From: Filobasidium wieringae
Lineage: Eukaryota > Basidiomycota > Tremellomycetes > Filobasidiales > Filobasidiaceae
Direction: 5' to 3'
Assembly: GCA_001600055.1 (NCBI GenBank)
Contig: BCIV01000001.1
Span: 186,001 to 250,000, forward strand
DNA: 64,000 nucleotides
The notes beneath the pieces were generated by a model. The model saw only the letters and a list, made by a program, of their open reading frames with translations. It did not search any database and was not told the origin of the DNA. The first letter of the stretch is position 1. Every line of letters starts with the position of its first letter. The position numbers and the translations under genes are program-made. Shown piece by piece: positions 1 to 64,000 of the stretch.

Positions 1-219
1 CTCAATCCGACATCGTTTCCCGGAGTAAGTGTAGTCCCCAAGCACTATGTGAAAGGACGAGAGCGTCATTACGTGAAAATGGTACAAGCGAAGCGAACCG
101 GGACATACATATTCGGGATTGGTCTCGGCTTGAAGGAGGAATGCGTCAGCTCGTTTGAGAGGACTGGCTGAGGTAGCTAGAGCGAAAAGGATGGTGGAAA
201 GGGCGGTTACTGTGAACAT
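1..219 (-). CDS. secreted ricin-B-type lectin-domain protein, 5' part only (cut by window edge)
   Basis: The start codon is at 217-219. The first exon encodes a signal peptide (MFTVTALSTILFALATSAS) followed by a Lys-Arg site (PLKRADAFLLQ). An intron with GTATGT...CATAG leads to a second exon reading CLGTTLTPGNDVGL, which runs off the left edge. The opening of the mature part (Cys-Leu-Gly-Thr, then a Gly-x-x-Val turn) matches the first repeat of the neighbouring gene at 799-2316, which is clearly a ricin-B (beta-trefoil) lectin domain. The two are tandem paralogues on the same strand. Such domains bind sugars outside the cell. No catalytic or toxin domain is visible, and the family call rests mainly on the paralogue because so little of this copy is present. 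Confidence 0.6.
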   Translation of the reverse strand, partial: MFTVTALSTILFALATSASPLKRADAFLLQAETNPEYVCPGSLRLYHFHVMTLSSFHIVLGDYTYSGKRCRIE

Positions 220-798
220 GATGTGATCGTATGACATAGGAATGTGATTGCGAGGTGGATGTGAACAGGACAGTGGGAGATGACAGCCTGAGCGTGTTAT
301 ATAGCTTGATTCGGAGAGATGAATATGCTCGACACAGCTTTTGATGGTGATCTCAGCGACACAGCTTTTGCGATTGTCAACTGAGCAGACGAGGTCAACA
401 GATCAAGAAACGTGTCATCCTGTAGAAATCACGATCATCCGCTCGGACGGGTCATCTGACATGCGTCCCAAAAGAACAACATGACACACTTCGGATCCGC
501 GGTCATCGAACACATCCTCATTCTCGCGTGGGATGGAACGGGCCGGCTCTCGGAACCAAACGGTTCGCCCTCGTCCAGTCATGCCCAGCCCAGAGTATCC
601 CGAGATCTCTACACAGCACCCAACAGCTGGGACCAACTCAAGGCTAAACCACAGCTAGTTGTAATTTCCAGGTGTTTTCCACGTCGGAATGAACGGTAAT
701 TTTAGGGGAATTGTTTCTGAATATAGGTTACAATGCAATTGGATCAATCTTATCACAACAGATGCCTGTTTCGATCATTCGGTTCAACGACAAGCCAT
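220..798. promoter_or_regulatory. intergenic: upstream region of the first lectin gene
   Basis: This stretch lies between the start of the first lectin gene and the stop of the second. It holds the TATA-like box listed separately at 296-304. I see no other gene; the short open frames around 415-700 show no family resemblance. Confidence 0.5.
296..304 (-). promoter_or_regulatory. TATA box of the first lectin gene
   Basis: CTATATAAC on the minus strand lies about 80 bp upstream of the start codon. The same sequence (CTATATAACA including one flanking base) is found about 90 bp upstream of the neighbouring paralogue at 2405-2413. This conservation supports a working core promoter at both genes. 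Confidence 0.55.
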
Positions 799-2316
799 TT
801 ACGAGGTGAATCGCTACCAACAGATGTAAATGGTATCAGTACTCCTGTACATATAGTTCCAATCACAAGTCGAGTCTTACCTGTTGAGGATCGTCGCCAC
901 AAGTCCACCATTGTACAATCGTCGCGTCCCCCGCTTTCAAATCCAGACACATCGCTGAAAGACGCAGAGAAGGAATATGATGAGCTGGCGGGTAAGGTAA
1001 AGTAAAGAGGATTGCACTCACTTCCACCAAGGATGGCGATATGATCATCTCCTTCACCCGTATAGTACAACTTCTGGTTTGTCTGCTGATCATCACTGAT
1101 AGACATGGCAGAAGAAAAGTAGACTCGGATCAGTTCTTTCCGTCACATTCCTTTCCCCCGCAATAAAACTTACCAGTCATTGAAGTAGGCTTCCTGCCCG
1201 TCCGTAGTGTCCGAACCGTAATCCAGGCAGAGCTCAGCACCAAGGGAATTGACGGCCTTGACGACGGTCTCCCCTCGGTTGATATAGAATCTAGAGTTCT
1301 CATCCGTCACGGTGGAACAGCTTTGACTGTTTGAGACGTAGGAGCCGATTTTCGACAGAGATTCGAGATTCAGTTAAGATGAATTGAGCAAGTCAGCCGT
1401 TGAAGATCGGGGACGTACACACGAGGAGATTGACCCCTGTTCAACCCACCGAACAGGCATAGACTGTTATCCCCATCGAAACGAAGTTCTTGTCCATCCT
1501 GAGAAGGCTCGGGGTTAGAGCCAACGGGGGCTAACGTCCACCCCTGAACCGCAGGGTTGGAAAGGGAAGGTTGACCGCATTTGATCATTCCTGGTGAACA
1601 CTTGAACCGACCGCAGCCCTGGCCAGCGAGATCGATACAGGTCGTCTGGTCCGTGAGCGCGATATGGTCGTCATCTGAAGGATAGGGTAGTAGGGAGGTC
1701 AAAAGGGTCGCAAATAGCTATCGCGGAATGAGGCGTACCGGTATAGTAAAATCTAGGGAATGCGATAAGATTGAGACGTTGATTAGTTCTCGCTCGAGAA
1801 GAAGTGATTCGATAGTCTAGATTGTACTTACCTCTGTGAAGCTGATCCATCACAATTAGCCCAGCTGATAGGCCCGGTACTATCTAGGGCTAAACGATAC
1901 AAACCCCTCTTGTCAATTTACACATCCATCCTCCCTCGTCCATACCGAAGGGGACCTACGAGTGCCCGCATCGATACACCAGTCCGTCCCGCTCAATCTG
2001 ATACCTCCATCATTATTCCCCTTGGAAATCTCGAATGTACCGTAGAATGCCCCGTTATTACCATCAGCCCAGGCGCAGTCAAGGTTGACTATTTGGACAC
2101 CTGGACCTGGCGGGATCTGAGTTCCTAGACACTGTGGTACAATGAAACAAACTCGATGAGTAAGGGAAAGACGATGTGATGAGGGAAAAGACTGACGTAT
2201 TGACCATTACTTTCGCTTTGTAGGAGGAAAGCGTCTGCCCGCTTCGCAGGGGATGCAGAGGTAGCTAGGCCCAGGAGGATGGAGGAAAGTACGGTTGCGG
2301 TGAAAATCTTGTTTAT
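799..2316 (-). CDS. secreted protein with two ricin-B-type lectin (beta-trefoil) domains; start codon appears lost
   Basis: About seven exons encode a signal peptide (IFTATVLSSILLGLATSAS), a Lys-Arg site, and two ricin-B-like repeats. The first has CLGTQIPPG, GTDWCIDAG and GPISWANCDG; the second has CLDYG, MCLDLKAGDA, QWWTCGDD and ends PQQRFTS before a TAA at 799-801. QxW- and CxD-type motifs mark the trefoil fold. The protein is expected outside the cell and binds glycans. The first exon has no ATG: the frame opens after a TAA with ATA-AAC-AAG-ATT-TTC, where the paralogue has ATG-TTC. No ATG in any frame lies between the TATA box and the signal peptide. It may therefore be a start-loss pseudogene, use non-AUG initiation, or carry a base error. 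There is no ricin A-chain-like domain, so this is not a ricin-type toxin. Confidence 0.6.
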
Positions 2317-2404
2317 GACTTCGAACCTTTATGTTGTTGTTATTATGATGAAGTGTAGAGACGTAACAATGAGGTTTGGGTTGTAAAGAGCTCGTTGCGG
2401 TCCT

Positions 2405-2413
2405 GTTATATAG
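2405..2413 (-). promoter_or_regulatory. TATA box of the second lectin gene
   Basis: CTATATAAC on the minus strand, identical to the box at 296-304, lies about 90 bp upstream of the signal-peptide coding start. Confidence 0.5.
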
Positions 2414-3310
2414 TTCTAACGTGATGTATTTGGCACAGCTCGAACACAGCTTTGAAGAAAGTCGGGAATTCAAGTAAGAGCTAGCCAAAACAAAGGAGGT
2501 AAGGACTCAGGACCTCGGGACAAAGTCATCAGTCTTGGTCCCAAAGTAGAATCACAACGATCACATGACGCGCTCATATTCAACATGTGAGACATCATAC
2601 CTTCTACGCTAGTCTCGCCCAGATCTGAAGCTTGAAGCGCTCTTCGGGCTTTGCTCGGGCAGCGTACGCGGGGAAAGGGTCGTATGCAGATCCGTTCCAC
2701 CGCATCGGATCTCAGTCAGCCACTCTGTGACACAAGCATCGGAGATCTCGAACTATGTCAAACGGCACAGCAATCGATTAAGCCTCGTGTACAGGAACTT
2801 TCAGGAGATCGGTGCAATGTCCGGAGCTGACCGATATGGTCACGCGAATTCCATGTAACATGTAAAACATCCGTTCACTTGATCCCGTTTGGATAACCGC
2901 TCTACCTCGAATATGCACAATGACGTCTTGAGATCCCGGGAAGAGCCTAACAAGCGTTTATTACCGCCTTGAAATGGGTAACGAATCGAGATATCATTTC
3001 GACTTGATCACATTTTATATACATACATTCCAGTCGAGCATACCATTCTGTTTCACGTCATTCGAGTCAAATACAGGAGACAATCGGAAGAGCGGGAGAT
3101 TTCCATTCGTTCGTAAAATCAGATATCCTTGTCAAACGTATATCTTGTTCAAGGGTCTCTTCGTTTCCAGCGTTTCCAGCTCAAGACAAAGCCACGTGGT
3201 CTAAACCACGCCGGACGGGTCGTAATACCACGTAGTCAAAGCGATAAGGGCGCTGCATTGCAAGGTGTATCAGACGTTTTCTTATTAAGTCAAGATGTCG
3301 GCGTCACTCA
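2414..3310. other. intergenic, no gene seen
   Basis: This region lies between the second lectin gene and the 3' end of the calcium exchanger. The only motif noticed is a CACGTG hexamer at 3193-3198. The open frames here are short and unconserved in appearance. Confidence 0.4.
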
Positions 3311-6056
3311 CTAAGACATGATCAGGATATAACCTTGAGCCCAGTTTGTCCTTCCTTGACCGATCGCGAAATTGACCAAGATGAGGGAGATGGCCAAAGT
3401 GATCCTAAACGCGCGCCGTAAAAGTTCACAATGTCAGCAACGTTTGAGGAGATAGCAAGGGGAGAAGTACGCTTACGTTTCGAAAGTATCGAAAAAGAGA
3501 GACATGGGTTGTCCGATGGCCCATCCGATCAAGACCAGTAGAGGAAGGAGACCTAAGGCTACTTGGATGGAACTTCCGATCTGTTATCGTATGAAAGGTT
3601 AGAGGGTTATCGATACAGCAGAATGGTACGTGGGCTTACAGCAATACTAAGGGATAGGTCTAGTTTGTCCTTGACCGAGACCGTCACCGCACAAACGTGT
3701 TCTACACTGTTACCTATCATTATGGAAGAACGAGACAGTTCAGTTTGACCGTCCGTGCAAGATGGTTCACATTGGGAAACTACTCACCGACTAGAGGCAA
3801 CAGAATCAGACCAACAAATTCCGAGCTGACCGAAGTCGTCTCGGTCAACCCATTGATGCTGTCCAACAAGAACTCGGCGGTGACTCCTGTAAGAGCGGTG
3901 ACACCCAGCAACAACCCGAAAGCCCACAAAGCCTTGATCTTGGGGACTTCATCTTCCTCTTCATCCTTCTCGGATTTGGAACGAGCGGAAGTGGGAGTCT
4001 CTGCACGTCCAGCGGGAAGTCCAAGTTCAGGATCGAGGGAAGTACTCTCCCCGACGTTGTGTTCTAGAGGTACGATCGTATCCCTCGTAGTGGTAGGAGT
4101 CAATCCACCCGCATCGGAGTTGGAGGAAGAACTACTGGAGGATCCTCGAGAGCGGATGGAGTCTAACCAGCTGGAGATGGGTAAGACCTTTTCGTGAGTA
4201 GGATGAGGCGCGCCTGGCTCGAGATGAGGCCGCTTGATGGCCATTGGCCTTCTTTTGAAAAGATAAGCATGGGCTGTAGAAGAGGTTGCACGTCAGTTCC
4301 ATCGCGATAGCATGCTCTTCTTGCGATTTGTACTCACTGTAAAGCTGGAAGACCAGATAGACACCATAAGTCGAGAGCAGCATGAAACTGATTCCTCTCG
4401 AGATCGACAACAAGCTCCTCTCCTGTTGGCTACTCAGATCCGTGATCTCTCCGATACGGTTGTTACGGGAAGAGGATAGCGAGTTGACACTGAATTGGTA
4501 GGCGGCGGGAAGGACCAACGCGCACATCTAGATGATCCCGGAATCAGTGTCAAACGCGAGCAAGATTAAGATCTTGACGATGATGTGTTTACTCACAGAG
4601 ATACCCAGAAGGGATATTTGAAGCTGAGAGGCGGAAACGGCGTAGATTTGTTCGTGGAATCGAAGTCCTCCCGCAAAGAAACAACATCTATCGTAACAAC
4701 GAAGAATCAGTATCATCAATCCACGCCACTGACTTGAGGTTGAGCTTACCCAAGAACCAGTAGAGTGTTACTCAAGATCGAACCGATCATACTAGCCTGA
4801 ACCAGTCCGATTTCTCCTTTAACGAGTGCCAATATCGAAATCAAGAGTTCGACGGCATTTCCGAAAGTGGCGTTCAACAATCCTCCCAGAGCGTCTCCCA
4901 TTCGAAGGGCAAGCTGTTCAGTGGCGAATGATAACAGGGAGGCAAGAGGGATGACAGCGATGAATGTGAAGACGAAGACGATCACATCCGATTGATGGCT
5001 GAAATGAAGAGCCCAGGCGACCGGAATGATAGGGATCAAGTAGTTGATGTAAGAAGCTGGATTGTATGATCAACTCGATCTTAGCAAGACGTTCGCGACG
5101 ATGCAGAACAGGATGTCGTAACTCACACTTGACGGTATTCTTCAAACTCTCGCTCCAAGTAGGATCCACTCCCAACTTCCTATCAGGAGTGAAGATCTCC
5201 TTGATGTGAGTCGGAGGTCTCATAGGACCGATATCTCTCAGAGTAGCACCCTGTTCCTCTTCAGTAAGGACCGGGGCAGGAGCGGCGTGCACATGGATGT
5301 TATTAGCATTGGGAACGTAAAGGGTTGGAGCGGCTTTAGGTTGAGCGTCAAGGAAATGAGCGTGCAAGGGTTGGGTGGAACGAGTGTAACCGCTGGATGA
5401 GGTTGATCGGACGGGGACGACGATGGTTTCCCCAGCTGATACAATGAAAAGATGATGTTATCAGTAAGTCTGTCCAGTCAGAGTTGGGCAAAGGAAAGCA
5501 AGATGACGCGATACTGACTGCCTTTCTCCGAAACCAAATCTAATTCACTCCAACTACCCTGACCCATCTCGATATTGTTTCCAGGTCCGTTTCGTTTCCT
5601 GAACCTCGCTGCAACCCCGAGGATCGACTTCAACGGGGCCGACCCCTTTTCCATATCCACACGTCCGGACCCGTCCTGGTCAGCTCGGCTGTGTTTTTCA
5701 GTGTCGATCGATTCATTGTGGGAAGCCTGATGAGCGTAGTCGTTACGCTGGATGGAGTGGACATGTTGATGTCCGATAGGTTGCGCGCGGGTGGCGGGGG
5801 AGATGGTCTCTCGAGCGTGATGAGAGGTCCTCTCGTTCTTGTCGACGATGGGCGAGTCGCTCACGGCCTGTTCATCGATCGTCTGTTCTTGTGTAGCGTA
5901 CGAAGCCGCTGCGTCGTGTAGATGTCCTTGTCGCTGTGATGCGTCGTGTTGTGGAGAGCTATGTGGTTCTTCGCTGTGGTGGTCTGATAGTTGATTACGA
6001 CGAAAGGGTCGTATATCAGGTTCAGGTTCTTGTTCTGGGATGATAACTTGGACCAT
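3311..6056 (-). CDS. VCX1: vacuolar Ca2+/H+ exchanger (CaCA/CAX family)
   Basis: This antiporter moves cytosolic Ca2+ into the vacuole in exchange for H+. The protein has a long disordered, His/Ser/Asp-rich N-terminus, then the membrane core. The first CaCA repeat reads [20 protein letters not shown] with the key Glu in GNAVE, followed by [19 protein letters not shown] cytosolic acidic loop ([20 protein letters not shown]) separates it from the second repeat, where GNSVEH is rebuilt across a splice junction near 3720 and is followed by [17 protein letters not shown] and [14 protein letters not shown]. It ends [11 protein letters not shown]. The start chosen is the Met of MVQVIIPEQ at 6056; an in-frame upstream Met is possible. 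It is divergent from FAP7. The two alpha repeats and their order make the call firm. Confidence 0.9.
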
Positions 6057-6827
6057 CGACTTGTGGGTGACTGTAGATGTGTACGGTGTCTGTATGAACA
6101 GATGTGGTAAATGGAACAAGGAGTCTAGCTGCTTGTCGATTCGTGAGTGGATAGGAAGAGAGATCGAGACAGGCAAGAGGGAGGGATGCGATTATGAAAT
6201 GCGAGCGGTTGATATAAGCCACGGTGGTTTGACTGTGTGTCCATCAGAATGCGCCGTGTGTCATGTGGCGAGAATCAACAGATCGTGCAATCGTAGGGGA
6301 ATAGCGCAAACGCTTCGTCATATCCCATCACGCCAAGTCGACTTGGCACGGTCATCTCCTGCGCAGGCGTAAATCGCCCTCTAGGACTTGCTAGCAAACG
6401 TGCTAAAACACGTCAATAAATCCCCTTCTTTTCTCGCAGCGCTGATGGCGTCGGGGGATCCTGATAACCATATAGGGCATTACCTGTCACCGCCTCAGCC
6501 TTCATATTCCGGGGAACAATCGAGGGCACTCGAGCGTTGAACGTGTCAGAACGCAAGAATCGCCTCTTATCAGTCGCTGCGCTACCCCATATGCCGGTCG
6601 AGCGGTTTCAGATCCTTGGCATCGCGTCTGACCGAAGGGCACGGACACAGCAAACAAGATCAATGTCCGCCTGAAAGAGCTGCCTCACGTGATCTGCAAC
6701 CCATATTATCGATTGAAGTACCTTGAGACGTCCATGCACATTCGTCACTTCCGAAAAGCCTTGTCCAGTCCCAGAGCAACTTGATTACACATCCCTACAT
6801 ACAGAAATCTTGAGCCGACCATCTATC
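6057..6827. promoter_or_regulatory. divergent promoter region VCX1/FAP7
   Basis: About 770 bp between two divergent genes. It contains a CACGTG E-box at 6686-6691, some 140 bp from the FAP7 start. No convincing coding region is visible. Confidence 0.4.
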
Positions 6828-7569
6828 ATGACAACTCATCACCCACGAAACCATCCTGTAATCCTCATGACCGGAACCCCCGGAACCGGCAAATCCACTC
6901 ACGCTCAATTATTAGCCTCTTCCTCTTCGTCGGGGACGGAATTCGTCCACATAAATGTCAGCGATTTGGTCAAAGAGAAAGGATTCCATGAGGAATGGGA
7001 CGAAGAGTGGAAAACATGGGTGATCGATGAGGATAAAGTTCGTCTGTTCGCTACCTGTTCTATAGAGGTTGGCTAAAACGTTGAATCTATAGTTGTTGGA
7101 TTACATGGAGCCTATAATAAATCCTCCCGAAGGCCCAGCAGCGACTGGTTATATCATCGAGCATCATTCACCATCCTTGTTCCCCGAGCGATGGATCGAT
7201 TTATGTATAGTGTTTACGTGCGACAATGAGGTCTTATATCGACGGTTAGAAGAAAGGTAGGTCTCCTCGTCTCCTTCCATATGACACATTTCCTTCGTAT
7301 TGACCACCTACCTATCGATTTGCACCAGATCGTACGCCCCCAACAAGATAAGCGAAAACGTTACGGCCGAAATCCTTCAAACGATCCTCCAAGAAGCACA
7401 AGAATCCTACCGACCTGAACTGGTCGTCCCTTTGACCTCTGAGACTAGCGACGAGATGGGAAATAACATCGAGCGGATAGGGCAATGGGTCGAAGGCTGG
7501 AAGAGGGATGGTGCGGGGGAAGGGCATGTGGGTGCGCAGGCGGAGGGGGAAGAGAGTGAGGAGGAATGA
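6828..7569 (+). CDS. FAP7: nuclear adenylate kinase isoenzyme 6 / ribosome assembly ATPase
   Basis: FAP7/AK6 is a small P-loop NTPase needed for late cleavage of 20S pre-rRNA during 40S ribosome maturation. Three exons (6828-7037, 7093-7256, 7329-7569) give 204 residues with phases that sum correctly. The Walker A loop is GTPGTGKST close to the N-terminus. It is followed by NVSDLVKEKGFHEEWDEEW and the NMP-binding and Walker-B-like parts VIDEDKLLDYMEP and YIIEHHSPSLFPERW. The lid/adenine part is VFTCDNEVLYRRLEERSY and the acidic tail ends EGEESEEE. The Met at 6828 was preferred to an upstream in-frame Met because family members start a few residues before the P-loop. Confidence 0.92.
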
Positions 7570-8070
7570 GCGGTTTGGATGGCGATTCCGAGCGGTTTGG
7601 TTACGATTAGATATCGATATAATGCTGCGAAAGCTGGGACTACAGAACTGCCAATGGTTGCGCCGGTCATGACCCTAGCGAGAAACTCGGATGGGAGGAC
7701 ACTCTCGTATTGAGCGTTCTCCTTCATGTCTGATCATCGCCGCCCTCTTCTGTCTTGACCGGAGACTGACTTCGATTCGGATCTGTTTGGGGACGATACG
7801 GCAGTGTCAAAGGCTGCGGGGATTTGTAGACTGCAAGGAGAGCTAAGGCTGTTGAAACGGAAGTAGCTGTTCAAGTCATGATCATGGAAATGCGGGTATG
7901 CATGTATGCATTCTCATCATCGACGTTAGGCCAGGAGATCACGGACTATGATATCGACAACGTAGCATGTCTCATTTGAGACGTCTATCCCCTAGCCCAA
8001 CCATCTTCAGCTCTTAGACGAGCCCGAACGAGAAAATACACTTATACCACGACAGACTGATTTCCTCAAG
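7570..8070. other. intergenic, nothing recognised
   Basis: This is the 3' flank of FAP7 and upstream region of the HAD phosphatase. No conserved frame, repeat or RNA gene is visible. Confidence 0.4.
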
Positions 8071-9481
8071 ATGTCCGCGTTCCCGAAAATAGAATACTGT
8101 CTGTTCGATATGGATGGTCTCCTCAGTGAGTATGTTAGCGATACTGAAGAACATACGTATGCTAATCTTCGAAATGTTGTCCCTTTTGGATAGTGTAAGA
8201 ATAACTACCTCGATGAGCTGGTCGAGGTGTTGATCGGAGACTTGATTTGCGATCTATGACTACGATGTTGATTGATAATCTAGCGATACAGAGGTGAGAA
8301 CATCGTTCTGTTTGTGTTTGTCAAGCAGTACTTTCGTTGACGCAATACTAATTTGTTTCGTAGAGGATATACACCGATGTCACCAGTGAGTTGATGTGGT
8401 TGAGCAGACCCGTCCTGACAATTACTGATCAACCTTACCCGATATCAATCAGATGTGATCCTCAACCGGCATGGAAAGTCCCTAACATGGGATATCAAAT
8501 CCAAAGTAATGGGAACTCGTAAGCTTTGTCCCGTGGCGATGACCAATCGAATATCAACCATGCACGTACAGCGTTCGAAACTTCATCCAAAATCACTTTG
8601 GCATCTTATGGCCTGACCGATGTGATCCCCTTGGAAGAATACATGAAGGAGCATAACGAGCTCAAGGACATTGCTTTCAGAAAGGTCTTGCCTATGCAAG
8701 GGGCTCTGGAGCTTGTCGTTCATCTAGTTAGTCGATAACGAAATCCTCTTCTTTGGTTTGGGCTGAGAACTGATCACGTTAACGTTCAGCACAAACATGG
8801 GGTTCCTATCGCCGTTGCGACCGGTTCATCCAAAGCGATGTTCGATGTGAAAACCGTGCGTCTCTCTCGTGACGAGTACTGATTTTGTATTGATCCTGAT
8901 ATTCCAATATACAGAGCCATCTGCCTCATCTCTTCAAACTCTTCCCGGCTGATGCTATCGTGACGGCCGACTCGGCCGAATTGAAACCAGGTCGGGGCAA
9001 GCCTTGCCCGGATGTATGTCTTCGAGTTGAGCGATTTCGAGTATAGGTCTTTTCGGCTGACCCTATTCTTCGCTCAAGGTGTTCTTGGCTGCCGCTCGTC
9101 GACTAGGTGAGCAGTCCAGCAGAGCCAGATGAGGAACGATGCTGATCACGAACGTATTGCAATTCTAGGCCGGAAGGTAGGATCCGATGAAGAACCTGTA
9201 AATGAGGAGGAGCGAATCGAGCGTAGCAAAGCGCTCGTTTTCGAAGATGCCGTTCTCGTGAGTGGTCTTCTCCACGATCAGACGCAGGATGTCTGACCGT
9301 ACCGTATTCTTCACCACAGGGGGCTCAAGCTGGTATTCGAGCGGGCATGAACGTCGTCTGGGTTCCAGACGGTGAGCTCAAAGCGCTCGATCCGGAAGCT
9401 ACTCATGGAGCCAAGGTGGTGGTCGAGCACTTGGGACAGTTCAAGTGTGAAGATTGGGGGTTACCAGCGATGGAGGCTTGA
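8071..9481 (+). CDS. HAD-superfamily phosphatase, GS1/HDHD1 (pseudouridine-5'-phosphatase)-like
   Basis: This is a cytosolic HAD hydrolase of subfamily I. Motif I is FDMDGLL...DTE (catalytic Asp pair), followed by RIYTDVTNVILNRHGKSLTWD. The cap region reads LPMQGALELVVHL, motif II is VPIAVATGSSKAMF, motif III is ELKPGRGKPCPDVFLAAARRLG, and motif IV is LVFEDAVLGAQAGIRAGM. The C-terminus VWVPDG...DWGLPAMEA is typical of the GS1/GPP-like group acting on small sugar or nucleoside phosphates; the exact substrate cannot be told from sequence. About eleven exons. The splicing just after DGLL is odd: either a 1-nt exon at 8194 or a cryptic GTATGT donor at 8130 must be used (see findings). Confidence 0.85.
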
Positions 9482-10264
9482 TTTGTACGGCATGGTCTCG
9501 AGTGGAACGCTCATTCGCATGACGATATGTGAGAGATGTGCCCCACGGAACACTTTCTCTTGAAATTCCTTTGACCATATTGTCAAAATGTCGGGAGGAA
9601 AAGATTCTCGATTGCAGCGCAAGACCGGACAGCGGTTGAGACGTCAATCCTTCAACAAACCCTATCCATCTCGACACCAACAACGATTCCGAGGCTCCGC
9701 ACGCAGAGGATGAAAATGAGAAGAAGCAGGATGAGAAAGGGGACGATGCCAATGACGTGCACAGTGACACTGTTGGAAGCGATTGGTGTCAAATCATGAC
9801 GTCGGTGGTTACATTGACGGTTTGGATGTATCGGAATGGTAATCATTTGACTTTGTGAACGTCAAGAGTGGCGAGATGGATGGCTTGTAACTATGGAACG
9901 TCAAAGGCGTTGAGGCGATGTGAGGCGCCAACCAAGATCAACACCCCTATTGAGTTGTAACGATTGGCGTCGCTACTGTCTGTTCTCAAGGCAGATGCAC
10001 TTCTAAAGAGGATCACGGACTCGTAATTTACTACCAGAACGGTGCCTACCCCTCTGTCAGAAATGTATTCCTCATATCGAATTGAATCTATCGCATCGAT
10101 CGTCCCCTTGCGTCTCTCGATACATGGGATGTATGAGAGATTCCAAACTGCCCACATCGCTTTTCCTTGACCTCTCAAATGACTGCAAACGAATCGAATT
10201 GACGTGACAGACGACATGTTCCCAAATACAACGTTCACCCGTACGAACCACGAGCCAGGCGGCT
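9482..10264. other. intergenic between convergent genes; one doubtful basic ORF
   Basis: This lies between the 3' ends of the HAD phosphatase and RAM1. A 41-codon basic frame begins with ATG at about 9582 (MSGGKDSRLQRKTGQRLRR) and could splice to an acidic Lys/Glu-rich stretch near 9690, but I recognise no family and do not call a gene. Confidence 0.3.
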
Positions 10265-12323
10265 TTATTCGACATCCTGACCGTAAAAGTGATCCACCAT
10301 CGGTTTGATCCTCAACATGAGCGCGTTGAAAACGGGACTGGTCGTATTCTACATCGCCCACGCACACGAGGGACGTCGAAATCCAGTGACCGAGTGAGTG
10401 TCAGAGAACGAAAAGCGATTCACGCGTGTGGACTTACGACCCGGTTGACGTTCCCTCCGACGGTAAACACGCTTGAATCATCTTCCACCCAACCCCTCGC
10501 GTTCGCCCAGACTTCTCTCCGTCGAATCTCCCTCTGTTGCTCCGTCTCTGCCCAAGCCCCCTGTCCCTGTCCCTGTGCGGCCCGATGGATGAGGAAGGAG
10601 GGAGCGGGGGAAGGTTTCCATTGTGCTTTCAACGCGTCGACGCGGGAGGGGGAATGTCGGACGTGATGTTGAGCCGAGGAGAGTCCCGAGAGGTTGTTCG
10701 TCGTGTGATAGAGGTCGGGGTTTCTGCGTGAACGCGAACGAGAACGTGAAACGACGACGACGATCAGTTTCCTGTTGTTCGCGCGGGTTAGGATCAGGGC
10801 CAGGTCTCGCGGCGCGCTCACTTTCCCGGTTTATCCCTCAACCCGCCCTTTTCGTGCTGAGCGGCGATCAAGATGTATTCCTGTAACGCCGCTCGGTTGA
10901 AGAGCATCCCTTTCCCCTCGTTCTCCTCCCATGCTTCGTCCCCCGTCGTCTGGTTCTCATCTTCATCGAGCACCTCTTCCCTTTCCTCACGCTCACGTTC
11001 CTCGCCGACCCCCAAGACGCTCTCCAGGACGGCAAACAACCCACCGACCCACCATCCGTAACAGCCATCGACCAGCTTGTTCGTCCGGCCCCTGAACCCG
11101 CCGCCCTCGATGGCGTAGGATTGTTGCATCACCGCCCATCGGAGGGCGGCTTGGAGGTCGATCGAGGCGGAAGTCGAGGTCGAGGGTCGTATCTGTGCTT
11201 CACCCTGTTGTGACGCTTGTTGAAGAGGTCGGAGTAAGAACCAACTAAAGACCGCACAAGAGGTATAACCCCCGTGAGCTTCTGCGGAGGCCGTTCCCAT
11301 TCCCATTCCCGCTGCCGATCCCATTCCCATTCCCTCTGTGCCTGTCATTCTCGGTTCCGACGATGTGGATGCTGGCGATCCGGACGTGCCAGGGGAAAAA
11401 GAGCTGGGGAAGGAGGCGGAGGCGAATCCCCCTTCGTACGTCTGACAGCTGAGCGGTGGAGAGCGAGAGCGAGCGAGGAGTGATCAGGGAAAAGAGAGCG
11501 ATGAGCCGTGAGACCAGAGAGGGAGCGACTCACTTGGCCAAGAACTGTGATGTCCCGTGTACGAGTTCCGGGGTGAGGATGTCCAGTAGGGTGGCGCATG
11601 TTAGCATGCAGTAGATCCCCCTGTTCAGCGGACGATTGTCGAAGTTGCGAGTCAGCTGGCGGCGAAGGTGGGAAAAGGATAAAGAGACCACGCGGGACTG
11701 ACCTGACATCGACCTCCCCACCGTGACAGACGACGAACCCGCCATCGGGTCGTTTACAGCTCAAGAAGAAGCCGTACAGTTTCCCCCTATCCACCCTCTC
11801 CCAGGCCTTTTTTCCCATCTCGCTCGTGCCCCCTCCCGCTTGGCTCGTATCCCCACAGAGGATCGCGAGGGTCATGATGCTGGCATAAGTGGGTAAGAGG
11901 TGGGCGATATGCCCCGGCGGGGGTCCTCCACAGAACCCCCCCTCGGGATGTTGGAAGGCGAGAACGGTCTCGATCGCTCGTCGACGCATCTCATCGTCCA
12001 GCCCGATCCCGAGGAGATCGAACCCGTGCAGGGCCCAGTAAGTGAGCCAGGGCCTGGATGCGTCCAGGGAGACGTAGGGTGCGGGGAGGGAGAGGAGGTG
12101 TTTCCCCAGATAAGCCGCGTGGGCCGATCGGTTGAGCGTCTGAGGCGGCGAGGGGGGGTTGGTGGTGAGGGTTTGGAGGAGGAGTTGTTCCACTTGGGCC
12201 TAGGGAGTGCGAGTGCGGCGGGTGAGCATTCGAATGGACGCGGGTGCGGGGGGACTCACCTGGGACAGCGATGATTCTGTGTGTACGTCGTCCGTTGGGT
12301 ACGGCGCCATCGGTTGGTTCCAT
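10265..12323 (-). CDS. RAM1: protein farnesyltransferase beta subunit
   Basis: This is the catalytic, zinc-binding subunit that, with the alpha subunit RAM2, adds farnesyl to CaaX proteins such as Ras and lipid mating pheromones. Prenyltransferase repeats are clear: SRPWLTYWALHGFDLLG, HPEGGFCGGPPPGHIAHLLP, CKRPDGGFVVCHGGEVDVR, GIYCMLTCATLLDIL, and FRGRTNKLVDGCYGWWVGG, which includes the zinc-ligand Asp and Cys. GGLRDKPGKNPDLYHTTNNL carries the Tyr-His of the active site and separates it from the geranylgeranyl subunit CDC43. It ends VDHFYGQDVE. Five or so exons. Species-specific inserts include a Gly-Met repeat (GMGMG) and an acidic Glu/Arg run. The start at 12323 (MEPTDGAVPNG) is the first Met in frame; the first acceptor is uncertain. 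It is divergent from ELP4. Confidence 0.93.
11290..11340. repeat. short tandem repeat (CCCATT-like) within RAM1
   Basis: An imperfect hexamer repeat in the coding region encodes alternating Gly-Met residues on the minus strand, forming a low-complexity insert in the farnesyltransferase beta subunit. Confidence 0.6.
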
Positions 12324-12654
12324 ATCGAGGACATTTGGCGGGTGAGCGAGTGAGTGTGAGAGTGTCAGAGTGTCAGCGTGTGAGCGTGTGTGAGAGTGAA
12401 AATGCAGGTGAACGAGCATTTGCGTTATAACAAGTCGACAGAACAAAGAGAATCGAGGTCGACGGGGCTGTTCTTGGTTCACGGTCGATTACGTAAGCGT
12501 CAGGGGTGACTCATGGTATGCGTTATCACACGCCCTATGCGTTATAGTGAACAACCCATCCCACCGAGATTTCGTTCATCTCATCTCCGCTACAACGTCC
12601 ACGACCACTCGGTCACCACACCACCGCACCACCATCCACCCCCTCCCCCTCACC
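12324..12654. promoter_or_regulatory. bidirectional promoter RAM1/ELP4 with GAGTGT-rich tract
   Basis: A 331-bp gap separates the divergent starts of RAM1 and ELP4. A purine/GT-rich simple-sequence tract (repeats of GAGTGT and GTGTGAG) runs from about 12338 to 12404, within the presumed 5' UTR of RAM1. Confidence 0.5.
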
Positions 12655-14534
12655 ATGCCATCCTCCTTCACACGCAAAGCACCCCCCTCCCGCACCCCAC
12701 TCCCACCCAACACCCTCCCCTCCCCCTCCTCCTCCACCCTCCCCATCCTCTCCACAGGGATCCCCTCCCTCGACGACCTCCTGGGCGGCGGACAACCCCT
12801 CGGGACCGTCCTCGGCATCACCGCTCCCGACGTTCACAGCGCCTGGGGAAAGCTGGTCGCGAGGTACTACGTCGCCCAGGGGCTCGCGTTGGGGCAAGAC
12901 GTCTTGCTCGTGGGAGCCGAGGGGAGGGAGGAGTTGGAAGAGGTCGTCAGGGGGTGCATGTGGGTGGAAGAGAGCGCCAGACGGGTGGCCGCCGTGGCGG
13001 ACGCCAATCGCAAGGATCCCGCGTACGATACTACTACTGCAGAGTACTACGACCACCCCCAGGTGGAAGAGGACAGCGATGCCGAAGGCCTCGCACCGGA
13101 ACTGGAGGAGGGGAATCGGACGAGGATCGCTTGGAGGTACGACCGGATGAAAAAGTTCCAGACTTCCGTCCGGAGCGACGATCAAGGGTTTAGGAATAGG
13201 AACGACAGCGAGAGGACGAGGACGGGGACGGGGAATGGGAATGGGGGTATGTCCGGGGAATCGCTTTTCTGTTTGAAGATATACTCTCTCTCTAACCACC
13301 CCCCCACGCTCGCCTGGAACTTGTATAGCACCCTTCCACCTCCCGCTAACACTGACGACCCCTATCCCCTCCTCCAGCCTGACCCGGTTCCTCGGATCGG
13401 GTCAACTGAGCTTGCTTCCGCTCGATTCCGTCCGGTCGGATGGGGATTCATCTCCTGGGGAGACTTTTAAGCGGGTTCTGAGGGAGATCAGGGAGAGGTC
13501 GCGCGAGGGCGGAGAGGGAGGGGGGAGGAAGAAGGTTCTGAGGATAGTGGTCTATGAACTGGGTGGTCCGGATTGGGGCGTCGTTTCCAGCGGTGTGAGT
13601 CCGCTTTGATTTTTTCCGTACTCGGGGTGGAATTGATTACTGATCGCGTAGACTCGGACATGCGACGAGACAGACGATCCATCGGTTCCTCCATTCCCTC
13701 CGGCACCTCATCAGGATCCCCGCCGCACCCGATTCACAGGCACAGGGAGTACCGCCTTTGGCCGTATTGATCACCCTTCCCGCGCATCTGTCCTCTCATG
13801 CTCCTCCTCCTGGCGTCCCGAGCTCCAGCTCCAGCTCAGGCTCACGCTCGGGCAAGGGCACGGGAAGAGCAGGGATGAGCACGGACGCTTGGTTGAAGAG
13901 TCTCGGGACGGTGTGTGATGCTTCTGTGGAATTACAGGGGTTCGCTTGTGAGTCCCAAACCCTCGGGTCGTCGATGAAAGCCGGAGGGACGGATCGTGAC
14001 GACTGACCCGACCTGACCTGACCCGACCTGGACCCTCGACAGCGGACCCATCGTTGACCCACTCCTTCCCTCATTCACACGGTCTCGTTCATCTCCGCTC
14101 GTTCCCCACCCTCCACACGCTCCTCCCCGCGACGTACAAACATTCCACCCTCCTCGGCTTGGGCGCGGGGAGTACGGGGCAGAACAACTTGAGCTTCAGG
14201 TTGAAGAGGAAACGGTTCGTACTCGAGACGCTGCACCTGGGGATCGAGGGGGGGACGGGGGAGAGGAGGACCGAGCCGCCCAAGGGGTTGGGAGCGGGGG
14301 GTGGGGCTCAGAACCCTACCCATACCCACAACCACAATCACGGCCACGCGCATACGAATGAGACTGGGGTGGAGCGAGCGGACGAGATGCAGGGGACGAT
14401 ACATGGGATCGAAACGCGTGCTTCATACCGGGAAACCCAACATCCCAACGACGAGCCGGACGGGCGAGACGAAGAAGGACCTCTGAAGAGGACGAACGCT
14501 AGGTTTGCGAAACTGGACATTTCCATACAAAAGG

Positions 14535-14584
<50 letters not shown>

Positions 14585-14683
14585 CGGCCCGGGAGCGCTT
14601 TCAGACCGGGGAACCGATCGGGGAAGGAGAGGAAGAAGGTCGGGTTCGTTCAGCCCGATCTGGACCGGGATTTAGACTTTTAG
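12655..14683 (+). CDS. ELP4: Elongator complex subunit 4 (PAXNEB family)
   Basis: ELP4 forms the RecA-like ELP456 hexamer of Elongator, which modifies wobble uridines of tRNA. Landmarks in order are STGIPSLDDLLGGGQPLGTV (degenerate P-loop region), MWVEESARRV, IAWRYDRMKKFQTSV, LTRFLGSGQLSLLPLDSVR, LRIVVYELGGPDWG, TIHRFLHSLRHLIRIP, AVLITLPAHLSS, and LSFRLKRKRFVLETLHLGIEG. It ends in DLDRDLDF, matching the family's Leu-Asp-Phe end. The Met at 12655 precedes a Pro/Ser-rich leader. The second intron start is uncertain: either GTTTAG at 13188 or GTATGT at 13247. The C-terminal half contains His/Asn repeats and an (Asp-His)8 run. The position of the C-terminal LDF and the conserved core make the call strong. 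Confidence 0.88.
14537..14584 (+). repeat. perfect hexamer microsatellite (GACCAC)8 in ELP4
   Basis: Eight exact copies of GACCAC encode (Asp-His)8 in the disordered C-terminal region of ELP4. The length is probably variable between strains, and such His-Asp runs can bind metal. Confidence 0.9.
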
Positions 14684-14935
14684 AGAGAGGTTCAGGTGCA
14701 GGTTTGAGCCGCTGGCTGCTGGTTGTATAGATCGTGTAGAGATGGTCCAATATTGTCGTGAAGATGGGATGATTACGTAATGACATTCGGTTTGACAAAA
14801 TCGGCCGGCGCGGGTTCGGTTCGTTCACCTCGAAGGGGATGGTCACTTCAAAGTGGACAATACCTTCAGCAGCTTCGGTAGACACGTCTCCATCTCCAGT
14901 ACAAAGCAGATAATACCTCGTTCACGCCAGTCATA

Positions 14936-16141
14936 ATGGCGTAAGTCACGGTATACCTGGTAGCAACCACCTCCATGCTGACTTGCCGACTCCCATCCCT
15001 CACCAGCTCTACGTTCTTCAACTGGGCTCGGTCCCCTGCCGCTCGAGAATACTTTTTCAGTCAGTCGTCGTCTCTCTCTTTCCAACCCATCACTTCCTCG
15101 ATACTGAGCTTGTACCTCCCGGACACTCCCCTAGGCACCAACTTCTGGGGTCCCGTAGCCAATTGGGGTCTTCCTATCGCTGCCATTTCCGACATCAGGA
15201 AGGATCCAGAGATGATCTCCGGTCAGTACTATCGACCACTGGAGTCAGTCCCGTGATGCTGATGTAGAGAATGTCGATGTGCTCGAATATAATGGGATCA
15301 GGTGTGATGAGTCCTACCATGGCTGGATACTCGTAAGTCCGGGTGTGAACGTCCGGGCGTCCGTGACCTGATCTTGATCGTCATGGACAACCCTGTCGCG
15401 CCCTGTCACTACGCTCTGCGATACTTGCGGTCTGACTGAACAGGTTGATCTTTATGCGATTCGCTTGGAGAGGTATGTACCGCTCAGAGCTAGCTCGACT
15501 TGATCGACAAGTGACTGACAATCACGATTGAAACCTCGGCTTCTTCCCTTCCACAATCAATTCAACAACGACCTATCAATCTCGAAACCCGCTTCCGATC
15601 TCCCTGCAACACCCAATCCTCTCTACTCGACAGTCATCCCCCGTAACTACCTCCTCTTCGCCTGTCACGCAACCAACGCTACCGCCCAGCTCGTACAATG
15701 CGGACGATGGGCACAATACTGGAAGTTTGGCGGGAGGGAAGCTCAGAAGGGGATTCAGGCAAAGGTGAGTCCATCGTTGGTCCCGCCGGATTGGATTTTG
15801 GGTCCGCATGGAATGGAACGAAAGGGGGAGGAGCGTCTATGTGACAGGGAGTTCGGGTTCGCATGGAAAGTCGTTCATCCGATTCCCCGATACAAGTTGG
15901 ACCATGCGTTCTGAATATGATCAGCCTCGCCTTCGAAGGTGGAGCCAGCGCCTACGTTCAGATGGCCAGGATCCTTTAAAACGACCTCACCCTCCGTTCC
16001 CCATCTCCCCTCCCTGTGTCTCCGCAAACCCGACCCTCACTGACCATACTCGTACCACCCTTCATCTCACAGGCCGAGGACGCCGTTTCCTCCGTAACGG
16101 AAGCCGCCAAGAAGGTATCTTCCAAAGTATCCAGTGCTTGA
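14936..16141 (+). CDS. MPC1: mitochondrial pyruvate carrier subunit 1
   Basis: MPC1 pairs with MPC2/3 in the inner mitochondrial membrane to import pyruvate. The first coding exon is only five bases (ATGGC at 14936-14940). Later exons give [85 protein letters not shown] and [12 protein letters not shown], all hallmarks of MPC1 including the F-W-G-P-x-x-N-W-G-L-P-I-A motif. A last small exon adds an amphipathic tail ([13 protein letters not shown]) ending at TGA 16139-16141. The tail is longer than in animals. Internal introns fall between each transmembrane segment. Confidence 0.9.
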
Positions 16142-16719
16142 AGCGTACGCGATACCTGAGGAGGAACGTCGGAGGAGGGTTGTTGGGGGATTATGACTGT
16201 TTTATGACGATATTGCTACAACTGGATTGTGCGTTGGTGCATCGGCTCTGTTGAGAGGGTACAGGGAGGATTCTATCGCTCAGGATCTATTGGGTTGGCG
16301 GTTCGATGTTTTGCTCGAGGGTTCTTCTGTGACTTCAGGAATCGACACTGGGATCTCACAGTCTGGTCCTTGAGCACAACTGGTTGAGAGTATGAGACCT
16401 ATGGAAGCGTGGGGCTGCTCAAACTTTGCAAGAACTGCAGCTATCACCTACACGCAGCTCATGAGCACTTGCTTTATATGTTTTCCAACTCATCCTTATA
16501 CGATGTCGCAAAACAGCTGTACCTCGAGCTACAGCTAGAGCTTTCTTTCCACTTCCGTAGGTACAACAATCAACTGCTTGTCTGATGAACGTTGTGATTG
16601 TCTCACCTGCCGGAACCCTCGTAGAAGATTACAGACAGTCTGGGGACCATGTCGATATCGTCTCGACGCTTGCTTGACATGGCCAAATGCTTGGCGATAG
16701 GGTAAGGTATATTTCTCGC
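16142..16719. other. intergenic between convergent MPC1 and MOG1
   Basis: This is the 3' flanks of the two genes. No gene or structured element recognised. Confidence 0.4.
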
Positions 16720-17551
16720 TCATACATCCTTTTCCACTTCAACGAAAAGGCCATAATCCCGTATCCGCATGTTTCTCGTCGCGGTTCCAAACCATTTCCT
16801 GACCTCGTCGACCTGTGCCGCATCGCTCTTGGCCGTATTGATGTTAACGCTGCACAAGACGTCCGCGTATCGCCCCCGTTGTACCATCCTCTGACCTTCC
16901 ACTTGCATCGCTTCGTCGTCTTCGTCCTCAGGGATAGGTCGTCCGTCAGGAGACCCGTTGTCGAGTAAAACCCGCCACAGAGCGACCAAGATGGTGATTT
17001 CGTCAGGAGCAGGCAACTCTTCAGTCGGTCGGTCCGAGCGAAATTTGCGCACGGTCTGAGTTCCTTCGAGGAGGAGAGGTGTAGGTGTCCCGAACTTGCT
17101 CGACAGATCGTCCTGGGTCGCATACGATCCTAAATGGACTGGCAAAGTTGAAGTAGATGGTGCAGGCGTGACGACGTTTTGCGACAACGCTTCGTTATCG
17201 TGAGCCAAAGCTCCAAAGTGAAAGCTATAGGCGATGTCAGTGGTGGCTACAAAGTCAGAACTTGGAGAAACACCTACTTGATCGCTTTCCACAGGTCATG
17301 CTCCGATTCTGCTTCCTTTACAACATCCAGTATTTCCATTACCAAAGAGACATCCCCGCTCTCTATCGTGAAGACTTCCTGAGTGTCCGGTACTTGCCGA
17401 AAATCACTGTCCAATGCAGCTGACCGCTCATGAGAAACTCGAGCGAATTGGGTTTCAGGTGCTTGGCTTTCATTTACCTAACATCCAGGAAGTCGGACGG
17501 GACTTCAAGCTCGATGGCACCGCCGAATAGTTCACGTTTCTGTATTGGCAT
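16720..17551 (-). CDS. MOG1: Ran guanine-nucleotide release factor Mog1
   Basis: Mog1 binds nuclear GTPase Ran and promotes nucleotide release during nuclear transport. Three exons (17478-17551, 17278-17406, 16720-17224) sum to 235 codons. The start MPIQKRELFGGAIELEVPSD is the family signature. DVSDFRQVPDTQEVF, rebuilt across the first intron, is the second one. NFHFGALAHDNEA follows the second intron. The domain ends with IRDYGLFVEVEKDV. A Pro/Ser-rich and Glu-Asp-rich insert (PIPEDEDDEAMQVEG) lengthens the central loop compared with yeast Mog1. Confidence 0.9.
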
Positions 17552-19564
17552 GTTGGCAAGGAGCAGCTTATCTTGTTGGTTCCATCCATCCACTTGAATG
17601 GCTCACATCCCGTATCAATCGTTCGTCATGTTCGTCATGTAGTCTGCAGAAATCAGCAGCGGTTGTCGCAAAGTATCACCTCAAATGCCATTCGTCATGG
17701 TAAACAACCTTGAGAGCCCCGGAGCCTGATGATCGTCGTGCGCAGATCGAAGGCAGCTAAGACATGATAAAGAGACGCATTGGACATGTTGGACAGCGAC
17801 AATGAGAAACATCGTTCGGTAAGCGAAGGTAGGAAAGAAGCATGCAAGGGCTGTAGAAGTCATTTTGAAAAATGGAATTTGAGCCTGACGGCGTCCATAG
17901 CCATCATCGGATGTCTCGAAGAGCGCTACAAGATGGGCACATGGATAACAGACGATGACAAACACGACTAGCTTCTCTCTTCGAGGTGGGCTATACCACT
18001 CACCCTAAATGATTTGTATCTGGATATCCGTAATCAAGAATCTTCTTTTGACCCGACGTATCTCGAACAGTGGCTAATCCAGCCAAATGAGCTACTGTTG
18101 TCAGGATAGATCCCGCGTGTAAGAGCCTCCTCTGACGATCCTATTTATCAAACATTAACGCTATAGATGTATGCATCTGATCTTTTCCGAACGAAACACC
18201 GTGAAACGAACGTTCCGTTTCGAGGAGGCGTGGTACGGGTATGTTGTGTCTTCATCCAGGTGTACATGTTTCTGAATCTATTTACGATCTTCCAATAGCA
18301 CCATGGTAGAGCTTGTATGCCAGCGGGATCCGCTGACAGAAGTCCTCCATAGATGACGAATGCTATGCCCTTATCCGACAAAGAGAGCTACCAAATCCAT
18401 GTCACCGTAGATCTGGATGCAAGCGCCGATCAACCCATTGTGCTACACGTATTGACCGTAACAGGAGGATCCTTCAAATGGCTCTGGCGTATTTCCAGAA
18501 GTCAAGGTAAGATGGACGGATAGTCTCTTCTGACAAGGCGATGGAACGACAGCACGTATTGCGCGATACCCCTATTCTGATGGGCCATTCTGTTCAACAT
18601 CACACTCGAACATCCGTTACCTAAGCATAACAGAAGCAATGAGATTGAACGCATTTGTCGTTCGCCAGGCAACCGACTGTGCCATCATTCGGATCTTGAA
18701 GGTGACCCACAGACGATTCCAGAGGCGATTGGGGAGATATGACAATCGGCGACCTAGCGCAAGGTTTCAGGACCCTTGATTGCGGAAGCGGAGATCACAA
18801 CATTGCAAACAAAGCGAAGATACTCGACCTCGGGGGGTTCTCGGAACGTTTTAGGACGTTGAAACGCGAAAGTTGTATGCGGCCGGGCGGTGCTAGTGCG
18901 GTTGCCGATCGCCGGAGAAAGGTTGGAGTGGTGACGTCCGAGGCGCAGCCGATAAGATGAAATAGCGCGAGGTCTCGGTTGTAAGCCGGGACGGTGTTGT
19001 ACGGAACGAGATTACTGCTTGGCAAGGTTGCGATTCTGTCAGCCACTGACATGTGGTCTCGGTGAAAAGGGGTGACGTCTGTTGGACGACTCCACAGAGA
19101 CAGCTTAGCGCGTTGCCGAAATAGCAATTTTACGAGGATTCACCTTGGCACTACCCGTTTCATCAGCTGTTCGAGGTCGCTTGCCACCGGTTAAACGAAA
19201 AATTTACCGCTTGTCGACCCCCAAACGACATCGCGAGCTTTCTTTTCCTGCCGTCTCCAGCTCGGAGAACCGCTCAACCCCGCGATGGAGTATCAAACCA
19301 ACTCGGTGTGTTCACGAGGTGGGCTGTTATTGTCCTGCCTCCTCTTTGAGACGTCTGGGCTGCAATTTTTTCAACCGCAAACGGCCGGAATACTTTCGAC
19401 CGATCTCGTTCGACGTATATATATACTTTGCATTGCATTCGCAATCAGATCAATCCCGCTCTCGCCTCGAACATTCCGCAACTATCAATAGGTATCTTTC
19501 ACTAGACTACCTGGAACGACTTCGACATACACGCATCGAATTAGAATAGGCGAAAATCAGCATC
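17552..19564. other. 2-kb intergenic region, no gene recognised
   Basis: This is the upstream region of MOG1 and of the hexose transporter. Open frames up to about 110 codons exist on both strands but lack introns with good signals, family motifs or the codon use of the neighbouring genes. The part next to the transporter holds a TATA run (listed separately) and GC-rich patches around 18830-18920 that could be regulatory. Confidence 0.4.
19416..19425 (+). promoter_or_regulatory. TATA box of the hexose transporter gene
   Basis: TATATATATA lies about 140 bp upstream of the ATG at 19565, in a region rich in CTCGC/CAATC motifs. This fits a strongly expressed gene. Confidence 0.5.
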
Positions 19565-21682
19565 ATGTCTCATCAAGTTCAGGTCGAGAAGGGTAACGAC
19601 CCCACCTCTGCTTCCCAACCTCCTGGTGCCGACTACGGTACCAATGTCGTTCAGCCCAAGACTGCAAACGACACCAACGACCCTATCGAAAAACACAACA
19701 AGTCTACTCTCCAGCCCGATGAGTTCATGGGTACTGGCGAGCGACCATCCTACCTTGGACTTCGAGGTGACAACCTTATCTGGGGTGTTACTTTCTTTGC
19801 TACTCTCGGTTTCTCCGTATGTTCTCATCACTTTTTGCAGGAGTGTTGAAAAACAAGCTCGCTGACCGAGATCTCCCTGTTTCTCGCAGTTGTTCGGTTA
19901 CGATCAAGGTTTGATGAGTGGTATCGTTTCCGCACCTCAATTCAACGGGGAGTTCCCTGCCACCAAGCAGGCGAACGCCGACGATGTTTACCACGGTACC
20001 ATCCAGGGAACCGTTACTGGTCAGTCGACTCGGAACAAATCTGAGTTATCATGGTAAATTTACCATCTTCTTATACGCAGCCGTATACGAGGTCGGTGCT
20101 TTCTTCGGAGCCGTCCTTTCTTTCTTCATCGGTGATCGACTCGGTCGACTCAACATGATGTGGATCGGAGCTGTCTGGATGATCGTCGGTACTGTCATTG
20201 CTGTCACCGCCTTTGGACCTCACTGGGGTTTCGGTCAATTCATCATCTCTCGTGTCGTCTCCGGTGTCGGCACAGGTATGTTGACCGCTACCATCCCTTC
20301 ATGGGTCGCCGAGTGTTCCAAGTCCCACAACCGAGGTTTCCTCATCTGTATGGAGGCTTCCACCGTCGCCGTCGGAACCGTCATTGCCTACTGGGTAGAC
20401 TACGGTTGTGCTCAAGTCGACAGCTCGTTCTCTTGGCGATTCCCTATCGCTCTTCAGTCCGTCTTCGCCTTCGTCGTCATCTGGGGAGCTTTGACCATGC
20501 CCCAATCTCCCCGATGGTTGGTAGCTCACGGTCAAGACGAGCAGGCTCTCCGAGTCATTGCCGCTTTGAACGGGACCACTATGGACCACCCCGCCGCTCT
20601 TGAGCAAAGGCGAATCATCTTGGAATCCGTCAACGCTACCCTCATGTCCAAGGCCAGCGCCAAGGACTTGCTCCAGTCCGGAAAGAAGCAGAACTTGCGA
20701 CGAATGATCATTGGAGCTTCTTCTCAGGTTCACCAGCAGCTTGGAGGTTGTAACGCCGTCATTTACTACGCTACCATCTTGTTCGAGAACCAAATGTAAG
20801 CTCTGCCCGACTTCAATCCTTGGAGCGTTTGCTTATATGTCGACCTATTTTCAGTCAATTGGACCGTGGACTTTCCTTGATCCTCGGAGGAGTCTTGGCC
20901 ATCGTCTACGCTCTCTTCGCTCTTTTGTCTTTCGTCATTGTCGAGCGAGTCGGACGTCGTCCCCTCTTCCTGATCGGTACCGCCGGTCAAGCCGTAGCCA
21001 TGTTCATCACCTGGGCTTGTCTCTTGGCTGGAGGAAAGCAAGCTGCCAAGGGAGCCGCTTTCGGTCTCTACTTCTTCATCGCCTTCTTCGGAGCGACTTT
21101 GTTGCCTCTTCCTTGGTTGTACCCTGCCGAGTTGAACGCTCAGGCTGTCAGGACTCAGGCCAACGCCGTCTCCACCATGGCCAACTGGTTGTTCAACTTC
21201 TTGGTCGTCCAGGTTTTGCCTACCATGAGTGAGTCTACTCGTCAACGCATGACCAAGTTGCAACAGTTGCTGACATCATTGTGTATCTTCTAGCTGCCTC
21301 GATCGGATCTTGGACTTTCTTCCTGTTCGCTATTGAGAACTGTATCGCCTTCCCTCTCATCTGGTTGTTCTACCCCGAGACCGCTGGACGTGACTTGACC
21401 GAGGTCGATGTCATCTTCGCCCGTGCCCATCTTGCCGGCCGTCGTCCTACCCTCATCGCCGAGGAGCTTCCTCCTCTTACTGCTCACCAGCAGACCGTCA
21501 TGTTGGAGCGTATGGACATTCACGGAGCTGAGGACACCGAGTCCGGTGGTGTCACCAAGGAGAACGTCGATTTAGACATTCCCCCTCCCGACGTTGAGAT
21601 CAACGGAAGTTCCGGAAACAGCACCAGAGTTCCTTCCATCAACGGGGAACAGCCCGTGAACGAGAAGCCTATGAGGATCTAG
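19565..21682 (+). CDS. MFS monosaccharide (hexose) transporter
   Basis: This is a plasma-membrane sugar:H+ symporter or facilitator of the SP family with 12 predicted membrane helices. Motifs include FGYDQGLMSGIV after helix 1, GAFFGAVLSFFIGDRLGRLN, ISRVVSGVGTGMLTATIPSW, PQSPRWLVAHGQDEQA (a PESPR variant), QLGGCNAVIYYATILFEN, VERVGRRPLFLIGTAGQ, and FYPETAGRDLTEVD (a PETKGR variant). Five exons are joined by short introns after FATLGFS, GTVT, FENQI and VLPTM. Codon use is strongly biased (GTC, ACC, CGA, TTG), suggesting high expression. The C-terminal tail is acidic and cytosolic. The substrate range cannot be decided from sequence. Confidence 0.9.
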
Positions 21683-22000
21683 ACTGTTAACATATAGAGG
21701 TTTAGACGACATTGCTAGTGCCACCTACAGGCCTATTAGAACTGTATCAATAGTCATTTATAATTGCCTGCCCCGCACATAGCATCAAACATACAGAAAG
21801 TCAACCACTTGTCCAATTGCCCAGACGCTCCATAGGCACAAACGTGATAGCAGCTTCAGAATCCAAATTCTCCACAAAGCGCGTTGAACCAATTTCTACG
21901 GTCGACGTCCTGATTTCTTAGATTATCAAAAGGGTTGCGACAATCGCACGACCTGATCGACCACTCGCAAATCGGTCTGATCTGTCTGATCTGTATCGAC
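21683..22000. other. intergenic, nothing recognised
   Basis: This is the 3' flank of the hexose transporter and short 5' flank of the peptidyl-tRNA hydrolase gene. Confidence 0.4.
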
Positions 22001-22909
22001 ATGGTCGGAGCTTCACCGCCAGGGATTCCTCACATTGTGCTCTACACCCTCGGAAACTACACCCACCCATCCACAAAGCATTCTCTCGGACAATATGTCA
22101 TTCCTCATCTCCTGCAATATCTGAACTTACCTAGCGAGAGGGACTTCATGGAATTGGAAAGAAAACATGACTGTTGGATCGGATCAGCCGTGACGAAATT
22201 TCCTAGTATTGCAGCATCGGAAATGATGAGCTCGGAAGGTCGATTCAGATTGACTATAGCTAAGCCTCGTAAGTGACAAATTCATTCGGATCCAGATCAG
22301 CCGAGTGCTTATACTAAACAACTGTTCGTACCTCTTTCAGGCATCCTGATGAACCTCAACGGAAGACCGGTTCCTTTTCTCCTCCGTTCCCTCTCGAATC
22401 ACACCGGTACCCAACCTCCCATCCTCCTGGCTCTTCACGACAATTTGACTATCCCGCCCTTAACGGTGGGGAAAGCCCGGTTCAACGTCTCCTCACAAGG
22501 ACATGGCGGTCTGACATCAATAGAATCTACTCTCAAAAGTAAAGAATTCTGGAGACTCGGTCTAGGGGTTGGAAGGAATGACTCTCAAGGAGTCGTTGGG
22601 TGGGTTATGAGCGGGTTATCGAGGGATGAGAAACTGTTCTGGGAGGGAGAGGGAGTGAGGGGGATTGTGAGGGAGATGCAGGGGTTGCTGGGAAAAACGA
22701 AAGATGGGAGGCCTATGGACACGTTAGGAGGGAAATCTAAGAAGAAGAAAAATAAAATCCTGGACCTCCTGGTCGTTAATTCGAGAGACCAATCAAGCCG
22801 GAAAAGACGAACGGATATCCGTACGGCATCGGTGCCAGTATGTCGGATCTCAGAGTCTTCAGGTCTGGTAGACTTCTCAATTGCCAGTCGCAAAGCCCGA
22901 TCGGCGTAA
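22001..22909 (+). CDS. PTH1: peptidyl-tRNA hydrolase, bacterial (Pth1) type
   Basis: The enzyme frees tRNA from peptidyl-tRNA that dropped off the ribosome; in fungi this type usually works in mitochondria. Exon 1 (22001-22268) begins MVGASPPGIPHIVLYTLGNY and contains the Gly-Asn...His pair (LGNYTHPSTKHSLGQYV) expected for the catalytic Asn and His. Exon 2 (22341-22909) has RILMNLNGRPV (the Met-Asn-x-x-Gly motif), LLALHDNLTIPPLTVGKARF, GHGGLTSIESTLKSKEFWRL and LGVGRNDSQGVVGWVMSGLS. The usual GHNGL reads GHGGL here. The last 50 residues are Lys/Arg-rich and unlike the family, so the true 3' end may differ. No clear mitochondrial presequence is visible at this start. Confidence 0.75.
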
Positions 22910-23435
22910 TGCGGAGCATGCGCTATCATGACAGCCATAGAGGGTCCCAGAAGTCTTATTGATAGGACATAAGCTCTCTGTAAAAGGTGAAGCCAGTATG
23001 AGCTGGATAGCTTCGGCACTCAGTGGGGAAACCCGGAATGGAGCGGTATCTGGCGCTCGGTTGGATGGGAGGTGTTGTAGTAGATCGAAGGGCGGGGAAG
23101 GATGCAGAGGGCAATGATGAGCAAAGGGATGGCGCTCGGTTGGATCTCAAATCAGGTTGCAATGCTTGCAATAGCACCCCAGCACAAAGCATATTCGACC
23201 GCATACCTCACAAAATCGAGAGGAAGCAAGAATAGTCTACAAAGCCCATGCGAATAAAGGCAGAACTCGTCACTCTAAAAGTACAGATCATGTATCTGTT
23301 CGTCACCTGTATACATTGGTATAATTTATACATCCAACAAATCCCATCCTTTCGAACCAAGAAGGCGAATCCAAAAACCGAACCGACCAAACGTCTAACT
23401 CTCGATCCAGCGCTAAGGTCCAGCATGCCGGAACT
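22910..23435. other. intergenic between convergent genes, nothing recognised
   Basis: This is the 3' flanks of the peptidyl-tRNA hydrolase and the Dal5-type permease genes. No motif or RNA gene noticed. Confidence 0.4.
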
Positions 23436-25846
23436 TCAAATCATGTATCGGAAATGCGGCGATTTATCACCTGCCGCGGCGAGTTTCTCTTCGTTCCAAC
23501 TGCTTTCGATCTCTTCACGAGTCATCTCGTTCCTCTTGTTGTTAGCTCGGGTGTAACCGATCTTCAACCAGATACACGCTATGATCGCTGCGACGGCTAC
23601 GGCGAGGGAGGTGAAGTAACCTATATAATCGCGGTTATATTTCAGTATGGGACACCAAGGGGGATGAAGGAAGGGGACGAACCGGTGTAATACTTGGGCG
23701 ACTCTTCGGACAGGTAGATGAACGATCCGGCCAGTCCTCCCAGACCTCCTAGAGAGATCTGCATACCGATGGCGATGGCTCGATGGGGTTCACAGGTGTT
23801 CGCTGCGAGCCACGCGATGGATACTGGTACTGCGCTATATGCGGAGAACACCAAGCAACTGTAAAGCGCGCTCCTCGTCAATTTTCCGGTCGAGATCGTC
23901 GAGAGATGAGTATATGACTCACATCAACCCAAGAACACTCAAGCCAACCAGCCCCTTTTCTCCAGCGGTTGGGATCGTAAGGGCAACTCCGATGATGGCC
24001 AAGCAGAAAGGCGCGAGAACGTGCAGGAATCGGCTTTCCCTCTTATCACTGAGCCAAGAGTTGAGGATAGTTACTCCGCATGCTGCCACGAAAATTCTGA
24101 GCAGGGGAAGAAGGATGAACGGTTTTAGTCGGTGGCACGATGACGAGGAAGATCGAGCGCGCTACTGACGGGACGGGAATGAGATAACTCTGGTACTTTG
24201 AGAAACCCAGCGTGTTCATCAAGACAGGGAGGGTGAAACTGATGGAGTAACCTATACCAGTGAAGATTCCGGTCAGCATGTAGTCTATACGGTCATCACG
24301 GACCATCCGACTCGCCTAAAACACTGTGTGCAAAGTACACGACGACCTGGGGCCAAGTCTGCCAGTTCTTGGCGAGATCGGTGATCAGGGAAACCGTCTG
24401 AGATTCCGATCGAGCTACGCCGGCAGACCCAGGTCCGTATCGTTGACGCAGGACGAGATAACGTTTTTCCTCCTGGGTCAACCAGTTTCCACATTTTTCC
24501 GGAGTGTCGAGGTACCACCAGGGACAGAGGAGACCGATGAATGCTGTGAAACCTCCTTCTAGGAGCCAAATCCATCTGAGAGAGAGAGAGAGAGGGATTG
24601 GACGATCAGTGCCCGGCCGTGCATGCGTCGTTGTTTTTCGGAACCTACCTCCACGATTCCAGACCAGCCTTTCCTCCCAAGTGCGAGATGGCGAAAGCGA
24701 GAACACCAGAGAAGGCTGAGAGGCGCGAAATCTGCGTCAGTGACAGCCAGGAACGATCCTTAGAGGGGTTCTCAACACACCTCCAGCGATACTGGCACTA
24801 GCGAAGAAGATGGCGATTCGAGTGGACAATTCCTCCCGAGTGTAATACTGCGCCAACGTATAGTTGATACCCTTTGGAGTACCGAGGTGTCAGCCGTCTC
24901 TTCCTGCACGATAACGTGTCCGAGTGGACTCACAGGGAACAGACCGGATTCGCAGATCCCTAATGCGAGACGCATCATGACGAACCCGGTCGGGGTCGTG
25001 ATCGCCGCTCCACTGGCCATGACGATCCCACAAGCGACGATGAGGAGGGAGAGGTACCAACGAGGCCCCAAACGTTTCAAGATGAATTGCGAGGGGATCT
25101 CCAGGAGAAGGTAGAAGACGAAGAAACAGGCCTGTGCGCGTGTGAGCGTGGATGGTCAGTCGTGGGATGTGGAGAGGGGATGGGAGATGGGGACGTACGA
25201 GACCGGCGTTGTACTGCGCGTCGGTCATGTTGATACTATCGGTCAGACCTGCTACTTTGGCGTTCCCGACGTTTCCTCGATCCTGTGCAAGGTGGTGTCA
25301 TATCAGCCAAGATGTTAAGCGGAGGTGAGACGGAGATGGGAAAACTCACCATGAAGGCCAACAAGTAAGAGAAAAGGTATGGAGGGAGTAATCGCAGCTA
25401 CCACCCGGGTCGGCGTTCAATCAGCCCTTCGCTTCGTCAGGCGGCGGAACCCTTCCCGAACTCACATCGATCTTCCTCAACGTCTTGTTCCAATCCCTCT
25501 CTCTGAAATGAACCATCAGATTCAAATACTCTGAAAACTCGTCGTTCTCCTCCTCGCTCCTCCTAAACCCTTGTTGCCCCTGTAACGTCCCGCCGTTCGT
25601 CCCGTACCCGGCCTCCTCCAATCCAGCTCCATAAGGGACCTGAGTGATCCCGTATTCCGCGGGGTAAGAGAACCCTTCGATCGTCTTGGCGTCCGTTGGG
25701 TTCCCGTAGGCGTCGGTGGGGGAGCCGTAATCGTACTTGCTCTCGAGCTGGACAAAGTAATTGGTATCCCCTCCATTCTGATCGTGAGGGTTCATGATGG
25801 TCGCAGGGGAGGTAAGGGATTGTCTGAATTTATCTTTGATGCCCAT
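23436..25846 (-). CDS. MFS anion:cation symporter, allantoate permease (Dal5/Tna1) family
   Basis: This is a plasma-membrane uptake permease for small organic anions or vitamins such as allantoate, nicotinate or pantothenate; the substrate is not determined. The hydrophilic N-terminus (about 110 residues) ends in DWNKTLRKID. Helix 1 carries FSYLLAFMDRGNVGNAKVAG, followed by GLACFFVFYLLLEIPSQFIL, KRLGPRWYLSLLIVACGIVM and MRLALGICESGLFPGINY. The sixth-helix signature is SWRWIWLLEGGFTAFIGL, and then TPEKCGNWLTQEEKRYLVLR. The tail GDKSPHFRYMI before TGA 23436-23438 is typical of the family. About ten exons. The start at 25846 (MGIKDKFRQ) is the first Met; MNPHDQNGG a few residues on is an alternative. 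Confidence 0.85.
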
Positions 25847-26906
25847 CGGGGGTTATTGATGGGTGTTGAAATGGTGTCAGAAAGAAAACGAACGTGAAGA
25901 GTCGGTTGTGATATACGATGGAAGAAGAGTCGATGGGCATGATCTTCAAGGACGAATCGATAGCAGCAAGCTTACCTATATATCGGGAAAGGTTGATCGA
26001 TACATGCGATACAAGAGATTGATGCAATCAGGGTGAAAAAGTTTACCAAAAGAGGGGGAATGATGAGATTAAAGAAACGATATATGAGCCAGAACTGTAC
26101 TGCTCGCTACTCGTCCAATCGCCAGTGCAGTCCCGTCTCTCTCCTGCTCAGCCTGCTCTAGACTGAGCTACCCGAAGGACCTTGGCCACGGCACCGGCCT
26201 GCACAACGAGTTCTAACGATCAAAATCAAGGTTTCGGCGTGTTGGCGCGTTGCCATGTAGCGCCATCCATCTCAAACCCAATCAAAACCCATCAGGATCA
26301 ATCCCAAAAGCATCCTCGCCTAGAGCGGACGACGGTCGTGATCAGATCGGGACCTGGAAAGGATGAAACGTCAACCCTAAAGCGTCCTTTCGAGGTGACC
26401 GCCGCTCCACAGGATGGGTCATCATACTTCCGAAACCTTTTTCTTCTTTTTGTGAAGAACAGCAGCAGTGTCTCGACGTTATCTCCCTCACCTCACTCTG
26501 AGCAAGCCGAACCCCTCCCGCACTCGATCACACTCAATCAGTCTCATCGACCTCGGCAAGCGATCAGATCAAAACGCCCCTTCCTCGATGGAAGAACAAA
26601 AACGATGGCCAAGCCGACCCGGGCGATTCGTGTTTCAGAAAGAACAAAAGAACCTTCTTCCTGGTCCCGTTTCTGTTTCGCCCGTGAGGCTTGTCACGTG
26701 ATACGAGACACGCGAGGGTTCGAGCCCGTACAGGCGCATGTAGACAGACTGGCAGCAGAGAGATGAGGACCTCGGGACCCTCCTTTCGAGCCATCTATTC
26801 CTGCTCGGACCCCAGTTTCTACGTTTCTATGGATCATCATATCCTCTAAAGCTTCAAGATCTAACGATCCACGATGCCATCATCCCACCTTTCCCAACCA
26901 ACCACC
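25847..26906. other. 1-kb intergenic region with CACGTG site
   Basis: This lies between the 5' end of the permease and the 3' end of GPI11. A CACGTG hexamer sits at 26695-26700. A plus-strand frame of 194 codons at 26182-26766 shows no family features and Ser/Pro/Arg-rich composition typical of spurious frames, so no gene is called. Confidence 0.4.
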
Positions 26907-28230
26907 TCATCTGACCTTCTTCCTCTCCGCTCCCTTCCTCTTCTTCCCCCCTTGTCCCAATCCCGACCCCGCTCGGTCCAATCCAGATTCCCGGGTAGTA
27001 GTGGTGGAAGAGGCCGCCCGGTTCTCTTCCTCTATCTCTTTGACGATGTTGATCACCCAACTGAGAGTTCCACCGGAGATGAACCCTAGGATACTTCCAA
27101 AGGTCGGTGTGAGCGGGTAAGACTGGTCGTCATCCGCAGGATCAGTATTTTGTAAAGTCGAAAGAGCACGTCCATTCGAGCTTGACGAAAGATGACGGAG
27201 AGGCACTCACTTGCCATGGTCTATCCCAATCCAAAGCCAACGGGATGACCCCCATCCAAGCCCCAGCCAGACATCCGATGACGGGATAAACGGTCGCTCG
27301 TTCTATAGCCCGTTTCAAACTATCGATCATTCGTCGCTCCGTGAGCATCCAAACCCTCCACTCCCCAAGCTAAGAACCCCCGCGCCCTCGACTCACTCTA
27401 GTTCACAGAACAACCGGGTCAAGCGGAACCGATCCCAACTCCCCTTTTCGTACAGGTCCGGAACGCCCAGTGCGTCCACGATGGGGAAGATCGTTAGGAT
27501 TGAGAGGTGGAGGGATAGGAGGGTCGAGTTTAAGAGGTTTCTGGGGGTTGGGGGTGGCGATGGTGGATGGGGTCAGCAGGTGAAGAGACATTCGTTAGAT
27601 GTAAAAGAGGGACATACTGGGTTAAAGGTGCGCCTAGGATGATCAGGAGGAGAAGGAAGAGGGGGGTTGCGATTATCGTGCTTAGAGCTGCGGTTTGTGC
27701 GGACTAGTGGATGAACAGGATGGTGATGATACTCAGCTCAAGAAGCACAGAGTCAGGTCAGATGAACTGCACAGCGAGAAACTTACCTGTAATCGTTCGC
27801 TCAATGTCTCCCTCTTTACGACCTCTATCATCTCCTTTCCCTGTCCTTGACCCTGGGATGATCTCCTCTTCTCGACCAACCACCATCCCCTCAAATGCCC
27901 GCCGTACCAAACCATACAGATCCCCACCCCGATCAATTCTAGTATCATCGTCTTCCCCACATCCCCCGTGATAGGGGTCAAGAACGGATGTTCCGGTCTA
28001 TCCGTCGATATCCTCTGACTCGTCCGGGATGTCTGTTGAGAGGGGGAACGCCAGAAGGCTTCCGTCCGGGGTAGGAAACCGAAGCTGAACAAGAGGAGGG
28101 AGGAGAGGAGGAGATGAATGGAGAGGTGGGATGCGAGGGGGAATTCCAGGCTTGTGGACGGTCTGGGACGGAGAGAGGAGACGGTACGGTTCCAACGACG
28201 GAGACCCGTGTTGAGGATGTTTGGTGCCAT
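26907..28230 (-). CDS. GPI11: GPI-anchor biosynthesis protein GPI11 (PIG-F)
   Basis: GPI11/PIG-F is an ER membrane subunit that stabilises the ethanolamine-phosphate transferases GPI13 and GPI7 in the last steps of GPI-anchor assembly. Hydrophobic segments (HLLLSSLLLFSFGFL, LELIGVGICMVWYGGHLRG and others in middle exons) are followed by the family hallmark VIGCLAGAWMGVIPLALDWD, then RPWQ and, after an intron, SYPLTPTFGSILGFISGGTL. A charged Lys/Arg-rich tail ends at TGA 26907-26909. The start is the Met of MAPNILNTGLRRWNR at 28230; an in-frame Met 34 codons upstream exists. It is divergent from the DNA ligase gene across a 308-bp gap. Confidence 0.85.
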
Positions 28231-28538
28231 CTTGAAGAAGACCTCTTTGTGGGAGAAGAGAGAGAGGCACAGGGGGAGAAGCAGTGGAGGTGTTGTAGGT
28301 CTCAAGGTGTTTTGACAAGGTCGCTTGCCCATGTCGAAATACGAGAATGAATAAATCTATGCGTTCTCGGTGATGACGACTGATCACTTCAATCGTCTGA
28401 TCAGTTCGTCTGTTCACTTTGTTCGTCTCGATTTCTCCCATTTTTGTTATAAAAACAAGAATCAAATGTGAATTTTACAGATGAAACAGTCGAATCTACA
28501 CTTCTCTCACTCACTCGCAAGGCAAGAGATTCACTACC
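28231..28538. promoter_or_regulatory. bidirectional promoter GPI11/DNA ligase
   Basis: A 308-bp gap lies between divergent start codons. CTCACTCACTC-type pyrimidine/AC runs occur just before the ligase start. No other element recognised. Confidence 0.4.
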
Positions 28539-30646
28539 ATGTTCCCCCTCCGTAACCTCTTCTCAATCGCAGCTAGACTCCCCCGTCCAGCTATCTTCAA
28601 CTATCGACCATACAGCACCCTCAAGGGCGATCCGACTACCCCGAAGTTGATCGGACGACATGAAATCCAGCGAACGGAAGATCTTCTCGAACGAGTCGCC
28701 GCGACGAATAGACCTCAGGAGAAAAAAGACATCATCGCCCAGTACCCGGATTTGAGGGGGGTGATCGATCTGTTCGTATTCATTCCTCTTCTCCACCTCA
28801 TTTTTCCCGTGACTTATGGCTGACGTGTGCTCGCTGAGATAGCACGCTGGATAAACATTATCGATACAACTTGAAATCCGGCTCGGTGTTCACCTTCATA
28901 TCGAGCAACACTCATCTCCTCCACACCCCCATCTCACCCGATACCCCCTCCGACATCCCGCTCGCCCAACTCCTCCAAGGTTTACAGGCGGGGACCATGA
29001 ACGCATCCCATATCGTGGATTTCCTACGGGTCAACGGTCTTCTGGAAGGATGCCGGAATTATCTGGATGTGATGGGTAGAGGACGGAACGGGGATGGGAG
29101 TGGGGGGTTGACAGAGCTGCAGGTGTTCTTCAGGGTTTTGGATAAGAATCTGAAAGTCGGGTTCGGGACTAGGCTTATGAAGGGGGTCGAGAAGGTTCCT
29201 ACAGAAGCAGAAGGGCCGGCAATCAAACCTGAAGGGGATGAGATGTTGGGGGGTCCTGCGACTACCTCAACTCGGGAAGACCTGGAATCAGACCCCCTCC
29301 CGGCAACGATGCATCTCTCCCCTAGTTTGGGCAAGACGATCCTCCTCCCGGATCTCCCCAAACTATTCCAACCTCAATCTCATCCCACCTGGTACGCCTC
29401 TCGTAAGCTCGACGGCGTCAGGTGTTTAGTAGTAGTGGACGTCGTGATCGAAACCACACCGAACGTTTCGAGGGAAACCGACTCAACAGTGAGGGTTGAG
29501 TTCTTAAGGGGACAAGCATACTCACGCACAGGGAAGGCTTTCGCTACTCTTGGTAAAGTCACGCAGGACATCGAATCGGTCTGCGACGGATGGTCTGGAC
29601 TTGCGACTTTATTAAAGGACGAACCTTACTTGACGTACTCTGAATCCGAGATCGACGGTCGAAACTCGAGCAGAGGGATCAAACGATTCGTCCTCGACGG
29701 GGAAACCTGTATCCTCCGCCCTTCTGTGGAAGAAGGAGGCGCCCTCGTTGAGGATTTCAAAGAGATCGTCAGCTTGGTGAGGAGGAAACAAGGGACCATT
29801 CCTAACGTGTCCATGTTCCTATTAGACCTGCTCCCATGGAGTTCGTTCCACCCGGGAGATCTTGGGCAAGATTTCCCATTGAGGGCGAAAACGTTTGGGG
29901 ATCGGTTGAAGGATTGCGAGGCGTTTCTCACTCGGATGAAGGAGGTCAAGAAGGGGGAAGAGGGGACGATCAGAGCGCTTGGGCAGAACGTGGTAGGGTG
30001 TGTAGAGGATGTGGAGGGACTTATTGGGACGGCAGCGGAAGAAGGGTGGGAGGGGTTGATCCTACGTAAAGACGTCGCTTATGAGGGCAAACGAACGCAA
30101 GTCGACATCTCCCTTCCCTGGCTTCCCGAGGCAGGCGATGCTTCATTGACTGATCTGCGACGGTTCGAATGACAGTTCAAACTTGAGGAAATACAAGGCA
30201 TGGATGGACGCGGAGTATACCGTATTGGACGCTCAGTTCAATACCATGCGTCTTCCCATCGACGGGGTCTATGCGGATCGGATGGCCCTGGCTAACGTGT
30301 GGATTGGGCATAAAGGTGAGCCGGTTTGTGCACCAGGCGATAGAGGGGAAGCTGATCCGTCTCGAACGACAGGGGTGAGAGTCAGTATCGGAAGTGGATT
30401 CACGGCCTCGCAGAGACTGAAATTCGCCAAGGATCCTAATGCCATCGTGAGTACTTCGTATCATCTCCTTTCGCTCCTTACCCCTTCCTGAGCGGTCGAT
30501 TCGGTGACACACAGATCGGGAAACAAATCACGGTAGAATACTTTGGAGAGTCTACCAGTGATTCGAGGGATAAGAGAGGGGGAGGGGTCAGTTTGAGGTT
30601 TCCCAGGATCAAACATATTTGGGAAGATGGGAAAAGGGATATATGA
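28539..30646 (+). CDS. ATP-dependent DNA ligase, probably mitochondrial
   Basis: The N-terminus MFPLRNLFSIAARLPRPAIF is a classic mitochondrial presequence (Arg-rich, no acidic residue), followed by Tyr-Ser-Thr at the likely cleavage area. An N-terminal ligase-like helical domain (FFRVLDKNLKVGFGTRLMKG) precedes the nucleotidyltransferase core: motif I ASRKLDGVRCLV (adenylated Lys), motif III KRFVLDGETCIL, motif IV EEGWEGLILRK and motif V SNLRKYKAWMDAEYTVLD. An OB-fold part ends VSLRFPRIKHIWEDGKRDI. Four exons (28539-28771, 28843-30096, 30176-30446, 30515-30646) sum to 629 codons; intron 2 must use a GC donor. Motif I, KLDGVR, differs from the YKYDGERAQ form of nuclear ligases, so this looks like a separate organellar ligase. 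A role in mtDNA repair is inferred. Confidence 0.82.
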
Positions 30647-30940
30647 GATGCCTTCTCGCTGTGGTTGTATAGGGTTTGTATTGCATGATCATGGGTCTTG
30701 GACTTTGTCACAATGGATGTGTCTCAGCGATACTTCAATCGAGGTGCGGTTCCATCGATTGAACTCGTTCCCGGCGGGTTTCACGGTGAACGCTGGATTC
30801 GTTGTTCGTCCAAAGTCTATCATTTCATTTACGATCACGCGCCCAACTTCTATTGTCAACCTCGAATCGACTCACAGATCAACCTTTGCTCAACCTCGAT
30901 TCCCTTCTCAGATTGACATAGTATCGCCTGATACAACACA

Positions 30941-32823
30941 ATGTACGGAGGATTGTCAAGACCTACCGCGCTCGACTCTGATTCTCCGTTCGCTATCGCC
31001 AACCATGCCTTACACGACAAGAGCTCCCCCTCCATCCCGACGCTGAAAGTACCGACCAGACGAGCACCTCCTGCCGCTCCTGCTCCTTACCCAGTCAACC
31101 AACCTCCACAGCAGCAGCAACAACCGCAGCAACAAGGAGATTGGAGGAACCCTCAGGGTCAGGGCGGATATCCTTTGAGAGAGGGGGCGAGGGATGCGTA
31201 CATGGGCGCAGGAGCGTACAATACCGGTGCGGGGAGGTATGGACCGAGTCCTACTCCCCCGCCTCAACAGGTACATCCTCAACAACAACAAGGATATTAT
31301 CAGCAACCAGCTCCAGCACAGGGTTCTCGTCAACCCGGCGGTTATCCTGCTGGTCCATATGCTCAGCCTCCTCCAAATCAGGGGGCTCGACATCCCCAAC
31401 AACCACCCTTACAACCGCCTCAACAAGCTACCGGTCCTTACCCCTTGACGGAAAGACCAGGATCTTCTCGTTCTCCTCAACCAATGATGTCCCCTGCAGG
31501 ATCTTACCGTCAACCCGTCTCCCCCCACCCAGCCTCGAGTCCCTATCCCAACCCGCCTCACCCCCAACAACATCAACAACAACAACCTCTACACAGCCCA
31601 TACCCTCCTCACCCTCAACAACTGCAGCAACAAGCCCCGCCCCCAACTCAACAGACCATCTATCCTAACCAAGTCTCTTCCCCCGTGTACGGAGTCTCAC
31701 CAGCTCAACTGAACGCTCCGCCAGGGTCGTATCATCATTCCGTCAGTCCCCCACCTCAGGGTCAGGGACTGGCGCAGGGAGGGAAGATCGATCCGAGAAG
31801 ATCGGCTAGTAGGGATAGCGCCACTGGGGATGAACTCTGGCAGATGTAAGTCCCCATCTACTTTGCCTTGTTTCCGTGCCCCTTCAGTCCTGTGTCAGCT
31901 GATACATCCCTCTACTTACCTCGATACAGGTTCTCATCGATGGATCTAAGAAGAACAGGTCAATTAGGAAACAAAGAGGTACAAGAACTTTTATCCCGGG
32001 ACTCTAGATGGAAGATCACTCCGAGGGAAGATTGCGTGAAGATGGTTAGTCTGCTCCGTTCGAATCCTTTTCGAGTGATCATGGGGAACTGATCAGGTGT
32101 TTCGATAGTTGATGAGTATGTGAAGCGTTGGGATTATTAAGATTGATTGGTATTGATGTGCTGCGTGATAGGTATTTTCGACAGCGATCGGAGTGGATTT
32201 ATAAGGTGAGTGAGATCTTCCTGTACATATGTGATCTGCATCGAGACTGAGTTCGTTACGAACAGCTTTGTAGAGTTTGAAGGCTTGTGGGCTTATATCA
32301 AGGATTGGCACAAGATCTTCTTACGGTTCGATCGGTCAGTCCTTTCCAACTCGTTGCCGTTCCTAATTCATAGCTTATTATCGGTATCGCGGTAACACTA
32401 GTGATAATTCGGGAACGATCGATAGGGGCGAACTGGACCAGGCTTTACAGAGTTTCGGATATCCACTTCCACGTGATCTCGTTCGAAAGTTGGAGAAACG
32501 TTTCGGTACGTCGTCCTTCCGTCTTTGACTAGCTGAGAAGTTGATTGACAGAGAGATTCGATCGTTGATATGTCAGCTCCACCTAAAGAAGGCGAAGGCC
32601 CAGCGATGAAAGGGATCACGTTCGATAGGTTCCTCATGGCCTGTGTCACCGTGAAACACTTCACGGAGGCTTTCAGGAAACGAGACGTACGGAATGAAGG
32701 TAGATTGACGATCGATTATAATACTTTTGTGAGTCTTCACGACCCTCTTGTTGAAGCGCAAGGATCCATGCTGAGGCGGTGCGTGCGTTGTAGATGGAAT
32801 TGGTACTGGACGCCCCGGTATGA
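30941..32823 (+). CDS. PEF1: penta-EF-hand calcium-binding protein (PEF1/ALG-2-like)
   Basis: A long Pro/Gln/Gly/Tyr-rich N-terminus (about 300 residues with CAG/CAA runs) precedes a C-terminal penta-EF-hand domain. EF loops visible are MDLRRTGQLGNKEVQELL, FDSDRSGFISFVEFEGLW (a full Asp-x-Asp-x-Ser-Gly loop) and FDRDNSGTIDRGELDQAL (a full loop). Degenerate hands are FAPPKEGEGPAMKGITFDRF and RNEGRLTIDYNTFMELVLD. PEF proteins bind Ca2+, dimerise through the fifth hand and act in membrane repair, ESCRT/ER-exit or stress responses; yeast Pef1 has roles in polar growth. A 7-nt exon (32109-32115) joins two EF exons. It ends at TGA 32821-32823. Confidence 0.88.
31090..31660 (+). repeat. Gln/Pro-rich low-complexity tract in PEF1-like gene
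   Basis: Interrupted CAG/CAA and CCT/CCN runs encode repeated poly-Gln and Pro-Gln-Gln stretches. Such tracts are common in the N-termini of PEF proteins and likely disordered. Confidence 0.7.
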
Positions 32824-33034
32824 ACGATATCGAGCGGGTGTCGACTTTTGTACAATAATAAAGCATCATACATATACCCGGATGTTCACGGAGCGCTATA
32901 CGGGTCATGTCTTTTCTTGTAAGAAGGCATCAAGCATTAGCGTAAGACGCAAACATGTTATCCATATGAAACAGCTCCTCCAAATATACGCCTCACGTCG
33001 AATTCTTGACACAACACCTAAGATCTATGCCTAA

Positions 33035-35355
33035 TCACCAAGATTTTACAATCATAGACGCAACGGTCAGCCATAGCCAGACAAATGCGCCTGTAAGGAC
33101 AGGTAATGTAAGGTTGTCGTCGTGTTCGGTGTCTAATATAGGTCTCGTGATATCAGAAAACATGTTCCAAGATGATTCCATATGCCACTTACCCCAAGCT
33201 TCGACCGTGGCGCCTACAAATCCCAGCACAAGTCCGGTCATCCCGACACCTGTCCTCGTGGAGAGAACCGCCCAGTTCCCGGCCCCGTGCTTCTCTCGAT
33301 GCCAGTCGGAACCGCCCCACCAGAATCCGACACCGATGCAAAAGCCTGTTATCACTGCTGCAAGGTAGCCAGCTAGTGATTTCCGCGGCGCCATTGGGAT
33401 GCCCAGTATGGTTCGAGGCAAAGGGGGGGACTTGGGTCCGATCCACCGCCCTACAATGGAAGCCATAGTGTCTACCCATGATAGACTGGGATGACAGGTC
33501 GGTTAGCTCAAATATCCTTCCGTTGTCAAGTTGCGCTTACGTCAATACGCCGACAACAACCACTTCTCTCGGATAAAAACCAAGAACCCAGCAGATTCCG
33601 ACCAGATACGGTATCGTTCCGTTCCATCCTCCCTCTTCCTCTCGTCTCATAAGCTTTCCCAAATACTTGATGTAAACCGCATTAAAGGCAGGTGAATTGA
33701 AACGAATCAAATCGGTACTGGTGATGACTGTGAGCACGACCAACAGTGTTCGAAGAAGCGGGGTTGTGCTCTCTGGGTTCAATTGGTATAGGGCTAAGCC
33801 AAGTACGCCTAGATACGAATCGATATCAGCGCATGAGTGCCGGACAGATACAGACCGTACTGACCGATAGAAGAATGGAACAGTTTCCTAGGGATCTCAT
33901 AGTCAACCTTTCTTGTCCCAGTCACTCCACGACCTCGCTTTGGTTGTTGTCCGCTCAGTGCTGTCTCGGTTACGATTTCTGATTTGGAGACTTCCGATTT
34001 CTTGCCCGCTTCGTTTCCGTTCGTGATTACGCTTGGGTCGAAGGTACCCCTTTCACCCCGACCCCAACCAGCTCCCGCTCCGCCACGTGATCCGCCTCTA
34101 CCTCTGCCTCGTCCCCTTGAGCCTTGCTGTGACCGGTCTCCTGAGTTTCCATCGATCCCATTGCCATCTGCCATAGCTTCCCCATCCATTGGATCCTGAG
34201 CGTCTTCCATAGCTCGTTTGGCTAGATATTCGAGCACTTCGGGTCGATCGCCATATTCCATCATCCTTAGTTGGATAGCATAACATACTGTTTCAACGGG
34301 GTCTTGTCAGACAACGCTTGGAGGACTACGATGTAAGCAAGGCATACCTTTCTCGATTTTTAGCAGACTTTGCTCCGTTATACTCTGCTTTTTGGCTAGA
34401 TCCCGTACGAACGGCAATGCACTATCAAGACCTGCTTGCAGTTGTCTAAGCAGAGCGCAAACGGTAGGGTATGTGATGGGGGACTGACCATCTTTGAGCT
34501 CACGAACAAAGGTGCACGCTTCTAGAGCTGCCTTGAAGTCCCCAGTGCTCGAACCTGTTCAGCCAACAGTATGTTTGTATGGAAATCCGAGCTTTGCGTT
34601 GATGGCGGAACTTACAGTTGGTAGCATATCGCATTAATTCTCCTGAAAGATCGCTGATTCCCAGGGCGTAATCCTCGTTGACAATTTCCACCATCTAGGA
34701 CCACGAGCATCCGAATCAGCATGTAGTATTCTTTTGTCAAACATTTTCACTCACTTCCTTGCCTTGTTCATCTTTCAAAGTTTGACGGACTTGATCCAAG
34801 GTGATAAGGGAATGATGACGGAGATAATGTAAGAACGAGATTCCTTCGATGTACTCTTGTATTCCTGGTGAACTGTTACAGAAAGGCGATATTCGTCAGT
34901 CTTGTCGAGACTTTTGATAGATCCGTCCACTAACTCACATGTTTCTAGCATGAGCCCAATATCCAACTTCACCCTTCTTCAGTTCTTCTGCAACATTTCC
35001 AACCCATTCCCTGATTTCCTGGATCTTCTCTTCCGATTGTTCGAGGATTTTCCTTCTCTCTGATTTGTTTGATTCCACTGATTCAGGAAACAAAGAGATC
35101 CGATGTAGGTGGAAGATGAGCTTTTTAGATAAAGAAGTGATTTGGCGCGATGCAACTATCAAACGTTCTCGACGTTCGTTCTGTAGCGGAACAAGAGATA
35201 AATCGATCTTCAACGAGTGGTTTCTAAAAACCAAATAGCATGTTATCGACACTTACCATCCCATCCAGCTCTAACCTATATTCTTCGAAAGTAGAGATCA
35301 CATTTCGTTTCTTAGCAAGTTCTTGCGAGCGACCGTGATCCGCTGAGCCGTTCAT
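33035..35355 (-). CDS. TSNAX/DGK1: TRAX (translin-associated factor X) fused to CTP-dependent diacylglycerol kinase DGK1
   Basis: Ten exons sum to exactly 590 codons (589 aa), with every junction in phase. Residues 1-~258 are translin-family TRAX: FEEYRLELDGM|NERRERLIVASR, LSKKLIFHLHR, GYWAHARN, SPGIQEYIEGISFLHYLRHH, EDYALGISDLSGELMRYATN, and LLKIEKVCYAIQLRM. Residues ~260-350 are a disordered linker with an RGG-type tract (GSRGRGRGRGGSRGG). Residues ~355-589 are DGK1: DYEIPRKLFHSSIG (the Arg-Lys needed for catalysis in yeast), DLIRFNSPAFNAVY, SWVDTMASIVGRWIG, MAPRKSLAGYLAAVITG and DDNLTLPVLTGAF, with several membrane helices. TRAX with translin forms the C3PO ribonuclease; DGK1 makes phosphatidate from DAG and CTP at the ER/nuclear membrane. 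The single exon 33865-34287 spans both parts without a stop. Confidence 0.85.
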
Positions 35356-36025
35356 CCTCAAGGTATCGTTGCTGATTGCTGAGCAGAGTTGACACTATCC
35401 GAAAGCTCCGATGTGTTATCTTGAAGCTTATGAACCGTATTGCTGCCGGACAATATGCTTCAACTGGTTCTGTGGATGATCAAGCGATATGTGAAGTGTG
35501 AGCTCTTATTGTTCGAACCGCATTTACAGTTCAGCTAGATTGTCCGGGATGAAGATCGCGCGATCGTCATAGCTCGGAACACGATATATGTCCGATCACT
35601 ACGATCACTACTATCTTTACATGCTTTACACGATCTCGGCCGAAGGTATCGTAGTCCTCTACATAGGAGACAGTCCAGGCAGAGGCTGCAGATATGAAGA
35701 AGCGGATTGACCAAATGGTAGGAACAGAACTATGGCAGAATCGGGCTAAGCCCGGATGTCAATGCTGAGGGAGGTGGAGAAGTTCTACAACTATGTCTAT
35801 TGTTATGATACACGCTGCCTGCTGTTCGATATAGTTGTTCAGATTGTTTATCGGTTTTGTCTATCTTGGATATCTTGGATAGAGGCGTTAAACTTTTGCC
35901 TGTTGCTGTTCTTGCTTTCGCTCGTTTTCACCGAAGTTAGGTGGGAATCCAACCAACGGGGTGCTAAACGGGAAGATTGAATCCTAAGCAGACTTTCCAC
36001 CTCTAGTCAAATCAACCATCTGAGC
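35356..36025. other. intergenic, nothing recognised
   Basis: This holds the upstream region of the TRAX-DGK1 gene and the 3' flank of the EMI1-like gene. No further element recognised. Confidence 0.4.
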
Positions 36026-36538
36026 TCACCTTCTCACATCCCACACATCTTCGCTACTACCTCCCACCCTTCTTCCAGCCCACCACTCCGCCCTCCTTCT
36101 AACCCATTTGCGTAACCGCTCTTCCTCCGTTGCACTGGATTTGAGAGACATGCAGTATTTGAAAGTATCAAATTGTTCGGTACAGGGATGAATTTGACCG
36201 TGTCTATAAATATGGCGTATCTGAGGCCCAAGAGCTGGGTATGTGTAAGAGATTAGGGAAGGGAATGAGATGTATACGAAGCGAAGTGAAACATACCATA
36301 ACAACTTATAAACTCATCGCTGTAAATCAGCAGACCTTGGAAGTCAGCTTTCCGCTCTAACCAGATCTCTCTATCCCACGACTTACAACAACTGCATACA
36401 TCCTGGCACATCATCAGGAGTAGGATAAAGTGCAGCCTGGATTTTCATCTCATCTTGAAGCGTGGCTTCATACTTCTTCAGACTTGGAGTTGCGTGAGCC
36501 GGAGCTTCGACAGATGGTATCGTATCAACGGACGACAT
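36026..36538 (-). CDS. EMI1: EMI1-like twin CX9C protein (DUF3128 family)
   Basis: Three exons encode about 120 residues beginning MSSVDTIPSVEAPAH. The family core is CMQLFDEFISCYALGPQIRH (first CX9C pair) and then CTEQFDTFKYC (second CX9C pair) followed by MSLKSSATEEERLRKW. The two CX9C motifs are those of small proteins imported into the mitochondrial intermembrane space by Mia40, although yeast Emi1 was named for early meiotic induction. The Arg/Trp-rich tail ends DVWDVRR before TGA 36026-36028. The first exon's in-frame upstream Met is not preferred because the family starts close to this point. Confidence 0.82.
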
Positions 36539-37176
36539 GATATGTATATTTACTAAGATCTGGAGTGTTATGCCACAGGCGCTACAAGGTATCTTGTGCG
36601 GCCTCACCTCTAGACGCTCGAAGTTGTAATCAGGTCATCGGGCCATAACGCATGTCCTGATTGTTTCATGCAATTTGAGAAACGAGTCTGGCGCCCACCA
36701 AAAACGCATGTCTAGGGAACCGAGAAAAGCCACCAACCCCGCCTTTTCCCTCGATCGCTTTTCTCGGCTCGATCACCTCAGATCTGGTCGAAGCGATAAC
36801 AACCGAAAGCAACCGGTTCAAAAGCAAACAGTCATGTTCGATAAACCTCATAAATCCGTGAACAAGTATATTGGCGTAGTACAAATAAAACTAACGGCCG
36901 TCGTAAGATCCTACACAATTTTAGACTATTTAGAAACAACAGGGGATGATGGTCTCCCAACGAGTGGACGAGAAGGTACGGGGATACAGGAGTGATTCAA
37001 GATTGGGGAGACCAGGGACGTAGATCAGGAGAATGTGTGACAGGGCGTGACCGGACCAGTCTGTGTGTTTGTAAAAAGAAAAATGCTAGTTGTTAGTCAC
37101 TGCTTACTGCATAGTATAAATGCGAAAGGAATAGTACGAACAGGTTGATCGCTGCCCGTCAAGCGTTCATCATCCT
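36539..37176. other. intergenic: EMI1 5' flank and peptide-precursor 3' flank
   Basis: No gene, RNA or repeat recognised. A/T-rich stretches near 37080-37130 probably belong to the 3' UTR of the peptide precursor gene. Confidence 0.4.
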
Positions 37177-37697
37177 TTATTGAGCGGCGGGAATGACGTC
37201 CTTCTTCCAAGGGCCTGATAATCAACGAGCAAGTGTGAGTCTGATGATCGAGAGAATCAGAAAATGAGAAAACTTACAAGGACCGTCAACCTGGTTCATA
37301 CCGCATTCGGGCTCCACAGTGGGAACGGGCTCGGGAGCTGCCTCACGCTTCTTCCAAGGGCCTGTCGTATAGAGAAAATCGGTTAGGCTGACGAAAATGG
37401 ACTGGTTCATGATGGTAACTTACAAGGACCGTCAACCTGGTTCATACCGCATTCGGGCTCCACAGTGGGAACGGGCTCAGGGGCAGGTTCGGGAGCGGCC
37501 TCACGCTTCCAAGGACCTGTTGAACGATATCCCATCAGCCATGACTAGGTGGCAAAGGATGGGAAATGAAACGACTCACAAGGACCAGAGACCTGGTTGA
37601 AACCGCAGGCAGGAGCGACGGTGGGCTCGGGAAGAGGAGCGGCGAAGGCGGCAGTGGCCAAAGCGATGATGGTGAAGAGAGTAGCGGCGAGCTTCAT
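37177..37697 (-). CDS. secreted Kex2-type repeat peptide precursor (alpha-factor-like / quorum-peptide-like)
   Basis: Four exons (37580-37697, 37424-37516, 37278-37361, 37177-37214) sum to 111 codons, 110 aa. A signal peptide MKLAATLFTIIALATAAFA is followed by three copies of C-G-[F/M]-N-Q-V-[S/D]-G-P-C-P-W. Copies are separated by Lys-Arg (PWKREA, PWKKREA). Each copy follows a run of X-Ala/X-Pro dipeptides: AP-LP-EP, EA-AP-EP-AP-EP-VP and EA-AP-EP-VP. Removing these would leave 17-mers TVAPACGFNQVSGPCPW and, twice, TVEPECGMNQVDGPCPW, with a Cys pair that could form a disulfide loop. Kex2, Kex1 and Ste13-type enzymes process yeast alpha-factor this way. The last copy ends PWKKDVIPAAQ instead of a KR site. 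All introns are phase 1 and interrupt the second Cys codon. No family is recognised; function as a secreted signal is inferred from architecture. Confidence 0.8.
37271..37332 (-). repeat. 62-bp direct repeat, copy in exon 3 of peptide precursor
   Basis: It is identical over 62 bp to 37417-37478. It covers the splice donor and most of the peptide-coding part of the exon, showing a recent tandem exon duplication or gene conversion. Confidence 0.9.
37417..37478 (-). repeat. 62-bp direct repeat, copy in exon 2 of peptide precursor
   Basis: This is the partner of 37271-37332, with start-to-start distance 146 bp. The flanking introns and the dipeptide spacer differ between the copies. Confidence 0.9.
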
Positions 37698-37846
37698 TGT
37701 GATGTTGATGATGTGGTTAGAGTTTGTTGTGCGTTAGAGAAGCGATCGAGGTAAATCGAGTGAATGTGATTGTGATTGTGGGAGAGATGTACGGTTGCTG
37801 ACTGTCCAGCATGTCCAGCGGAATGCAGGAATCGGACGAGTGCATG

Positions 37847-37854
37847 TATATATA
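37847..37854 (-). promoter_or_regulatory. TATA box of the peptide precursor gene
   Basis: TATATATA lies about 150 bp upstream of the start codon at 37697, next to CATG and CGTC motifs. Together with strongly biased codons this suggests a well-expressed gene. Confidence 0.45.
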
Positions 37855-38950
37855 CGTCCCATGCTTCTAGCAGGCAAGCTACAGCAGTGCGCTAACCTAT
37901 CGGATTCTAAGGTCAAGACTACCCCGGATACCGTCCGGTGTCCCCCGCGCTGTAACACAGCGAACGACATATCTCAGCGAATCAGGTACTCGGCACTGGT
38001 CGAGTGGGGTCCTTTTTCTATTGCTTAGCGTATTTGGTGATTGATGACTACAGCACAAAAGGCAGGTCGATTCGGCAGATCGGACGCAGTGAGATCTTAG
38101 CGTTCGTTTTAGATCGCTTTGGATCTGATCACCGGATCCTTGGGCGGCCATGTGGTTGTGGAGCTAACTTATTACGTGAGGGTCGTCGCGCGGAGGTATC
38201 CGACCTCCTTTCTCAGCTTCCATCGCTGAGCTTCGCAACTGCCGACTGCCTTTTGTTACAACACCCGTGCGCTCGTCAGCACGGTGAAACCGGCACACGG
38301 TTGTATAGACGGTATAGAAAGATCATTGGTCCGTCCATCACTCAGTCAACGTCAGGGGCGTTAGGAGGCACAAAGGGATACAAAATATCTGAAACACCTT
38401 TCTTGTCTTGGCAAACCTGGATCTTATCACTTCTTGTCTACGACCCACGAGCTGAGAACGAGACGAGAAGCTGTGAACTCTGTGACTAGATCTGTGAACG
38501 ACACTACACTTGTCGTCTTTTGTTCGTATCACTAGATTTAAGAAGGGGTCAGGAAGGTCGAATTCGCCTATCGGTGCTATACCTACTCGCAATTCGATCG
38601 TGTGGCCAGAGACAACCAAACCCTTCAAGCTAGAAAACTACCTCCTTCTACTCAAGTACTCAAGGCACTACTACTATCCCGGCCATCTTGGTATCTGGTA
38701 CCGTTCATATCCTTATCTTCGTACTTCGTGCTTGATCGTGAAGACCGGACTTCGATGCATCAGCTTACTTTTGAAGTGCATACCCATTCTCATCCGACCT
38801 TTACGTTACCGTTGTTTTCCTGTGGCACTTTGTACACAAACCATGTCGAACTCCTGTAAGGCCTGTAGGCGGCATTTCGCTGCCTAAGTTAGACAACAAC
38901 TCTTCAACCTTCGACTGACTCTGCTAGGCAATAGTAAGCCAATAATTGAC
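37855..38950. other. intergenic, no gene recognised
   Basis: This divergent region lies between the peptide precursor and the CHY zinc finger gene. Plus-strand frames of 161 and 125 codons (38004-38489, 38510-38887) have no recognisable motif, no consistent introns and ordinary composition, so they are not called. Confidence 0.4.
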
Positions 38951-39793
38951 ATGTGGTAAATATACTTAGATATGCTCCCCCGATACGATCGTCTCAAACT
39001 AGCTGACATAATTTCATCTATAGCAAACACGTATTAAACGCCCAGGTCTCCATTCGTGCACCATGTTGCCAAAAGTGGTTCGATGTAAGTGCTCTTCCAG
39101 CAAAAGCTTCTGGCTTATTAGCGAACTCATCCCCTGAGTACCAATTCTGAACACCCTGGATAGTGTCCTGAATGTCATGCGGAAAAATCGGATCATACCC
39201 TGAAGAAGAGTACGGAAATGCACTTTATATGCAAGAAGGTACGGATTCTGATTCAGATAACTTATTGTTGGTCTATTTGGTCGCTAATTAGCATTCATAT
39301 TCACGTAACTTTCTTGTTAGTGTAAGAGAGCATTCAGGAAAGATATCAACCAGTACGAAGAGTCAGACGAATATTGTCCTCATTGCGATAATCACTACGT
39401 CAGTATCAATCTATAACTGAGGCACATCGAATGGTCATTGAGCTTTGATCATATCGCCTTCAATCACAGGTCATCGAGGCGAAGACTCCAAAAGCGATGT
39501 TAGGAGTAGAAGGAGAAGATGCTCGGATAGATTCTCGGTTCGTTTCTTGACTCCCCGCACAACTTTGAATGTTACTAACGTACCTTCTTCTCCCTGTATC
39601 TCACACTCTTCAATCTCTTTCTTTCTTTCAACGATCAAATTCTCTGACCTGCTCCATAACGGTTATCAGAATGATTAAGGATGATCGTGTCAAGGTCGAC
39701 CCCAGCCGAAGTATCTTCACAAGAGCAGCAGCGGAGCAGGATCACAAGCTGGATATACGGCCTGGTGCTGGATATGCGCCCGAAGGGTATTAG
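38951..39793 (+). CDS. CHY-type zinc finger protein (HOT13-related)
   Basis: The first coding exon is five bases (ATGTG at 38951-38955). Joined to 39024 it gives MCKHVLNAQVSIRAPCCQKW, the exact start of the CHY zinc finger. The following exons supply FD|CPECHAEKSDHTLKKSTEM, FICKK|CKRAFRKDINQY, and DEYCPHCDNHY, completing the Cys/His zinc ligands. The C-terminal part (KDDRVKVDPSRSIFTRAAAE, ending APEGY) is specific to this subfamily. CHY proteins bind several zinc ions; yeast Hot13 helps recycle Mia40 in the mitochondrial intermembrane space, while plant and animal members are RING E3 ligases. No RING domain is present here. The splice acceptor and donor pairs are all canonical. Confidence 0.85.
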
Positions 39794-40178
39794 TCCAAGC
39801 ATCCTGAGCTTGAGGGACGGATACTTCGCTGTGTATGATAGTGGATGGGGGTTTGTTGTAGCTTATAACATGATATTTTACGTTACGACTGGGAGTGTGG
39901 AAGTCAAGCAAGAGGGTGAACATCCGCTCAACGCTGCAGCTCCTCAAACATATCCGCCAACCATCAAAGACACTTATGAGTAAGAGCTAGTTGCTGCTGG
40001 CCAGAAGATAGGAGAAGGTGTTATCGGAGTATCAACCGGCTCAGCGCGACCGCGTGACGTGGCAGTCAAGATGTCCCGCATGGCAGTCACCTCTCTGCTT
40101 ACATACAGCTCATCGTCACGACATCAATTGTTCTCCTCTACGCAGCTACGCTTAGTCCTACTGACGAGATTTGCAGAT
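39794..40178. other. intergenic, nothing recognised
   Basis: This is the short region upstream of OPI3. In-frame upstream Met codons (40059, 40071 and 40080) extend the OPI3 frame but look untranslated. Confidence 0.4.
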
Positions 40179-41406
40179 ATGGATTTCGGTCGTCGTAACC
40201 CGTTCCAGGAAGGTCCTGTCCAAGAACGTCCCCCTTGGTCACCCATTGAATTGTTCTTGGACGAGAACAACAAAATCACGATGCCTAACATCAAGGCGCA
40301 AGTGCTCGACTACAGCCAGCCCATGATCTGGGCTGCTGCTGGTATGATCCTCTTCAACCCCATCTTTTGGAACTTTGTCGCTAGGAACGGTAAGTATCGG
40401 TATAGGTCAAACCTTGAACATCGACTGATTATTCATGATGGCTTGATCAGAGTATAAAAACAAGTCGTTGACCAAGATCTTTGGCTCTCCCTATAACGGA
40501 ACCTACTTCCTTGCATTCACTATCTTCTCCCTAGGAATTTTCAGAGATTATATCTACCACCTCGGTCTGAAGACTCAACCTTCCGCAGCATCATTGAGCA
40601 TCCCGGAGATCAAGTACCTGGGCGCGGCTTTGATCGGCGCTGGTCAGATTCTGGTCATCACCAGTATCTGGGCTTTGGGTTTGACCGGTACGTCAAGCCA
40701 ATCTCTCAGACTACGGGTCCTGCGCTTATCGGATTTCTCGACTTTGTTTGAATAGGTACCTACCTTGGGGATTACTTTGGAATCCTCATGTCGCACAGAG
40801 TCACCTCTTTCCCATTCAACATCATGCAAGACCCCATGTACAATGGATCTACTATGTGTTTCGCGGGAGCTGCCCTCTGGGCCGGAAAGCCTGCTGGTTT
40901 GGTTCTAAGCGGATTGGTCTATGTGGTATACCAGGTCGCATTGGCTTTTGAAGGGTGAGTTGCCACGAGAACGTCAGACGTTGTTAAGTCAGACCCACTA
41001 ATGTCATGAAATATGTCCTCGCAGACCTTTCACTGACAAGATCTACTCAGCTGCTGCTGCTGCCAAGAAGAAGCAAGATGTTCCCGTCTTCAAACCATCC
41101 AACCCCAAGACCTTATCCCAGCCCGTATCAAGCTCATCTCAGACCACCGCTCACATCGCACAGAACGGTCCTTCTTACGCATCTGCAGTAGCCGATTCTT
41201 CTGCGACCAACTCCCACACCCTTCCGTCTGTCGATCCTAGCAGTCAGCAAGATGTTGATATCCTTTCCACTTTGGGCAACGCTATTGGAACCCACCCTTC
41301 CACACCGGTCAGGGGAAGCAAGTTCACCGAGGAGTTCAAGAGGGAGGATAGCCCTATGAGGGTCACTAGGAGTCGAAGTCGTGCTAGGATCGTAGACGAC
41401 GACTAG
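40179..41406 (+). CDS. OPI3: phospholipid N-methyltransferase (phosphatidyl-N-methylethanolamine N-methyltransferase)
   Basis: OPI3 carries out the last two methylations from phosphatidylethanolamine to phosphatidylcholine in the ER membrane using S-adenosylmethionine. Membrane helices start with QPMIWAAAGMILFNPIFWNF and NGTYFLAFTIFSLGIFRDY. The SAM-binding segments of the PEMT fold follow: GTYLGDYFGILMSHRVTSFP, FNIMQDPMYNGSTMCFAGAA and LWAGKPAGLVLSG, ending with ALAFEGPFTDKIY. Four short introns lie in phase. An unusual Ser/Pro/Ala-rich hydrophilic tail of about 120 residues follows (KKKQDVPVFKPSNPKTLSQ to SRARIVDDD), longer than in yeast. The start MDFGRRNPF at 40179 was chosen because the conserved part begins just after it. 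Confidence 0.92.
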
Positions 41407-42049
41407 TCGAGGTCGTATCTAATACAGACATGGGAAAGGAGTTGAGCTCTGCGGATATGATAGGGAAAAGCCGCGAGTGTGTAGAAATGTCACTCAACGA
41501 GGACAGATAACGACTAGAATGAGAAATAGAAAAGCAGAAATTGAGGGCAATCAAGAAAGACACATCTTATATTCTATATTGTATAGCAGTTAGATAATGA
41601 TGATCAAACGGAATTCAACTTTAGTTGATCGGGCTCGAAGAATTAATCGAGATCGGGGCACCCAATTGGCACCCCCGAAATCGTTCTTGTTTTGTGATGG
41701 CCCCCGCCATCAGCAGAAGGTCGACAGTTAAGGGTGAAGGTGAGTGCGGGAATAGATGGCTCATGCTCTTGCTACAGTTTGTGAGTCCTGCCAAGACTAA
41801 ATCGATCTCGATGAGCACTTCGTTAGCTAACTCCATCCAGCTGTATCCATGTTACGATGCGAAATGTTCGGGAGCCATGCATTTAACCATTCATAGTATC
41901 AATCATCTAGAGAACGATCATCCTTTCATAGCAACAAAAAAATGAACCTAATTAATACATGTTCCATAAAGGCTACCAATGTGAAGAGAGAGAAAAGGCT
42001 GTATCAAACGAATATACGCTTATCGTGGTAAACGCAGATCCCAATTGGT
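41407..42049. other. intergenic between convergent genes
   Basis: This is the 3' flanks of OPI3 and the ICMT-like gene. A/T-rich runs near 41560-41600 fit poly(A) signals. No gene recognised. Confidence 0.4.
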
Positions 42050-43116
42050 TTAGTAGATGTAAGGGATCAAAGCGTAGGGGACGTTCCTGATGTAAGACTT
42101 CTCAAGCGTAACAAATTTGGAGTCGGCGCGCGGTTACTTGAAAAGAGAGAGAGAAGAAGCAAGACTCACGCTCCATTCAGACTTGTACTTGTTAGCCATG
42201 TGGGTGGAGAACTCGGGGATGGAAGAGGTGGCGAAGATGGCGTTCTGGACGAGGAACGTGAGGGTAGCGTTCAAGATGGATCCCTGTGCAATTGATAAGC
42301 AAGTGGTGGTTCAGTCAGATCGAAACAGGGTAGTTGAAGCGCAAAGCGACTTACGGTAGCCAAGGCAGTTCCGACACGGTGGAGAGTGTAGAATGCGTAG
42401 TTAGGGTGACGGACTACACCGAATGCACCTGAGAGGAGAAGAAAGCTTTCAATACTCATTCAGACGACAAGTAAGAGTACTATCAGGACTTACCCTGGTC
42501 GTAAACCTTTCCAGCGTTCCTGGAATCCTTCTTGAACTTCCTTCGTCCGTGCTCTGCGATGATCTCTCCAAGGTTTCCAGCGACGACGGCAGCAAACCCA
42601 AGGTACTGCATCCAGCCGGAAGCAAGAGGGTTTGTCTTTCCTCGCGAAACACGGTAGACGAAGACAAGGGAGTTGATGAGGGTGAAGAGAGAGTTATAGG
42701 TGGAGACGAAGGCACCCATCTTGAAGGGGAATTCAGAGTGACACTCGGCGTTGGCCCACCAAATCTGTTAGGACATACAAAAGCAGATGAAATGAACCCT
42801 CCGAAGTAACGCTTCGAACACGATCATGACCTACGTGACGCAAGGAAGTAACGGCACTCATAGCGAGCAACATGTTACCGGGCTTGTCCAACAACCCGGC
42901 ACCGAAGAAATCAGTGTTCATACCGACCCGGGTAACAAGGGGCAATGTGATAATCCTCTTCAATCCGATGGACTGTAAGAGCTTTCCCGCAACTCCGTTA
43001 CGCAGGAGAGAGTAGGCCAAGGCAGGGTCGAGAGCTCGACCAATAGTCATGACCAGACGCCCTGGAAGTTGTTGGGAAGTGGTGGATGCCTTTCGGCGGA
43101 GAGGATTGTCGGACAT
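42050..43116 (-). CDS. membrane methyltransferase-fold protein (ICMT / steroid-reductase C-terminal-like, DUF1295 type)
   Basis: About five exons encode a membrane protein beginning MSDNPLRRKASTTSQQLPGR. Hydrophobic segments include NSLFTLINSLVFVYRVSR and WMQYLGFA, VVAGNLGEIIAEHGRR. The C-terminal block GAFGVVRHPNYAFYTLHRVG carries the Arg-His-Pro-Asn-Tyr motif that binds the adenosyl or nicotinamide cofactor in ICMT, PEMT and sterol-reductase families. After it come VQNAIFATSSIPEFSTHMAN and VPYALIPYIY, the typical ending. The Arg-His-Pro motif and ending support the fold, but I cannot say whether it is a methyltransferase, a reductase, or which substrate it uses. It lies tail to tail with OPI3, which shares the fold. 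Confidence 0.7.
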
Positions 43117-43945
43117 TATGCTTGTAGCTGATTGAGGTTATCTACAGGACTAGGGCTAGAGGCAATGAGGATGTTGAGGGTGTGGGTTGTGTTGTTATAT
43201 TCGAGGTCAACGATCGTGATTCATGCAACTGACGAATCGCGGCGGCGAGCCCAAAAGAGGAAACTCCCGTTCTGACGCGCGAGGCTTGCACCAAATACGC
43301 GGAATCGTATATTTTCGCTTGGCATCCAGGTTTTGCTGGAAAATACGCGGGTTTCATATCCCTGACGGAAGCGAAACGATAGCTCTTTACATGTTTGAGG
43401 TTGGACGCTTTTCGCTCTCTGCATAATGGCAACGGGATCCATACCCGACCGGAACTATCAGATACTCCCTTTTGTCACCTGCTTGCTGATACCGATGACA
43501 TATCACCATGCGGGTCGGGATCATTCTCGCGTCGCTTGGTCAGACGATCAAAGAACATTCTCAGCCATTCACAAACAATTCTCGGTGGGCCCGTAAGCAC
43601 CCCGAGCACTCCCGGGGAACTTGAGCCTTCTATCATACACCTGTCAGTGATCCCATGGTCAAACTAGCCAATCATAGGAGATCAAAGGAAGGCTAATTCG
43701 GTTTTTGCGGGGAACCGATCAGAACCCTGCCCTCAAATACGTATTGTTGCCATCGGATTGAGATCTTTGAAAGGGAAATCAGGGTATTTTGGCACTTCGT
43801 TGTCTGGATCGAAGATAAGCCTACAAAAATCCCACATAGGTCACAAGATAAGGACTGGCATATATTTGGTACCACATCACTCACGGAGAACGCCTCATAC
43901 CTCGTCAACACCAGAGCAAGCCATTATCCTACCAATCAGACAAGA
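43117..43945. other. intergenic, divergent promoter region
   Basis: This lies between the ICMT-like gene and the small hypothetical gene. Ordinary sequence with short spurious frames; nothing recognised. Confidence 0.35.
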
Positions 43946-44293
43946 ATGAGTCAATCACAGAACGCTCACAACTCTTCCACCCAAGACTCTTCGTCCGAGT
44001 TTACTGCAGCACACCAAGCTCAATCCGCTGTAAGCCCTACCTCTATCCACTCTTTGATAACCCATTTAGTTGACTCGTATATCATCTAGACCATCGGCAA
44101 GCACAACAAACCCACTGTCCCCGTCTCTCCTTCTAAATCATCCAATGATGATCAACGCCCGAGCGACGTGGACACGATCGAGGCCCCAGCAGGGGTGGAA
44201 TTACCCTGGTTAAACCGGTGTTGTAGAGGACAAGGTGAAGTTTGTGCCGCACCTAGCTTGTTCGAGAGTGAGTTTGTGTGTTCTGTTCGGTAG
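43946..44293 (+). CDS. hypothetical small hydrophilic protein
   Basis: Two exons joined by a canonical intron (GTAAGC...CTAG) would encode about 90 residues starting MSQSQNAHNSSTQDSSSEFT. The second exon reads TIGKHNKPTVPVSPSKSSN, EAPAGVELPWLNRCCRGQGE, and ends at TAG 44291-44293. It is Ser/Gln/Asn-rich with a short Trp-Leu-Asn-Arg-Cys-Cys motif. I do not recognise a family. The 3' end is uncertain, because a possible donor at GTGAGT near 44270 could add exons. It lies head to head with the ICMT-like gene and convergent with PEX10. Confidence 0.4.
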
Positions 44294-44558
44294 ACAAGTA
44301 TCTGATTTGGGTTGTTCTCGAAAAGACGGTAGTCGATGGGTTGGATGGAGTGAGTGACGCAAACGGGAGCAGGATAAGACTGGATGGAGGACCGCTTCAT
44401 TTTGAACGACTGATATGAATGTATTACAATCTTAACGACTCTGCGATTGACGAATCATGACATAATCCTTTTCCATTATCATAGACTGAACTTCGTCCTG
44501 TTTCCTCTCGAGCTTACTTGGCCTTTCGTTCCGATACAGGTCATCGTTTCACGTAGAC

Positions 44559-46224
44559 TTATAAGTTGTACAATGGTGTCAGTCTCTCCAGCCTGAGTGC
44601 TTGCCGGCACAATGGGCACTCCATCTGTGCATGACCAACGATATCATCCTCAGCACCTATCACCTCGGATACACACCGCTCAATGAAAAACTGACCTTCT
44701 CCGCACCCCAATCTTCGATACAAGACCAACAAAACACATGCCCACATTCCGTCACGCAAGTCCCCCCACTCTCTTCACTAAGCCCGCAAGGGGAGAGGCA
44801 AAGTGGACATTGTCGATCCGGGTTGACGAGGTCCGATCGCGGTAAGATGGAATAGGGAGTTAAATTCTCCTTCTCGTTCTCGATCACTTCCAGACTGTTT
44901 TCTTCAATATGGCGGGCCGCTTCTATGGAATCCAGATCCACCGGGTTTCCATCGATTTGGAACCTCGACGTGACAGGTTTGACAGAAGTGGATGACCTTC
45001 CTTTTTCTGAATCCCGTAATGCTTGAGACTTTTTAGCTTCTTCCTCAAGTCTAGACTGTCTCTCCTGCCATGATGCGATAGTCCGACTAATCAAGGGGAG
45101 CAATAGAAGTATACCGATAGGGGAATAGGCAGACGGGCTTCGTTGGTCAGAAGCAGGCTTGCTAGTAATCTAGGAAAGGAGGTTCCAGGTCAGTCCCAAG
45201 TATCAGACTATAAGACACGAAAAGCACCGTGACCTACATAGCTCATGTCCATCAAGCTTTTCGTCCATTCAGCGTTCCTGCCTTTGAGTAAGAACCAGGC
45301 AAACCAAAGCTCAGGCAAAGCTTTGACCCATCCCGAGTTAAGGAAATCAAGTATCCGCTTTCTCCTGGTGACTGGGGCTGGACTTGGAGAGTCATCAAGC
45401 TGGTCCGGACCAAGACGAGTTGCTAAAAGCTTGACGACGGCCGTTATGATATGCGGACTTCCGATCAGCAGTGAAAGAGACAGGATACGGCGCTATTCCT
45501 CGTGGTCGGTCAGAATTCAAGAACTTGTTAAGTGACGCAAACTTACGAGTCGAGATGGGAAATTCCGCCTTCGGTTCACGTAAGGGTAAATTTCTACATA
45601 TTCTTCCCCCAAAGTTTGTGAGCCTGATGAATCACCAAGAATCAGCTGAAAAATCTTTGTTTTAAATGCAAGGTGATAATCACCGAGACCGAAAGTTGAA
45701 CCGAAATACCAGATCTTAGTAAGGACGGAAACAGCTGTCTGGTTTGCTAGGAAACGTCTCGAACCTGTCTTACCGGGAGATCAATCACACAGCTTATCGT
45801 ATCGACAATCAAGCTTACCTATTAGGGATCTGATAACATCTGATAGCAGATCTTGCAAGTTCAGTATTTGTAGGGAATCCCTCTGGTATGAGCGCACTAT
45901 TCAAGAAGAAGCTCAAGTCAGTTGATGCGGAATCCGTTTGACGAACACGCAAGCCTTACATATCTGAGCACGATCTGCCCAGTGCCAGCCAGATTCCTGT
46001 TCAGTTGCACTTGCACTTGTTTCCTTCTGTGAAAGACTAGCAGGAGAGGCACTACTCCGGATGGCTTCCGCTGTCAAAGCGCTCGAAGCTGCATTGACAG
46101 CGCTCGCATAGGCAGCATTCGAAGTTGTAACGCCGGGCTGGTTCGCTGTACTGGAAGTAGCCGGGACGATGTTTCTCGGCTCTGGTTCGGCAGGCAGACC
46201 TAAGGAAAACCCAGATGATTCCAT
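44559..46224 (-). CDS. PEX10: peroxisome biogenesis RING E3 ligase subunit
   Basis: PEX10 is one of three RING proteins (with PEX2 and PEX12) that form the peroxisomal retrotranslocation channel and ubiquitinate the receptor PEX5. After an Ala/Ser-rich leader (from MESSGFSLGLP), the conserved start WADRAQI-LRSYQRDSLQIL and the segments SRRFLANQTAVSVLTKIWYF, TLGEEYVEIYPYVNRRR and PELWFAWFLLKGRNAEW cover the membrane domain. The C-terminal RING reads CPLC, then CVTECGHVFCWSCIEDWGAE and, after an intron, MECPLCRQALRLERLTPLYN. All eight zinc ligands are present. About six exons, all with canonical borders. The first residues could extend upstream, but no better Met is visible. Confidence 0.9.
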
Positions 46225-46518
46225 GGAAACCTTGAAGCAAGAAGTGGTATTGTGTCGGTAGTTGATATGCTCAGTCCTTCAAGCTTGACAGTTGATAGTC
46301 CATGTTCTCTGTGAATGTTGGGTAATCTACCGCGATCTACCGGAATTCCAATCAGCCGGCTTTCACTTGCATCCGGCTTGCAACCTGACATTCATGATAT
46401 GATACTCGATACGCCGATCTCGCTCTATATCTACAACGGTCTACAACATCCATCCTCATTAGATCACTAGGTTTTTAGCAAAGTATACCCATCGCTTCAA
46501 AGCAGTGGTCGGCACAAC

Positions 46519-47134
46519 ATGGATTATGGTTTTATAGCTCAGCAGCAGGACAATGCGGGCCATCAGACTCGAGCGGGTTATGGTCAAGCTAGGGATAAAG
46601 TCGAAGTGTCGCGAGGTAAGTCAATCTCATGACCTCTAGCTCCTTAACACATCGCAGCTTATCGCATTCATTGGTCCAGGTATGCTGATCAAAACGTAAA
46701 ACTTGGCTTTCGGTGATGCATGCACCGTAGCGTAGACAGATGGCTAAAGACCGTCCATATACGTAGGGATCCAGCTGCACGACAATTGCTCATACATATC
46801 AATACTCAACGAGCCGAGAACAACCTGAACCAATTTATAATTTCGGAACGTACGTACACCTTACCGGTTACCAAGTTCTATCCGGGTACAGCCGATCTGA
46901 GTGCTTCTGTTGACAGTGGACGCTGATCATCTGTTCGTGGATCCGCGAGGGTGGGAATCGGTTGAACAAGAATTTCAAGCGAAAGTGCGTCGAGCTTGAT
47001 AAATTCAGTTCCGATCATTTCTGATATCCAATATCTTACTCTCTCAGCTGGAAGAATTTACTTTCAAGCATGCGGATGAAGAGCAAAAAGCCCGGGCCAA
47101 GAAGGACAAGGCAAAGCAACAGCTAGAGGGTTGA
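46519..47134 (+). CDS. TFB5: TFIIH core subunit 5 (TTDA/p8 homologue)
   Basis: The small TFIIH subunit stabilises TFB2/p52 and is needed for nucleotide-excision repair. The conserved part is VHIRRDPAARQLLIHI, then FIISELDADHLFVDPRGWES and VEQEFQAKLEEFTFK. It aligns with the family pattern CDPAxKQ-x-LLxLD...FIIxDLDDTHLFV. The Lys/Ala tail ends at TGA 47132-47134. Five exons are needed if translation starts at the strong-context ATG at 46519, giving a 40-residue N-terminal extension (MDYGFIAQQQDNAGHQT) not usual for the family. Starting at the ATG at 46720 instead gives the normal short form. The usual Cys before Asp-Pro is Arg here. Confidence 0.72.
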
Positions 47135-47369
47135 TTTGGATTATTATCTCACTGGCCCGGATGTAACGACCCATAACGAACATATGATGAATGAATTCGC
47201 TTGCCTTGCCTCTATGAACTGGCCGATAGTGCAGATCGTATATCAGAACATCCAATGATATTGGTCGTGTCAATCAGGAGATAATTGCGTAAAGACGCTC
47301 GCAACAGCCTGGATGGCCAGCTTGTCTTATTAAGTCGAGATGTTGTGCATGCATTCTTCTATTCTTGGT

Positions 47370-48367
47370 CTATACAAGCCTCTTTTGGGGGACAACAGGT
47401 GTAGAAGGAACGGCGGCCGGCTTCACAGCAACGATCTCTGCAACGGGGATTTCTTCTGTGATCACTCCGATGGTCTGAGTCTCTCCCTGCAAGGATTTGG
47501 CCTCCTGGACAGCTGCGATAGCTCTGGTTTGCTCGGCCGTCCTTCTCTTCTCAATCTCACTCATCACGTCTGACTTGACATGACTAGCCCTTCCTAAAGC
47601 GTCCTTCAACTTCAATCCGGTGGTATCTTCAATGGAATGAGTGATCTTTCCTCCCAAATCACGAACATCATCAGACAAATGCTCAGCCCGGTTGATAACA
47701 GATGAGAAAGTGGACGAGAATTGTCGGTTGAGATCGTTGTGTTGAGCAGCGAGTTCGGGGAAATGGGCGTCCTCGACCTTGGATAGGTACTGTCGTACAT
47801 TGGCGGAAGTTTTGGGAAGGAAGTATGGGGAAGCGGCGACAAACATGAGAGGAGGGAGAGTAAGCCTGAGCAGAATATTGCCTATTCGAACGAAACTCGT
47901 CATTCGAATGATCGTGATTAAGCATTTCCTATTGTTCAGCTTACGGTTTCGGGCCAAAACAGATCCAGCAAGTCCAGCAACTCCAACGTAGAGGATTCCA
48001 GGGGTAAGAGACTCGTCCTTGGGCAGTACGCTCTTCACTTCGCCTGTGACACAGGCGAGCGGGAAATATAACAGATCAGTTGACTGACTGATTTATCCCT
48101 GACCCTAAACGAAACGACTTACGTTCGACTCTTCGCTCGAATTTGACCCACTTATCGACACCTCGGTCGACCTGTACCTTGGCATCCCCGAGGATATCAC
48201 TAGCGGTCTCCCTGACAACCTTGACATGAGGAACAAGAGGGTTGGGATCCTCAATGAGGACCACTTTTGGTGCAGGACCGGGATAGATGGAGAGCTGCAG
48301 ATATCGGATCCGGTCAGCTGCAGTTTGAGATTGCGAAGACCGATACTCTTACCTTATCTTGAGACAT
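47370..48367 (-). CDS. MIC27: MICOS complex subunit of the apolipoprotein O family (MIC26/MIC27)
   Basis: ApoO-like MICOS subunits sit in the inner mitochondrial membrane and shape crista junctions, binding cardiolipin and MIC10. The start exon is MSQDK, then LSIYPGPAPKVVLIEDPNPL and VRETASDILGDAKVQVDRGV. The family core is LTPGILYVGVAGLAGSVLAR (first membrane helix), RLTLPPLMFVAASPYFLP (second) and TSANVRQYLSKVEDAHFPEL. A coiled-coil-like region and an Ala/Val/Pro-rich C-terminus end VVPQKRLV at TAG 47370-47372. Four or five exons. Fungi often have one such gene; I cannot tell MIC26 from MIC27. Confidence 0.83.
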
Positions 48368-48760
48368 CCTATTATAGGTTATAGAGAGTCGGACTAGAAC
48401 GCGCAATATATCATAAATGAGAAATGAGGGTATCATATCTATCTCTTTACTCACTCGTCTGGCCGGCCTGACCTCATCGTTCGCGGGTCTTTGGCACCGC
48501 GGATCGCGTCAGGCGAGAAAGACAGATAGGTAGACAGGATGATAAGTGAACCGACTGCGCAAGATCCTATGCTTGTCAAGCATTCCCCGATCGCATACAA
48601 TAGATATAACACGCCAACTACCAACAGTTACAATCGAAGATAAGGTCCATTCCTACAATCAAGCTACTGTAACCTTATCGACTGCGGAACGTACGCCCAC
48701 TACGAGTTTATCAAGAAGTATCAGCACTTATTGGTCTGATGAATGCAATACTTGCGATAC
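48368..48760. other. intergenic, nothing recognised
   Basis: This is the upstream region of the MICOS gene and 3' flank of ARPC2. No clear element seen. Confidence 0.4.
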
Positions 48761-50101
48761 TCACGTAGCGGTCTTTCTTTCTTCCTGAATGACTTCGGGT
48801 TTAGCTCGGTTGAGAATCTGCTGGAAACTCGCTACTCTTGCTCTCATTCGGGTATGCATGTAGCTATCAACAGGAAGATTAGGCTCTAGGAAGCAGAGAG
48901 TGTTATGAGAAGGCTCTTGGGTACTAACGTTTTGCTAGCTTTGATATGATAATGCAAATAATCACGGAATAACTCAAGCTTGTAAGTGGTATCCGCAGCG
49001 ATCTCAGGGCTTGAGAAGTGTCGAGGGAACAGCACTGTATGCATCAAGAGTATGTGAGCGTCAATGGTAGTCGTTCGAAGACGAAAAACGACGGGTTCCT
49101 ACCGAAAGTAATCCAACCGACGTCTTCTGATCGCTGAACACCTGCGATACCAGGAGCGTTTCGGACTTCCAGAGGAGGATCTCGAGTAGTATACATAACC
49201 TGGGGGGCAGTCCCAATCGCCGAGGATCGTCTACGAGCATCGACGAATTCCTAAGAGAATGACGCAAGTTAGAGAAAGGGCAAGCGAAGTAACCTAATGC
49301 ATACTGCACTGACCTGCAAGAAGACCTTTCCAAAGACCCGATCAGTCTCGTCTGAGAACAAGGTTGAGATGACAACCGTAACCCTATCATTCGCTGATTG
49401 AACGTAGATTGCTTCGTTCTCCCTGTACTTGATGATCATGAGTTCACCCTTCTCCTCTGGGCCTTGGTCGGCCATTCCAGGCTGGAAGGTCGATTTGTGG
49501 CTTGAAGCGAGTTCAGCGTGCTGAGCGTAGGCTCGGTGGAAGGGAGCGGACATCAAGATTGGCTTAAACATCGAGATGTGATCGATAAGAGCATCTCGGT
49601 TGTCTAAGAAATAGCGGAATCTATAATCAGCGTAATACCCACTGCTGGGGTTCAAGCTACACTTACCACCTTCCTCAGGGATCTTGTCAAGATCCAGGAC
49701 TAGTGTCACATCGTAGTCTGGCTCCTTCAAGTTTAGATCATTGGTAATCCATTCGCCGAATTCTCTCTCCAATATGTCCTGGGCTCCATATTTCGACAAG
49801 TCCGCCCAACAGTAGATTCCCATGGAAAGGACGAGCTGTGTCTTGCTAGTAGGAGTCGATAAGTGAAACCGCACGTTATCGTAGTCTACGAATTGTACAT
49901 CAAGCTTAGATGGCCTGCAGACATGATTGTTCTTGAGTCCATGAATATCAAGAAGGGTGATGTATACAACTACTCACTTGACAAATCTCTCCGTCAAGAC
50001 ATTCTTGATGATGGTGTTGTGACTCTGTTAAAGAGCGCGATATATCAACACCGGTTACTTCCGGAGACTACGCGAGCAGCACTCACTTCCAGGAGAATCA
50101 T
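48761..50101 (-). CDS. ARC35: Arp2/3 complex subunit 2 (p34-Arc)
   Basis: ARPC2 with ARPC4 forms the core that contacts the mother actin filament in branched actin networks at cortical patches. The first exon is MILLE, then SHNTIIKNVLTERFV and KPSKLDVQFVDYDNVRFHLS. The conserved series continues LSMGIYCWADLSKYGAQDIL, YDVTLVLDLDKIPEEGG, IIKYRENEAIYVQSANDRVT, VVISTLFSDETDRVFGKVFL, APQVMYTTRDPPLEVRN and VGWITFVLFPRHF. FRDYLHYHIKASK and YMHTRMRARV complete the second domain. It ends VIQEERKTAT at TGA 48761-48763. The MILLE start matches the animal MILLEVNNR start and fixes the initiation codon. Confidence 0.93.
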
Positions 50102-50455
50102 GTTGAGGATTATAGACTGTCGATACTGGCAAAGAGTCTTGAGGGTTCTATATCAATAGGGTGTTTATAACAGGTGCTTGTAGACCAGCTGGCACTGGAG
50201 GTCCAGTAACGAGCAAGCCATGAGGTTGCGTGACGTATCCCTTATCAAACAAATGATCAAGTAGTGCTTTCAATGCGCCTTCCAGCGTGTAATTCTTTTT
50301 CAGATTCATCATCATGCGATCGTAATCCTTTCCGATCGTCTGGATAACTCAGTCAAGCACCTGTATGGTATTTCCGACCACCGATACAACCAAACCTCTC
50401 ACATTACAACGATACTTCATTCCTCGCACAAGTAACACCTCACAAAACGTCAAAC
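50102..50455. promoter_or_regulatory. divergent promoter ARPC2/RCF1 with a coding-like minus-strand stretch
   Basis: A 354-bp gap lies between divergent start codons. On the minus strand, 50148-50315 holds a 55-codon frame (MMMNLKKNYTLEGALKALLD, then a Gly/Pro-rich end) ending 46 bp before the ARPC2 ATG. It reads like protein-coding sequence but I recognise no family. It could be an upstream ORF of ARPC2 or the last exon of an unseen gene. Confidence 0.4.
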
Positions 50456-51171
50456 ATGTCTGCTCAGGAAAGTTCAGGAGAACCGGTAGGATACTGGGAG
50501 TATGGTTGGGCTAAGTGTAAGAGGCAGCCTCTTGTGCCAATCGGTAAGTCATTAGGGGCGATCACGAGGAAGTTCAGTACTGACTCAGAATGGATATGGA
50601 TCATGTAGGAGTATTGGCCACTTGTATCGCTCTGATGGGAGCCACTTCTTCCTTGAGGAAGGGGAACCGAGAGCAATTTAACAAGTATTTGAGGTTCCGT
50701 GTTGCGTAGGTTCTAGCAAGATACAATTACTTCAGCTCAGTTCTCATTTGCTTCCTTCGTAACAGCGCTCAGGGTGTAACAGTAGTAGCAGCCGTTGCAG
50801 GAACCTACTTCTTGACTAACAAGCCTCAACAGATCGCCGACTCCCGTACCAGGGCATTAACCAATCAACTACCCGTCGACCCAGACTCTATCATTTCCTC
50901 CTCCCAATCTCCTGTCGCCACCACTCTCCCTGTAGAGAAGAGGACAAGCGACACGGTCCTCCCCGCTGCTGGAGCTCAAACTACCGCTTCATCGAACTCG
51001 GACTATTCTAGAACAAGAGTTTCGCAGGCGATGAGGCAGACTGATAAGGCTCTCTCGGGAGAGAATGGGTCAGGACAACCGGGGGGCAGTGGGGAGAAGG
51101 TCAAGAGGATTAGCGAGTTTGGAAAGAGGCTAGAGGAAGCTGAGAGATTGGAGCGTGAAGGAAGGAAATAA
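50456..51171 (+). CDS. RCF1: respiratory supercomplex factor 1 (HIG1 domain)
   Basis: RCF1 is an inner mitochondrial membrane protein that binds cytochrome c oxidase and helps form III-IV supercomplexes. Three exons begin MSAQESSGEPVGYWEYGWAK. The HIG1 domain reads CKRQPLVPIGVLATCIALMG (first helix), RKGNREQFNKYLRFRVAAQG (with the Arg-x-Arg-x3-Gln signature) and VTVVAAVAGTYF (second helix). A Ser/Thr-rich hydrophilic tail ends in a basic/acidic coiled-coil-like segment (FGKRLEEAERLEREGRK). The length, about 210 residues, is normal for fungi. Confidence 0.92.
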
Positions 51172-51612
51172 GCGGAGCCGAATCGTTAAGGCGATACACA
51201 AGCGGTTCATCTTTGAAACAACAAAACAATTAGCGAACTGGAAGAATTCATGAATAAGTAATGAACGGAATTCTGTGCCAATGCAAATGTCCAATAAGAG
51301 GCACCTTGATCGATCGCGAATGGTTACTGACATCTGAAACCTGCCGGAGGGACCAGCGCTTTGAACGAATCTTCTGTTCACTCATGTACAATACATGTTT
51401 GGTAACACCAACAGTTGCACGGACAGGTGTGACACATCCCGAACCGAGACTGTGATCCAGATTACGATGAACGTCCCTCGCATTCAAATGTCAGTTGTTT
51501 ACTTTGTCGCCAGACCGCTCAGCGAGTGAGTAAGTCTTAGGTCAGACAAATAGACAACTGGTGTTCAAGCTAGTCAGACTGTTACATAAAGAGATTCCAT
51601 ACAATCACAACT
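51172..51612. other. intergenic, nothing recognised
   Basis: This is the 3' flank of RCF1 and upstream region of the ChaC-METTL16 gene. Confidence 0.4.
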
Positions 51613-54600
51613 ATGCTCTGGGTGTTCGGCTACGGCTCTTTGATCTGGAAACCTCCTCCTCATACTGTAGAGCAAAGTAAGTCAAATACCATGTCCTGTT
51701 TGCAGGTCCAGCTGACAGTTGTGTAGAGAGTGGCTATATCAAGGGAGTACTAAGGCGCTTTGCTCAATCGTCGATTGACCATCGAGGGACTCCGGAGCGT
51801 CCTGGGAGAGTGGTAACGGTGGTCAAAGCAGTCGACTGGCATGCTCTGCCAGGAGTGGTACGTGCTTGCCAGGTGGCTGCATGTTCGCCTGCTTACTCCC
51901 CACATGAACTTCGCATAGAAACCGCACAAAACAAGTGAAGATACTGTATGGGGAGTAGCTTATAGGATAGCTGAAGATAAAGAGCAGGAGGTGTGGGATT
52001 ATTTAGGTAGACACGACTTCTACTACCCTACCTTTACTACACCAATCGCTGACAACGCTTTCAACCGCTTTAGAACACAGAGAACAGGTCAGCGATGCGC
52101 ATTCCTCTAGTCACAACGATGGCTTATCCGATGTTGCAAGTAGAACGGATACACTCCACACACTGTAGAAATATTCTCGCTCGGCCTCGAGAACAAGCAG
52201 GAGGAGGTTGTGGTCCCAGCCGTAAGCTCAGGTCACACTACATCTGGTCATGCTGGCTCATTGGGCGATATATCATAGGCGACATGCTGGATCGGACGAA
52301 CAGATAATCCTGCTTTCGGTAAGAATGACTTGCGGGCTCATTTGCCAGATGCTGACCTTGTTTGAGATTTAGTTGGTAACGAACCGATGGAGCAGCTGGC
52401 TCAGCGAATCCTATCTTGCCACGGACCATCGGGTTCGAACCGAGTAAGTCGTATCGAGTAGAGAAGGGTAAGGTGATTGACACATGCGGCATAGGAATAC
52501 GTATACCGACTAGCTGAGGCTGTCAGAACCTTATACCCCCTTGTCAAGGACGATTACTTGTTTGAGCTCGACGTGAGTTCACAAACTTGCTTGCTTGCTG
52601 CTAAACATGAGCTTGCGCTGATATACCTTGTGCTAATGTAGGAGCGTATCAAATCATTAGAGAAAGACGAAACTGAAGCAGTCTTGCAGAAACCAAAACC
52701 GAAGCAGCAGCCGAAGATGCACCCCGAAAACCCTTATGCAAACGCGCCTCCTGACTTTTCTCAGTTGGCAGAACGGCACGATACATTAAAACCTTTGTGA
52801 TTACACTAGATCTACTACAACGAAAAGAAACGGGATTCACCCTTGTCACCTGATAAATAGTCTTCGATACGATGAGAGGAAACGGCCATACTTGAACTGG
52901 AAGGATTCAGCCGCGCTCCGAGAACTGACTCGATGTCTGTTACTTGAAGACTTCTCCATCAATACTATACTACCAGAAGATCGTATTTGTCCAACAGTCA
53001 GTGCATCATAACGGTTATGGTACGTGCGCGACTCAGCAGCTTGTATCTTTTAGGTCGCCAATCGGTATGTTAGAATGCTTGCTCAGACCATGATCTGGTG
53101 ACTCATATCGATTCGTAGGCTTGATTACGTGCTGCTGATAATCTCTCTGAGAGATTTCATGACAGACCACAACCTGCTACTGGAGTCACATAAATTTGAA
53201 GTGATGGACATGTAAGACGCGACTAATTGCTGTAGATATTCGCGCTTCATCCATTTCCTGTCTCTTGCAGCGGCACCGGAGCCACTCCTATCTATCCTTT
53301 GTTGATGACTCGATTGCGGCCGGACGTCAATGTATACGGGACAGGTAAGTTCGTCGCTGAAGGCTTGATAAGCAGAACTTAAACTCTATGTTGTTGCTAG
53401 AGATTGATGAGCGATCTATCAGATACGCTGAAAAAACAATTGCCATGAACGATAATCTCAGCAGCCGAATTCATCTATCACAAGCGGACCCGGTCCGCGA
53501 GATCTTTGGTCCATTGTGGAACAACGCAACCCATGAGAAGTAAGTATGAACTTTTGAGTTGCTTAGGGACTGGGAACTTAATAAGAAATGCGATCTAGAG
53601 GTCTCACTGCCACAATGTGCAACCCTCCCTTCTATTCATCTCATGCCGAAATCACATCTGCCAATGAACTGAAACTTCAATCTAGTTCGGCAGTGCCTAC
53701 TGCTGCTGATAATGAGCTGATTACTGAGGGGGGCGAAGTAGCTTTTGTTGGCAAGATGATCGATGAGAGCGTTCACCTGATGGGCAAGTGTTTGTAAGTG
53801 CCGTCAATCATTCGCCGAAAAACATGACTGGTATCGATCGATATCTTTGTTAGATGGTACACCTCGTTACTTGGAAAATCGTCATCCATCAAAAGCGTTG
53901 TTGAAAAGCTCGTTGAGTGCAAGGCATGTAGACAGTCCTCAGTGCGCCAGTTCTCATGCTTATCTTTGCTCGAGTCAGATCTCAAATTACTTTCTCACAA
54001 TGTTTCGCCAATCACATACAACTAGATGGATCATCGGCTGGACTTTCTCCGGAATTCGTTTGCCTGATGTGAGTTAGTCGAGACAAAGGTGTGCATATCC
54101 TGCTGCCCTGAATCATGACTAAGTTCGCTTGTAATTAGGCACTTTTTCGGTGGCAAAGTGACGTCACGGTCAAGCATCTTCCACCCCCGAACACATTTGT
54201 TATGCAGCTGAACGGACCTACCGCATGTTCTTTGATAAGTGCCGTGTCTTTCGTTTCCCAGTATTTGGAAGAAATAGGGATAGGAGCAGGCTCATCGTCT
54301 GACTACAACATTATGAAGAAGTCGGGCGGTGGCTATATTTGCGACCTGAGCCCGACATCGGACACATGGACAAGGAAAGCCCGGAGGGCAGCCAAGAAGC
54401 TTGCTCAAGTCCCAGCCTCGATACAGCACAAGTCGGTTTCTATGTTTCAAGCCCGCATAACAGTCAGTGCGACAGACAGGATTCGTATGGGCAAAACACG
54501 CGCAGAAGGTGGAGGAGGCGTACAATCATCGTCATCTGACAGGGAAGTGATAATTATACAACTGGATTGGGTCAAGGGGAACGACCGAGCTGAGGTGGCA

Positions 54601-54669
54601 TCGCTGTGGAACTGCCTGGCTAGGAGAATAGTAGAGAACGCCTCAAAGGCTAACCTGGATGGCCGGTAG
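51613..54669 (+). CDS. GCG1/METTL16: ChaC-type gamma-glutamylcyclotransferase fused to METTL16-type RNA m6A methyltransferase
   Basis: Eighteen exons sum to exactly 686 codons (685 aa). Residues 1-~195 are glutathione-specific gamma-glutamylcyclotransferase: MLWVFGYGSLIWKPPPHTVE, EDTVWGVAYRIAEDKEQEVW (with the catalytic Glu), EHREQNGYTPHTVEIFSLGL and WIGRTDNPAFVGNEPMEQLA, ending YPLVKDDYLFELDERIKSLE. A short linker (TEAVLQKPKPKQQPK) runs straight into MHPENPYANAPPDFSQLAER, the start of METTL16 proteins, inside one exon (52642-52796). The methyltransferase continues YLNWKDSAALRELTRCLLLE, VMDIGTGATPIYPLLMTRLR (SAM site), MCNPPFYSS (catalytic NPPF), LWYTSLLGKSS and FRQSHTTRWIIGWTF, then a long C-terminal region. 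METTL16 methylates U6 snRNA; ChaC degrades glutathione to 5-oxoproline and Cys-Gly. If exon 9 is read through its donor, a TGA at 52798-52800 would end a ChaC-only protein. One intron (53924-53978) needs a GC donor. Confidence 0.85.
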
Positions 54670-55246
54670 CCGGTGTTTAGGTGTTTTTTCGTGATGTTGA
54701 ACTCAAACATGTTCACTTCCTGATGAGCTACCTTTCTGAAGTTTTCAGGACATCATTATACACACCATCTAAGACTACCCTGAAAGTTACAGCACTCTAG
54801 GTACAACGGTTGTTGACATGAAACAGGCTAAATTAGCTGTTTCACCACGTAGCAGGCCTGTACAGCCTGTTTTGGCTCATACACCCACTAGAGATTGCCT
54901 TCGAACTTGCCCTGCGTGTGGATACGCACAGAACCATGGCAATACATACCCTGCGCATATATCGATAGGATCGTTCCATGTATAGTCGACCAGATCACAT
55001 CTTAAAGGGCAGCAGATTTGGAGTCTCGCCAAAGAAACGGTCCCGCTGTCGACAGAGGTCGTGACGACCAATAGATCCTGATTGTGATGCTATGTCATCT
55101 TATTGCTACATCTACTACAAATTCTGTCTAACCATCTAACGCGGTGCAACCCAGCCTTGTGAAATATGAATGTGCGTGTTTTGAGGGATTGTGATGATGT
55201 TGTCGGCAATGGCTTGCGTCTGGTATTATAAACGATCGTGAAATAT
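54670..55246. other. intergenic between convergent genes
   Basis: This holds the 3' flanks of the ChaC-METTL16 gene and the phosphate-type transporter. Nothing recognised. Confidence 0.4.
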
Positions 55247-57574
55247 TTACTGGCTGTCCGCAGCAATGCTGGAGACCCTGGAGTGCTTCTCGTCTGTAAA
55301 GTTGTCCCGTTGATTAGCGTCTGTATCAATTGGTAAGAAAGATGAGACTAAAACTCACTGGCAAAGAAAGCGTTGGCCGAACCAGAGAGAGCCAAGTCAT
55401 CTTCCTCAGTTGAGACATCGCGTCCGTCTTCCGCATGGTTCTGCTCCATAGCCTCTCGGTACTCGGCTCTAAGCTCAGCCATCTTGGCCATTCGGTCGAG
55501 ATCAGCATCGTAAGCCAAATGCCTCTTAAGGACAACTCGCTCCCACAAAGACAGGTGTCGAGGATGAACGGCGATTCCGCAGTACTCGCTGGCACGACCG
55601 GCTCGGACATAAGCCCAGTATCGCTCTTGCTCCTGCATGTCGAGTCCGGTGGTGTCAGGAAGGAACACGACGGTAACGATGAGTCCCGCAAAGCAGAATG
55701 GGAAAACGATCCAGAACTTGGTACGGTCGTCAACGTAGTTGTAGATGATGGCAGGAAGAAGAGCACCAAGCTTTCCCATAGCTGCCGAGAATCCGTGAGC
55801 AGTAGCTCGGGTTGCGATAGGGAAGACTTCGGCCGCGACAAGGAAAGTGGTACAGTTGGGTCCCAATTGCTAATTGTAGAAATACAACATTAGGACCGGG
55901 CCAAAATATCAGATGATGGAGAAAACATACCTGGAAGAAACCAGACAAGAAGTAAATAGCCTGGAACGCATGGATGTGCTCCTTAGTCCTCAAGGTGTTG
56001 AACAAAATCGCAGGAATGAGGAAGAGGATTCCGTTGGCGAGGAAACCGAGACTTTGCAACCTCTTCCTTCCGATGAGCTTGTTGTCAATGAGCAAGGCAG
56101 ACATGTAGTATCCAACAAGAGCAACACCACAGTTGAGCAAGTTCCAGTTCCATCCAACAATAACGGTCTTGGCAGCATTAGGACTGATGACCTTGATGAA
56201 GGTCGACTGGAAAAGCTTGTTTCCGTAGAATCCGAAATCGTTGGCGAACCAGGCGAAAGCAGTAGCGAACAAACGCCCACCGAAGTGACGGAAGACGAGC
56301 TTCAACGAGGTGACATCGTAACCTGACTGGTTCACACGGGCGTTCTTCTTGGAACGCATCAAGGCGGCACTCGAATATCTACAAGACACGAGCATTAGGA
56401 TTTCGGTTCGATAGCATGTCAGATAAACGATCTGAACTTACTGAAGCTTGTAGTATCGGTAGTAAGCCAACCAGAGAGTAGGCAAGGCCATAATACCAAA
56501 TTGCACCCTGAAGATCCATTGAGTCGAGGTGGCAGAGTAAGGGGGGTTACCGCTACCGTGGTGGAAACACAAGAGCAGGATGATCAAGACGGCCTGGTTG
56601 GCGAATTGTCCCCAACCCTGCATCAAGAATGCAAGAACAACGTTTCGGCCTCGGTGAAGCTTGTCGTCCCGAGAGTTGACAGCTCGGCCACCCCCTTTAG
56701 CCTTGTACTCCAGGGCGGTGGTGGAAGTCATAGGATACCTGGGAGTAGGAAGTGAATGAGTGACCATTAACCAATGCTATGGAGATGAGAATGTCGACTT
56801 ACTCTCCACCAACTCCGATACCGTAAACGAACAAACTCCAAGCGTAACAGATGGTCCATCCGCTCAAGGAAGTTCCCCACATGGCGGTAAGCATGATCAA
56901 CCCGACGAACATGATCAGGGCGTCTTGAACCAGACCGAACTTTCGACCGATCCAATCTCCTTCGAACCCGACGACGACTTGACCGACCATGATTCCGATG
57001 ACTTGGAGGTAGGTTTGCTAGGTAAGCGGAAGATCTAGAGTAAGCGGCTCATCCTTGATTAACCCTAGAGTCCTGTACTTACAGCTGCGATCCAGTTTTC
57101 ATCACATATGACGTGGGGCTTGGCCCAACACAATGGCCATACGGCCGCAAAGAGGGGGGTCAAGTTACCGATAGAGAAAAGGGTGTATCCCTCAGTGAAG
57201 AGACCGAAACCGTTCAAAACGTAACGTCTGAAGTAGGCAGCGACAGGTGACAAGGGATCAGCCTTGATCATCCGACCGAGCTCTTTTAATTCTCTCTTGG
57301 CTTCGCCATTGCTCTGCCTCATGATCCATGTGGTCCTCTGAGCCCGGGGCAAGTCGGCCCAGTAGACTCCATTGACGTAGGAATCAGAGGGAGCTAGCTC
57401 TTCCCATAGAGGATGAGACTCATCGATACGTTCACCGGTAGCGGGAGGAGCATAGTGAGGGTCGTTGACCTTTTCCAACTTGGCCGCAGGGAGGTTGTTC
57501 GAGGTGGTGAAGTCCTCGTGGTCGTTCCGGGCTTGAACGGTGTTGGGCCCGATAGTTGAGGAGGATGCGTCCAT
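55247..57574 (-). CDS. MFS transporter of the phosphate:H+ symporter (PHS) type
   Basis: This 12-helix plasma-membrane transporter belongs to the group taking up inorganic phosphate or glycerophosphodiesters (Pho84/Git1-like). A 110-residue hydrophilic N-terminus is followed by YVLNGFGLFTEGYTLFSIGN, LQVIGIMVGQVVVGFEGDWI, GRKFGLVQDALIMFVG and FVYGIGVGGEYPMTSTTALE (the PHS GVGGEYP motif). Further on come GWGQFANQAVLIILLL, the loop with RHFGGRLFATAFAWF, QQLGPNCTTFLVAAEVFPIA, TRATAHGFSAAMGKLGALLP and VFLPDTTGLDMQEQERYWAY. The acidic cytosolic tail is joined by a GTGAGT intron to a last exon ending SSIAADSQ at TAA 55247-55249; reading through instead would stop at 55348. Codon bias is strong. Substrate is not settled. 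Confidence 0.85.
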
Positions 57575-60430
57575 TTTGGGAGTGGGGGGACGAAGGGAAG
57601 AGGAGGGAGTGAAGAGTGAGGAGACGAAAGAGTGAGGAGACGAAAGAGTGAAGGTGGAGGGAGGACTGGTGCTAGGAGTGAGTTGGGTGATTATATGTAT
57701 GGAGACCCTTTTTTTCCGGTTCAAGGTGGAGTCGCCTTGCGCCAGTTGCAAACTTGTGATCGCTTCAGGAACACGCGCGGGGCGACGGATACAGATCCAC
57801 CTGGTCTAAGCGGAGAGATCAGTTGCCGAATGTTCCGAAGAGGTCGGAAACTCGGTTTCAGAGCTCGTTTCAGGTCGTTTGAGCGATGTAGAGGTCTGGT
57901 GAGGTGAGCTACGAGGAGGTGGAAGGGGCTAAATTAGCTCTGAATATCTCCCGTTCACTTTGTCTGACAATCCTTAAGTACCTACAGCCTTGCTCCACCA
58001 TTCACAGCCTAGCGAACCCCTTCAACGTGCTTGAAAAGAGTCGTCGTCCATCTCGGCCGCTCCGATGTGACCGATTCTGACCTCATATCTAGAAATAGAT
58101 CTCCTACTCAAGTCCAGACAAATACTCCGAGCTCACATGTCCAGCCAAGCAGTTTCTGTCGACAGAAGATCACGACCCAAGATATCACGCACGTTCGTCC
58201 AAAATATAGATCGGGAAGTCTCAGCTCAGAACGAACGTGCTTGGCAGGCGGGCTCTTATACGGGAAACCGAAGGCATCAATCCTGTAGAGGCGTCTCCAG
58301 AGGTCCCATAAAATCCACAGGGGAGCTGATCATGACGAATGTGAGGCACCATATGTCGTTGACCGAGCATTTCATATGGACTCGGCGAGTTGGCGACCTG
58401 TATCGAGGCGTGAAGAACGTGAACAGCCTCGAGGCCGCGCAGCCTACGAACGTGCCCTCCTCATCATACTTCTATCAGGCCGAACGCAATCAGTGATCAT
58501 ACATGCCGGTTCCAGCGGTTACTACCCGGCATCCAAGCCGAGAAACGAGACATTGCCTGTCGCCTGTCGATCATATTCGCTGAAGTTGAGTATGTATTTT
58601 CCTGACCCCTATTTCTGCTTGAATAGTAACAAGTCTATATACATCTGAGAGAATAGGTTGAGGCGAAGGTATCATCGAGGAATAGAAGAGGCATTCTTTC
58701 TGGAGGGAGTGATACGAGTTCGATCAGAACTGCTATGTTTGATGATGGAAGCTGTTGTGGAATGATCGGCGTTCTCATTGTCGAGTCGCTTTTGTCTCGT
58801 GAGCGATAGTTACCACATCAACTTAGCAAGTAGAAACAAGATATCTTGTAACACCCAAGCCTCCGTCCCTATCTTACATGATCCATGTCGTGTGACTTGA
58901 GCGATCTAACATTAGCATTCAGAACACGCTCGAAAGTCTGTAGTTCAGCGGATCACTACGAAGAGACGTATGATCTGTGATTTCTAAAGGCCGTTAATCG
59001 CTATTCCCGTCGAGGCCGGATCAAGAGGGAATAGAACAACAGTCTTACAAGCGTCGAGGAGCCATGACGCTTGGAACTCCGTGTGATCGCATTCAAAGAT
59101 CGAGAGCAATGACACGAGGACAAAAACACCAGAGACCGCAGTAGCATTGATTCCAGCTTCCCTTCTTCCAGTTGCCCTCCCGACCACATCTCTCTGAGCT
59201 TGAACTATTCACCCCCTCGACATCATGCGGGTCCGTCGTTCATATAATGATAAGAGCGTGGATACGTTCATCCTTACCCTTCAACCAGACTACGACTCAT
59301 ATCAATGACCCCTATGGAGATAGGCGATACCATCATCTGGGGGCAGAGATAGAGTCAGGAAAAAAAAGGACAGAGATGTAAGAAGATGAAGGGTATTCAA
59401 TATCAGCCTGGATACCCTGCTACCGCAAGAGCCTCTGCTCTCTGCTTTGTTATTGTCTTTCGGCAGGCGTTCGAGAAGAAACCCGTGTCCACAGTGGAGA
59501 TTCCCCGGCTCCCCTCGCACGACGTCTTCAAGGGGGCTCGATCGTCGGTGAAAAAGTTTGTAGTAATGGGGTCCCACCAGATGTCATTCTACCCTTTCAA
59601 CAGTCTTCGATGCAGTTGCAAACAAGTCGCTTGTTTCGGGTTGGATCCACACTTCTTTCTACTAATCAGGAATCTGTCCGCCTCAAAGCGCCATCCTTGA
59701 AGAAATGCTTCGCAGATTTTATCCCTGAATCTATCCCCTTTACCATATGCGTTCAATACAGTCAACACCGAAGCGATCCGATCGAGGTATAATGAATGCG
59801 TCCAGTCTTGCTGTTTTGAGGTCGGAGCTCAACAATCCTGTGTACAGGGTCGTTAGTGTCAAAGCGCTCTAGTGATGTCTTCTTAAATATGATAGATTTT
59901 ATACAAGGATCTTCCAGAACTCTCGAAAAGATCGTAAGCGCTTATCAGTCGAATCCCCATTCCAATCATGCAATAGATAAGGCGGCCCAACAGTCCCGTT
60001 CGCAGCGAACCCTCATGCTCCTTCGCTTGGAACAGAGGATTCGCACGACAATGAGTCATCGAATAGACGATCAATCCTTGTGCCTTGTACACTGTACGTA
60101 CACTGTTCATGTGCATTGGGATGCAAAGTTCTGAATGCAGACAACAATCATCTAGCCACGAACAATCTGAAACCGCCATAAACTCGAGGCGGTTTGGGGT
60201 CGCGGTAGAAGCGCAAGCTTGCGGAAGCGCGTTCTGGTTCCCCATCGCGTTGTAAACAAAACACGTCCATCATTCCGCTGATCGACCTCGCCTTTTCATG
60301 GAAACCTTCCCTTTTCTCTCGCCGCCAACCTTTTTCTCTCTTTCTCTAGTCGTCAAGTCCAGGTTCGATTCTCCAGTCTCGCCTTAATCTACAAATTCTT
60401 TTTCGGAAAACAAATCAACAACTTTGAAAA
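57575..60430. other. 2.9-kb gene-poor region upstream of beta-tubulin
   Basis: This is the longest stretch without a recognised gene. Frames of 60-120 codons occur on both strands (for example 58137-58496, 59386-59700, 59883-60245) but none shows a family motif or coherent exon structure. The last part (60270-60430) is pyrimidine-rich (TTTTCTCTC runs), typical of the core promoter and 5' UTR of strongly expressed genes, and belongs to beta-tubulin. Confidence 0.4.
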
Positions 60431-62426
60431 AGTCAGTTCGCGACCAGACGTGTTTTTGTTGTGATTTTCAAAACTGATCATGAGTTGCGCTATTCCTGTA
60501 CAGTGGGTCGAGAAATCAGTATGTAGCGGCACTCTAGGGGAGAGTTTATTACGTATATTGACTTCGCCGACCACTCCAGTTCATCTCCAGACTGGTCAGT
60601 GTGGTAACCAGGTCGGAAGCGCTTTCTGGGATGTCCTCTTGGGCGAGCATGGTCTTGATGCCGATGGTACCTACAAGGGTAACCAGGACTCTCAGTTGGA
60701 CAAGATCGGTAGGTCATAGCATACGATTCAATGGCATCAGGTACAGCTAGCTGATCTATCTGGCTCGCAGGTGTCTACTTCAACGAGGCTTCCCACAAGA
60801 AGTACGTTCCCCGTGCCGTTCTCGTCGATTTGGAGCCCGGTACCATGGACTCTATCAAGTCTGGTCCCAACGGAAAGCTCTTCAGGCCCGACAACATGTG
60901 TCACGCCCAATCCGGAGCCGGTAACAACTGGGCTAAGGGTCATTACACCGAGGGAGCCGAGCTTGTTGACCAGGTCCTCGATGTCGTCCGAAAGGAGGCT
61001 GAAGGAACCGACTGTCTTCAGGGATTCCAGATCACTCACTCTTTGGGAGGAGGAACTGGTTCCGGAATGGGAACTTTGCTTATCTCCAAGATCAGGGAGG
61101 AGTTCCCTGACAGGATGATGTGTACCTTCTCCGTCATGCCTTCTGCGAAGGTGAGTATTGTGAGGCATAGGTCATATCGGTACCAGACGCTCATTACTAT
61201 TCTTATGTTATCACTGATATAGTTCTCCGACACCGTCGTCGAGCCTTACAATGCTACCCTCTCTATCCACCAGTTGGTCGAGAACTCCGACCAGACCTAC
61301 TGTATCGATAACGAGGCGCTCTACGACATCTGTATGAACACCTTGAAGATCCCCAGCCCTCCTTACGCCGACTTGAACCACTTGGTCTCTCTCGTCATGT
61401 CCGGTGTTACTACCTGTTTGCGAGTGGGTACACATGCTTTCCAACCAAGTCGAGGTGTTACTGACTAGAAATCATTTTCAGTTCCCTGGTTCTCTCAACT
61501 CCGACTTGAGGAAGTTGGCTGTTAACATGGTTCCTTTCCCTCGATTGCACTTCTTCATGGCCGGTTTCGCTCCTTTGGCTGCTAGGGCTTCCCAGCAGTA
61601 CCGTGGTTTGACCGTTCCTGAATTGGGACAGCAGTTGTTCGACCCCAAGAACTTGATGGCCGCTTCTGACCCCAGGTCCGGAAGGTACTTGACCGTAAGT
61701 TCATGCAGAACAGACTCTCCAGATGTAATGAAGTGCTGACCATGGAGCTTCCATACAAAGGTCGCTACTTACTGGCGAGGAAAGGTCTCCATGAAGGAGG
61801 TCGAGGACTACATCTACACCATGCAGACGAAGCACTCTGACCAGTTCGTTGAGTGGATCCCCAACAACGTTCAGATGGCTCATTGGTAAGTCGAAAACTT
61901 TCGAACGTGTCGCTATGGAGTCGATCTAATGATACCTTGATATGCAGTGACATCGCTCCTCGAGGTCTCAAGATGTCTGCCACCTTCATTGCCAACTCCA
62001 CCTCGTTCGTATCAGTCTATCCACGTTGTTGTTTGTCTGGATCTAATGCTATTGCTCTTCTATAGTATTCAAACTCTGTTCAAGCGTATCGGTGACCAGT
62101 TCTCTGCCATGTTCAGGCGTAAGGCTTTCTTGCACTGGTACACTGGTGAGGGTATGGACGAGCTGTAAGTATCACTTAGCAGAGAACCTTCGCAGATTTC
62201 AGGCACTGATTCAGCGAACGATATCGCAGTGAGTTCACTGAGGCCGAGTCCAACTTGCAAGATCTGGTTGCCGAGTACCAACAGTACCAGGACGCCACTG
62301 CCGACGACGAGGACATCATGTACGAGGACGACGTGAGTATCAGGCGGCTTCATACTGGTACACCGAATGGTTCTAACTGTGTTTCTTACGTTCCTTTAGA
62401 TGCCCCTTGAGGAGGAGCAGATGTAA
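60431..62426 (+). CDS. TUB2: beta-tubulin
   Basis: With alpha-tubulin this forms the microtubule dimer. Counting the canonical Met as residue 1, the protein reads [20 protein letters not shown] (GTP site), GGGTGSGMG at 140-148 (GTP-binding loop), [20 protein letters not shown], and [38 protein letters not shown] leads to an acidic tail ending PLEEEQM at TAA 62424-62426. About eight introns. Residues 198 and 200 are Gln and Tyr instead of the usual Glu and Phe; Phe167 is kept. The start is unclear: Arg-Glu-Ile is encoded at 60509-60517 but is preceded by GGT. The best solution is an ATG split by an intron (A at 60431, TG at 60504-60505), giving Met-Gly-Arg-Glu-Ile. The ATG at 60480 is in the wrong frame. 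The body of the gene is certain, the first codons are not. The symbol follows yeast usage; C. neoformans has two beta-tubulin genes. Confidence 0.93.
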
Positions 62427-62850
62427 AATCATCTCGCCTCAGCCTTGCACACTCAATCTCTACCTTGCCTTCCGACGCATCAGATCGGACTTGACGACAT
62501 TTCTCTCATCGACTCCTTTGAAACGCTTAAACCGAGTTGATCGACAACACATTCTTTTCATTTTTTTTCTGGCATGTCTTGCTGCAACGGTCATCCGAGG
62601 ATTTGGCCAGCCTCGTGTCTCTTATGAGACGGATCTCTGGTTGTTTAGCGGTGTCTTATTTTGGACTTGTTTCGCCTTCTCAAAATGTTACGAAGATCCA
62701 TGACGATTATCTCAATGACGATTGGCGAATGCGAACATCCAATTTGTTCTGGTCATATCTATTGATCGTAAAAGACCTCGTTCATGTTGGGTATACAACG
62801 GCAAGCGGCAAGCTTTCATATTACATAGCGATTATATCCAGGATTGCAAA
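62427..62850. other. intergenic between convergent genes
   Basis: This is the 3' UTR of beta-tubulin (a TTTTTTTT run near 62565) and the 3' flank of the RGG protein gene. Nothing else recognised. Confidence 0.4.
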
Positions 62851-63291
62851 TCAGGTCTGAATTGACGAGGCCTTGGAGGACAAGCTGGCCCATGGATCCT
62901 CGAAGAATTTTTCGTCATAGTAAGCCGTACCTTGACCAGTCTAAGAGTAGACACTACACTGTCAGTACGGATATCAAACTGATCGACAGGACCGCGTACT
63001 GACGTTCATTGGTCTGCCTTCCCCTCCGAATCTTCCCCCTCTGTAACCCTGGTCACCCGTTCCCCGTCCTCTACCTCCTCTGCCACCACCGCCTCTGCCA
63101 CCGCGATAAGGTTTAGTCCCCATCCGAGCGTCGTTGCTCACTCCTCTTGCTCCACCTCGACCCCGAGGTCGTCCGCCCCCTCGAGATCCTCCTTGATTTT
63201 GGTTTGACTGATTGGGTGAAGTGGATGAGCTTGGCTCCGCGAATTTGGAGGATGTCGAGCCAAAGGCAGCGGGTAAACCCATGGACTCCAT
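62851..63291 (-). CDS. small RGG-box protein with C-terminal EDPWASL motif
   Basis: One main exon encodes MESMGLPAAFGSTSSKFAEP, a Ser/Gln-rich part and a long Arg-Gly-Gly tract (GGRPRGRGGARG, RGGRGGGGRGGRGRG). A second exon, after a GTCAGT intron, gives GTAYYDEKFFEDPWASLSS and ends SSIQT at TGA 62851-62853. RGG boxes bind RNA or G-quadruplexes and are targets of arginine methylation. The YY-x5-7-EDPWASL ending faintly resembles the C-terminal motif of MPLKIP/TTDN1 (SMLEDPWAGL), but this is only a suggestion. An acceptor (CAAATTACAG) just before the Met suggests one more upstream exon, so the N-terminus may be incomplete. Confidence 0.55.
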
Positions 63292-63553
63292 GATATACTG
63301 TAATTTGGAATTGTAAAGCTCTGACTAGTCTGGAAGAGTCGGATGTCGTGCGGGTAGTGAGCATTATTGTTGTACGGGCCTGATTATGGTAGCTGATAAT
63401 CCATCGATCATGGTTTACTCGTTATTTCCACCTTAGGCGAACCCAAGCACAATCTATCGTCTTCAATACGAAGACGATGTTGTCATCTATTTTGATGCGT
63501 GGACGATCTCCTTAGTCCGAGTCCTGACTGAACCAAATCCACGAATAATCAAA

Positions 63554-64000
63554 ATGCCCAGAACCACAAGATCCAACAAATCTACCGCTCCTTCTCCAGT
63601 TCCCCTGTCCGACCTGGCGTCAGAGAAAGCTCACGACACGCTAGAAAGGGCTGTAGAGGAGACTGGGATCGAGGTCGAGGGGATTTCTGATGTGCAGCCG
63701 GAGAAGGGAGACAAGGGAAAGGGGAAAGCTGTTGATGAACCTGAGACTGTGGATGAACCTGAACTAAAAGCTGGAGGGAAGGCAACTGCTGAGGAAAGGC
63801 TTGCGAAACTGAAAGAGTTGAGACTGAGGATGGTGAGTGATCCCTTTCAACTATCATTCCGTCTATGCACTGATGGTTCTGCTCCTTTGTGTGTATCACC
63901 TCGTGACAGAACCAATCCACCCAAGCCAACCGAAAATCCATGATCGAGGACCATCAAAAGACGAAGACAACTGCTAAGGAAATCGCTCGACTAGAAAAGG
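63554..64000 (+). CDS. SYF2: pre-mRNA splicing factor SYF2, 5' part (cut by window edge)
   Basis: SYF2 is a small component of the Prp19/NineTeen complex of the catalytic spliceosome. Exon 1 starts MPRTTRSNKSTAPSPV with an acidic Glu/Asp-rich leader. It ends AEERLAKLKELRLRM at a GTGAGT donor, matching the family's KLRELRLRMNE region. Exon 2 (from about 63910) continues NQSTQANRKSMIEDHQKTKT and TAKEIARLEK, running off the right edge. The rest of the gene lies outside the window. Confidence 0.85.

Follow-up and report, generated by a model that had tools for sequence, protein, structure and literature searches.

A putative Kex2-processed repeat protein with a Ste13 signature and one repeat per exon in Filobasidium wieringae

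The gene and its precursor

On the minus strand of the window (the whole 64,000-nucleotide stretch analysed), four exons and three GT-AG introns at 37177–37697 give, in the spliced reading, a 110-residue precursor (Table 1). Its start at 37697 and its stop at 37177 coincide exactly with those given by an earlier, sequence-only reading of this DNA. GTRAGT donors and AG acceptors bound all three introns, which are 62–63 nt long, and each of the three splits the codon for the second cysteine of a repeated core after its first base.

Table 1. The precursor gene and a possible promoter element, in window coordinates.
Feature	Position	Strand	Description
TATA-like motif, possible core promoter element	37847..37854	(-)	TATATATA; ~150 nt upstream of the start codon; found by eye
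Exon 1	37580..37697	(-)	leader, AP-LP-EP, core 1 up to first base of second Cys codon
Intron 1	37517..37579	(-)	63 nt, GTGAGT...CAACAG, phase 1, in second Cys codon of core 1
Exon 2	37424..37516	(-)	93 nt, phase 1-1: CPW (end of core 1), KR, EA-AP-EP-AP-EP-VP, core 2 to second Cys codon
Intron 2	37362..37423	(-)	62 nt, GTAAGT...CGACAG, branch-like CTAAC, phase 1, in second Cys codon of core 2
Exon 3	37278..37361	(-)	84 nt, phase 1-1: CPW (end of core 2), KKR, EA-AP-EP-VP, core 3 to second Cys codon
Intron 3	37215..37277	(-)	63 nt, GTAAGT...TATCAG, phase 1, in second Cys codon of core 3
Exon 4	37177..37214	(-)	CPW (end of core 3), tail KKDVIPAAQ, stop

The precursor begins with a hydrophobic leader, MKLAATLFTIIALATAAFA (residues 1–19, 37697–37641), which by hydropathy and letters only resembles a signal peptide with an AFA/A site. 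Directly after it comes a first spacer, APLPEP, made of three dipeptides (AP-LP-EP), and then core 1, TVAPACGFNQVSGPCPW (residues 26–42), which occurs once and is followed by KR. The second spacer, EAAPEPAPEPVP, comprises six dipeptides (EA-AP-EP-AP-EP-VP) and connects that KR to core 2, TVEPECGMNQVDGPCPW (residues 57–73), which is followed by KKR; the third, EAAPEPVP, comprises four (EA-AP-EP-VP) and leads into core 3, again TVEPECGMNQVDGPCPW (residues 85–101), after which the tail KKDVIPAAQ completes the precursor. Each core is 17 residues long, carries a Cys-x8-Cys loop and ends in Cys-Pro-Trp. The dipeptide counts (3, 6 and 4) and core sequences of the sequence-only reading hold in the spliced frame, as does the alpha-factor-like anatomy it described, with leader, repeated cores, dibasic sites and X-Ala/X-Pro dipeptides all seen. 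Its statement that Lys-Arg separates the copies is right for cores 1 and 2; cores 2 and 3, however, are separated by KKR, and KKD rather than KR follows core 3.

Kex2-processed repeat proteins (KEPs) were defined by Le Marquer et al. 2019 (PMC6339444). Here, three 17-residue cores have dibasic KR and KKR between them, the 19-residue hydrophobic leader stands, by hydropathy and letters only, in the place of the N-terminal signal peptide, and XA/XP dipeptides placed directly after KR/KKR provide the STE13 signature; judged by these features of its sequence, the locus is classed as a KEP with a Ste13 signature. The precursor is not of the kind that gives rise to basidiomycete mating pheromones: it ends in PAAQ, has no cysteine four residues from its end and carries a signal-peptide-like leader.

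Whatever their length (6, 12 and 8 residues), the spacers lead to one predicted 17-residue frame in all copies, which agrees with the earlier idea of a variable spacer and a fixed product. When residues were permuted within each spacer, the X-Ala/X-Pro register arose by chance with P = 0.20, 0.030 and 0.071, respectively; the product over the three spacers, 4e-4, is overstated, because a duplication links spacers 2 and 3. Cell-surface proteins often contain X-Pro runs, and no peptide has been observed so far, both of which would suit a proline-rich secreted or cell-surface protein that is unprocessed or partly processed and whose dibasic sites and X-Pro runs are incidental. Such a protein is nevertheless improbable, because all three spacers hold the two-residue register up to Thr-Val, even the one directly downstream of the predicted signal-peptide cleavage site, and because KR or KKR stands between the copies.

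Codon use and exon layout

The codon adaptation index of the precursor is 0.626, compared with 0.291–0.549 for 12 comparison exons, the highest of which (0.549) belongs to a sugar transporter; the reference for these values is small, consisting of seven histone fragments (337 codons) from the same genome. These fragments represent 7 of the 10 histone loci retrieved (12 matches): an in-frame stop excluded L025 and L028, and L032, apparently a variant histone, was not used. The comparison exons were chosen by us: nine come from the 30 window frames of 170 residues or more, and three from the kexin and peptidase loci. When the gene was recoded synonymously 2000 times at the codon frequencies of the comparison exons, not one recoding reached 0.626, and the same test without exon 3 again gave 0 of 2000 at the observed value. 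Since its codon bias exceeds that of the 12 comparison exons, the gene is apparently strongly expressed.

Exons 2 and 3 are alike at 79 of 81 aligned bases, with 15 further alignment columns taken up by gaps, and copies 2 and 3 are identical over their 51 core bases, synonymous sites included. Copy 1 differs from both at 9 of 17 codons, 5 of these synonymously. The introns after these exons behave differently: introns 2 and 3 are alike at 40 of 52 aligned bases in a gapped alignment, a level that 39 of 300 shuffles with fixed splice-site ends also attained, so exons 2 and 3 appear to have been kept alike or homogenised while the introns were not.

These observations bear on whether the locus is a gene at all. 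Chance open frames between splice-like sites would be consistent with the lack of a detected homologue and with a model known from DNA alone, but they are extremely improbable in view of a codon bias above all 2000 recodings, of copies 2 and 3 that are alike in exons and not in introns, and of three introns at one codon position. The locus is almost certainly a real gene. The identity of the cores of copies 2 and 3 (37278–37516) beside unlike introns suggests, as a separate matter, exon-confined homogenisation or strong codon constraint.

The gene is laid out with one repeat per exon. Exons 2 and 3 both start and end in phase 1 and are therefore symmetric. Any donor half-codon (T) fits any acceptor half-codon (GT or GC); because these half-codons are interchangeable, skipping, gaining or losing exon 2 or exon 3 keeps the frame and an intact Cys-Pro-Trp. 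Judged from the sequence, the symmetric exons would offer a simple route for repeat number to change in evolution, and possibly by splicing. A literature search on duplicated exons in precursors of this type brought up no paper with the term 'symmetric exon' or 'exon duplication', which is weak evidence that the arrangement is undescribed.

Relatives, host and neighbourhood

Searched against 5.8 billion proteins, the whole precursor drew 1389 candidates, none at E <= 1; a 45-residue frame of exon 2 with intron read-through, such as a prokaryotic gene caller might report, drew two from the same proteins, again none at E <= 1. Short, intron-split exons are probably poorly represented in this protein set; that the set includes fungi was confirmed by a neighbouring ligase-like exon, which found fungal relatives in it. 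In the viral collection four stretches matched a pattern and none was confirmed, and among solved structures there was no match to the precursor up to E = 1. Pfam returned sub-threshold matches only, with no MF_alpha or MF_alpha_N up to E = 1; these models cover the yeast type of alpha-pheromone, not the filamentous-ascomycete type. No second copy of the gene was found in its own genome, and four short strings of core letters had no occurrence in a literature text search. By title and start of abstract, no Tremellomycete precursors of this kind emerged beyond three KEP papers, and supplementary tables, which lay outside that search, may list this precursor.

The ligase-like exon (28838–30169) has its best named matches in proteins of Filobasidium floriforme, a Tremellomycete, at 41% identity, and a farnesyltransferase beta exon has its best match among solved structures in the Cryptococcus neoformans enzyme (2e-41, versus 3.6e-24 for the next). 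Both matches of these neighbouring exons support the basidiomycete, Tremellomycete-like host that had been proposed from the letters. We also observed a protein 93% identical to the ligase-like exon on a 66.9 kb JGI metagenome contig (P0001), which, to judge by this identity, probably comes from a close relative of this fungus. The farnesyltransferase beta subunit exon (11348–12199) belongs to the CaaX pheromone pathway and lies ~25 kb from the precursor gene, which is probably a coincidence.

Of the 30 window frames of 170 residues or more, 19 were scanned against Pfam, as were 10 shorter ones close to the gene. The scan matched prenyltransferase (the farnesyltransferase beta exon), PAXNEB, sugar transporter, apolipoprotein O, p34-Arc, peptidyl-tRNA hydrolase, translin and RING finger, together with DNA ligase and Mog1 below the cut-offs; most scanned frames had no Pfam match. 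The matched frames are of housekeeping or transport kinds, no biosynthetic cluster was visible among the scanned window frames, and Rfam and tRNA searches gave no matches in the window.

A Kex2/Ste13-type signal in a basidiomycete is not new as an idea: it was published in 2019, when Ste13-signature KEPs were reported in basidiomycetes (PMC6339444). Trimmed, Trp-ending peptides from such precursors were later detected by mass spectrometry in Pleurotus fruiting bodies and in Pichia (Vogt et al. 2022, PMC9769878), and a further study gives a mean of 1.00 KEP per Tremellomycete strain and one KEP type common to Talaromyces and Cryptococcus (PMC7329392). The precursor resembles the basidiomycete STE13-signature KEPs, as described in the available text of PMC6339444 and PMC9769878, in its signal peptide, repeated cores, dibasic sites and X-Ala/X-Pro dipeptides, and several of their cores likewise end in Trp. 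It differs from the basidiomycete KEPs in those texts in its core, for which no match was found and which is 17 residues long, ends in Cys-Pro-Trp and has a Cys-x8-Cys loop. Each repeat here sits on an exon of its own, with an intron inside the core; the published KEPs were compared by their precursor features. What this gene adds is the core sequence, the predicted 10-residue loop and the exon layout.

A closer comparison is offered by Trichosporon oleaginosus, which we take to be Cutaneotrichosporon oleaginosum under its present name, a Tremellomycete. Its core, QSWGGCGGRGTPCW, was likened to Sordariomycete alpha-pheromones (PMC6339444), and it shares with ours two cysteines, a Trp C-terminus, a Ste13 signature and a basidiomycete host. 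Compared over the core only, as printed in the part of that paper available, it has Cys-x6-Cys-Trp with a PCW end against Cys-x8-Cys-Pro-Trp here, with little further identity by eye. The comparison with Qsp1, drawn by the sequence-only reading, proved weak: Qsp1 too is a small secreted fungal peptide, with a Pro-Trp end according to that reading, but it is freed from secreted proQsp1 by the cell-associated protease Pqp1, matures outside the cell and is imported by Opt1, and no Kex2-repeat layout is described for it in the available part of the source (PMC6571750).

Maturation and possible roles

The enzymes for such a precursor were sought exon by exon in a genome of 19.76 Mb in 33 contigs, and the resulting locus counts are lower bounds. 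One kexin locus was found, with a best match to yeast kexin at 1.2e-121 and a P_proprotein match; the open frame after the kexin match holds, by eye, a hydrophobic segment. One DPPIV_N locus was found, whose catalytic exon matches dipeptidyl peptidase IV at 5.7e-53. In its 5' part, with exons taken singly, a stretch that by eye is acidic precedes a hydrophobic segment, FIAVLCCILSLAVVIGVFS, and in these two features the locus resembles the type-II Ste13 enzymes. Serine carboxypeptidases gave 14 matches on five contigs, and genes for these three types of enzyme are present in the genome.

By analogy with established Kex2, Kex1 and Ste13 biology, the precursor would enter the secretory pathway; kexin, given its established specificity, would cut after KR/KKR, a Kex1-type carboxypeptidase would trim away the basic residues so that the peptide ends in Cys-Pro-Trp, and the X-Ala/X-Pro pairs would be removed by a Ste13-type dipeptidyl peptidase that stops at Thr-Val. 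In the 17-residue peptides so released, the two cysteines would probably close a 10-residue loop. KK-Asp is a weak Kex2 site, and its position after the last core is a point against this model. We consider it probable that the precursor is processed about as described, the cleavages and the disulfide being those that known maturation enzymes and pathways predict. The mature peptide would then act outside the cell, most likely signalling to conspecific cells.

In its whole layout the precursor is like the ascomycete alpha-type precursors, whose products are ligands of Ste2, and filamentous-ascomycete alpha-pheromone cores often have two cysteines and a Trp near the end. Some cores of this form, similar in this respect to ours, appear in PMC6339444. 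The precursor is unlike them in having a different core and a basidiomycete host, and no STE2-type receptor was matched in the genome search, in which the control genomes were likewise silent; the peptide is most likely not a mating pheromone of the ascomycete Ste2 type. The genome holds two loci for STE3-type receptors, the kind known for lipopeptide pheromones, and no candidate receptor for the peptide came to light. PF08015 pheromones had no match in the genome, with control genomes again silent, and the regions surrounding the two STE3 loci (9.5 and 9.0 kb) held no single-exon CaaX candidates of 20–90 residues. The second STE3-like locus (L008 and L010, C5:736536-737167, minus strand) stands apart from the stronger one on C9 and is a possible non-mating receptor.

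The dikaritin RiPPs (ustiloxin type) also have Kex2-cut repeated cores, and a cyclic precursor of this sort, with cores further modified by UstYa/DUF3328 oxidases, shares the Kex2-repeat layout seen here. DUF3328 genes lie near 22% of surveyed KEP genes. Among 76 KEPs with homology to the six putative basidiomycete pheromones of PMC6339444, 17 have them nearby, whereas ascomycete-type pheromone KEPs almost never have such neighbours (PMC7329392); because of these 17, the basidiomycete KEP class is perhaps not uniformly a signal type. Tremellomycetes, however, are excepted from the DUF3328 association (PMC7329392), and the cyclic-peptide precursors named in the available part of PMC6339444 are without a Ste13 signature. 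UstYa oxidases, a dikaritin feature, had no match among the window frames scanned and none in the genome, where the control was silent too and absence is not proven. A dikaritin-like precursor is, on this evidence, highly improbable.

The same processing could also yield a peptide that acts on other organisms, as an antimicrobial or an ecological modulator. Mycotoxins and interaction factors are among the published KEP peptides (PMC6339444, PMC9769878); the deletion of six KEP genes in C. cinerea gave no axenic phenotype, and the authors lean towards a role in relation to the biotic environment (PMC9769878). A small, predicted disulfide-looped peptide and strong codon bias would fit such action as well. 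Against it, Ste13 signatures are best known from alpha-pheromones, and the scanned window frames show no biosynthetic cluster; common antimicrobial peptides are cationic, unlike the cores here, which range from neutral to acidic (TVEPECGMNQVDGPCPW contains three acidic residues but no basic one). Action on other organisms is unlikely, and by analogy a signal to self is more likely. We see a slight balance in favour of a signal over another secreted bioactive, again by analogy, and we regard it as reasonably probable that the locus encodes a KEP with a Ste13 signature whose product, a Kex2/Kex1/Ste13-trimmed and looped 17-mer, would serve as a self signal outside the cell.

Alpha-pheromone-like precursors in basidiomycetes are unexplained, as the mating pheromones of these fungi are made another way, and the three KEP papers (PMC6339444, PMC7329392, PMC9769878), in the parts available, name no receptor or phenotype for them. 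It is conceivable, though doubtful, that Tremellomycetes use a second peptide language beside their farnesylated pheromones, made by Kex2 and Ste13, built on a disulfide-looped 17-mer and heard through an undescribed receptor; splicing could control the dose of the 17-mer, since every repeat has a symmetric exon (phase 1-1). The gene is compact, apparently strongly expressed and predicted to give a defined product of 17 residues, which makes it convenient for testing the role of these peptides, the more so because the searches turned up a single kexin locus and a single dipeptidyl peptidase IV locus (both lower bounds). Its layout of one repeat per exon would also allow tests of how peptide precursors come to differ in their number of repeats.
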